From the NCBI GenBank assembly GCA_020053015.1, contig JAGVNY010000036.1, forward strand, positions 1 to 44,400: DNA of 44,400 nucleotides, given 5' to 3'. This DNA comes from Candidatus Zixiibacteriota bacterium. GTDB taxonomy: Bacteria > Zixibacteria > MSB-5A5 > JAABVY01 > JAHJOQ01. How positions within the stretch are numbered: the stretch's first letter is position 1; the number at the start of each line of letters is the position of its first letter. Below are positions 1 to 44,400 of this stretch, piece by piece. Under the pieces are notes generated by a model that was not told the DNA's origin, made no database searches, and saw nothing but the letters and a program-made list of their open reading frames with translations. Position numbers and translations under genes: made by a program.

Positions 1-50
1 GAGCAGCCCGTAAGCAACACGACAAGTGCGAGTAACAGAGAATTCCTCAT
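1..50 (-). CDS. Putative lipoprotein, N-terminus only (gene truncated by window start)
   Basis: Reverse complement of 1-50 reads ATG AGG AAT TCT CTG ... = MRNSLLLALVVLLTGCS, a signal peptide with lipobox LTGC. Confidence 0.55.
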   Translation of the reverse strand, partial: MRNSLLLALVVLLTGC

Positions 51-152
51 GCCCGCTAAGAGAAAGCCGGTCGGTTACAGAGTCAAGGCTAAAATCTGTT
101 TTTGTTGATATTGCACAATGCGCTGATAGCTTCTGAAATTGAGAGTGGTTGT

Positions 153-1289
153 GTGGAGGTGGTCTTGCGTTCATCTCTGTCCGTATTGATTTTAGCTTCC
201 TTTCTGCTGGCCAGCACTGCTGCTTCCGAGAGTCTGACTATAATCGATGTCATTGCGCAGGACACACCATACGATGGCGGCGGGTCTGTCACTATTCGCT
301 GGGACTTTTCGATCGACCAAGTCGATGCTGCCGGATTTCATATTGAAATCTTCCGTCGAGCAGCCGGAGAACAGCAATGGAATCTAATCGGTAACGCTCT
401 TCCGAAGAAGCTGGAGTTTGTTGACAGATCGGTCAGCGATGGCGTTCACTACCAGTATAAGCTTGTCGCCGGGTCACAGGAGTCAATCGTCGGACCCGTG
501 ATGTCAAGTGCGCAATGGTTCGACGTCCGAAGACTGTCTATTCTCGTAGGGCTCGTCGTCTGTGCACTGGCAACAGGGGCGGTCACGCTGATGCGAAGGC
601 GAGGTCGCAGTCTCTATGTTCGCCCGTTGAGGGGGCTTGAAGCTGTCGATGAGGCGGTCGGCAGAGCAACTGAAATGGGCAAGCCGATTCTGTACACTCC
701 GGGCTGGGGAGGGGACATTCAGAGGCCGACCACGATCGCATCATTGAACATCCTCAGTCATGTCGCTCGAAAGGCTGCTGAATACAAATGCGAGCTGCTC
801 TTTCCCACTCACGATCCGGTGATTATGGCAGCGGCTGACGAGGTGATTCGCGAGGCATATACGGCCGCCGGCGAGGCAGATTCCTACACTCCGGGCAATG
901 TGATATTCACTACATCATCACAGCTTGGGTACGCCGCGGCTGTGGACGGACTCATCACTCGACATAGGCCGGCAGCAGTATTTCTGCTCGGTACATTCGA
1001 GGGCGAGGCGCTCATACTTGCGGAAACCGCAAACTCAGTCGGAGCGCTGCAAATCGCAGGTACCGATTCAACGATACAACTATCGTTCTTCATCGTCGCG
1101 TGCGACTACACACTAATCGGCGAGGAACTCTTCGCGGCGTCAGGATACCTGACGCGAGATGAGAAGGTGCTTAGATCAATTCTGGTTCAGGACTATCTTA
1201 AGCTTGCGCTTGGCCTGGCTCTTATTGTAGGCGCTGTTCTGACGACGCTCGGTTATACCGGCCTGGCAGACTGGCTGGGTGGATCGTGA
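153..1289 (+). CDS. Membrane protein with signal peptide, FN3-like extracellular domain, TM helix and DUF6754-like C-terminal region
   Basis: ORF 102..1289; likely start among GTG codons at 153/159/162. Hydrophobic N-terminus, beta-rich segment, TM (LSILVGLVVCALATGAVTL), C-terminal TM. Confidence 0.75.
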   Translation: MEVVLRSSLSVLILASFLLASTAASESLTIIDVIAQDTPYDGGGSVTIRWDFSIDQVDAAGFHIEIFRRAAGEQQWNLIGNALPKKLEFVDRSVSDGVHYQYKLVAGSQESIVGPVMSSAQWFDVRRLSILVGLVVCALATGAVTLMRRRGRSLYVRPLRGLEAVDEAVGRATEMGKPILYTPGWGGDIQRPTTIASLNILSHVARKAAEYKCELLFPTHDPVIMAAADEVIREAYTAAGEADSYTPGNVIFTTSSQLGYAAAVDGLITRHRPAAVFLLGTFEGEALILAETANSVGALQIAGTDSTIQLSFFIVACDYTLIGEELFAASGYLTRDEKVLRSILVQDYLKLALGLALIVGAVLTTLGYTGLADWLGGS

Positions 1290-1342
1290 CCTTAGAAATG
1301 GCTATTCCGGAACGAGAGATCTATGGGGAATCGAATTGAACT

Positions 1343-1966
1343 ATGATGACAACCCGTAAGATCAGCTTCGTCATTTGTTTTGCCGCGGGAATATTCGGAC
1401 TCGTCCAGTACTTCTCACCACACCCTGCTATCTCCTCGGTTTACAGATCGTTGCTGGATTGGGTCCAGATCATCTTCGCATTTGCGCTGTTGGTGGGCGC
1501 CCTTTCAGTGCTGCGAATGCACGCGGGCAAAGTCATGAAGAGGGATCGTCACTGGGTCTACAGCGCCGTCGCCGTCGCCTCCCTCATTGCGATGACGGCG
1601 GCAGGTTTCGCAGGTGGAGCAGACCGAGGATCCCTGTTCGCTTGGCTCTTCGACAACGTGCAGGTTCCGATGCAATCCACAGTGTTCGCGTTGCTTGCTT
1701 TCTTCGTTGCATCCGCAGCTTACAGGGGATTCAGGATGAGGAACTTGGAAGCAGGTATATTGCTGGTCACCGCGCTTCTGATAATGCTTGCCCGGATTCC
1801 GATCGGCGAGCTTGCTACTGATTGGCTGCCGCGATCCGCCGACTGGGTACTGAATGTGCCTTCCATGTCAGCCAAGAGAGCGCTACTGATCGGTATCGGT
1901 TTGGGCTCCGTAACAACTGCCCTGAGAGTGATTCTCGGGATCGAACGCAGTGCAATCGGCGGATGA
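1343..1966 (+). CDS. Hypothetical multi-pass membrane protein
   Basis: 207-aa ORF with several hydrophobic helices, tightly followed by next ORF. Confidence 0.75.
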   Translation: MMTTRKISFVICFAAGIFGLVQYFSPHPAISSVYRSLLDWVQIIFAFALLVGALSVLRMHAGKVMKRDRHWVYSAVAVASLIAMTAAGFAGGADRGSLFAWLFDNVQVPMQSTVFALLAFFVASAAYRGFRMRNLEAGILLVTALLIMLARIPIGELATDWLPRSADWVLNVPSMSAKRALLIGIGLGSVTTALRVILGIERSAIGG

Positions 1967-1972
1967 CGGAAT

Positions 1973-2773
1973 ATGAGACTATTGTCGCTTGACAGAAGAA
2001 TCATCTACATCTTAGTGCTGTTGGCGGTGGGAGTGCCGCTGCTGTTCAGAGTCCCATTGCCGGTGAAAGTGGGTGTGGAAACCAGGAAAGTGCACAGCGC
2101 AATCGACAACATTCCGCATGGAAGCTATGTGATGCTCTCCTTCGATATTGAGGCTTCGTCGTTGCCGGAAGTCAAACCGCTGGCTGAGGCGACCGTTCGG
2201 CATTGCTTCCAGAGAGATTTGCGCATCATAGGGTTAGCTCTATTCTCAGAGGGAGCTGCGATCGGTTACAATCTGTTGGTGCAGGTCGCGGACGAAATGG
2301 GCAAGGTGTACGGCTCGGACTACATCTACCTCGGCTTTCGGCCGCAGTATGTGTCTGCAATACTGGGTATGGGGGAGAGCATTGAGGATGTGTTCCCGTT
2401 GGACTATCTGAACAACGATTGGCGCGAATACCCTGGATATGCAAGTCTTGGCAACTACGACGATGTAGCTCTGGTGATCTCCATTGCTGATGGTTCCCTA
2501 CCGACATACTGGGTCGAGTACGCCGGAAGCCGGTACAATCAGAAGATTGCTGCTTGTTTGACGGCGGCCATGACGACCTCTTACTATCCATACACGGTCT
2601 CCGGTCAGCTTGTCGGCATGGTGAGTGGATTGAAAGGAGCGGCCGAGTATGAAACGATGCTCGGATACAGCGGCGGAGGACATCGCGGAATGCTCTCGCA
2701 ATCCTCAGGGCATGCTCTGATTATCCTTCTTGTAATCGTCGCTAACGTAGCGGAGTTGAGAAAGCGCAAATGA
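1973..2773 (+). CDS. Hypothetical protein with N- and C-terminal TM segments
   Basis: 266-aa ORF, 4-nt overlap with next ORF; conserved operon-like packing. Confidence 0.75.
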   Translation: MRLLSLDRRIIYILVLLAVGVPLLFRVPLPVKVGVETRKVHSAIDNIPHGSYVMLSFDIEASSLPEVKPLAEATVRHCFQRDLRIIGLALFSEGAAIGYNLLVQVADEMGKVYGSDYIYLGFRPQYVSAILGMGESIEDVFPLDYLNNDWREYPGYASLGNYDDVALVISIADGSLPTYWVEYAGSRYNQKIAACLTAAMTTSYYPYTVSGQLVGMVSGLKGAAEYETMLGYSGGGHRGMLSQSSGHALIILLVIVANVAELRKRK

Positions 2774-3369
2774 CGGACCTTGCCACCATCGTTGCACTCG
2801 CTCTGACGCTTTGCATTCTGTCATTCTTGTATCGCGAGAATCCATTTTACCGGTTCGCGGAATATTTGTTGGTCGGTGTATCAGTTGGCTACTCAACGGT
2901 TGTTATTTGCCGAAACTCTATCTATCCCCTCGTCATTGAGAGGATAAGCTCTTCGGGTGACATTCTTGTTCTAATACCTGCCGCGTTGGGACTTCTCATG
3001 TTTGCGCGTCTCAAGAGGAGCTGGTCGGGTCTTTCCCGGCTTCCCCTTGCGCTGATGATAGGGTTCGGAGCAGGAGTTTCGATCCCCGCAATGCTCCAAG
3101 CGCGAGTACTGAAGCAAGTGTCATCATCAATGCAATCGCTGGCTACACTCGACGGGATCGTTATAGTTGTTGGCGTCATAAGTACTATGTCTTATTTCTA
3201 TTTCTCCCGGAAGCAGGAGGGACTCAACGGTCGGCTGGCCAAGCTGGGTACTTACTTCCTGATGGTCTTCTTCGGAGCGACTTTTGGATTCACTGTAATG
3301 TCTCGAATATCGTTGCTGATCGGAAGGCTGGAGTTCATATTGCGGGACGCGTTCGGTCTTGTTTCATAA
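2770..3369 (+). CDS. Hypothetical multi-pass membrane protein
   Basis: 199-aa ORF, strongly hydrophobic, overlaps the preceding stop. Confidence 0.75.
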   Translation: MTDLATIVALALTLCILSFLYRENPFYRFAEYLLVGVSVGYSTVVICRNSIYPLVIERISSSGDILVLIPAALGLLMFARLKRSWSGLSRLPLALMIGFGAGVSIPAMLQARVLKQVSSSMQSLATLDGIVIVVGVISTMSYFYFSRKQEGLNGRLAKLGTYFLMVFFGATFGFTVMSRISLLIGRLEFILRDAFGLVS

Positions 3370-3509
3370 TGATATGCAAGAAATGCAGGAAAGCCATGAA
3401 AGAGCTTGGACGCAAGTTTCACAAGCAACGCAAATGGGTTTGTCAGCACTGTGGCCGGGTGACATTTCAGAAGCTGCCAAAGAAGCGGACGGGGAAGACC
3501 GACAAATAG
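3369..3509 (+). CDS. Small (46 aa) zinc-ribbon-like protein
   Basis: Not in the supplied ORF track (too short). Translated by hand: MICKKCRKAMKELGRKFHKQRKWVCQHCGRVTFQKLPKKRTGKTDK*. Two CxxC pairs; ATG overlaps the preceding stop by 1 nt. Confidence 0.6.
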   Translation: MICKKCRKAMKELGRKFHKQRKWVCQHCGRVTFQKLPKKRTGKTDK

Positions 3510-3536
3510 TAATAGGGTATCGGAAAAGGACTTGAT

Positions 3537-4343
3537 GTGGCGGAGCCGAAAGAAATAAGATTGGGCACATCCGGATATTCCTTTCTGGACTGGGTCGGAC
3601 CATTTTATCCGGAAGGTATCCCGAAAGGGAATATGCTTGACTTCTATGTGAAATCCTTTGATACTGTTGAAATAAACTCGTCGTATTACTCGATACCCCA
3701 TTTCAAGGTATTCGAGAATATGGAGAAGAAGACTCCACCGGGTTTTGTGTTTATGGTGAAGGGACACAAGAGCTTGACTCATGAGCGATCCGATGTGTTG
3801 GGACCTGTCAACCAATTTGTAGAGAGCATTCGACCACTCAGGGCTGCCGGAAAACTCAAGGGTGTGCTACTGCAGTTCCCGTATTCCTTTCGTTGGTCGC
3901 AGAAGAACCAGACGTACATCCTCAGGGTAAGAGATCTCCTTGATGGCTTCGATGTCTATATCGAATTCAGGCATCGTGGTTGGATTCGCGACGACATTCT
4001 GTTGCAGTTGGAGCAACACAAACTCAGCGTCTGTTCGGTTGATTGCCCTCAGCTCGACTCACTGCCGAGACCGCTCCTACTGCAATCGTCCAAGAATGTC
4101 TACGTCAGGCTTCACGGGCGGAACGCCGAGCACTGGTGGAAGGGCGGCTCTCTTCGGTACGATTATCTTTACAGCGAGAAACAGCTCACGGACTGGATTT
4201 CGAAGATCCGTGATTCGAAGCGCCCGATTCAAAACGCGTATCTGTTCTTTAATAACTGCCATTTGGGGCAGGCTGTGCAGAACGCGAAGATGATGATGGG
4301 CCTCCTTGGGCTTGGTTCGGACGCAGAGAGAAGTGGATCATGA
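3537..4343 (+). CDS. DUF72 (YecE-like) family protein
   Basis: IRLGTSGYSFLDWVGPFYPEGIPKGNMLDFYVKSFDTVEINSSYY...FMVKGHKSLTHER...VYVRLHGRN is the DUF72 pattern; GTG start. Confidence 0.85.
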   Translation: MAEPKEIRLGTSGYSFLDWVGPFYPEGIPKGNMLDFYVKSFDTVEINSSYYSIPHFKVFENMEKKTPPGFVFMVKGHKSLTHERSDVLGPVNQFVESIRPLRAAGKLKGVLLQFPYSFRWSQKNQTYILRVRDLLDGFDVYIEFRHRGWIRDDILLQLEQHKLSVCSVDCPQLDSLPRPLLLQSSKNVYVRLHGRNAEHWWKGGSLRYDYLYSEKQLTDWISKIRDSKRPIQNAYLFFNNCHLGQAVQNAKMMMGLLGLGSDAERSGS

Positions 4344-5323
4344 ACAGGACACGAAAGACAGCTTTGGTCATTGCATTTACCGTTGTGCTACTCGCAGCTC
4401 ACTACCGCTTCGGATTTCCATTGCGCAATATCATCGATCATTCTGCTTGCATGAATGCATTTCAGGCCACTCTTGCCTTGCCTCAGCACGAAGTCTATCG
4501 ACAGACTGAGAGGTCTCTAAGCGGTAGGCCGAAGATCAACTGTGCTTCCGCATTGGTGATAGACAACAATACGCAGGAAATCCTATTCGCAAAGAACTCA
4601 TCTGAGAAGCGCTCCATTGCGTCCATATCCAAATTGATGAGCGCGCTCGTGCTTGAAGATATGCGATTCGACTGGACCAAGCCAGTCCACGTGGTGAATG
4701 AGGATGCGGAGAATTCATCGCGGTCGCGGCTGAAAGTAGGGGAGTCGTTCAGCGCCAATGATCTGTTGTTTGTCGCACTTGTTTGCTCCGACAACAGGGC
4801 CGTACGTGCTCTTGCGAGAGCAACGGGTCTCGCGAATGGGGATTTTATAGAGATGATGAACAACAAGGCTCGTTCGCTCGGCATGTACTCATCGGAGTTC
4901 CACGAAGTGAGCGGGCTTGACTCGATGAATATGGCGACTGCTGAGGATTGCGCGCGGCTTCTCAATGCTGCCCTTAACGACCGGCTGATCGCTGCCGCGA
5001 CCACAACGGAGGCTTATGCATTTCGGCCGCTCAACAAAGTCCGGATGCGCAATATCGTTAACACAAACAGACTCCTGAACTCCGACTGGACTGTAAAGGG
5101 CGGCAAGACAGGCTATATACGAAGATCGGGCTACTGTCTTGCCACTCGGCTGGAAGACGGTATGGGACACGATATCACTGTGGTCGTGCTCGGTGCGCCG
5201 GGATCGAATTCACGATTCAAATCTGTCCAGTCGCTCGCGTCTTGGGCATTCGATAACCTGACTCGCATTGATCGAAGGGTGGAACATGCCTCACAAGGAC
5301 TCAGCTCCACCGGATCCAACTAA
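4340..5323 (+). CDS. D-alanyl-D-alanine carboxypeptidase (PBP5/6, DacF-like)
   Basis: Serine-peptidase S11 motifs SISK (SxxK), SDN (SxN) and KGGKTGY (KTG); N-terminal hydrophobic segment. Confidence 0.9.
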   Translation: MNRTRKTALVIAFTVVLLAAHYRFGFPLRNIIDHSACMNAFQATLALPQHEVYRQTERSLSGRPKINCASALVIDNNTQEILFAKNSSEKRSIASISKLMSALVLEDMRFDWTKPVHVVNEDAENSSRSRLKVGESFSANDLLFVALVCSDNRAVRALARATGLANGDFIEMMNNKARSLGMYSSEFHEVSGLDSMNMATAEDCARLLNAALNDRLIAAATTTEAYAFRPLNKVRMRNIVNTNRLLNSDWTVKGGKTGYIRRSGYCLATRLEDGMGHDITVVVLGAPGSNSRFKSVQSLASWAFDNLTRIDRRVEHASQGLSSTGSN

Positions 5324-5657
5324 GGTACTGAAGCAGCTTTGCATTCAAGTCGCAGAGCTCAGTGCAAGACTCAAAGAGCTTCAATTCTCAGTCGATGCAG
5401 TTGGCACTATCGTTGATATCGATCTGAAGAAGGACATTTCTATTCTCCCCGTTTTAGTTGAACGATTCAAGCAGGTTGAGAGCAGACTCGACAGAGGACA
5501 AACGGAGCTTGGTAACATTGAGAGTTCCATCGGGGACGCATGCGCCAGACTCGACATTCTCACCGGCAAAGCGGACCTGCTTGAGAAGCGGCTGTCGGTT
5601 TTGCTTGACCTAACCGACCAGATTTCCGAGCGCCTGTCGACGATCCCCAAGCCGTAA
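5286..5657 (+). CDS. Small coiled-coil hypothetical protein
   Basis: ORF 5268..5657; ATG at 5286 (MPHKDSAPPDP) overlapping the end of the upstream CDS; heptad-like sequence. Confidence 0.55.
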   Translation: MPHKDSAPPDPTKVLKQLCIQVAELSARLKELQFSVDAVGTIVDIDLKKDISILPVLVERFKQVESRLDRGQTELGNIESSIGDACARLDILTGKADLLEKRLSVLLDLTDQISERLSTIPKP

Positions 5658-5713
5658 GCGTGCCGCAGGCAGCTTGAATGCAACCAGCCCACATTTCGTC
5701 GGTCAAAAAGGTG

Positions 5714-5742
5714 TTGACATCATCCGATGTATAGATTAAATA
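5714..5742 (+). promoter_or_regulatory. Sigma70-type promoter upstream of tRNA-Phe
   Basis: TTGACA (5714-5719), 17-nt spacer, TAAATA (5737-5742), ~12 nt before the tRNA 5' end. Confidence 0.55.
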
Positions 5743-5754
5743 GTGCAGCCGTTT

Positions 5755-5827
<73 letters not shown>

Positions 5828-5945
5828 TGTTTTTTCGGGGTTTGAGTTATGACACCGCAAAGGATTCTGTGCGTGGCGGACGTCCCGTCTGCCATGATGG
5901 TAAGTTGGCGCACGAGGAGAGGTTGCCCCGCAAGTGAGTAGTGAG

Positions 5946-6043
5946 TAGGTCAGCCTCCGGAGTCACGCCGTGCGTGACGAAGAAGGCCGACAAGTCTGTG
6001 TCGGGTTTCTTCTTGCGCTTTGCGCAATCCGGAACCCGACCTA
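5946..6043. repeat. Hairpin-rich repeat block bounded by TAGGTC...GACCTA
   Basis: Terminal inverted 6-mers TAGGTC (5946-5951) and GACCTA (6038-6043); internal hairpins GTCACGC-CGT-GCGTGAC and TTGCGC-TTT-GCGCAA. Confidence 0.5.
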
Positions 6044-6414
6044 CGCCAATCTGCCCTCGTGGTAGTCGGTTTGAAGATTACCCCGAGACAGCTTGTCAGG
6101 TATATCTCGCTTTCGGTCGGATCAATGAATGAAGGACAGGCATCCTCAATGGCGGGATTGGAGAGCAGCCTTTCGACAAGGCTGTCGGCGAGTTCGAACG
6201 GTTCGACGGAAGCATCAAGTGCGACATCAGATGCAATTAGCGCACTGAACGTGGTAAACTCTGAGTAGTCGAGCCTCACGGTTACCGAGGTCGGCGAGAC
6301 GGTCAGGTCGACCCGCCCAGAGCCGTTGTAGTAATAGTAGTCTTCTGATCTTGCTGCACCGCCAAAGATGAATAACCCAACCAGAACAACCCCAACGATC
6401 GTTTTCATTTTCAC
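5950..6414 (-). pseudogene. Truncated exported protein (N-terminal fragment; resembles the N-terminal region of secreted S8-type proteases/surface proteins)
   Basis: Signal peptide MKMKTIVGVVLVGLFIFGGAARS, then YYYYNGSGRVDLTVSPTSVTVRLD...IYLTSCLGVIFKPTTTRADW; from about codon 124 on the ORF reads through the repeat block at 5946-6043. Confidence 0.5.
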
Positions 6415-7595
6415 TTCTCCCTCTCCCAGTCAATGGGAATCAACGCCATGGCATACGAATAGTAGCCCGGCTTGTGAGTATCGATTCTCTTTGTCAGCAA
6501 TTTGGCTGCAATATCCAGAACGAGAACAGAACCGCTGGGAAGCGGTCCTCCGCCATTGAGAATGACCATTTGGTCTCCTTCCGGCGTCAGGGAAAGGTAC
6601 CCTGGCTGAAGCATTTCCGTACCCATGCTGATATCACCTGAAGTAACATAGTACTGCAGTGTGTTTGTCGTTATGTCATAAACATCAATACCTCCTATGT
6701 CTGGATTGTCAAAACCGCCGTTGAACGTCATGAAAACACGCTTGCCGTCAGGGTGCCAGGCGTGATCGAAATGCAGACGAGTATCCGGAATGAGTGTTTC
6801 GTGAACGATCGAGAGGCTATCGGTGTCAAGCACTTGGAAATACTTCGGCCCCATGAAGATTCCTACGTCGAGAATCAGGTACTTCCCGTCGGGGCTCACT
6901 GATTTCATCACCGGACCAACTGCGTCACCTGCCCTGTTGAACATCGGGCGAGCAACAACCGAGGTCACACCGGTAGAATCGTAGTTACCGACGAATAGGT
7001 AGTATGCGCCCGGCTGCTTGTCGAAGTAGAATCTCCTCTCGAATGGGTGAAACACTGCGTTCCCAATACCACCGCTGCTGGTATCCTCATAGAGGATATC
7101 AAGACTCGGCAGCTTGTAGAGAGTCAGCATCCTGCTCTCCGAAGTCAGCAGATAGTTTCCGCCGGAAGAGACCTCGACTCTATATCCGCCCTTACCCGAG
7201 CAGATTGCGAGTGTGTCTCCCGTGCGGGTATCCGTCACCCATGTCCAAGAGTCGGGTTCAGTAATGCCGAATGCGGTTCTCGTGTAGTAGGTGTATGATC
7301 CGTCTTCAGAGAATGTTGCATCCCAGAACGCACCGTCGTACAGGTTGTAGAAAGCCAAATCGACAACCGTGCCATACTTGAGACTGAACGTGTAGGCGAT
7401 ATCGTATGACGAGCGTTCCTCGCAGCAGTACAGCACATGATAGTCCGGCACGATCTCCTCATCCGGTTTGGGACATACCGGGCAATCGTCATCGCCACAT
7501 GACACAAGCAGCGCGACAGCGACAAGAGCGGCTGAGAGCGTCAGCCACAGAGCAACTTTCGGAGACACTGAGTCCCGAAGTGTTCGCACATTCAT
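6411..7595 (-). CDS. Exported lipoprotein, beta-propeller-like
   Basis: Signal peptide with lipobox LVSC; repeated blade-like segments (SPDGKYLILDVG, HPDGKRVFMTFNGG, TPEGDQMVILNGG); SD AAGGAGGA upstream of ATG. Confidence 0.75.
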   Translation of the reverse strand: MNVRTLRDSVSPKVALWLTLSAALVAVALLVSCGDDDCPVCPKPDEEIVPDYHVLYCCEERSSYDIAYTFSLKYGTVVDLAFYNLYDGAFWDATFSEDGSYTYYTRTAFGITEPDSWTWVTDTRTGDTLAICSGKGGYRVEVSSGGNYLLTSESRMLTLYKLPSLDILYEDTSSGGIGNAVFHPFERRFYFDKQPGAYYLFVGNYDSTGVTSVVARPMFNRAGDAVGPVMKSVSPDGKYLILDVGIFMGPKYFQVLDTDSLSIVHETLIPDTRLHFDHAWHPDGKRVFMTFNGGFDNPDIGGIDVYDITTNTLQYYVTSGDISMGTEMLQPGYLSLTPEGDQMVILNGGGPLPSGSVLVLDIAAKLLTKRIDTHKPGYYSYAMALIPIDWEREK

Positions 7596-7621
7596 AATCC
7601 TCCTTCAATTTGGGTTTGGTG

Positions 7622-7675
7622 GCATGGCCGTCTCGGCCATGTTCTCACCCCGCGATGCGGGGTGCTACGGATGTC
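7622..7675. repeat. Array of three short hairpins
   Basis: CATGGCC-GTCTC-GGCCATG, ACCCCGC-GAT-GCGGGGT, GGATG-TCG-CATCC in succession. Confidence 0.5.
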
Positions 7676-7710
7676 GCATCCATCAATGCATCATATCACC
7701 TCCTTCCGCG

Positions 7711-7768
7711 TAGGTCGAAACCCTCGTGGTTTCGACATAGTAGTCCGAACTGCGGGAGTTCGGACCTA
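7711..7768. repeat. Hairpin-rich repeat block bounded by TAGGTC...GACCTA (second copy type)
   Basis: TAGGTC (7711-7716) and GACCTA (7763-7768) enclose GTCGAAACC-CTCGT-GGTTTCGAC and GTCCGAACT-GCGGG-AGTTCGGAC (9-bp stems, 5-nt loops). Confidence 0.55.
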
Positions 7769-7977
7769 TAAGAACTTGAAAACAATTCGAAAAGGACCAA
7801 CGGACCCCTCCGCGTCAATCAACTAAATGGACTCTGAGCCAATAGACGGATCAGGGACGATTTTGTCAAGTTGATTTGGGTTACAAGATATTGCGTGTTC
7901 GACACATACCCACATGTGCAGCTCTGACAGGTCAAATGCTCCGCATGTTTGATTACTTACCGCTTGCTGCATTACAG

Positions 7978-8007
7978 TTGACAAAGTCCCAAACAGAAGA
8001 CTATCAT
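7978..8007 (+). promoter_or_regulatory. Candidate sigma70-type promoter for the CBS/SLC13 operon
   Basis: TTGACA (7978-7983), 18-nt spacer, TATCAT (8002-8007). Confidence 0.45.
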
Positions 8008-8034
8008 TGTGGAGTTTTGATCGTACTGCGGCAG

Positions 8035-8060
8035 CAACTGCCTGATATAGCAGGCAGTTG
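8035..8060. promoter_or_regulatory. Perfect 10-bp inverted repeat in the leader of the CBS-domain gene
   Basis: CAACTGCCTG-ATATAG-CAGGCAGTTG between the predicted promoter and the ATG at 8085. Confidence 0.5.
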
Positions 8061-8084
8061 ATTGACCGGGAAGAGGAGCTGAGA

Positions 8085-8609
8085 ATGGCTACAAAGAAAG
8101 CAGGGGATATAATGATACCTCTGCAAGAGTACCCACATATCCCTTACTGGTTCACGCTGCGGCAAGCTGTTGCCGAGCTCGAGAAGTCGGCCTTGCAGGT
8201 CGAAGGGCGCATGTCACTTCCAAGAGCGCTTCTCGTCTTCGATGAGAAATATGATCTCGTGGGGATTCTGAGACGCCGTGACATTCTGCGCGGCCTGGAG
8301 CCGAAATTCCTTCGAACCATGTCTATATCTCACAGGAAGAGCCTTTTCGACGTAGAGATTGACCCTAAGCTGGCCGATCTGTCCGCAGGCCAGGTTGGAG
8401 ATGCGATGCGGGAGCAGTCCGAGCATCCGGTCAGCGAAGTGATGCAGCCTATTGTTTCCACTGTCTCAGTGGACGATCACCTTGCAGCAGTGATCTACAA
8501 GATGCTCAGCAGAGATCTCTACCTTATTCCAGTCCTGAAAGAGCAGGAGGTTGTGGGCGTCATTAGGAGCGTGGAAGTGTTTCATGAGGTCGCCAGCCTT
8601 TTGCTGTAG
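8085..8609 (+). CDS. Stand-alone CBS-domain pair protein
   Basis: ORF 8058..8609; ATG 8085 with SD AAGAGGAG. DIMIPLQEYPHIPYWFTLRQAVAELE...LVFDEKYDLVGILRRRDILRG and VSEVMQPIVSTVSVDDHLAAVIYKML...LIPVLKEQEVVGVIRSVEV. Confidence 0.85.
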   Translation: MATKKAGDIMIPLQEYPHIPYWFTLRQAVAELEKSALQVEGRMSLPRALLVFDEKYDLVGILRRRDILRGLEPKFLRTMSISHRKSLFDVEIDPKLADLSAGQVGDAMREQSEHPVSEVMQPIVSTVSVDDHLAAVIYKMLSRDLYLIPVLKEQEVVGVIRSVEVFHEVASLLL

Positions 8610-8645
8610 AGTCTGCCTTCGTCACGCGCGAGAGGAGGGTCTCAA

Positions 8646-10181
8646 TTGTTCATGCGATTCAGAAAGCGTGTCGCCGTTGGTCGATCTGGCGGCAATTTGC
8701 CTCCGATGCCGCATGATGTCCGTCTTGCTGCAGTAGTCCGCGAGATCGACAAGAAGCGATTGTTCTTCATGCTTCTGGGTGTCACGTTGTTTGCGGTTGT
8801 TTGCCTATCACCGGCGTGGCCGGACGCTGTCGATCCGAATGGCAAGCATTTCGCGCTCGGTCGAGAGGGCAAGGCTGCTCTCGGCCTGTTTCTCCTTGCC
8901 GCATCATGGTGGGTGTTTGAAGTCGTGCCAATCGGAGTGACAAGCATACTGATCGGAGTTGTGCAATCGCTCTTTCTGATCCGACCTTCGAAGGCAGCGT
9001 TCACGGATTTCTTCGATCCGTCTGTTTGGTTCATATTCGGCTCGGTCGTCATCGGTATGGCATTCAGCAGAACAGGTTTGACGAAGAGAATGGCCTATAA
9101 GATGCTCTCGGTGGTCGGCGAGAAGACCAGCATGATCTATCTTGGAGCGTTTGTCATGACAGCGGCGATGACGCTGATCATGGCGCACACCGCTGTCGCA
9201 GCAGCGGTGTTCCCACTTCTGATGGCGATTCACGGACTCTATGAAGAAAGTGAAAGACCAACCAGATTCGGCAAAGGGCTGTTCATCGGAATGGCGTTTT
9301 CGGCGGGTGCCGGCAGCATCATAACGCTACTTGGCTCGGCGAGAGCTGCGGTCGCGGTTGGTTTCTTCAAGGACTGGACAGGCCGGGAGATTTCGTTCTT
9401 CGGTCTAACATACTACATGCTGCCTGTCGGAGCGTTGATGGTCTTTGTCATCTGGGCTCTTATGATGATACTTTACCGTCCGGAAAGGAGAAGCATTGAG
9501 GGTCTTCGCGAAAGAGCAGCCGCTCTGGCAGCGTCGCTCGGGAGATTTAGCCGGGGCGAAGTGCTTACACTGGTCACGGTCTTCGTGATAATAGCGGCGA
9601 TGAGTTTGCGGTCTCTGATTCCTGCGCTCAATGTAATGGACAAAAGTGCGATTATACTGGTAGCTACGATTCTGTTTTTCGTCTTCAAGATACTCACGAT
9701 CAAAGATCTGGAAGAGATACCCTGGAACATAGTGCTTCTGTTCGGTGGCGCAATGAGCATCGGCTTCTGTCTTTGGCAGACAGGCGCTGCTGAATGGCTC
9801 GCGATCGAATGGCTCGGCATTCTGTCGGGTTCAGGCTGGATAATTTTCGTTCTTGGTGTGTCGCTCTTCGTGTTGGGAATGACCAATCTTATCATGAACG
9901 TTGCTGCGATCGCAATCTCCCTGCCCGTGGCGTTGGTGATGGCGCCCTATCTGGGGGTACAACCTGAAGTAGTAATGTTCTCCTCACTCGTGACCGCAGG
10001 GATGCCGTTTATGTTTCTGATAGGCGCTGCGCCGAACGCTATCGCTTATGAGAGTCGCCAGTTCTCGAGCGGCGAGTTTCTCAAGGCGGGCATACCTGCA
10101 AGCCTCATTCTGATGATGATCCTTGCCCTTTTTGTCGCTGTAATATGGCCGCTGATGGGAATGCCCGTCAGGGTTCATTAG
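8646..10181 (+). CDS. SLC13/DASS-family anion (dicarboxylate/sulfate-type) transporter
   Basis: Multi-pass membrane protein; WWVFEVVPIGVTSILIG, PFMFLIGAAPNAIAYES motifs of the DASS family. TTG 8646 or ATG 8652 start. Confidence 0.85.
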   Translation: MFMRFRKRVAVGRSGGNLPPMPHDVRLAAVVREIDKKRLFFMLLGVTLFAVVCLSPAWPDAVDPNGKHFALGREGKAALGLFLLAASWWVFEVVPIGVTSILIGVVQSLFLIRPSKAAFTDFFDPSVWFIFGSVVIGMAFSRTGLTKRMAYKMLSVVGEKTSMIYLGAFVMTAAMTLIMAHTAVAAAVFPLLMAIHGLYEESERPTRFGKGLFIGMAFSAGAGSIITLLGSARAAVAVGFFKDWTGREISFFGLTYYMLPVGALMVFVIWALMMILYRPERRSIEGLRERAAALAASLGRFSRGEVLTLVTVFVIIAAMSLRSLIPALNVMDKSAIILVATILFFVFKILTIKDLEEIPWNIVLLFGGAMSIGFCLWQTGAAEWLAIEWLGILSGSGWIIFVLGVSLFVLGMTNLIMNVAAIAISLPVALVMAPYLGVQPEVVMFSSLVTAGMPFMFLIGAAPNAIAYESRQFSSGEFLKAGIPASLILMMILALFVAVIWPLMGMPVRVH

Positions 10182-10301
10182 CCGCAACGTTCAACATCGC
10201 GCCATTCTGGACTAACACTCTGTGGGAATCGGTTCACGACGACCGGCGAGTTTGCTTTTGCAGGGCAATACCGATGAAGAGGGGACGGGTGAAATCATGA
10301 A

Positions 10302-10374
10302 AGCCACCGAGCGGGATCGAACCGCTGACCTGACGATTACGAATCGTCTGCTCTACCAGCTGAGCTACGGTGGC
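10302..10374 (-). tRNA. tRNA-Thr (anticodon CGT)
   Basis: Reverse complement GCCACCGTAGCTCAGCTGGTAGAGCAGACGATTCGTAATCGTCAGGTCAGCGGTTCGATCCCGCTCGGTGGC; anticodon stem GACGA/TCGTC, loop TTCGTAA. Confidence 0.96.
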
Positions 10375-10572
10375 ACTTGTGTCGCGCACGCGACGGGGGG
10401 TATTAAACATCAATCGGGAACTCGAAGCAACCGAAAATTTCGTCGTTTCGGAGTAGAACAGACGGGATCGAATCGACGTCTGGCTGCGTGCAGCGCCAAC
10501 GTCACACAAGAGCGTGTAGATAAACACCCAACAATGACGCGGTCAGCATCCGATATGAAGCAAACACAAAAA

Positions 10573-10637
10573 GAGGGTGTCTCTGGTAGGGTAGAGGGGG
10601 CTAGGAAACTACCCAGGGACAGCAGAGGAACACCCTC
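10573..10637 (-). terminator. Rho-independent terminator downstream of the response-regulator gene
   Basis: Outer stem GAGGGTGT/ACACCCTC, inner GGGTAG/CTACCC; on the minus strand followed by TTTTTGTGTTT. Confidence 0.6.
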
Positions 10638-10678
10638 AAATTCATCCAAATTCTAATCTAATCCGAGTGATTTGAATG

Positions 10679-11374
10679 TCAAGGCATTTTTTTCGGCGAC
10701 CCATCGAGGTGTTCTGTGATGAGGAATCCTTTCTTGATGGCATAGTCCCGGAGCTCAGCGTAGGATTTCGTCTTCAGTTTCTTGGCAATGTTTGATCGGT
10801 GCGCCTCGACAGTTTTGGGGCTAATGAATAGCAGAGAAGCAACCGCTTTCGTGCTCTTGCCTTCCGCAACGAGCTGAAGCACCTCTCGTTCCCTTGAGGT
10901 TAGGTTATCCAGCGCCATTTTCTTCGCCTTGCCTCCGAAGTCCTTGATGTACTCCCGGACGACTTTGGTGCAGATAGGCGGACTCAAGAAATGATGGCCT
11001 TGTGTGATGGCCCTAATCCCCCACACAAGTTCCTCGACAGCGCTGTCCTTGAGAATGTAACCTGACACCCCGGCGATGAGAGCCTGCTTGACATATTCTT
11101 CGTTCTCGTACATTGACAGTATGAGGACACGCACACTTGGATGGTGAGACTGGATCTGCCTGGCTGCCTCCAGACCGTTTAGCCGGGGCATGGCAATGTC
11201 GAGTATTGCGATATCCGGTTTCCGTTCGGAGATGATAGAGAGAGCCTCACGGCCATCGGATGCTTCGCCGACGATTTCGAATTCCGTATGCTCCTCAAGG
11301 AGCTTTCTGATCCCCTGACGGAGCATCAGATGGTCATCAACCAGGACTATTCTGACGGTTTTCATGGTAGCCAA
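10679..11374 (-). CDS. NarL/LuxR-family response regulator
   Basis: Receiver domain IRIVLVDDHLMLRQG...DIAILDIAMPRLNG...and HTH LTSREREVLQLVAEGKSTKAVASLLFISPKTVEAHRSNI. Confidence 0.93.
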   Translation of the reverse strand: MATMKTVRIVLVDDHLMLRQGIRKLLEEHTEFEIVGEASDGREALSIISERKPDIAILDIAMPRLNGLEAARQIQSHHPSVRVLILSMYENEEYVKQALIAGVSGYILKDSAVEELVWGIRAITQGHHFLSPPICTKVVREYIKDFGGKAKKMALDNLTSREREVLQLVAEGKSTKAVASLLFISPKTVEAHRSNIAKKLKTKSYAELRDYAIKKGFLITEHLDGSPKKMP

Positions 11375-13650
11375 GGTATCCTTGTTTTGATTTGTGTCCC
11401 TCTGCCCGATTCGGAGCGGATAAGAAACTTGCCTCCGCGGTTCTCAACTTGCTGGCGTATGCTCGCCAAGCCGAAGCCCGTTACTGCATCGGTTTCGGAG
11501 TCTAACTGTCTCGTGTCGAAACCCTTGCCGTTGTCAGACACAATCAGAGTGCACTCGCCGAAACGACTCGACAAACTCACCTTCACTCTTGTGGATTCGG
11601 CATGTTTGGCTGCGTTCGTTAGCGTCTCCTGAACGATTCGGTAGATGACGGCTTCCAACTCCGGCGATCTCGTTGAAATTCGGAAGTTCTCTACGAAGTC
11701 GATTCTGATGCCGGTTCTTCTTGAGAAGTGATTCACGAACCATGATAGCGCGGGGACAAGTCCGAGGTCGTCGAGCATTGGGGGACGGAGATCGGCAGTG
11801 AGATTCCTCACTTGAGAAATCACGTTGTTCAGTTCGGAGTCGAGTTCTTTGATCACTGCCATCAATTTACCTTTTTGCGGAGTTATCGCCTTCTTCGCCA
11901 TCTGAAGATTAATCCTCAGCATGGCGAGCTCAGCTCCGATTTGATCGTGCAGGTTTCTTGCGATCTTGCGGCGCTCCGTTTCCTGCGATTCGAAAACGCG
12001 CGTCGACAGCCATCCGGCTCTTCTGTAACGACCGGTGATGAAATCCATCAGCCTGCAATTCTCCATGGCGGTGGCGATCATGCTGCCGAGAATCTCGAAT
12101 GTCCTCCTCTGACGTTCATTGATGTCATTATGAGCAACCGTATACCCGAGAAAGAGCAGTCCCAGCCGGTGTTCCCGGGACACCAGCGGCATGGCCACAG
12201 CCGACTTCAGGCCGATTTCCCTGAAGTAGTCGCGAACGTACGCATTCTTGACCCTGTAGGTCGACATATCGGTGGCGACCAGCATCTTGCCGCCCGCAGC
12301 AAGGGAAAGGAATTCTCTGGAGTCCTGCTTGATCCGGGTTACGTCAAATGCTGCGACGCCGGTGCCGGGTCTGACCGCCTTCGCAATGCGCAGCCGCCGT
12401 TCATCCTCGGGATCGACGTAGATTACCGCCGCGCGGTCGACCCCAAGTCTCGTAACGAATGTGTTGACGGCGAAGTCAAGCGTGGTGTCCATATCGAACG
12501 TGCTTGAGAGCTTCCTCCCAAGCTCGAACAACACAGACAGGTCCTCGTTTCGGCGTTCCAGATCGTCCGAATTCGACTGGATCTCTTCATACATCAGCGC
12601 AGTCCCGATGCCCTGGCACAAATGCATTGTCAGAGTTCGCAGGAAGTTACGCTCTATTCGGCTGGGCGATTCCCTGAATCTGAGGTAACCGAAGACGGCT
12701 ATGCCGCTGTAACCCCTTCCACAATTCAATCGGAATACAAGTGCAGACTTCAGGTTTCTTGATCGCAGAAACTTTCGAAGTGGTTGGCTTGCATCTCCCG
12801 AAGATAGAAGGCGCACACCGCGCGAGGATTTCATCTCAGACTTCAGAGTCAGCACATCAGCTTCCGTAAGGCCTCTTGTCGCGGCCGATTTCTCGCAATT
12901 ACGGGAGACTCTTCGACCGGCAAAATACTCGTCGGCGATGCACCGTCCTCGGATCACGGCTAATCCGCAGTAGTCAATATCTCCGCTTTCCACTATCGCC
13001 CTGCAGGCCACTGGAATAACACGATCAATCAATACCCTTCCAGATACGGACTTGCCGACGGCCGCCACTACCTTCTGAAACGCCGCGCGCTCTTTGCCTG
13101 CTTCGACTGACTTCGAGAGATGGCGGACGCTTCGCTGCAGCTGACTATTTGCCTTAAGCAGGTACTGTGCCGTCTCGAGATTCGTCAATGCAGCTGCGGT
13201 GATTCTTGAGTGGATCGACAATCTCGCCAGTTCGTTAGCAGAGAAGACCGGATCGTCACTACGACGCGAGATTACCAATATCCCGTTCATCCGTTTGTGG
13301 CATACCAGCGGCTGGACAAGATATCTAAGCGACCTTCGGCGCTCTTGCAAGCCAAGAGCGCGAATCAGGCGTTTGGCGGGGAGAGTTGAGCCGGCAGCAG
13401 CTGTCAGACCGTCGGATCGCAGAAAGCGGAGACTTGGTCCCGCATCAGGCAGATTCCTGCCAGGTCGGGAGCGCAGAGAAGGCAGGGAGATCACCAAACT
13501 GAGAGTGCCGCAGTCGTCATAACGATACGCGTTCACCGATTCGCAAGGAATTTCAGATTTGATCTGCCGCAAAGTAAGCCTGACCGCGCGTTTGCAAATC
13601 AAAGCCTGTTTGCCGGATATTTGTACTGGCTGGACTTCCTCCGTAGCCAA
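11362..13650 (-). CDS. GAF-domain sensor histidine kinase (HisKA_3, NarX-type)
   Basis: ERRKIARNLHDQIGAELAMLRINLQ (HisKA_3) and HATPase_c motifs VSDNGKGFD, GFGLASIRQQVENRGGKF; upstream GAF-like regions; overlaps the RR gene. Confidence 0.9.
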   Translation of the reverse strand: MATEEVQPVQISGKQALICKRAVRLTLRQIKSEIPCESVNAYRYDDCGTLSLVISLPSLRSRPGRNLPDAGPSLRFLRSDGLTAAAGSTLPAKRLIRALGLQERRRSLRYLVQPLVCHKRMNGILVISRRSDDPVFSANELARLSIHSRITAAALTNLETAQYLLKANSQLQRSVRHLSKSVEAGKERAAFQKVVAAVGKSVSGRVLIDRVIPVACRAIVESGDIDYCGLAVIRGRCIADEYFAGRRVSRNCEKSAATRGLTEADVLTLKSEMKSSRGVRLLSSGDASQPLRKFLRSRNLKSALVFRLNCGRGYSGIAVFGYLRFRESPSRIERNFLRTLTMHLCQGIGTALMYEEIQSNSDDLERRNEDLSVLFELGRKLSSTFDMDTTLDFAVNTFVTRLGVDRAAVIYVDPEDERRLRIAKAVRPGTGVAAFDVTRIKQDSREFLSLAAGGKMLVATDMSTYRVKNAYVRDYFREIGLKSAVAMPLVSREHRLGLLFLGYTVAHNDINERQRRTFEILGSMIATAMENCRLMDFITGRYRRAGWLSTRVFESQETERRKIARNLHDQIGAELAMLRINLQMAKKAITPQKGKLMAVIKELDSELNNVISQVRNLTADLRPPMLDDLGLVPALSWFVNHFSRRTGIRIDFVENFRISTRSPELEAVIYRIVQETLTNAAKHAESTRVKVSLSSRFGECTLIVSDNGKGFDTRQLDSETDAVTGFGLASIRQQVENRGGKFLIRSESGRGTQIKTRIPWLP

Positions 13651-13850
13651 AGCTCACTCCTTCTGCTCATGCCGAGATGCCACTAACCAGGCGAAGGTTC
13701 TATCCTGAGGAAGCGCCAAATCACTTCGGAGCAGGAATCAGGGCATATCCCTCGTGTCAATTATACAACGGCGATTGGCTGTGCGCAAGCGTAGTCGCGA
13801 GCGGGCAGCGCTCACCCAACCTCTGTCCCCGGGCTGAAGGATACCCTACA

Positions 13851-14582
13851 TCAACTTGTGGGGATGAACAGCGGAATTGTCAGTCTTTGCTTCTGCGGAT
13901 CATTGGTTTCGACGGTCACGGAGTACCAGGGCTTCTTCAGCGATCCGTGCGGAGACTTGTACTTCACTACAAGGTCGACCGACTGCCCAGCCGGGACTCT
14001 ATCGCGCGATAGCTTTGCGTCCAGATACGGCTCGCCTCCATCAACGACTTTCAGCTCCAGAGGTTCTGCGCCTGTATTGGTTATCTTCACCTTGAAACTC
14101 GTTGCGGTCTTGTTGCCGCTTACAGGAGTGCCATCAACAACGCTTGGGGTTGCGGAAAGCATCGGATGAGGTTTGTCTACCATTGCGCTGAAATACACAT
14201 CGGAGACGGGGTCCACCGGGTCATTGGACATAATCGTGACTTTCTTCTCTATCCGTCCCATGAACTTGCCGGAATCGAAGATTACATCAAGCGATGATAT
14301 CTCTCCGGGAGCGATGTCAGACTTGCTTAACGGCGCGCTTGTGCACCCGCAGCTGGGCGTAACCTTGATTATTCGAAGAGTGTCGACCCCTTTGTTCTCT
14401 ATGTAGTAAGTGTGCATCGCACTTGAGCCGTTTGGCATGAATCCGAAATCGAACTTATGTTCGGTGAAGTCTATCGTCGCATTCAAGGGCTTGTCCAGCT
14501 TATCGGTCGCAGTCGTCAAGTTAGCTGTAGCGATTACTCCAACTGCCATCGAGAGGGCTACGATGCGTTTTCCTGCAAGCAC
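13851..14582 (-). CDS. DUF1573-family exported protein
   Basis: FDFGFMPNGSSAMHTYYIENKGVDTLRIIKVTPSCGCTSAPLSKSDIAPGE is the DUF1573 pattern; N-terminal signal peptide. Confidence 0.85.
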   Translation of the reverse strand: MLAGKRIVALSMAVGVIATANLTTATDKLDKPLNATIDFTEHKFDFGFMPNGSSAMHTYYIENKGVDTLRIIKVTPSCGCTSAPLSKSDIAPGEISSLDVIFDSGKFMGRIEKKVTIMSNDPVDPVSDVYFSAMVDKPHPMLSATPSVVDGTPVSGNKTATSFKVKITNTGAEPLELKVVDGGEPYLDAKLSRDRVPAGQSVDLVVKYKSPHGSLKKPWYSVTVETNDPQKQRLTIPLFIPTS

Positions 14583-14633
14583 GTCTCCTCCTGACTGTTA
14601 ATCAAGTGAATGGTCGACGAACACGGCCGAAGT

Positions 14634-15608
14634 CTAATCCAAGCTAAAGCCGTGCTCTCTCATCCAATCATCATTATACAACTTGGAAAGGTATCTGATC
14701 CCACTGTCCGGGAACAACATGACTACTAAATCACTTCGCTTCAGGTTTCTTGCCATCTTTCTTGTGGCCCACAGGACTGAACCGGATGACCCGCCTGCGG
14801 ATATCCCCTCCCGACGGCACAGCTCGCGAGCTGTCCTGAAAGAGTCCGCATCAGATACCTGAATCACATCATCAACGTATTCCTTCAGATAGGCTTTCGT
14901 TATGACATCTGTGCCGATCCCCTCGACTTTGTAAGGTCTGGCCTCGGGAAGCGGGTCGCCTTTGGAGTAGGCCGTGAAGAGGGAACCTACGGGGTCCACA
15001 CCGATCGTCACTACCTTTGGATTCCTCTCCTTAAGGTACTTCGATGTACCCGAGATCGTGCCCCCTGTGCCGATGCCGCAAATAAAGTGGGTTATCTTGC
15101 CATCTGTGTCTTCCCAAATCTCAGGGCCGGTCGTAGCATAGTGGGCATCGACGTTTATCTGACTGTGGTACTGATCCATGTAGAAGTAACCGGGATTCTG
15201 GCCGATTCTGCGCGCTACCATGTAGTAGCTCTGCGGGTCATCGTGAGGAAGGTCTGCGGGCGTGACAATGACGTCGGCGCCATACGATTTGATGAGGTCC
15301 TTCTTCTCCTTACTTGTCTTCTCGGAAGTGGTGAAGACAGACTTGTAACCCTTTGCTGCAGCTACCATTGCCGCCCCTGATCCAGTGTTGCCGGACGTGT
15401 TGTCTATGATGATGTCGTCCTTCGTCAGACTGCCGGTCTTCTCGCCATGTGTGATCATATAATAGGCCATTCGGTCTTTGACGGAGCCTCCCGGGTTCAT
15501 GAACTCAAGCTTGGCAAGGATTAAAGGGGGAAGATCAGCGACTGTATCGCTGAGTTTCACCAAAGGCGTCTTGCCAATTAGATCACAAATGCTGTCGTAG
15601 TATCTCAC
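14634..15608 (-). CDS. PLP-dependent cystathionine beta-synthase/cysteine synthase family protein
   Basis: NPGGSVKDRMA (PLP lysine), NTSGNTGSG, GIGTGGTISGTSKYLKE, GGSSGS. Confidence 0.9.
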   Translation of the reverse strand: MRYYDSICDLIGKTPLVKLSDTVADLPPLILAKLEFMNPGGSVKDRMAYYMITHGEKTGSLTKDDIIIDNTSGNTGSGAAMVAAAKGYKSVFTTSEKTSKEKKDLIKSYGADVIVTPADLPHDDPQSYYMVARRIGQNPGYFYMDQYHSQINVDAHYATTGPEIWEDTDGKITHFICGIGTGGTISGTSKYLKERNPKVVTIGVDPVGSLFTAYSKGDPLPEARPYKVEGIGTDVITKAYLKEYVDDVIQVSDADSFRTARELCRREGISAGGSSGSVLWATRKMARNLKRSDLVVMLFPDSGIRYLSKLYNDDWMREHGFSLD

Positions 15609-16543
15609 CTCGATCCCTTTCCTGGAGATTCCTCATACGGTTCCACGTGTATCATCGCGTCCTGCAATCTGGATATGGCTTTGTACAGGTCTGATTTCAG
15701 ACTCCTGGCAATGTCATGTCCTTCTTTCACAGTAAGGTCGGCGCAAACCATAATCTTAATATCGGCAATGTATGTCGTCCCGACCGACCTGACCTTGATG
15801 TCTCGAACATGTTTAACACCACAATGTGCTCTCGCGGTTTCAAGAATCTTGCGCGTCAGCTCCGGATCAGGAGATCCGCCCATGAGAAAGTGGAGGTTGT
15901 TGATCATGATCTTCACGGCGTTCTTGAGAATGAGAATGCCTATCCAAATACCGGCAATCGGGTCGAGAATAGGCACTCCGACTTGAGCAACGACTATTCC
16001 GATGAGCGCTCCGGCAGAGGCGTACACATCCGATCTATGATCGTAAGCATTGGCAATCACAGCAGGCGAATTCGTGCGACGTCCTGCTCTGATGGTCCAT
16101 CTGTAAAGACTCTCTTTGACGATTATGGTAAAGAGCGCGACAGCAGTGGCAAGTTTCGACGGAACGACGTAGTCCTTGTCGATCATGACATGAATTGCAT
16201 TGTACCCGATGTATACTCCGGTAGCCACAAGCAGCGTGGCGACGAAGAGAGCTGAGAGCGTGTCAGCGTGACCGTGTCCATATGGGTGTCCATCGTCTGG
16301 AGGGCGCCGTGCAATCCTTATCCCGATCCAAACGACACTATTGGAGACGATATCCAAGAGTGAATTCAGAGCGTCAGCAAGCAACGCGCGGCTTTGGCCG
16401 ACAACGCCGCCTGTGATCTTCAGAGCGAAGAGAAGTATGTTGAAGGCAAACGAAACTCTCGTTGTGCCTTCCTCGGTTGCGGAAAAGACGCCCATTCTGC
16501 TTGACTGTGCCTTTGCTGTTCGATCCTCTCTTGAGTGAGGCAC
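15605..16543 (-). CDS. Cation diffusion facilitator (CDF) family transporter
   Basis: LLADALNSLLDIVSNSVV, HPYGHGHADTLSAL, AYDHRSDVYASAGALIG; C-terminal cytoplasmic domain; 4-nt overlap with next gene. Confidence 0.92.
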   Translation of the reverse strand: MPHSREDRTAKAQSSRMGVFSATEEGTTRVSFAFNILLFALKITGGVVGQSRALLADALNSLLDIVSNSVVWIGIRIARRPPDDGHPYGHGHADTLSALFVATLLVATGVYIGYNAIHVMIDKDYVVPSKLATAVALFTIIVKESLYRWTIRAGRRTNSPAVIANAYDHRSDVYASAGALIGIVVAQVGVPILDPIAGIWIGILILKNAVKIMINNLHFLMGGSPDPELTRKILETARAHCGVKHVRDIKVRSVGTTYIADIKIMVCADLTVKEGHDIARSLKSDLYKAISRLQDAMIHVEPYEESPGKGSR

Positions 16544-16644
16544 CCTATGTGCGATTCGGCGCCTACTGCATCACATCCCAGATGCTTGCGGAGGGATGCG
16601 AGCTTGTCAAAGCTACAGTGTTTTTGCCGGATCGGCAAACGAAA

Positions 16645-16664
16645 AGGCCGCCGTTCGGCGGCCT
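16645..16664 (-). terminator. Rho-independent terminator downstream of the TPR gene
   Basis: AGGCCGCC-GAAC-GGCGGCCT followed by TTTT on the minus strand. Confidence 0.75.
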
Positions 16665-16694
16665 CATTACTCGGACAACGGGTGAGAAGAGAGG

Positions 16695-17606
16695 TTACTG
16701 CTGGTAATCGATACCTTCCGTTTCAAAATACGATTTCAACTCCCCGAGTATATTCTGGGCTTTCTGGCGCATGTCAGCCACTTGCGAGCTCTTCATGCCG
16801 GAAGTGAGCTTCATGAAAGTGGCGTAAGCGTGGTATGCCTCGATGTAATCTTCCTGAGTCTCAAGAGCTTGGCGAGCGATTCCAAGATTGTAGAACGACT
16901 TCCAGTGAGATTTGTCCAGCGAAGACGATTTCCTGAATTCCTCAGCCGCCTTTGAATAGTCTTTCTGGGCAAGGTAAATACCGCCAAGCTGGAAGTGCGC
17001 CATCGAGTAGTTGGGATCAGCTTTGAGCGCCTTTCCGTATGTGGCGACAGCATCTGCGTCCCTTCCCGCACCCTCGTAAGAGCGCCCGAGACTCGTCAGC
17101 GCCTTTGCATCATTAGGCTGTTCCGCGATGTAAAGGTTGAACCTCTCGATAGCCTTGTCCCATTTGTCAGCCTTGTAGTAGAGGTTCGCGTATCCTCTAA
17201 GGAGTTCCGGCTCCTTGGGCTTCAGCTTGAGTGCAGCTTCAAACGCCGATTCACCGGATGGAATGTCCGAAGCTTCAACGCAGGCATAACCGAGGTTCTT
17301 CAGCCCATCATAGCTGTCCGGCTTGAGCTGAGTGTATTTCTTGAAGTTTCCGATTGCCTTCTGGTACTCTTTCTTGGAGAATTGAAGCGCGCCGAGATTG
17401 AGATAGGGGTCCGGGAATGCCGGGTCTGCTGCGATGGCGCTTTCATATGCGTTGATCGCCTCTGCCTGTTTTCCAGCTTTCTCGAATTCGATCCCCTTGT
17501 TGAACTCTTCCTGCGCCGATCCGTAAGCTGCCGCCGAAATCGTCAGAGCAAGAAGAACGGCGATTGCACAAGAAAGTCGAGACTTTGAACTCAAAGTGCT
17601 GACCAT
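16695..17606 (-). CDS. Exported TPR-repeat protein
   Basis: Signal peptide followed by repeated TPR motifs (AINAYESAIAADPAFPDPYLNLGALQ, DAVATYGKALKADPNYSMAHFQLGGIYL). Confidence 0.88.
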   Translation of the reverse strand: MVSTLSSKSRLSCAIAVLLALTISAAAYGSAQEEFNKGIEFEKAGKQAEAINAYESAIAADPAFPDPYLNLGALQFSKKEYQKAIGNFKKYTQLKPDSYDGLKNLGYACVEASDIPSGESAFEAALKLKPKEPELLRGYANLYYKADKWDKAIERFNLYIAEQPNDAKALTSLGRSYEGAGRDADAVATYGKALKADPNYSMAHFQLGGIYLAQKDYSKAAEEFRKSSSLDKSHWKSFYNLGIARQALETQEDYIEAYHAYATFMKLTSGMKSSQVADMRQKAQNILGELKSYFETEGIDYQQ

Positions 17607-17619
17607 TTCAAAAATCCTC

Positions 17620-18102
17620 TCACTTCTGCTTTAAGGTCTCTCTGTAAACTTCAAGCTTCTTTCGAACTTCGATATCCGTCAGTGCGACGATCCGGGCTGC
17701 AAGCACGGCAGCATTAGCGGCGCCCGGCTTACCAACTGCGACTGCTGCCACAGGAATACCGGGAGGCATCTGAACCACGGATAGCAGGGAATCCAAGCCG
17801 CTCAGAGAAGATCCGGGGAGAGGGACACCGATCACTGGAAGCCTCGTGTGCGAGGCTACGACCCCCGGTAACGCCGCGGACATTCCTGCAAGACAAATCA
17901 CGACTTGATACCCATTATTCTCCGCACTGCTCGCTATGCGAGCGGTTCGCTCAGGATCTCTGTGGGCCGAGCAATACTCCGTGTCAAACGAAATGCCGAG
18001 CTTGGAGAGGTGCTCTTCGCAATGGGACACGGCTTCGGAATCAGACTTCGACCCGGCTATAATTAGTACTATCTTGGCCACTGATTGTTCCTCAATGGGC
18101 AT
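17620..18102 (-). CDS. purE: N5-carboxyaminoimidazole ribonucleotide mutase
   Basis: IIAGSKSDSE, EYCSAHRDPERT, CLAGMSAALPGVVASHTRLPVIGVPLPGSSLSGLDSLLSVVQMPPGIPVAAVAVG. Confidence 0.93.
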   Translation of the reverse strand: MPIEEQSVAKIVLIIAGSKSDSEAVSHCEEHLSKLGISFDTEYCSAHRDPERTARIASSAENNGYQVVICLAGMSAALPGVVASHTRLPVIGVPLPGSSLSGLDSLLSVVQMPPGIPVAAVAVGKPGAANAAVLAARIVALTDIEVRKKLEVYRETLKQK

Positions 18103-19381
18103 ACCTGCCCCAGCGACGGGTTGCTTTTTGTCCGATATCGGTTCTATAGAACGCGCCCTCGAACTTTATTCTGTCTGCGATATCGTATGCGCCGGCGATC
18201 GCGTCATGCAAGTTGGCATTAAGGCCCGTGACGCCTAACACTCTGCCGCCGTTTGTAACGATGCCATTGTCGAGTTTCTTAGTGCCGGCGTGAAAGACGT
18301 GGCACTTGTCATCCCTGCGGTCGGTTGGCAGACCTTTAATTAGCGTTCCCTTCTCATAGGTCCCGGGATAGCCTTTGGAGGCCATTATTACACAGACAGC
18401 GTACGCATCCCTCCAGGTCAACTCCTCGAGTGACAGATTGCCGTCGACGATCGAGATGAACACTTCTGCCAGATCGTTCTCCAGCAGCGGCAGGACAACC
18501 TGAGTTTCCGGATCCCCGAAACGGCAATTGAATTCAATCACCTTAGGCCCCCGATCGTTGACCATGAGGCCTGCATAGAGAATACCCTTAAAGGTGCGGT
18601 TTCTTGCCTTCAGGCCTCTGACCGTGGGCTCAAGCACAAGGTCCATGATGTCAACCATCAAGCTGTCTGTCACGAATGGCACCGGACAGTACGCTCCCAT
18701 CCCTCCTGTGTTTGGACCCTGGTCACCATCGCGGACTGCCTTGTGATCCTGGGAGGGGAGCATCGGAAGCACGGTCTTCCCATCGGTGAAAGCCATCACG
18801 GTAATTTCCTCGCCGATGAGCTTGTCCTCTATTATGACCTTGCTCCCCGCTTCGCCGAAAATCTTGTCGACCATCATCCTGTCGACCGTCTCCCGGGCCT
18901 CCTCGACATTGTTGACGATTATGGCGCCTTTGCCCGCAGCGAGGCCATCCGCCTTGATGACCAATGGGTAACGTGTGTCGCCGCAGAACCGGAGCGCCTC
19001 CTCCCGGTCATCGAAGATCTTGAACGGAGCGGTAGGAATATGGTTCTCTCGCATGAACTCCTTCGCAAACGCCTTGGAGCCTTCGATTATAGACGCCTCT
19101 CGTGTCGGTCCGAAAATCCGGAGTCCTTGTGTTTCGAATTCGTCCACTATGCCGTGAGTCAGAGGGTCTTCGGGACCAACCACAGTCAGATCGATTCGCT
19201 CTCTCTTGGCGAAAGAGGCGAGACCGGCAATGTCCAACATCTCTATAGGGAGACATTGCGCTATTTCGGCAATGCCTGCGTTTCCCGGAGCACAGTAAAT
19301 CTTCGAGACGATCTTGGATCGGGAAAGCTTCCAACAGATTGCGTGCTCCCGACCTCCTGCTCCAACTACAAGTATGTTCAT
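18092..19381 (-). CDS. purD: Phosphoribosylamine-glycine ligase
   Basis: MNILVVGAGGREHAICWKL, GPEDPLTHGIVDEF, VIKADGLAAGKG, NTGGMGAYCP, EFNCRFGDPETQ. Confidence 0.97.
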   Translation of the reverse strand: MNILVVGAGGREHAICWKLSRSKIVSKIYCAPGNAGIAEIAQCLPIEMLDIAGLASFAKRERIDLTVVGPEDPLTHGIVDEFETQGLRIFGPTREASIIEGSKAFAKEFMRENHIPTAPFKIFDDREEALRFCGDTRYPLVIKADGLAAGKGAIIVNNVEEARETVDRMMVDKIFGEAGSKVIIEDKLIGEEITVMAFTDGKTVLPMLPSQDHKAVRDGDQGPNTGGMGAYCPVPFVTDSLMVDIMDLVLEPTVRGLKARNRTFKGILYAGLMVNDRGPKVIEFNCRFGDPETQVVLPLLENDLAEVFISIVDGNLSLEELTWRDAYAVCVIMASKGYPGTYEKGTLIKGLPTDRRDDKCHVFHAGTKKLDNGIVTNGGRVLGVTGLNANLHDAIAGAYDIADRIKFEGAFYRTDIGQKATRRWGRYAH

Positions 19382-19493
19382 GCCTGTGCCATCCTTTGCA
19401 AGTTGTTAATATAGAGAAGGCTTTGGCTGTAGCAAATGGTTTTTGCAGAGCGTTGCGGTTCGTCACGGGCCTGTAATCAGACGAAGTTTTTCG

Positions 19494-19522
19494 TTGACAG
19501 GCTATTCATACATAAGTAACAT
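19494..19522 (+). promoter_or_regulatory. Candidate sigma70-type promoter
   Basis: TTGACA (19494-19499), 17-nt spacer, TAACAT (19517-19522), about 200 nt before the next plus-strand gene. Confidence 0.35.
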
Positions 19523-19729
19523 TACACCGAATTGCTGATAGAGGGTTTTCTTTCAATACCGAATCGGAGAATTAGCTACGGGAGCAATGTACCCCTTCAG
19601 AGCAGGTTCCATGAACGAAGTGCGAGGTATCGGTGTGCTATGTGCGCTTCTTCTTCACGATGTGACACACTGTAGGATGCAGTTTTCGGGTAACATTTTC
19701 TCTGTTTTCGAGAGTAAATAGGTAAGAGC

Positions 19730-20032
19730 ATGGGAAGTATCGTTTGCTGGAGTTGCAAGAGTGGTATCGAGATTGGGCAAAAGGTAACCCGGCAGGACTT
19801 GTGTCCGAGCTGCAGCAATCCAATAAGGTGTTGCTTCAATTGTAAGCACTACAGCAAGGAAGCATTCCACCAATGCGAGGAATCGGCTGTTGCGGAATGG
19901 GTTCGCTACAAGGAGAAGGCAAACTTCTGCGAGTACTACTTTCCGAGGTTCCCGCAGCCAATCAAGAAAGTGGAGAAACCGCAGAACCCTGAAGACAGAA
20001 AGAAAGCCTGGGATCAGTTGTTCGAGGAATAG
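19730..20032 (+). CDS. Cysteine-rich small protein
   Basis: MGSIVCWSCKSG...LCPSCSNPIRCCFNCKHYSKEAFHQCEE...NFCEYYFPRF; multiple CxxC pairs. Confidence 0.7.
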   Translation: MGSIVCWSCKSGIEIGQKVTRQDLCPSCSNPIRCCFNCKHYSKEAFHQCEESAVAEWVRYKEKANFCEYYFPRFPQPIKKVEKPQNPEDRKKAWDQLFEE

Positions 20033-20227
20033 CTGTCTCCGGGATAGGGCAACTGATTTCGCTTGCTCGGCTTGACGCGTTACAATAGATTCATCGCCAT
20101 GTATCTGCCATCAGTCTGCTGGCGCCCGACGGCGCTGACCTTTGAACGGGAAGTCTTTCGCGGTTGGCGCTTGACAAGCTGCACACACGGCTGGCTTCAG
20201 GAACGCATTTCTTAGGCGATTGGCTGT

Positions 20228-21529
20228 ATGGGCTCCGTCAGTGAAATACCGGTGTTTCTGTTCGAGGATGACGACTACGAGCGATTCTATCCTCTCGCTG
20301 TAAGCCGACCTTCATTCCTGCTGCGATTGGGAATTGACCTCATTTACGAGAAGTGGCAGCGTGCTCTCCATAACAACAAGCTCGGGTTTCTTCTGCGCGG
20401 CGGCCTGGCTGCCGCCGTGACCCAAAGGACTGGCTTGCCGTGCAACAGACTGTCAGGTGTGTCGCGAACCGGCGCCTTATTCATCAACGGCAGGTTTTTG
20501 CCCGATGACAGGCTTCTCAACGCGCTCAGCTCGCTGCAGGAAGGGGCAATCCTCATGGGTGATGATGCGCTTGTCGCCGCATACGTCTCCGCGGACTCTA
20601 CCGCATCTCGCCAATTGGAGATGCTGAGATTCTGGGGATATGGTCACTTCAAGGAGCTTGTCAAGTCCCTCCCGAAACAAGACGTAGATGCCAGCGGCGT
20701 GAAACACATCTGGGACTTCATACGCCTGAATCCTATGCAAATCGAAGCGGATTTCAAAGATATTCTTTCGACGCACAACGACAGATTAGTTGCAGACTCT
20801 GCCGTAGTTGACAAGGACTGCTTGATTTACAATGGGGCTGATGTTTGTATCCGCGACGCGGCTCTTATCGACGGTCAGGTCGTTATTGACGCGAGAAATG
20901 GCCCAGTCTACATCGACAGCGGGGCCGCGATCCAGCCGCACACGCGCATAGAGGGGCCCTGTTACGTCGGACGGAAATCTATGCTTGTGGGCGGCAAGAT
21001 CCGAGAAGGTTGCTCCATCGGTCCAGTGTGCAAGATAGGTGGCGAAGTTGAAGAGTCAATCGTGCTTGGGTACTCGAACAAATTCCATGACGGCTTTCTT
21101 GGTCACGCTTATCTTGGGGAATGGGTCAATTTGGGCGCAGGAACGACCAACTCAGACCTGAAGAACAACTATGGGAATATACGGGTCGATTTGGGAACAG
21201 GACTGGTGGACAGCGGGTTAATGAAAGTCGGTTCGTTTATCGCCGATCATGTGAAGACCGGGATAGGCACGATGTTGAATACCGGCATGACTATTGGATA
21301 CGCTTCAAATATCTTTGGAGCCGGTTTGGTTTCTGACAAATCCGTTCCTCCTTTCTGTTGGGGCGGTACAGGTTCCTATTGCGAATATGATTTGCAGAAA
21401 GCCACGCAAACTGCGGAAACCGTAGCCAGAAGACGGGGGATTGAGTTCACGGAAATCGACAGGATGCTCTTCAAGGCTATTTTCGAGGAAAGCAGAGAAC
21501 AGAGAAGGCGCGTAACAGGTTATACATAG
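20228..21529 (+). CDS. Alternative GlmU-type sugar-phosphate nucleotidyltransferase/acyltransferase family protein
   Basis: N-terminal FLFEDDDYERFYPLAVSRPSFLLRLG and C-terminal left-handed beta-helix hexapeptide repeats (GPCYVGRKSMLVGGKIREGCSIGPVCKIGGEVEESIVLGYSNKFHDGFLGHAYLGEWVNLGAGTTNSDLKNNYG). Confidence 0.8.
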   Translation: MGSVSEIPVFLFEDDDYERFYPLAVSRPSFLLRLGIDLIYEKWQRALHNNKLGFLLRGGLAAAVTQRTGLPCNRLSGVSRTGALFINGRFLPDDRLLNALSSLQEGAILMGDDALVAAYVSADSTASRQLEMLRFWGYGHFKELVKSLPKQDVDASGVKHIWDFIRLNPMQIEADFKDILSTHNDRLVADSAVVDKDCLIYNGADVCIRDAALIDGQVVIDARNGPVYIDSGAAIQPHTRIEGPCYVGRKSMLVGGKIREGCSIGPVCKIGGEVEESIVLGYSNKFHDGFLGHAYLGEWVNLGAGTTNSDLKNNYGNIRVDLGTGLVDSGLMKVGSFIADHVKTGIGTMLNTGMTIGYASNIFGAGLVSDKSVPPFCWGGTGSYCEYDLQKATQTAETVARRRGIEFTEIDRMLFKAIFEESREQRRRVTGYT

Positions 21530-21654
21530 ACAGCAGTTACCTCAATCATGTTCGCGAGTTGACGATACAGTTAATTGAGTCAGAGCTCGCGTCTTGCGTC
21601 AGAACAATTGCGTGAGGGAGCGCCCCATTAAGAGTCAGATTCGTGGAGTCGTAG

Positions 21655-22686
21655 ATGCCAGAACTTAGAAAAGACCCTGTCAGCGGTAGGTGGGTGATCA
21701 TTTCAACTGAACGCGGTAAGAGACCGTCTGACTTTTCAACGCCGCCCAAGGTGCGGGAACCGAAGATGTGCCCTTTCTGCCCAGGATCAGAGCATCTGAC
21801 TCCTCCCGAAATCATTGCGGTCCGCCCTGACGGCTCCAAACCCAACAATCCCGGATGGGTACTGCGCGTTATCTCGAACAAATACCCCGCGCTCAAGATT
21901 GAGGGCGATTTGAATAGGGAAGGGGTTGGAATATTCGACAAGATGAATGGTGTGGGTGCGCACGAAGTTATTATTGAAACACCTCATCATCATCTGGACT
22001 TGGTCGACCTTCCGCCGCATGAAATAGAGATGGTCATAGATGCTTACCGCATGCGAATGAGCGATTTGAGAAACGACGTGCGTTTCAGATATGTGATGCT
22101 GTTCAAGAATCAGGGCGAAATGGCGGGCGCTTCGCTTGAACACGCCCACAGCCAGCTCATAGCCACTCCTATCATCCCCAAGCGGGTTCTTGAAGAGCTC
22201 AAGGGTGCGGAGACGTACTACGGCTATAAGGAACGGTGTATCTTCTGCGATATCATCAGGCAGGAGTTGTCTGATGGGTGTCGGATCGTGGGCCAGAACG
22301 AGGAAATGGTCGCACTTGAGCCGTTCGCACCACGATTCCCGTTTGAGACCTGGATCTTGCCGAAAAAACATCTGACCCATTTCGATAAGTCGCCGGACAA
22401 GGTCTATGCGGGGCTTGCTTCCATTCTGAAGGAGACTCTGCTGAAGCTCAAACTTGCTCTAAATGATCCGCCTTACAACTACATCATCCATTCCTCTCCG
22501 CTGGTGGATGGATCTGAGCGCGACTACCATTGGCATGTCGAGATATTCCCCAAGCTGACGAAGATCGCGGGTTTCGAGTGGGGCACAGGCTTCTATATCA
22601 ATCCGACCCCGCCTGAAGCAGCAGCCGATTATCTGAACGAAATAGACGTTGACGCAGCACTTCGCACCGCAAACGCTTCGGTGTGA
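21655..22686 (+). CDS. galT: Galactose-1-phosphate uridylyltransferase
   Basis: LRKDPVSGRWVIISTERGKRPSDF, CPFCPG, NKYPAL, LEHAHSQLIATPIIP, WHVEIFPKLTKIAGFEWGTGFYINPTPPE. Confidence 0.93.
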   Translation: MPELRKDPVSGRWVIISTERGKRPSDFSTPPKVREPKMCPFCPGSEHLTPPEIIAVRPDGSKPNNPGWVLRVISNKYPALKIEGDLNREGVGIFDKMNGVGAHEVIIETPHHHLDLVDLPPHEIEMVIDAYRMRMSDLRNDVRFRYVMLFKNQGEMAGASLEHAHSQLIATPIIPKRVLEELKGAETYYGYKERCIFCDIIRQELSDGCRIVGQNEEMVALEPFAPRFPFETWILPKKHLTHFDKSPDKVYAGLASILKETLLKLKLALNDPPYNYIIHSSPLVDGSERDYHWHVEIFPKLTKIAGFEWGTGFYINPTPPEAAADYLNEIDVDAALRTANASV

Positions 22687-22772
22687 GCCTCGCAGGTTCT
22701 TCAGCAATCACCTGAAAAGCTCTGTTCGTTTTCCGGTTGCAGGAACGCGCCAAACGCTTATCTTGTGCGGAA

Positions 22773-24590
22773 ATGGTTGGCAATCGTCGATATCAGGGAC
22801 TTGAGCTGGCGATTCTCGCTGCAATCGCAGCTGCATTTGTTGTCCACTCCATCTTGCTCAATTTCACACAGGATGATGCTTACATCTCCTACCGCTATGT
22901 CATCAATCTGACAGACGGTCATGGACTCGTATTCAACTACGGCGAACGAGTGGAGGGCTACACGAACTTCCTTTGGATCATGATCCTCGCTCTCGCACGG
23001 CTCCTCTCTCTGCCGATTATCGAGGTATCCAAAGTACTGGGCGTTGCAGCAGGGGCGGGGACAATTGTCATGTCCTACTTCACAGCCAGAGAGTTCTGTG
23101 ACTACAAGCGACGGTATCTGGCATTGGTTGCGCCCGTGCTTCTCGCGGCCAACAGCGCATTTGCGTATTGGGCCATAGGCGGACTCGAAACAGGTCTTTT
23201 TGTTTTCCTTTGCTCACTGGCCCTCTTCTCTGAGATCAAACGCCCCTCGGCCACGCCGTTCGTACTGGTTATAGCGACGCTCACGCGACCTGAGGGGGGA
23301 GTGTTGTTCGGCATAGTATTCATCTATCGATGGGTAATACAGCGAAACAGGCTAAGGGAACTTGTGGGCTTTGCGGGCGTGTATTTTGCCTTGCTCGTTC
23401 CGTACGCAGCCTTCAAGCTCTATTATTTCGGCGATCTTCTCCCAAATCCCTTCTACGCCAAGACAGGCTTCTCTATCAATTACCTGAAAGCAGGATTAGA
23501 CTACTGCTGGCTCTTCTTCTACAATTATGGCTTGTTCGGCATTTTGTATCTGCTCCCGCTTATCTTCCTGAAACGCCTGCCTACGACTGTAAAGCTTCTC
23601 TGGCTCACCGTTATTGTGTACACGGCGTACATCATTCTCGTTGGGGGCGACGTTCTGAAAGTCCACAGGTTCTTCCTGCCGATCCTCCCGGCCATATACA
23701 TGATTCTTGCCTACACGATCTATGTGGCAGTGGCGGCAAGCAAGAGAAGGGCAATCCCCTGGATTGCGTTTGGCGCAACTATGGGTTTGATGGTCTGGTC
23801 GTTCTTGATACCGTTCAAGTACATTCGGTCGACCGGCGATCTTGAGACGAGATTCGTTGGCAAAATGACAATGGTAACTGAGCAACTTCGCAGAATAGAC
23901 GGGAGCAATTTCTCGATTGCAACGACCACCATAGGCAAGGTCTCCTATACGCTCCTGGGACATCGCGTCATCGATATGCTCGGTCTAACAGATCCACACA
24001 TCGCCAAGAATCCGGAACAGATCGAGGGTATGAAGACGACCTGGAAGGAGAGGAATTTCAACTCCAAGTACCTCCTCGACCTTAAGCCTGATTACATCCT
24101 TTTTTCCACAGGCCATAAACCTTCCGCTCCTGCCGAGAGGTCACTCTATCTGAACTCGCGTTTCAGACGGAACTACTCATCGACAGGCTTTGTGATCGCA
24201 GGTGGGTACAAAGCCATTTGGAAGAGGTACGGTGACTGCTCGGGGCCGGACGAGAGGTTTCCTACGACTGAGTTCGCTGACCTGATGTACGATGGTCTCA
24301 ACAAGATCGTCGAGGACAATTTTGCCGCATCCTTGCCGTTCTTTCAGAAGGCTGCGGAGCTCTGCAATCATGACTTCCCTCTTGCGGAGGCTTTTATCGG
24401 CCAGTCGCTCTTGAGAACTGGACGAACCGAGGAAGGCATCAAACAGTGCGAGATGGCGATGCAGCTCGACTCGAACCAACTGGAGTCGCGGCTGCTGTTG
24501 CTTGAGCATTACAAGAGCGTAGGAAATCGCCAGATGGCCGACAAGCTGGTGAAGGAACTCCGACGCATAGCGCCCTGGATGGCGCAATAG
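22773..24590 (+). CDS. Multi-pass membrane glycosyltransferase-like protein with C-terminal TPR-like region
   Basis: ORF 22737..24590, ATG 22773; multiple TMs, QDDAYISYRYVINLTDGHGLVFNYGERVEGYTNFLW typical of GT-C-like mannosyl/arabinosyltransferase relatives. Confidence 0.7.
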   Translation: MVGNRRYQGLELAILAAIAAAFVVHSILLNFTQDDAYISYRYVINLTDGHGLVFNYGERVEGYTNFLWIMILALARLLSLPIIEVSKVLGVAAGAGTIVMSYFTAREFCDYKRRYLALVAPVLLAANSAFAYWAIGGLETGLFVFLCSLALFSEIKRPSATPFVLVIATLTRPEGGVLFGIVFIYRWVIQRNRLRELVGFAGVYFALLVPYAAFKLYYFGDLLPNPFYAKTGFSINYLKAGLDYCWLFFYNYGLFGILYLLPLIFLKRLPTTVKLLWLTVIVYTAYIILVGGDVLKVHRFFLPILPAIYMILAYTIYVAVAASKRRAIPWIAFGATMGLMVWSFLIPFKYIRSTGDLETRFVGKMTMVTEQLRRIDGSNFSIATTTIGKVSYTLLGHRVIDMLGLTDPHIAKNPEQIEGMKTTWKERNFNSKYLLDLKPDYILFSTGHKPSAPAERSLYLNSRFRRNYSSTGFVIAGGYKAIWKRYGDCSGPDERFPTTEFADLMYDGLNKIVEDNFAASLPFFQKAAELCNHDFPLAEAFIGQSLLRTGRTEEGIKQCEMAMQLDSNQLESRLLLLEHYKSVGNRQMADKLVKELRRIAPWMAQ

Positions 24591-24841
24591 ACAGCACAAT
24601 TCCGGTCGCACTAAGACACGATCATAAGTTACCGCAGGCTGTCTGAATCAAGGGCAGCGAAGGAAATGTTGTCGCTGGGTAAGCGGAAAAAGCTTCCCGC
24701 GGAGCACAGAGCGTAGTCCAACCGACCACACCAGCAACATAATCTACTGCTTTAACGCGCCGTTGTAACACACGGGCACACAGTTTATTAGACCTGCCTC
24801 GTGCTTGAATCCATCGCGCGATCAGTCTGGGCCGGGATTCC

Positions 24842-24857
24842 AGGCATGGGTTTCGCT
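24842..24857 (+). promoter_or_regulatory. Possible sigma54-type promoter upstream of flgF
   Basis: aGGCATGggttTCGCt: GG-N10-GC spacing of the -24/-12 element, one mismatch in the -12 TTGC. The predicted TSS is very close to the ATG. Confidence 0.25.
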
Positions 24858-24878
24858 GGAATCTGGGCGGAGGATTCT

Positions 24879-25613
24879 ATGGTCAAGGGCATTTACACAG
24901 CCGCCTCAGGGATGATCCCGCACGTGAAGAAGCAGGAAGTCATCTCAAACAACCTTGCAAATGTCAACACTTCGGGATACAAGCGTCAGGATGTCTTCAC
25001 GGAGGAGCTGAAGCAATCCAGTCTACGCCGTGTCCCGCGCCAGGAGAAGTGGGAGATACCAATGATCAGCGATGTCTACACCGACCATTCGCAGGCGGTG
25101 ATTGAACACACGGGACGAGAATTCGACCTTGCGCTCGATGGAAGTGGTTTCTTTGTCGTGCAATCGCCCGATGGAGAAGACCTATACACTCGCGCAGGCG
25201 ACTTCAACATCTCAACCGATGGCACTCTGGTGAGTCCGGAAGGCTATTCATTGGTGACCGATTCAGGACTGCTCGCCGTTGATGCCAACTCAAACCTCCA
25301 AATCGGGATCGACGGGACTATTACCGCCAATGGGCAGACTGTCGGCAAACTTGCGCTCGTCGATTTCGAAAAACCTTACCGACTTGAGCGGCTCAGCGGG
25401 AGCATCTTTCGTGCTCCCTCGGGAGCGCAGCCTGTGGAGCCAGAACACTTGTTCGTAAGACAGGGATACCTTGAAAAAGCCAACGTCGATGTGGTCAAGG
25501 AAATGATCGAAATGATCACGTCATTCAGAGAATATGAATCGAATCAGAAAGCTGTGCAGATAGTCGACGGCACCCTTGAGAAGACGGTGAACCAGGTCGG
25601 CGCCAAGAGATAG
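24879..25613 (+). CDS. flgF: Flagellar basal-body rod protein FlgF
   Basis: MVKGIYTAASGMIPHVKKQEVISNNLANVNTSGYKRQ; FlgG upstream paralogue; ORF track start 24801, ATG 24879 preceded by SD GGAGGA. Confidence 0.88.
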   Translation: MVKGIYTAASGMIPHVKKQEVISNNLANVNTSGYKRQDVFTEELKQSSLRRVPRQEKWEIPMISDVYTDHSQAVIEHTGREFDLALDGSGFFVVQSPDGEDLYTRAGDFNISTDGTLVSPEGYSLVTDSGLLAVDANSNLQIGIDGTITANGQTVGKLALVDFEKPYRLERLSGSIFRAPSGAQPVEPEHLFVRQGYLEKANVDVVKEMIEMITSFREYESNQKAVQIVDGTLEKTVNQVGAKR

Positions 25614-25624
25614 CGAGGACAACC

Positions 25625-26413
25625 ATGATTAAAGCTATGAGAACGGCGGCGAGCGGCATGTCCGCCCAACAGATGAACGTGGACACGATCGCTAACAACC
25701 TGGCGAACGTGAACACAACCGGATTCAAGCGGAGCAAGATGGAATTCCAGGACTTGCTCTACTCGAGTGTCCGCAAAGCAGGAGTATCAGCCGCTACAGG
25801 AACGACCGTCCCGACATCTCTCGAAGTGGGTTATGGGACCCGGCCAGTCGCTACAGTGCGCCAGTTCGCGGTCGGCGATCTATCGGAAACAGGCAATCCG
25901 CTCGACATGGCGATAGAAGGCAATGGGTTCTACCAGATCACGATGCCGGATGGCACCACCGCATACTCGCGTGACGGCTCGTTCAAAGTCTCACAAGATG
26001 GTCAATTGACCACATCGGACGGGTTTTTCGTAACGCCTGAGATCACGGTACCGACCGAAGCCGAATCGATTTCAGTCGGATTCGACGGAAGAGTCTACGC
26101 CAAGATATCCGGGCAGGTCGACCCGCAAGAACTTGGGCAGATCGAACTCGCAAGATTCATCAACCCGGCAGGTCTCGAAGCCATCGGACACAATCTGTTC
26201 CGTACAAGCGCTGCTTCCGGCGAAGCAGTGACCGGCGTACCGGGCGAGGATGGACTGGGGAGTATCGCTCAGGGATATCTTGAGCTCTCTAACGTAGATG
26301 TAGTCGCGGAAATGGTCAATATGATCGTTGCTCAGCGTGCATACGAAATCAACTCGAAGGCAATTCAGACTTCGGACGATATGTCCGGGATTGCGAACAG
26401 CTTGAAGAGGTAG
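25625..26413 (+). CDS. flgG: Flagellar basal-body rod protein FlgG
   Basis: MIKAMRTAASGMSAQQMNVDTIANNLANVNTTGFKRSKMEFQDLLY...LELSNVDVVAEMVNMIVAQRAYEINSKAIQTSD. Confidence 0.96.
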   Translation: MIKAMRTAASGMSAQQMNVDTIANNLANVNTTGFKRSKMEFQDLLYSSVRKAGVSAATGTTVPTSLEVGYGTRPVATVRQFAVGDLSETGNPLDMAIEGNGFYQITMPDGTTAYSRDGSFKVSQDGQLTTSDGFFVTPEITVPTEAESISVGFDGRVYAKISGQVDPQELGQIELARFINPAGLEAIGHNLFRTSAASGEAVTGVPGEDGLGSIAQGYLELSNVDVVAEMVNMIVAQRAYEINSKAIQTSDDMSGIANSLKR

Positions 26414-26415
26414 TC

Positions 26416-27099
26416 GTGAGATCGATCAACATCGGAGTGTTGATTCTCTTCATAGGGATCGGAAACGCGGGCGCCAACAGCAGGGCTGTGGAGGAGGCGA
26501 CGAAGCTCCTGATCAGTCAATACGGTGTGGAGCCCACTTCGATTGCCGTCACAATGAGAGAGAACGTTTCCTTCAACGACCTGCAATCAACTGACGAGAT
26601 TCGTGCCTATTCGCAGTCCGGAAGCATACCGCATGGCGTTTGCGTATTCCGCTTCGACATCGTGCGCAATGGCGTCGTTGTCAAGTCGATCTCAGCGCCG
26701 GTGAATGTCTCCATCTGGCGTAACGCATACGTAGCGAGAAGAGAAATCAAGCGCGGTAACAGGGTCAGGTCAGAAGACCTCACAGTGGAACGATGCGATG
26801 TGACCAATTCGTTCGACAAGGTCAAAGACGTCTGCGACTCGCTCGGCGACATTCGCGCAGTAAGAAACATCGCTGTCGGCAAAGTGATCGAACGCGACAT
26901 GATCGAGGCGATACCGGCTGTCAACAGAGGCGATGAAGTGCTTGTCCGATGCGAAGTAGGATCAATCGAGATAACGACTATAGGTGTCGCAAAAGACGAC
27001 GGCTGTCCTGGCGACGAAATCGAGGTCGTTAACAAGAGCACGAAGAGACGAATCCTGGCTGAGGTCATGGGTCCCGGAACCGTTGTGGTCAAGAGATAG
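26416..27099 (+). CDS. flgA: Flagellar P-ring assembly chaperone FlgA
   Basis: SAF-like domain AYVARREIKRGNRVRSEDLTVERCDV...RNIAVGKVIERDMIEAIPAVNRGDEV; position in the flg operon. Confidence 0.88.
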   Translation: MRSINIGVLILFIGIGNAGANSRAVEEATKLLISQYGVEPTSIAVTMRENVSFNDLQSTDEIRAYSQSGSIPHGVCVFRFDIVRNGVVVKSISAPVNVSIWRNAYVARREIKRGNRVRSEDLTVERCDVTNSFDKVKDVCDSLGDIRAVRNIAVGKVIERDMIEAIPAVNRGDEVLVRCEVGSIEITTIGVAKDDGCPGDEIEVVNKSTKRRILAEVMGPGTVVVKR

Positions 27100-27111
27100 C
27101 GCGGAGCAATT

Positions 27112-27696
27112 ATGAGAAACCAACTGAAAACCGCTATGGCCGCCGCAAGTCTGCTCTTCTGTGGAATTGCAGGGGCAACCAGCCTTGTCGGAGGGTCGGG
27201 CAGTCTGTACACCGACGTCAAGGCCCGTGACATCGGCGACGTGCTGACGATTCGAATTTACGAGGACGCCGAAGCAGCAAATGTCACGCAGACTGACATC
27301 ACGAAAGAGGGCAAGTTCGATACGAAAGGTGGACCCGGGATCGGGACGTTGGACTTTATCCCCCTTTTCGGCGCTTCGGGAGAGAACAAGAACGAATACA
27401 AAGGATCGGGCAATAATGCGCGGCGGGGTAATCTCAAGGCAAAGATGACGGTGAGAGTAGTAGCCATCCGCCCCAATGGCGACCTGATCGTAGAAGGTAA
27501 TCGCGTGATTACCATAAACAACGACACTGAGACTCTTACTCTGAGCGGTATAGTGCGCTCCCAGGATGTGGATGCCGGCAACGGTGTAGATTCCTACAAT
27601 ATCGCCGACGCTCAGATTTCATACCGAGGAAAGGGGCCGGCTTCGACCGGGGCTCGGCCTGGAATGGTCATTCGGTTTCTCAATTGGCTGTTCTGA
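27112..27696 (+). CDS. flgH: Flagellar L-ring protein FlgH
   Basis: SLYTDVKARDIGDVLTIRIYEDAEA...VEGNRVITINNDTETLTLSGIVRSQDVDAGNGVDSYNIADAQISYRGKG. Confidence 0.94.
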   Translation: MRNQLKTAMAAASLLFCGIAGATSLVGGSGSLYTDVKARDIGDVLTIRIYEDAEAANVTQTDITKEGKFDTKGGPGIGTLDFIPLFGASGENKNEYKGSGNNARRGNLKAKMTVRVVAIRPNGDLIVEGNRVITINNDTETLTLSGIVRSQDVDAGNGVDSYNIADAQISYRGKGPASTGARPGMVIRFLNWLF

Positions 27697-27705
27697 GGTA
27701 AACCT

Positions 27706-28821
27706 GTGAACAAGCGAACGATCACCATTGCGATAATAATCATTGTCCCGATCATCTGGTTCTTCTCGCGGGCGATGGCGGATGTCAGAGTCAAAGATGT
27801 CGCGCGGATAAACGGACAGAATGAGATTCCTGTAATTGGCTATGGATTGGTCGTCGGACTCGAAGGTACTGGTGACGGCAAAGGATCAGCGTTCACCGTC
27901 CAGTCCCTTGTGAATATGCTTCAAAGATTGGGAATAACGGTCCCTGTGAACGACGTGAAGGTCAAGAATGTGGCTGCTGTCGTCGTGACGGCAGCCCTTC
28001 CTCCTGGCACGAAGAAGGGAAGTAGCATCGACTGCACTGTTTCCTCCCTCGGTGATGCTACTTCCCTGAAAGGTGGCACCCTGCTTCTCGCGCCCATGAC
28101 CGCAATGGACGGTACGATCTACGGTTACTCGTCAGGCCCGGTGTCGATAGGCGGGTTCAATGTTCAGGTCGATGAGGGCAACAAGATCGTCAACAACTAC
28201 ACACTTGTTGGACGTATACCGGGGGGATTCTCAATCAACATTGGATATCCTATGGAGGACTTTGAGTATAAGATTCTCCAATTGAGCCTTACCAATCCCG
28301 ATTTCACGACTGCAAAGCGACTGCGTGATAGAATCAATGATGTGTATCCGAATTGCGCTTATCCACTGGACGCCGGCACGATTGAATTGATCGTGCCGGA
28401 TTCGCTACAGATGAAGTCAGGGTGGGTGGAATTTGTTTCACGCATAGAGAATCTGACTGTCAATCCCGATGTGCCGGCGAGAGTGGTAATTAACGAGAAG
28501 ACCGGGACTATCGTCGCGGGCGAGAGAGTCTCGATCGCCCCAGTGGCCTTGGCGCATGGCACTATTACGATTTCAATCAAGTCAATCCCCGTGATATCGC
28601 AACCTGCTCCGTTTTCGCAAGGGAAGACAGTGGAATCCAAGGAGAGTACGATCGATGTCACCGATGAAAATGCAAGAGTAGTGTATTTCGAGGAGAGAAC
28701 CAACATCTCCGAAGTTGCTTCTGCCCTGAATGCAATAGGAGCTACCCCTCGGGACATCATCGCTATCTTCCAGGCCCTGAAGGAAGCTGGCGCCCTGAGA
28801 GCTGAGTTAGTGATACTCTGA
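27706..28821 (+). CDS. flgI: Flagellar P-ring protein FlgI
   Basis: VRVKDVARINGQNEIPVIGYGLVVGLEGTGDGKGSAFTVQSLVNMLQRLGI...; C-terminal NISEVASALNAIGATPRDIIAIFQALKEAGALRAELVIL. Confidence 0.97.
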   Translation: MNKRTITIAIIIIVPIIWFFSRAMADVRVKDVARINGQNEIPVIGYGLVVGLEGTGDGKGSAFTVQSLVNMLQRLGITVPVNDVKVKNVAAVVVTAALPPGTKKGSSIDCTVSSLGDATSLKGGTLLLAPMTAMDGTIYGYSSGPVSIGGFNVQVDEGNKIVNNYTLVGRIPGGFSINIGYPMEDFEYKILQLSLTNPDFTTAKRLRDRINDVYPNCAYPLDAGTIELIVPDSLQMKSGWVEFVSRIENLTVNPDVPARVVINEKTGTIVAGERVSIAPVALAHGTITISIKSIPVISQPAPFSQGKTVESKESTIDVTDENARVVYFEERTNISEVASALNAIGATPRDIIAIFQALKEAGALRAELVIL

Positions 28822-28823
28822 AA

Positions 28824-29687
28824 TTGAGGACGATCGTGTCTGGCAACATCGACATATCGCTTCCACGCCCGAACGCTGTTCCACGTCATTCGACAGAGAA
28901 TGACACGGCACGCAGGCTGAAGCTTGAGAAAGCGGCTCGTGATTTCGAGTCATTGTTCGTGTATCAGTTGCTCCGCACCATGCGTGCATCGTTTGCGTCG
29001 AGCTCGGATGACAAGAACGAAATGGGATTCGGTAAGGATATATTCATGTCGATCGCAGACCAGGCTCTCGCGCAGAAGGTGGGAGAGACAGGATCGCTTG
29101 GGATAGCGAAGTCATTGATGACTTATCTCGAGCAATCCAAGGGACAAGCAACGGAAGCTGCTGAATCGCAAAGCAGCAAAGCCAGGGAGATCGAGCATCG
29201 CGAAGTGAAGCGAGAATTCAAGAGTCTTGACACTGCGCAACCGGCTCCGATCAAACTGAAGATGAGTTACACAAGCCCGACGTCGGACAGGAAGCTTAGC
29301 CGGGATGAGCTCAATAGCCTGATCGACTCGGCTTCTCAGAAACACGGACTACCGTCCACTTTGCTGGAAGCCTTGATTCAAGTTGAATCGGCGGGAGATT
29401 CAACCGCTGTCTCTCGAAGAGGGGCCAAGGGCCTGATGCAACTGACCGATTCAACTGCGAAAGAGCTGGGTGTAACCGATGTATTTGACCCTGAAGAAAA
29501 CGTGGATGGCGGTTCGCGGTACCTCAAGAAGTTGATCAACCGATTCTCGGGAGATGTGAAGCTCGCGCTTGCGGCATATAACGCCGGACCGGGGGCAGTA
29601 GACAAGTATGGCGGCATTCCCCCGTATCCGGAGACCGAGAAGTATGTCGATAAGGTGATTGGATTTATGTCCGATACCGAGAAGTAG
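28824..29687 (+). CDS. flgJ: FlgJ-like rod-binding protein fused to SLT-type lytic transglycosylase domain
   Basis: N-terminal rod-binding region KAARDFESLFVYQLLRTMRASF...KDIFMSIADQALAQKVGETGSLGIAKSLM; C-terminal HGLPSTLLEALIQVESAGDSTAVSRRGAKGLMQLTDSTAKELGV...YNAGPGAVDKYGGIPPYPETEKYV. Confidence 0.9.
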   Translation: MRTIVSGNIDISLPRPNAVPRHSTENDTARRLKLEKAARDFESLFVYQLLRTMRASFASSSDDKNEMGFGKDIFMSIADQALAQKVGETGSLGIAKSLMTYLEQSKGQATEAAESQSSKAREIEHREVKREFKSLDTAQPAPIKLKMSYTSPTSDRKLSRDELNSLIDSASQKHGLPSTLLEALIQVESAGDSTAVSRRGAKGLMQLTDSTAKELGVTDVFDPEENVDGGSRYLKKLINRFSGDVKLALAAYNAGPGAVDKYGGIPPYPETEKYVDKVIGFMSDTEK

Positions 29688-29736
29688 CGATAAAGGTTAT
29701 GATTACCCAGTCCGACAATAGGTATCAGGAGCTCAT

Positions 29737-30234
29737 GTGGATTCTCTGACTAACAAATTGATGGATGTTGTTGCGCGCGAAGTCGAGCAGTTCGAACTAT
29801 TTCTGAAGCTTCTGTCAGAGCAGCAGAATCACCTGATAGCGAATGACTTGGATAATCTGAACAAAACGGTGATGGAGCAGGAACAGGCCATTTTGAAACT
29901 CCGGGATTGTGAGACGGAACGAATCGGCATCGTGCGCGATATCTCGACAAGAACTGGCGATAACGAGGCAGACCTTACGCTCGCGACTATGGCACGACGT
30001 TTGGAGAAGCCACACGCTGACCGGCTTGAGAGGATGCAGAAGCAACTCGTGAACCTGCATAAAAGAATCGATCGCGCCAGAGCGCGGAATGACTTCTTGA
30101 TCAAGAAATCAATGGAGCACATCGAAGGCGCTGTACGATTGTTGGCGTCCAACGGAGTGCGTCCTCCGACTTACGGGGACAAGAACACGCGGGATTCTCA
30201 GACTCCGAGCATCATGGTGAATCGCACGGCGTAA
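29737..30234 (+). CDS. flgN: FlgN-like flagellar chaperone
   Basis: Helical 165-aa protein directly upstream of flgK; LNKTVMEQEQAILKLRDCETERIGIVRDI pattern; GTG start. Confidence 0.75.
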   Translation: MDSLTNKLMDVVAREVEQFELFLKLLSEQQNHLIANDLDNLNKTVMEQEQAILKLRDCETERIGIVRDISTRTGDNEADLTLATMARRLEKPHADRLERMQKQLVNLHKRIDRARARNDFLIKKSMEHIEGAVRLLASNGVRPPTYGDKNTRDSQTPSIMVNRTA

Positions 30235-30259
30235 CCGATAGGAAAGGGCAGATGATAGG

Positions 30260-31651
30260 ATGTCACTGTTTCAGGGACTCGAAATTGGCAAGAAGGCGCT
30301 GATAGCCCATCAGCTGTCCCTCAATACAACCGGCCACAACATCGCAAACGTCGACACACCGGGCTTCACCCGCCAGAGGGTGCAGACGGCACCGTCATAT
30401 CCAATGGATACGATCGAGGGGCCGATCGGCACCGGGATTGACGTGGTCAAGATCGAGCACATTCGAGATTTGTTCCTCACGGATCGTTGGCGGTCTGAGA
30501 ATCAGAACCTCGGACGATGGCAGGCGAAATCACAGACGCTCGAGCAAATAGAGGGTTTTCTCAATGAGCCTCAGGACTCGAGCCTCGGGGCTATTCTTAA
30601 CGAATTCTGGTCGGCGTGGCAAGACCTTGCGGACAACCCGGAGGCGCCGGAGACCCGTCGTTCGGTGGTTCAGCAGGCACACCTCGTAGAGAACGCATTT
30701 CACCAGATACACAGTCAACTGACGCAATTGCAGCAGTCGATAGACAGTGATATTCAGAGCAGAGTAAGCGAGATCAACAATCTCGGTAAGCAAATCGCCG
30801 ATCTTAATCGTCAGATATCCAATGTTGAGCTGGGCGGAGAAATGGCCAACGACTTGCGAGACAAAAGGGATCTGCTCATAGATGAGCTCTCTAAGTTTGT
30901 CAATGTCAGAAGCCGGGTTGATGGCTCGGGTCAGGCGATTGTGCAGATCGGAGCGATGGGATTTGTCGACGGATCGAGCTCCTGGGAACTGGAGCCATCG
31001 ACATTTGCGGAAGGCAGCACGACGAAAACTTCGATCGTCTGGAAGAACACTTCGTTTGAGCTTGACTTCTTCAACGGCGAAATGAAAGGATTGATTGAAC
31101 TCAGGGATGAGATCGTCCCGAACTACATTTCGAAACTCGATACGCTTGCGGCCACAATCGTAGAAAAGGTGAATGAAACGCACCGCGCGGGGTATGGAAG
31201 CGATGGTTCGACGGGACTGAATTTCTTCGATCCGTTTCTGACTACCGCAGAGCAAATAACCCTGAACATCGAGCTCGAGAACGATCCGCGGAAACTTGCA
31301 GCTTCGCAGAGCGGAGAAACAGGCGACAGCTCTAATGCGCTCGCTATTGCAAATGTCCTCAAAGTTGACCGCATAATGGACAACAACAGCGCAACCATTG
31401 AGGAGTACTACAATTCCATGATCGGCCTCATCGGGATAGAAGTGCGAGAAGCAAGCGATCAGACCGAGAACTACGAGCTTTTGGTACGGCAGCTTGAAAA
31501 CTCGCGTCAATCGGTTCAGGGAGTGTCTCTGGACGAAGAGATGACGAACATGATCAAGTTCCAGCATGCGTACGAGGCTGCCGCGCGAGTGATAACGTAC
31601 TTGGATTCTGCGCTCAGCACCGTCATAAACGGCATGGGTGTGACAAGATAA
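30260..31651 (+). CDS. flgK: Flagellar hook-associated protein 1 FlgK
   Basis: [42 protein letters not shown]-terminal [40 protein letters not shown]. Confidence 0.96.
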
Positions 31652-31660
31652 CAGCGGCTT

Positions 31661-31674
31661 GGGAAGGGATTCCT
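31661..31674 (+). promoter_or_regulatory. Putative CsrA-binding hairpin overlapping the csrA Shine-Dalgarno
   Basis: GGGAA-GGGA-TTCCT (one G-U pair); GGA in the loop, ending 5 nt before the GTG start. Confidence 0.4.
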
Positions 31675-31998
31675 GTGCTGATTCTTACAAGGAAGTTAGG
31701 CGAAAGCATCACCATCGGTGACAACATCAAAGTCACCGTGCTTGGTATCTATGGCCGGCAAGTGCGATTGGGCATCGAAGCTCCGCTCAAGGTCGTAGTG
31801 CATCGCGAAGAGATCTACGTCAAGATTCAAAATGAGAACCGTAAGGCTTCCGGCACGGCAAACGAAGACCTCGGCAACGTGGTTCGCATGCTTCGAAGCA
31901 AATTCAAGGGCGAGATAAAGCAGAGCGACGGGAAGTCTGACATCAAGTACAAACAGGAAGGATCTTCGAACAGGGACGACAAGCGTCCGGCCGAGTGA
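31675..31998 (+). CDS. csrA: Carbon storage regulator CsrA with long C-terminal extension
   Basis: [51 protein letters not shown] is canonical CsrA; 107 aa rather than ~60-75. Confidence 0.97.
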
Positions 31999-32021
31999 GC
32001 CTTTGCAGGGTTCGATGACTT

Positions 32022-33971
32022 ATGAGAGTTACTAATCAAATGATCACCAGTTTGGTGATCAACAATCTCTCTCGGAACATTGACAGCTTTATGAAGCTGG
32101 AAAATATGATGTCTACCGGCAGGAGAATAAACAAGCCGTCCGACGATCCAATCGGCAGCATCCGCGATCTGGGATATCGTTCCGTCCTTGCGCAGTACGA
32201 GCAGTACGACACGAATATCTCGCACGCGGAGACCTGGCTGTCGAGTGTGGACTTGGCGCTGTCAACGATGAACGATCTCCTGATTGACGCAAAAGACGTA
32301 GCGGTTATGCTCGCTAACGACACTTACGACGAGACCGCTCGACAGTCGGCCGCGAACGAGGTGGAATCGATTTTCGAGCAGATTCTTCAGGCAGGCAATT
32401 CCAAGCTCGGAAACAGATATCTCTTCAGCGGGCAGAGGACTCTGGAAAAAGCGTTCCGAGCCACGAGTACCGGTGTCATCTACGAGGGAGATGACGGCGA
32501 CCTGACTGTGGAGATCGAGGCCAGCACGAGAATGGCAATCAACATAGTAGGTTCCGATATGCTTACGAAGCCATTCACGCTGCTCGGCGACGAGGCTGAT
32601 CTTGCAGTTGGAGTGGATGGCAGCACTGCGCTCACCGATTTGAATGACGGCAACGGAGTCGACCTGACTCCGGGCATCTTTAGAGTTACTGATGCCAACC
32701 TTGGAATCTCAATTGCTGTAGATTTGTCCGCGGCAACGGACCTCAACTCGGTCATCTCGGCCATTAACACACAGCTTCAGGCCCCTTTGCCTCCGAACAA
32801 CATAACCAACCTGACGGCTTCGCTCGGAGACGAGGGCAACAACTTGAAGCTGGTAGCAATTGACAGATCTGACGTGAGTTTGGTGACGCCGCTTCGCAAT
32901 CTCAATCAAGGCGCAGGAATAGACCGGACGAACCCATCGTTTATAATTCACAATGCCGACCATTCGATCGAGGTGACGGTGGACATCGCTTCCGCAACCA
33001 CTCTCGGGGATGTCGTGACTGCTATAAACTCGGTGCTGAGTGGACATCCTGACCCAACCGTACAGAATGTGGTTGCGTCGCTGAATGCTGCCGGCACAGG
33101 CTTGATGCTCCAGGACAACAACGGAGTCCCAATCGGTCTCACCGTTTCAGATACTGATTTGGACGCAGGACCGGCTCGGGATCTGGGGATCATCGGAAGC
33201 ATCAATCCACAGCTTGTTGGCACAGATCTAAACCCACGACCAGAATTCGTTATCGAAGAGAGTGCGAGCGGCGAGACCACCGCCGCTGATCTCGGTATCA
33301 CCGGCACAATGAACTACAATCTTGTGGGGGAGGATGTTGATCCTCGCCTGGTGGCTTCTACTCCCGTCTCTCTGCTTAACAACGGAGTTGGAATCGCGCT
33401 CGACAGGATTCGCATCTCTCAGGGAGGCACGACCGTGACACTTGATCTCAACGCATCAGGGATTACGACGGTTCAGGATTTGGTCGACCTTCTGAATTCA
33501 ACAGGTCTGTCCATACGGGCGGCCATCAACAGTGTTGGAAAAGGCATTTCCATTGAAAATCTCGACCCAACCCAAACCTTGATTATCAAAGATATCGACG
33601 AGACCAAACCGGCTGCGGCGTTAGGAATCGAGGGATCGCCGGACGTCATGGGAAATCTGCTCGTCCTCATAGAAGCGCTGAGAGAGAATAATCGTGAAGT
33701 CGTGAACTCGGTAATAGACGGGCTGGATGACAGCCTTGACGAAATCCTTAACCAAAGAGCTACAGCGGGCGCCAAGAGCATTAGACTTGAGACAACCCAA
33801 TTGCGGCTGACTGAGTACAGCCTGAGTTTCACTAAGCTTCTGTCGGAGGTCGAGGATGCGGACCTGACTAAGCTTGTAGCGGAACTCGCTCAGAAAGAAA
33901 ACACGTACAAAGCAGCTTTGCAGTCTGCCGCGAAGATTATCCAACCAACACTGCTCGACTTTATCGGATAG
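32022..33971 (+). CDS. flgL: Flagellar hook-associated protein 3 FlgL, enlarged with Flagellin_IN-type repeats
   Basis: N-terminal MRVTNQMITSLVINNLSRNIDSFMKLENMMSTGRRINKPSDDPIG and C-terminal flagellin-like helix; ~350-aa middle region of IN-motif repeats. Confidence 0.92.
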   Translation: MRVTNQMITSLVINNLSRNIDSFMKLENMMSTGRRINKPSDDPIGSIRDLGYRSVLAQYEQYDTNISHAETWLSSVDLALSTMNDLLIDAKDVAVMLANDTYDETARQSAANEVESIFEQILQAGNSKLGNRYLFSGQRTLEKAFRATSTGVIYEGDDGDLTVEIEASTRMAINIVGSDMLTKPFTLLGDEADLAVGVDGSTALTDLNDGNGVDLTPGIFRVTDANLGISIAVDLSAATDLNSVISAINTQLQAPLPPNNITNLTASLGDEGNNLKLVAIDRSDVSLVTPLRNLNQGAGIDRTNPSFIIHNADHSIEVTVDIASATTLGDVVTAINSVLSGHPDPTVQNVVASLNAAGTGLMLQDNNGVPIGLTVSDTDLDAGPARDLGIIGSINPQLVGTDLNPRPEFVIEESASGETTAADLGITGTMNYNLVGEDVDPRLVASTPVSLLNNGVGIALDRIRISQGGTTVTLDLNASGITTVQDLVDLLNSTGLSIRAAINSVGKGISIENLDPTQTLIIKDIDETKPAAALGIEGSPDVMGNLLVLIEALRENNREVVNSVIDGLDDSLDEILNQRATAGAKSIRLETTQLRLTEYSLSFTKLLSEVEDADLTKLVAELAQKENTYKAALQSAAKIIQPTLLDFIG

Positions 33972-33979
33972 GGCATGGT

Positions 33980-34462
33980 ATGAAGATTGTCACGTTGCGT
34001 TTCGGAGAGCTTGAGATACCGGATGAGAAGATCATCCATTTCCCGAAAGGGCTGCTGGGATTCGAGCAGTTCAAGAAGTTTGTCATACTTCAACGCCAGG
34101 ACTCAGAGCCTTTCAAGTGGCTTCAGTGCCTCGATGATTCCAATCTCGCATTTGTCATTACTAATCCGGGGTACTTCTTCCCGAACTACAAGATCGAACT
34201 CCATATAAAGGAGTTGGAAGACATCGAAGTCACCGATGGATCGGGCGTGGAAACATACGTTATTGTGACGATCCCGAAGGACATCTCCCAGATGTCCGCG
34301 AATCTCCAGGGCCCGATCGTGATCAACACTGACACGGGCCTGGGAAAGCAGATCGTGCTCGTCAACGGTCCCTACACGATCCGACACTACATAATCGAAG
34401 AGCTTGAAAAGAGACAAGCTCGGGCAAAAAGCAAGGAACCTCTCGCTCTACAGATAGGATGA
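33980..34462 (+). CDS. fliW: Flagellar assembly factor FliW
   Basis: FPKGLLGFEQFKKFVILQRQDSEPFKWLQCLDDSNLAFVITNPGYFFPNY...VIVTIPKDISQMSANLQGPIVINTDTGLGKQIVL. Confidence 0.96.
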   Translation: MKIVTLRFGELEIPDEKIIHFPKGLLGFEQFKKFVILQRQDSEPFKWLQCLDDSNLAFVITNPGYFFPNYKIELHIKELEDIEVTDGSGVETYVIVTIPKDISQMSANLQGPIVINTDTGLGKQIVLVNGPYTIRHYIIEELEKRQARAKSKEPLALQIG

Positions 34463-34681
34463 ATATCTCGATTGCACATAGGATCGCACATGTCGAATGC
34501 GGCATGAGAGCAAGCGCCTCGGAGAACGGACGAAGAGATGGAGGCGAGGGGGAGAGCAGAAGATGAGGTCGCTAAGGCATGGACGGATGCCTTTCCGTCG
34601 ATTACTGCTTAGGATGCAGCAGTGTGAACTAATCTCCAGCGAATGGAACGTTGGAGACAATATAGGAAGAAGGCGAGTCTC
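34463..34681 (+). promoter_or_regulatory. Putative CsrA-binding leader RNA: GGA-rich hairpin array between fliW and the TPR-glycosyltransferase gene
   Basis: 11 GGA triplets in 219 nt. Hairpins with GGA in the loop: CGCCTC(34515-34520)/GAGGCG(34541-34546); AAGGCAT-GGACGG-ATGCCTT (34574-34593); ACTGCT-TAGGATGC-AGCAGT (34604-34623); TCTCCAGCG-AATGGAA-CGTTGGAGA (34633-34657, one G-U). Confidence 0.45.
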
Positions 34682-37600
34682 ATGGACTTTCAGAGAACTT
34701 CAGAGTTAAGGGCAAGGATTTCTTCATCACCTGACGACCACAAGAGTTACCTCGAGCTTGCTGACATCTATATCAAGGCTGGCCAACACACTGAGGCATA
34801 CGAGCACTTGTCTCTTCTTTCGGAGAGGTTGCCAGGCTCAGTCGATATTCTGGTCACTGCCGGAATGCTCGCAGCTAAGCTGGAGCGCAAGCTGGATGCC
34901 CTTAAGTGTTTCGAGAAGGCAGCAGCTATCTCACCGGAAGACAAGAACGTGCAGCACAATCTGGGCATCATCAATGCAGCGTTGGAGCGTGTATCGGAGG
35001 CAGAGATAGCTTTCCGAAAGGTAACTGAGCTGGCCCCGGATGAGGCCGAAGGCTTCAACGATCTGGGTGTAGTGTTGGCACACATGGGCAAACCGGAGGA
35101 AGCAAGAGCTGCATTTGAGGCTGCAATCGATAAGAATGCCTTCTTTGAGAGAGCCGTATCAAATTACGCCGAACTGTGTATTTCAGAGAAGCGCTATGAT
35201 GACGGCCTGCGAGCTGTAGCCAGATTCCTTTCGCTGGTCCCAGAAAGCGAAAGCATGCTCCAGCTTCGTGAAGCGCTGAAAAAGGCAGCACGTCCATCGG
35301 GCGAGCAATTCGCTTCATCAAACTTCGTCCCCAAAGGCCTTAGAATAGCATTCTTTGCAACGCAGGACACCTTCGCTCAAGGGATTCTCAGTCGGCTCGC
35401 GGCTCATAATGAGATCAAGCGCTTCGCGGGCAACACGACGCAACAACTCTCTGAACTTCTGGATTGGGCGGACCTCGCCTGGTTCGAATGGTGCGATCAG
35501 CTGCTGATTGAAGCAACCAAACTCCCCAAGAGATGCAAGATGATCTGCCGGCTCCACTCGTACGAGGCGTTCACTGACATGCCCGCCAAGGTCGACTGGA
35601 GCAAGGTAGACCGGTTAATACTCGTAAATCCGAATGTCGCCGCGATTCTCGACGAGTATCACAGTATTCCGGTAAAACGCGAGATCGTTTACAATGGCGT
35701 GGATCTCGACAAGTTTGCGTTTTGCGAGAAACAGACGCATGGCAAGAAGGTCTGCTCGCTCGGATTCATCAATTACAAAAAGAACCCCGGCCTGCTGCTC
35801 TATTGTTTCAAGGCATTGCACGAATACGATCCCGAGTTCACATTTTACATTGCCGGTCAGCACCAGGACCCCCGCATCAAGGCGTACTTCGATCATATGT
35901 TGAAACGCCTAAACATCCCCGTGACGTTCGACAATTGGGTGACCGATGTCCCCGGATATCTCAGTGACAAAGACTTCGTCATTTCCACGTCGCTGTTCGA
36001 GTCCTTTCACTATTCCATTGCGGAAGGGATGGCCTGCGGTGTCCTTCCCCTGGTCCACGCGTGGCCGGGATCGGAGAACATCTATCCATCTGAATATCTA
36101 TTCGATACACCGGCGGATTGCGTTCGGCTTGTCGGGCGTCTGATGAACTGCGACAGAAACGAATTGGCCCGGACTAATCGCGAGTACATCGCTGATCGCT
36201 TCTCTCTCGATCGTCAAATTCAGGGATTCTATTCAGTGATTGAATCACTCAGCATTCAGCCACGCACCGGTACCGGTCAAAGCAGCAGGACACAGCTGCT
36301 TCCCGAATTCGTTCACAAGAGCAGCTCGGACTTCGGCAAAGTGTCAATCGTCATTCCCACCTTTAACCGCGCTGAGTACCTGGAAGAAGCGATCGAATCG
36401 GCTCTTAAGCAAACCTATCGCAACTGCGAAGTGATAGTTTGCGATGACGCATCCACGGATGATACAAAGTACATTCTGGAGAGATACAAGGACCGGATTA
36501 CGGCGCTGTCGCATCATCGCAACCGAGGCGTGTCTGCTGCCTTGAATACGTGCATTCGCGCGTCAAGCGGGAATTATATCTCGTGGTTGTCGTCGGATGA
36601 TGTGTACATGCCTGGAAAAGTCGAGAAGCAGGCCAGTTACCTGCACGAACATCCGGACATCGCCATGGTCTATGCTGACTTCCTGTATATAGACAAGCAT
36701 TCCACCATGGGTCAGAGAGCAAACGTGTCACCGCTGACGGAAGGCGCGGAGGCACAAGAGCTCTTCGAGCGGAATCCTATCAATGGCTGTTCCGTGATGT
36801 TCCGTCGCGAATGTATCGAGAAGACGGGCTGGTTCGATGAAGGTCTTGGGGGAAGAGAGGGCTACACAGCAGACGGGGCAATGTGGCACAAGATGGCGCA
36901 TTTCTTCAAGCTGAAGTTCATGAATGAACCGTTGCTCTACTACAGGGTACATGACGGTAACGTCGCCAACAACACGGACACGCGTGCGCGGTGGGAGACG
37001 TACCGTGGATACATGCGCACCTGGTTCAGAGAATACGAAGCCAGCGCTCAAGAGAGGTCTCCACAGAAGCCCAATGCTTCTCGGACAGTCTCGAAACGAG
37101 GCTTGAATGTCGCCTGGATAGGTGTGATTGATCCGGGAGGCATATCGGCCATGTACAAGAAGGCTATTGAACGATATACGCCTCATCGAATGAGAATCCT
37201 CACTCACATGGAATCACGGGGATTCGACTCAGACATAGTCCTCACAAAGACCATGTGGGGCGGCAATCAGACAATGAAGGACTTCTCCGAGGTTCGTCGA
37301 GTCGCGGACGAGGCGGATGTTCTGCTCTTCTCTGCGGCTGTGGCGCCGGGTGCATCGAAGTTCGAGTCGCGTTTCTTCGATACCGATGACGTCCCCTTCG
37401 GGCAAATCAACTGGAAAGAATATACCTCGAAAAAGAAGTGTGCAGTGTTCTTCTACGGCTCCACTTCGATTCGACGCAATTATCAATGGTATTTGGATCT
37501 CTACAAGCAGAAGAGCTGGCCCATTATCACATGTCAGCCTGACATCTACAAGAACATGCCGGGCTCGAGTTACGTGCCGATCCTGATCGATCTACAGAAC

Positions 37601-38122
37601 GACCGCTATCATCGAAGTATCACGGGGGATGACCAGATTACGGTGGTCCATTCACCCACCGACAGACCGATCAAGAACACCGACGTATTTGAGTCAGTCG
37701 GACGGCGCATCACGCAGCGCCATCCTGAAGTCCAATTCCGCCTCTGCGAGAACATGGGCTTTGACGAAGCCATCAAGCTTAAGCGGACAGGCAACATCGC
37801 ATTCGATCAATTGCAGATCGGAGATGGATACTACTGCCTTTCGTCAGTTGAGAATTCAGCCCTCGGCATGGTGAACATCGTGCATCTCGACGATTTCGCA
37901 CGCAAGTGCATAGCCAACTCAATCGGAACCGACGAGTTGCCCTGGTACACACCCTCGACCGAAGAGGAAGTCTATCGAATCGTCAACGACTTGGTGTCTG
38001 ATCCGACTCGGCTCGAAAAAGAACAGAAGCGCACCTACGATTGGTTCAGGGAATGGTGGAATGAGAAGCATCTGATCTATTACTTGACCGATTTTCTCGA
38101 AAGGGTATATGAAGGCGCTTAG
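34682..38122 (+). CDS. TPR + GT4-type + GT2 + C-terminal GT-B-like multidomain glycosyltransferase
   Basis: ORF 34643..38122; ATG 34682 preceded by AGGAAGAAGG. TPRs, then [34 protein letters not shown]...[72 protein letters not shown]; third GT-like module. Confidence 0.88.
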   Translation: [1146 protein letters not shown]

Positions 38123-39890
38123 AATAGACCTTGGGTGCGGCGACAGTCCCATAGAGGGATTCGACGGACTCGATGTTCGTCCGCTACCGGGGGTGAAGTA
38201 TGTATCGGACGTACGCCAACTTCCATTCAAAGACGGCACCGTTGACGAACTCGCAGCACGCCACGTGATTGAGCATTTTACTCGTCAGGAAGCTGCCGAA
38301 GTGCTCCGGGAATGGAGACGAGTGCTCAAGCCCGGCGCACCGATTACTATCTGGTGCCCTAATCTGCTCTATATAGCTGAAGAGTATCTTAAGCTGCCGG
38401 ACATAGACAAGAATCCGGAACGCAAGTACCATCTTCTCGGATGGTTGTACGGAGAGCAGAACTACGACACTAACTTCCATTACTTCGCATATGATTGGTG
38501 GCTGCTCGGCGAGATGTTGATCAAGACAGGCTTTGCTAAAGTCGACTCTCTGCACGATCTCCATGCACAGAATCTGTGTGTCAGGGCATACAACGCAACC
38601 TCAGTGCAAAAGGCAGCGCCAACACTACGCCACACGTTGGCCCCAAAGGTATTGGTGGAATCGACGGCGCGAGTATTCGGCGATTCGCTCTTGTCGTACC
38701 CGCTGACAGCTATTTTCAAAGCAAAATACCCGGGTGCGGTCGTTTCGTATGCCGCCGGCAAGATTGAGCGTCCACTTTTTGATATCGCATCGACCATCGA
38801 CGAGGTTACAGAGAAAACCATCGACAACCCGGCTGTGCCGCTGAACGATGGCAAGTACGATATGATTCTCCGAGGCGCATTTGATGTTGACGAGAAGTGG
38901 AAACCCCGGCGATTCATCGACGGCTTCGACGGTCCCGACGGTTGGGACAAGGTAATCGACAGCGGCAATTTGCTAAGCTTCAACTACCCCGAGGGCGACC
39001 TCAAACGACTAAGAGACGTACTCGCTCGGTCTGAAGGTAAGAAGCGAGTGATGATGTTCATACCGACTCCACGCCCCAACATGTCGATTCCGTGGGAGAT
39101 ATCCGGCTGGGACATCGCAAATTACCAGCGCGTCGTGGAACTACTCAATAGCGAGCGACGCGACCTGGAGTTCTTCGCCTTTTATGGGCATCAAGAAACA
39201 TCGCATGATGCGATCAGAGGGCCGAATGTTACCCAGCTTGGACGTCTCGCCGCCTACGAAGAAGTACTCTGGTTCTCTCACATTGACATGCTCATTTCAA
39301 CTTCGACTTCCGTGTCAGGGATGATCGCCCCGCTTGTGGAGACGCCGCAGGTCGTGATTCATACGTGCGAGGAGGACAGTTCGCCGGTGTGGTCCGGGAT
39401 TCCCGACAAGTGCGTTCTGCCGCAGCTGCGGTTCCTCTACCTCTGTTCGCACAAGACGACAGGCGAAGTTATCAGCTTTGTGAAGCCTGAAGCTGGCGGG
39501 AGAATCTACGAGTGGGAATTCAATCACTTCTGGAAACGATCTGTGGTGAAGAGACGAATGCGAGAATCTCACGACGTTAAGCCGGAGGCGGTTGCAGAAG
39601 AGGTGCTGAGGAGGTTGAGCAACCCTGATTCGCCCGGAAAGGAATGGACTCTGCCGGAAGGCCGCTCCATATGCGAGTCATGCAGGCTGAAGCAAGAATT
39701 GGATATTTGTATTTATGATTTCAAACCCCGGCTTCGAAACGGGCTATGGATGGGAGAGAACCGAGGATCGGTGCGAACAGCCGCTCCGCAATCAACAGCG
39801 GAAATGATGAACAGGCTGTCGCAGGCGGACAAGCAACTAAACGTTACCGGGATTTCCGTAGAGGAGCCGCAAGGAGACCAATATGGCTGA
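38109..39890 (+). CDS. SAM-dependent methyltransferase fused to GT9-like glycosyltransferase region
   Basis: IDLGCGDSPIEGFDGLDVRPLPGVKYVSDVRQLPFKDGTVDELAARHVIEHF...EWRRVLKPGA; C-terminal VTQLGRLAAYEEVLWFSHIDMLISTSTSVSGMIAPLVETPQVVI resembles GT9/heptosyltransferase. Confidence 0.8.
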   Translation: MKALRIDLGCGDSPIEGFDGLDVRPLPGVKYVSDVRQLPFKDGTVDELAARHVIEHFTRQEAAEVLREWRRVLKPGAPITIWCPNLLYIAEEYLKLPDIDKNPERKYHLLGWLYGEQNYDTNFHYFAYDWWLLGEMLIKTGFAKVDSLHDLHAQNLCVRAYNATSVQKAAPTLRHTLAPKVLVESTARVFGDSLLSYPLTAIFKAKYPGAVVSYAAGKIERPLFDIASTIDEVTEKTIDNPAVPLNDGKYDMILRGAFDVDEKWKPRRFIDGFDGPDGWDKVIDSGNLLSFNYPEGDLKRLRDVLARSEGKKRVMMFIPTPRPNMSIPWEISGWDIANYQRVVELLNSERRDLEFFAFYGHQETSHDAIRGPNVTQLGRLAAYEEVLWFSHIDMLISTSTSVSGMIAPLVETPQVVIHTCEEDSSPVWSGIPDKCVLPQLRFLYLCSHKTTGEVISFVKPEAGGRIYEWEFNHFWKRSVVKRRMRESHDVKPEAVAEEVLRRLSNPDSPGKEWTLPEGRSICESCRLKQELDICIYDFKPRLRNGLWMGENRGSVRTAAPQSTAEMMNRLSQADKQLNVTGISVEEPQGDQYG

Positions 39891-40146
39891 GACGCTCGGC
39901 AGTCTGATGGACAAATTGAGCATTGCAAACATCAGGCTGTGGCATTTGGAGGACACCAGACGCGACACGTCACTGCCGGACAGGGAGAGACTTTCGGCTG
40001 CGGACAAGGTCGCAGTTGTCAATCGCCAGCGAAACGATCTCATTGACGAGATTGATTGCTTCCTCAGCGATGCCATCAACGGCAGAGCGAAGCTTACCGA
40101 TCCCAAAGTCAAGATCTATCGCGACGTTGAGAAGGTCGAGGTTTGA
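39883..40146 (+). CDS. Small DUF4254-like protein
   Basis: LSIANIRLWHLEDTRRDTSLPDRERLSAADKVAVVNRQRNDLIDEIDCFL; overlaps the preceding CDS by 8 nt. Confidence 0.65.
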   Translation: MAETLGSLMDKLSIANIRLWHLEDTRRDTSLPDRERLSAADKVAVVNRQRNDLIDEIDCFLSDAINGRAKLTDPKVKIYRDVEKVEV

Positions 40147-40147
40147 T

Positions 40148-40951
40148 ATGAAAATTGTTGGCATGGCTCAAGTCCATAACGAGGTCGAAACGGGACATCT
40201 CGATCGGTGCATGAAGCACTACTCGAGAGTGTGTGATGAGCTCGTCGTGCTCGACGATGCGTCAACGGACGGTTCGCTGGACATGATTCGTCAGTACACG
40301 AAGAATGTCATTGTCAATGAGAACAACAACTGGGACCGTGGACTCGAGACCAAGAACAAAGCAATACTCCTTGAGAACACCCTCCAGTTGAATCCGGACT
40401 GGATCGTGTCGTTCGATGCTGACGAGGTATTCGAGCGCAGGCTTCTCGACAGGAGATTCCTCGAGAACATGCTCAAATGGGCCGACACGAAGAATGTGCT
40501 CTCTCTCTGCTTTAATTGGAATCATCTCTGGCTGTCAGAGTGCTGGTATCGTGTAGATTCGAGATTGTCTACAGTGAGTCCGCCGCGTATTTGGAAGAAC
40601 ACTGGAAACATGGTGATCGAGATTACTCCGGGTCTGCACAGACGACTGTGGCCTCGTCAGATGGACAATCCGGTTCGAATCAACCTCGCGTTGATCCACT
40701 ACAGCTCCTCGTCAGAAGAGAAGCTCATTCGAAAGATCAGCAATTACTTGCGGCTTGACCCCACAGGAAACTACCGAGCCGTCCTCGAAGGTGTTGAGCT
40801 CGCGGAGGTCAATCACGACTGGTTCGAGAATGAAACAAAACCGGAACGGCGCGACCCGCCAGAGCTTGCAGAGATACATGCTCGAATTATGATGCGCCTG
40901 CAGAGGACTCCCATTCACTCAAATGAAGGTGTGGTTGCAGGCGCTGTCTAA
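40148..40951 (+). CDS. Glycosyltransferase family 2 protein
   Basis: MKIVGMAQVHNEVETGHLDRCMKHYSRVCDELVVLDDASTDGSLDM...DWIVSFDADEVFERR. The track ORF 39923..40951 is over-extended; ATG 40148. Confidence 0.88.
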   Translation: MKIVGMAQVHNEVETGHLDRCMKHYSRVCDELVVLDDASTDGSLDMIRQYTKNVIVNENNNWDRGLETKNKAILLENTLQLNPDWIVSFDADEVFERRLLDRRFLENMLKWADTKNVLSLCFNWNHLWLSECWYRVDSRLSTVSPPRIWKNTGNMVIEITPGLHRRLWPRQMDNPVRINLALIHYSSSSEEKLIRKISNYLRLDPTGNYRAVLEGVELAEVNHDWFENETKPERRDPPELAEIHARIMMRLQRTPIHSNEGVVAGAV

Positions 40952-40998
40952 GGAGTAGACTTGAGTCGAAAGAAACGTGTGTTGAAGGGAGATATACT

Positions 40999-41976
40999 AT
41001 GTCAAAGATACTTGTAACTGGCTGCAAAGGAACACTGGGGCAGCCGCTTGTTGCGGAACTGCAGAATCGCGGCCACGAAGTGTGGTGCATGGACTTGCAG
41101 CACCAGGCCGATGAGAACTACTTCCGCGCGGACGTTGCAAACTACCGTCAGCTTGAACGAGTGTTCGACCAGAACTACGATTACGTCTACCATCTTGCGG
41201 CCGAGTTTGGACGCATCAACGGTGAGGAATACTACGATACCCTCTGGCAAACGAATGTGATCGGAACACGTAACATCCTCGAGTGGCAGCGCAAGAAAGG
41301 ATTTAGATTGATCTTCGCGTCGTCATCAGAAATCTATGGTGACAAACACGAAGAGATACTGCGCGAAGAGATTCCGCTACATCAATCGATTATTCAGCAC
41401 AATGACTACGCCACAACCAAGTGGGTGAACGAAATTCAGATCATGAATTTCGAGCGCAGGTATGGCGTGCCGATCGTAAGGCTTAGGTTTTTCAACGCAT
41501 ACGGCCCCGGCGAGTACTATCACCATTACCGTTCCGTGGTGTGTCTCTTCTGCTACCGTGCGCTATTGGGTATACCGTATCAGGTTTACCTGGGATACCA
41601 TCGGGTGTTCATGTACATCGATGATTTCATCCCGACACTGGCGAACGTCTGCGAGAATTTCAAGGCAGGCAACGTCTACAACATCGGCGGCAAGGAGTTC
41701 AGAAGCGTGAAGGATCTGTCTGATCTCGTGCTCAGATACACAGGCGCGTCCGAGAATCTCGTGACGTATCTTCCCGAAGACAAACACAACGTGATGAACA
41801 AGAAGCCAGATATTTCAAAGGCGAAGATGGACTTCAACCACGACCCTAATCAGCCGCTTGAAGTGGGCGTTCCCAGGACGATAGAGTGGATGAAGCAGGT
41901 TTATGGAGTCGGAGCTGTCCGTCCGGCTTACATGAGCCCATATCGAGTGCCCCAGACGCCAGTCGGCGTCAGGTAA
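40999..41976 (+). CDS. NAD-dependent epimerase/dehydratase (NDP-sugar)
   Basis: ILVTGCKGTLGQPLVAEL (Rossmann), SSEIYG, YATTKW (YxxxK), RFFNAYGPGEYYHHYRSVV. Confidence 0.93.
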   Translation: MSKILVTGCKGTLGQPLVAELQNRGHEVWCMDLQHQADENYFRADVANYRQLERVFDQNYDYVYHLAAEFGRINGEEYYDTLWQTNVIGTRNILEWQRKKGFRLIFASSSEIYGDKHEEILREEIPLHQSIIQHNDYATTKWVNEIQIMNFERRYGVPIVRLRFFNAYGPGEYYHHYRSVVCLFCYRALLGIPYQVYLGYHRVFMYIDDFIPTLANVCENFKAGNVYNIGGKEFRSVKDLSDLVLRYTGASENLVTYLPEDKHNVMNKKPDISKAKMDFNHDPNQPLEVGVPRTIEWMKQVYGVGAVRPAYMSPYRVPQTPVGVR

Positions 41977-41991
41977 GGCGAGCATAACAAG

Positions 41992-44400
41992 ATGGGACGA
42001 GTGAAGAAGCAGAGGCGTGTAATCAAGCGACGAACTCGCGCGGTACGCACTTCGGGAATCCAGAAGGTAACCCGCGACGTCGGCAACGAGTCACTCATTG
42101 AGTCGGCTGAGCTCTTGCTGAGCAAGGGCGACAATGAGAAGGCAGAGCAGGCTGTTGCGCTCCTCCTGACCGCGGATACTGCTGAGAACGACAGCGCTGC
42201 GTTTCTGCGTGCATCCCGTATAAGCGCATTCGCGGCTGCGCACAGAAAGGACTTCGAGCGGGCGAAGACGATCGCGCTCAAAGCGCTGGCAGTTGACAGC
42301 GAGCTGCTCGACTTCTACTATGTGCTGGTTTACGTATTCACGCGGATGGAAGACTACACTCTCGTGAATCTGTACGGTCAAAAGTATATGGATATTCACT
42401 CGAGGATTCTACCCGCCGAGTCGTCGCGGCAGCCATTTGCTGGCACCTATGACAAATCCCATGAAATTGCGAATAACATGGGCGTCGGCCTGCGCGAGCA
42501 GGGGAATCTGCAAGATGCTGTTGAGCAGTTCGAACGCGCTATAAGGCTGAAACCAGATTACACAGCGGGTTACATCAACCTCGCCCGATTAGCACAGCAC
42601 ACAGGCCAGCTCACAGAAGCTCGAGACATTCTCGATAGGGGGATCCGAATGGGCGCTGGAGCCCAGGAACTGAAGATGCTTCGAGAAGCGATGGCCGATA
42701 CGCGACCTCGCGTATCGTTGTGCATGATTGTCAAGAACGAGGAGGAGAACTTATCACGCGCGCTTGAGAGCGTCAAAGATGTTGTGGACGAAATGATCGT
42801 TGTCGATACAGGGTCTACCGACAGAACGATCGACATCGCCAAACGATTTGGCGCCAAGGTGTATCACCACAAGTGGGAGAAGAACTTCTCCAAGGCACGA
42901 AATGAGTCCATCAGCTACGCGACGGGTGAGTGGATATTCATACTTGACGCCGACGAAGAGCTGCTGCGCGACGACGTGCCGTTCCTCAAGGATATCCTCG
43001 CACGCGCGGAGGAGAACGCGATCTCGGTCTCCGTATTCAACGTGGCGGAGAACGATGCTCATGCTTCGTTCCTCCCGTCAATCAGGTTCTTCAGACGAAC
43101 TCTCGGCGCCTACTATGACGGTATAGTCCACAATCAGCTCAAGTTCGATGAGGAACACAATGTCATACTCAGAGCAGGCGTGCGAATCAATCATTACGGG
43201 TACGCGTTGTCTCCCGAGAAAATGAAAGCCAAGATTGAGAGATCGAAGGAACTCTTGCTCAAACAGCTCGAGGAAAACCCGAACGATCCATTTGCGAACA
43301 TGAACATTGCCCAGATCTACCGCGGGGAAAGCGCGCAGCCATCCCCGGATCTGTGCGGCAGAATCATCTACCATGCTCAAAAAGTGATCGATAACACCGG
43401 ACTCACGCAAGAAGCGAAGGTCCATTTGCGATTGATGGCCCTGCATCAGATGGCTTCGGCTTACTTCTTTATGGAGGAATTTGGCAGGGTCCGGGACTTG
43501 TGCATGGAAGCTATTGGGATCAAGCCCGACTATCTGGACCCAATCATAACGCTCGGTTACGTGGCGACAAGAAAGGCCGAGTGGGAAGAGGCCAAGAAAT
43601 GGTACCAGCGCTACCTTGAAGCAAAGAGAAACTTCAAGGACTACGAAGAGACCGACTCCATAATCTTGTTGAACTATCAAAGTGAGCGGAACGCCCATTA
43701 TGGACTCGGACAAGCGTGTGAGAATCTTGATCAGACGGTCGAGGCCATCCGATGGTACGAGAGTGCCGTGGAAGACGGCGAAAGATATCTGGATACGTTT
43801 CTTAGGTTGTCTGAGCTCTTCTACAATCAGGATGAATACTCGAAAGCAATAGACTACGCCGAGAAGCATCTATCCGCGGAGCCCTCGGCGTGGCCAGCGC
43901 ATTACATCGCAGGTGAGAGCTATCGGCTGAGCGGCAACTACGACTCGGCCATTGTGCATCTGCAGGAAGCTGCCAACATCTGCGAGGGAAGTCAGGAAAC
44001 GATCTACGCACTCGCAAGAGCGTTGTTTGAGGCGGGCAGACTTGATGAAGCAGACAGATGTGCGGATGTGCTCATCGCAAAGTTCCCTGACTTCGATCAT
44101 GCATTCAGAGTGGTTGCGGACATCAAGTACTCGATTTCCCGCTTCGATCTGGCGGCTCGCTATTACGAGAAGTGGACTGTGATATGTCCCAACGACGAAG
44201 AAGTATGGAACAACCTCGGCAACTCCTATTTCAAGCTGGGTCGATTCGAAGAGGCCGAACAGCGTTACAGGCGGGCGCTGTTTCTTTCGCCCGGCATGGC
44301 TGTAGCCGCAAGAAACCTGGGGATCAGCCTTGCGAAGATCGATCGAACGAGCGAGGCCGCGAGCGTGCTTTCATCGTTCCTGGAGCTGTCGCCTGACGAC
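41992..44400 (+). CDS. TPR-containing glycosyltransferase family 2 protein (3' truncated by window end)
   Basis: Open frame from ATG 41992 to the window end (not in the track because no stop): MGRVKKQRRVIKRRTRAVRTSG..., VSLCMIVKNEEENLSRALESVKDVVDEMIVVDTGSTDRTIDIAKRFGAKVYHHKWEKNFSKARNESISYATGEWIFILDADEE, then multiple TPRs. Confidence 0.9.
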   Translation, partial: MGRVKKQRRVIKRRTRAVRTSGIQKVTRDVGNESLIESAELLLSKGDNEKAEQAVALLLTADTAENDSAAFLRASRISAFAAAHRKDFERAKTIALKALAVDSELLDFYYVLVYVFTRMEDYTLVNLYGQKYMDIHSRILPAESSRQPFAGTYDKSHEIANNMGVGLREQGNLQDAVEQFERAIRLKPDYTAGYINLARLAQHTGQLTEARDILDRGIRMGAGAQELKMLREAMADTRPRVSLCMIVKNEEENLSRALESVKDVVDEMIVVDTGSTDRTIDIAKRFGAKVYHHKWEKNFSKARNESISYATGEWIFILDADEELLRDDVPFLKDILARAEENAISVSVFNVAENDAHASFLPSIRFFRRTLGAYYDGIVHNQLKFDEEHNVILRAGVRINHYGYALSPEKMKAKIERSKELLLKQLEENPNDPFANMNIAQIYRGESAQPSPDLCGRIIYHAQKVIDNTGLTQEAKVHLRLMALHQMASAYFFMEEFGRVRDLCMEAIGIKPDYLDPIITLGYVATRKAEWEEAKKWYQRYLEAKRNFKDYEETDSIILLNYQSERNAHYGLGQACENLDQTVEAIRWYESAVEDGERYLDTFLRLSELFYNQDEYSKAIDYAEKHLSAEPSAWPAHYIAGESYRLSGNYDSAIVHLQEAANICEGSQETIYALARALFEAGRLDEADRCADVLIAKFPDFDHAFRVVADIKYSISRFDLAARYYEKWTVICPNDEEVWNNLGNSYFKLGRFEEAEQRYRRALFLSPGMAVAARNLGISLAKIDRTSEAASVLSSFLELSPDD

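Follow-up and report, generated by a model that had tools for sequence, protein, structure and literature searches.

A GGA-loop hairpin and a candidate CsrA-repressed leader between fliW and a glycosyltransferase gene in Zixibacteria

The window, by which we mean the whole stretch of 44,400 nt analysed here, is one entire contig of a Candidatus Zixiibacteriota MAG. Its flagellar and glycan genes lie in the order flgN, flgK, csrA, flgL, fliW, a gap, a TPR+GT1+GT2 gene, a methyltransferase-domain gene, a GT2-like gene and a sugar epimerase gene. The genes that frame the gap, and the gap itself, are listed here.

31675-31998, forward strand: csrA, 107 aa, putative RNA-binding regulator (PF02599, 3e-24; NCBIfam CsrA equivalog)
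32022-33971, forward strand: flgL, hook-filament junction protein, between csrA and fliW (TIGR02550, 7e-74)
33980-34462, forward strand: fliW, CsrA antagonist (PF02623, 2e-40; matches FliW of the solved FliW:CsrA complex 5dmb)
34463-34681, forward strand: noncoding leader or intergenic gap of the glycosyltransferase gene, 219 nt (stops in all three frames)
34682-38122, forward strand: TPR+GT1+GT2 glycosyltransferase, 1146 aa, start MDFQ, the proposed target gene (Pfam; orthologues 3′ of fliW in relatives)
38109-41976, forward strand: methyltransferase-domain gene, GT2-like gene and sugar epimerase/dehydratase gene, a downstream glycan cluster (Pfam)

The csrA gene is the sole csrA match in the assembly, which is 88% complete. 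Alignment of its product with CsrA of E. coli, Pseudomonas and Geobacillus revealed that LILTR and VHREEIY are retained and that the RNA-binding segments of solved CsrA proteins are kept. This csrA, which lies in the same operon as fliW and the glycosyltransferase gene, is intact and predicted to be functional. Judging from its location, the TPR+GT1+GT2 enzyme probably acts in flagellar glycosylation. An upstream in-frame start of its gene at 34643 was considered and discarded: the alignment of orthologues begins with MDFQ at 34682, which is also the start that the Shine-Dalgarno (SD) sequence fits.

A sequence-only reading of this DNA had described the gap between fliW and the glycosyltransferase gene as an array of GGA hairpins resembling CsrB or RsmZ. 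The position of the gap was confirmed, as were its 11 GGA triplets and the further GGA in the SD region AUAGGAAGAAGG and just after the ATG. However, the expected count of 3.4 against which the 11 had been set holds for uniform composition only; the real composition predicts 7.0 (mononucleotide, P = 0.05) or 7.9 (dinucleotide shuffles, P = 0.08), and the GGA content of the gap is barely above composition. The placement of GGA in loops differed more clearly from chance, with three GGA-loop hairpins in the gap's own minimum free energy (MFE) structure versus 0.37 in shuffled gaps (P = 0.004). The genome background comprised 219 leaders, drawn from the window and about 240 kb of other contigs, and in it only the gap itself reached three such loops. 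Its overall fold energy was unremarkable (z = −1.5), and six A_GGA sites lie within 34463-34690. The hairpins and the SD sequence are located as follows.

34515-34546, forward strand: H1, 6-bp stem, 20-nt loop with two GGA triplets; probability 0.62-0.78, genome-specific and absent from relatives
34574-34599, forward strand: H2 region, in which H2 (34574-34593) competes with a fold at 34582-34599, as judged by ensemble probabilities
34603-34624, forward strand: H3, 7-bp stem, loop UAGGAUGC; context-dependent, without A at −2 of GGA
34633-34657, forward strand: H4, 9-bp stem, loop AAUGGAA, proposed high-affinity CsrA site; probability about 1 in all contexts
34664-34673, forward strand: SD sequence AGGAAGAAGG in AUAGGAAGAAGG, proposed from its sequence as a second, lower-affinity CsrA contact

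The sequences of H1 to H4 are present in the gap as they had been described, but their ensemble probabilities, together with that of the additional hairpin H0, reduce the array to one robust, two conditional and two poor hairpins. H0 had a probability of 0 and does not fold. H1 forms, although its 20-nt loop is large and it is without a counterpart in relatives. H2 (probability 0.13-0.40) loses to the alternative pairing GACGGA/UCCGUC (0.55-0.85), which buries a GGA in its stem. H3 formed with a probability of about 0.9 in the gap alone but of about 0 once the 150 nt to either side were included, and the CsrA core that had been assigned to its loop is missing, because UUAGGAUGC has U rather than A two bases 5′ of GGA and thus holds no A_GGA.

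In contrast to these hairpins, H4, UCUCCAGCG-AAUGGAA-CGUUGGAGA, had a probability of about 1.0 in every context tested and a predicted energy of about −12.4 kcal. Among the 219 sampled leaders of this genome, no other GGA-loop hairpin within 100 nt of a start is as strong (shuffle P = 0.001), and the AUGGA of H4 fits the mAwGGAs consensus selected by C. jejuni CsrA (PMC6692469). The leader thus places A_GGA in a stable loop near the start and a second GGA overlapping the SD sequence at bridging distance; the spacing between the two GGA triplets is 20-21 nt (20 in the window genome). The H4-SD spacing of 20 nt falls inside the range of 10-63 nt over which bridging has been measured for E. coli CsrA (PMC7652899). 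The SD motif UAUAGGA is a non-ideal CsrA site because it has U, not A, two bases before GGA.

The order to which this genome belongs comprises eight genomes, and glycosyltransferase leaders were read from six of them (the window genome and G001 to G005). Gaps between fliW and the TPR or TPR-glycosyltransferase gene measured 117 nt in G003, 96 in G001, 68 in G002 and 89 in G005, and leader similarity among relatives was confined to the 3′ end, where the AUAGGAAGAAGG SD region is common to the window genome, G003 and G001. G003, which belongs to another genus, has a 9-bp hairpin at the H4 position, GUCGCUGAC-AUGGAACG-GUCGGUGAC (−12.5 kcal; ensemble probability 0.42), that outranks every other GGA-loop hairpin near a start in the 50 leaders sampled there (shuffle P = 0.003). 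Compared with H4, it keeps AUGGAACG and the AUAGGAAGAAGG SD region, about 20 nt downstream of the hairpin, while its stem is largely different. Counted outward from the loop, seven of the nine stem pairs have both bases changed yet remain paired, a pattern that stops short of formal covariation proof because the loops differ in size (7 and 8) and the register is ambiguous. An H4-like hairpin occurs in two of the six glycosyltransferase leaders of the order and is absent from those of G001, G002, G004 and G005, and counterparts of H1 to H3 were not found in any of the relatives, with their gaps of 68-117 nt. In G004, fliW and the glycosyltransferase gene are separated by an inserted gene of unknown family, about 250 aa long (MPVEMQTYKPITYKGHG...).

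At the level of the phylum, fliW was present in 122 of the 134 Zixibacteria genomes searched, and about 110 fliW loci were read. The gene 3′ of fliW encodes a TPR protein or TPR-glycosyltransferase in nine of ten representatives; in G044, a radical SAM protein (positions 2134-3249 of locus L012) replaces the TPR-glycosyltransferase. We scored leaders with gaps of at least 55 nt for a GGA-loop hairpin located at −60 to −24 and reaching at least −4 kcal in stability. Such hairpins occurred in 16 of 64 post-fliW leaders versus 27 of 774 other leaders (P = 1.1e-8), a comparison in which the thresholds were chosen after examples had been seen, the genomes are related and not independent, and the background includes misassigned starts. 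Shuffles of the 64 leaders gave a mean of 3.1 and a maximum of 9 in 200, versus 16 observed. When all 64 loop trinucleotides were scanned, GGA ranked top (18/64 versus 35/774, P = 6e-9; next best 3e-4), and under a strict noncoding filter the enrichment was 4/20 versus 12/256 (P = 0.02). A strong hairpin is missing from roughly three in four of the 64 post-fliW leaders. When leaders were grouped by orthologue, upstream GGA hairpins were found in 66% of flagellin, 30% of window-type glycosyltransferase and 15% of csrA leaders, and in 0-12% of the others.

Other candidate signatures were set aside. Sequestration of the SD in a hairpin, as a general signature of the post-fliW gene, showed no enrichment over other leaders in a first metric (44% versus 33%) and a modest one in a later metric (22/64 versus 145/774), and is not part of the main evidence; a requirement for A_GGA in the loop was dropped since the phylum cases were too few for a test of their own. 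The SD motif AUAGGA, present in the window at 30240-30260 and 34662-34681, precedes several late flagellar genes in the phylum (flgK, 16/55; fliW, 16/96; fliD, 11/28; fliS, 8/29) and two post-fliW glycosyltransferase groups (22/40), and never precedes flagellin (0/44), csrA (0/46) or flgJ (0/43). Despite this strong enrichment, we did not take it as a CsrA motif because it has U at −2 against the A_GGA consensus.

The flagellin and csrA leaders of the same genomes provide a positive control, with CsrA-type hairpins that are clearer than those of the glycosyltransferase leaders. In the family of the window, flagellin leaders carry GUCGA-CARGGAHGN-UCGAC in three members, followed by AAGGA and the SD, and the G003 flagellin leader has the same hairpin type with a variant stem. 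Across the phylum, most of 44 flagellin leaders carry, about 21 nt upstream of the SD, a covarying stem capped by an AAGGAN hexaloop. In C. jejuni flaA, CsrA binds two ANGGA loops spaced by 21 nt, one of which covers the ribosome-binding site (PMC4894983), and in sequence the Zixibacteria flagellin leaders share this architecture as a two-site signature conserved across the phylum. In many csrA leaders the SD lies within an ACGGAG hexaloop whose stem varies (e.g. ACACC-ACGGAG-GGUGU), a probable autoregulatory CsrA site; this hexaloop was not clearly seen in the window's own csrA leader. The components expected of a FliW-CsrA switch, fliW, csrA and a flagellin leader with CsrA-type sites, are thus all found.

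We conclude, with a probability of roughly 0.7, that the gap serves the glycosyltransferase gene as its 5′ or intercistronic leader and acts as a CsrA-repressed translation switch. This alternative had already been raised by the sequence-only reading, and it gains support from the G003 hairpin, the phylum-wide enrichment of GGA loops, the intact csrA of the operon and the flagellin and csrA sites. The same reading had also allowed for an mRNA-borne sponge, in which the GGA loops of the leader would titrate CsrA and add an RNA layer to the FliW switch. The flaA mRNA of C. jejuni is a precedent (PMC4894983). The three GGA loops of the MFE structure and the six A_GGA sites would suit such a role, but H1 to H3 are missing in the shorter gaps of relatives, H0 is unformed, H2 mostly unformed and H3 context-dependent, and the glycosyltransferase mRNA probably does not reach the abundance of the flagellin mRNA, whose leader already bears conserved sites. 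We therefore regard a sponge as improbable. A discrete small RNA encoded between fliW and the glycosyltransferase gene would share with CsrB and RsmZ several hairpins with GGA in the loop, here in a noncoding stretch. It differs from them in that few of the loops are well formed and the repeated GGA hairpins were not found in relatives; the strongest hairpin is instead placed with reference to the SD, a position retained in G003. Searches of 33900-34900 for σ70-type promoters and intrinsic terminators gave no match, nor did a search for CsrB-type Rfam families at the gathering threshold and at E ≤ 10, and such an RNA is very improbable. Neither the CsrB/RsmZ-like array nor the sponge was thus borne out.

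An ordinary intercistronic hairpin, acting in RNA stability or processing and holding GGA in its loop by chance, is unlikely to a lesser degree. Hairpins of −4 kcal or better with any loop are common, occurring in 328 of 774 background leaders and 34 of 64 post-fliW leaders, but the enrichment is specific to GGA among the 64 trinucleotides, and between the window genome and G003 it is the loop sequence, not the stem, that is kept. The extra gene in G004 raises the question of whether the gap is decayed coding sequence, either a gene remnant or an extension of fliW. All three frames are interrupted, however, and on this ground a decayed csrA or other gene was rejected; by inspection, the gap is also unlike the G004 insert, and relatives resemble it only at the 3′ end. 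We give this explanation almost no weight.

For the CsrA-repressed leader, the observations comprise H4, its counterpart in a second genus, the GGA-specific enrichment across the phylum and the linkage of csrA and fliW; from them we infer CsrA binding, repression, relief by FliW and flagellin glycosylation by the enzyme. CsrA probably represses the glycosyltransferase gene because a stable H4 lies just upstream of the SD and related leaders elsewhere in the phylum point the same way. One RNA face of a CsrA dimer would contact the GGA of the H4 loop, the high-affinity site, while the other would bind the low-affinity SD GGA 20 nt downstream, and this bridging would block ribosomes. Export of flagellin would then free FliW, made from the gene just upstream of the gap, and free FliW would capture CsrA, releasing translation of flagellin and the glycosyltransferase together.

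Several known systems come close to this model. Like the C. jejuni flaA 5′UTR, the leader has GGA in the loop of an upstream hairpin, another about 21 nt further on at the ribosome-binding site and a third at codon 2, and both organisms have fliW and csrA with no CsrB-type RNA known (PMC4894983). Unlike flaA, the target here is a glycosyltransferase rather than flagellin, there are extra upstream hairpins, the second GGA lies outside a stable hairpin in the window, and the sites are candidates. The B. subtilis hag leader has two CsrA sites, one over the SD, and FliW as antagonist (PMC7652899), as proposed here, but its target is flagellin, and the flagellin leader of the window's family is its nearer equivalent. 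The E. coli glgC leader has the arrangement proposed here, a high-affinity hairpin just 5′ of an SD-overlapping site with bridging by one dimer (PMC7652899), but it has a metabolic target and is controlled through the CsrB/C RNAs rather than FliW.

The pseB and pseI genes function in flagellin sugar synthesis. Their transcripts are bound by CsrA in C. jejuni and are listed among flagella-formation genes (PMC4894983). CsrA-bound pseB is a precedent for a flagellar sugar gene as target, although pseB and pseI are sugar-synthesis genes and not a TPR-glycosyltransferase beside fliW. A more extended proposal, that FliW-CsrA controls flagellin and the presumed glycosyltransferase as one checkpoint and that the glycosyltransferase leader gained extra CsrA-buffering sites in this lineage, is speculative, and we hold it doubtful.

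A full-text literature search found no study of flagellar regulation in Zixibacteria. The flagellin and csrA leaders offer a clean positive control for CsrA target finding by comparison only. In sum, these results would add an uncultured phylum to the range of the FliW-CsrA regulon, which has been characterised in Bacillus and Campylobacter, and point to coordinated translation of flagellin and its presumed glycosylating enzyme.
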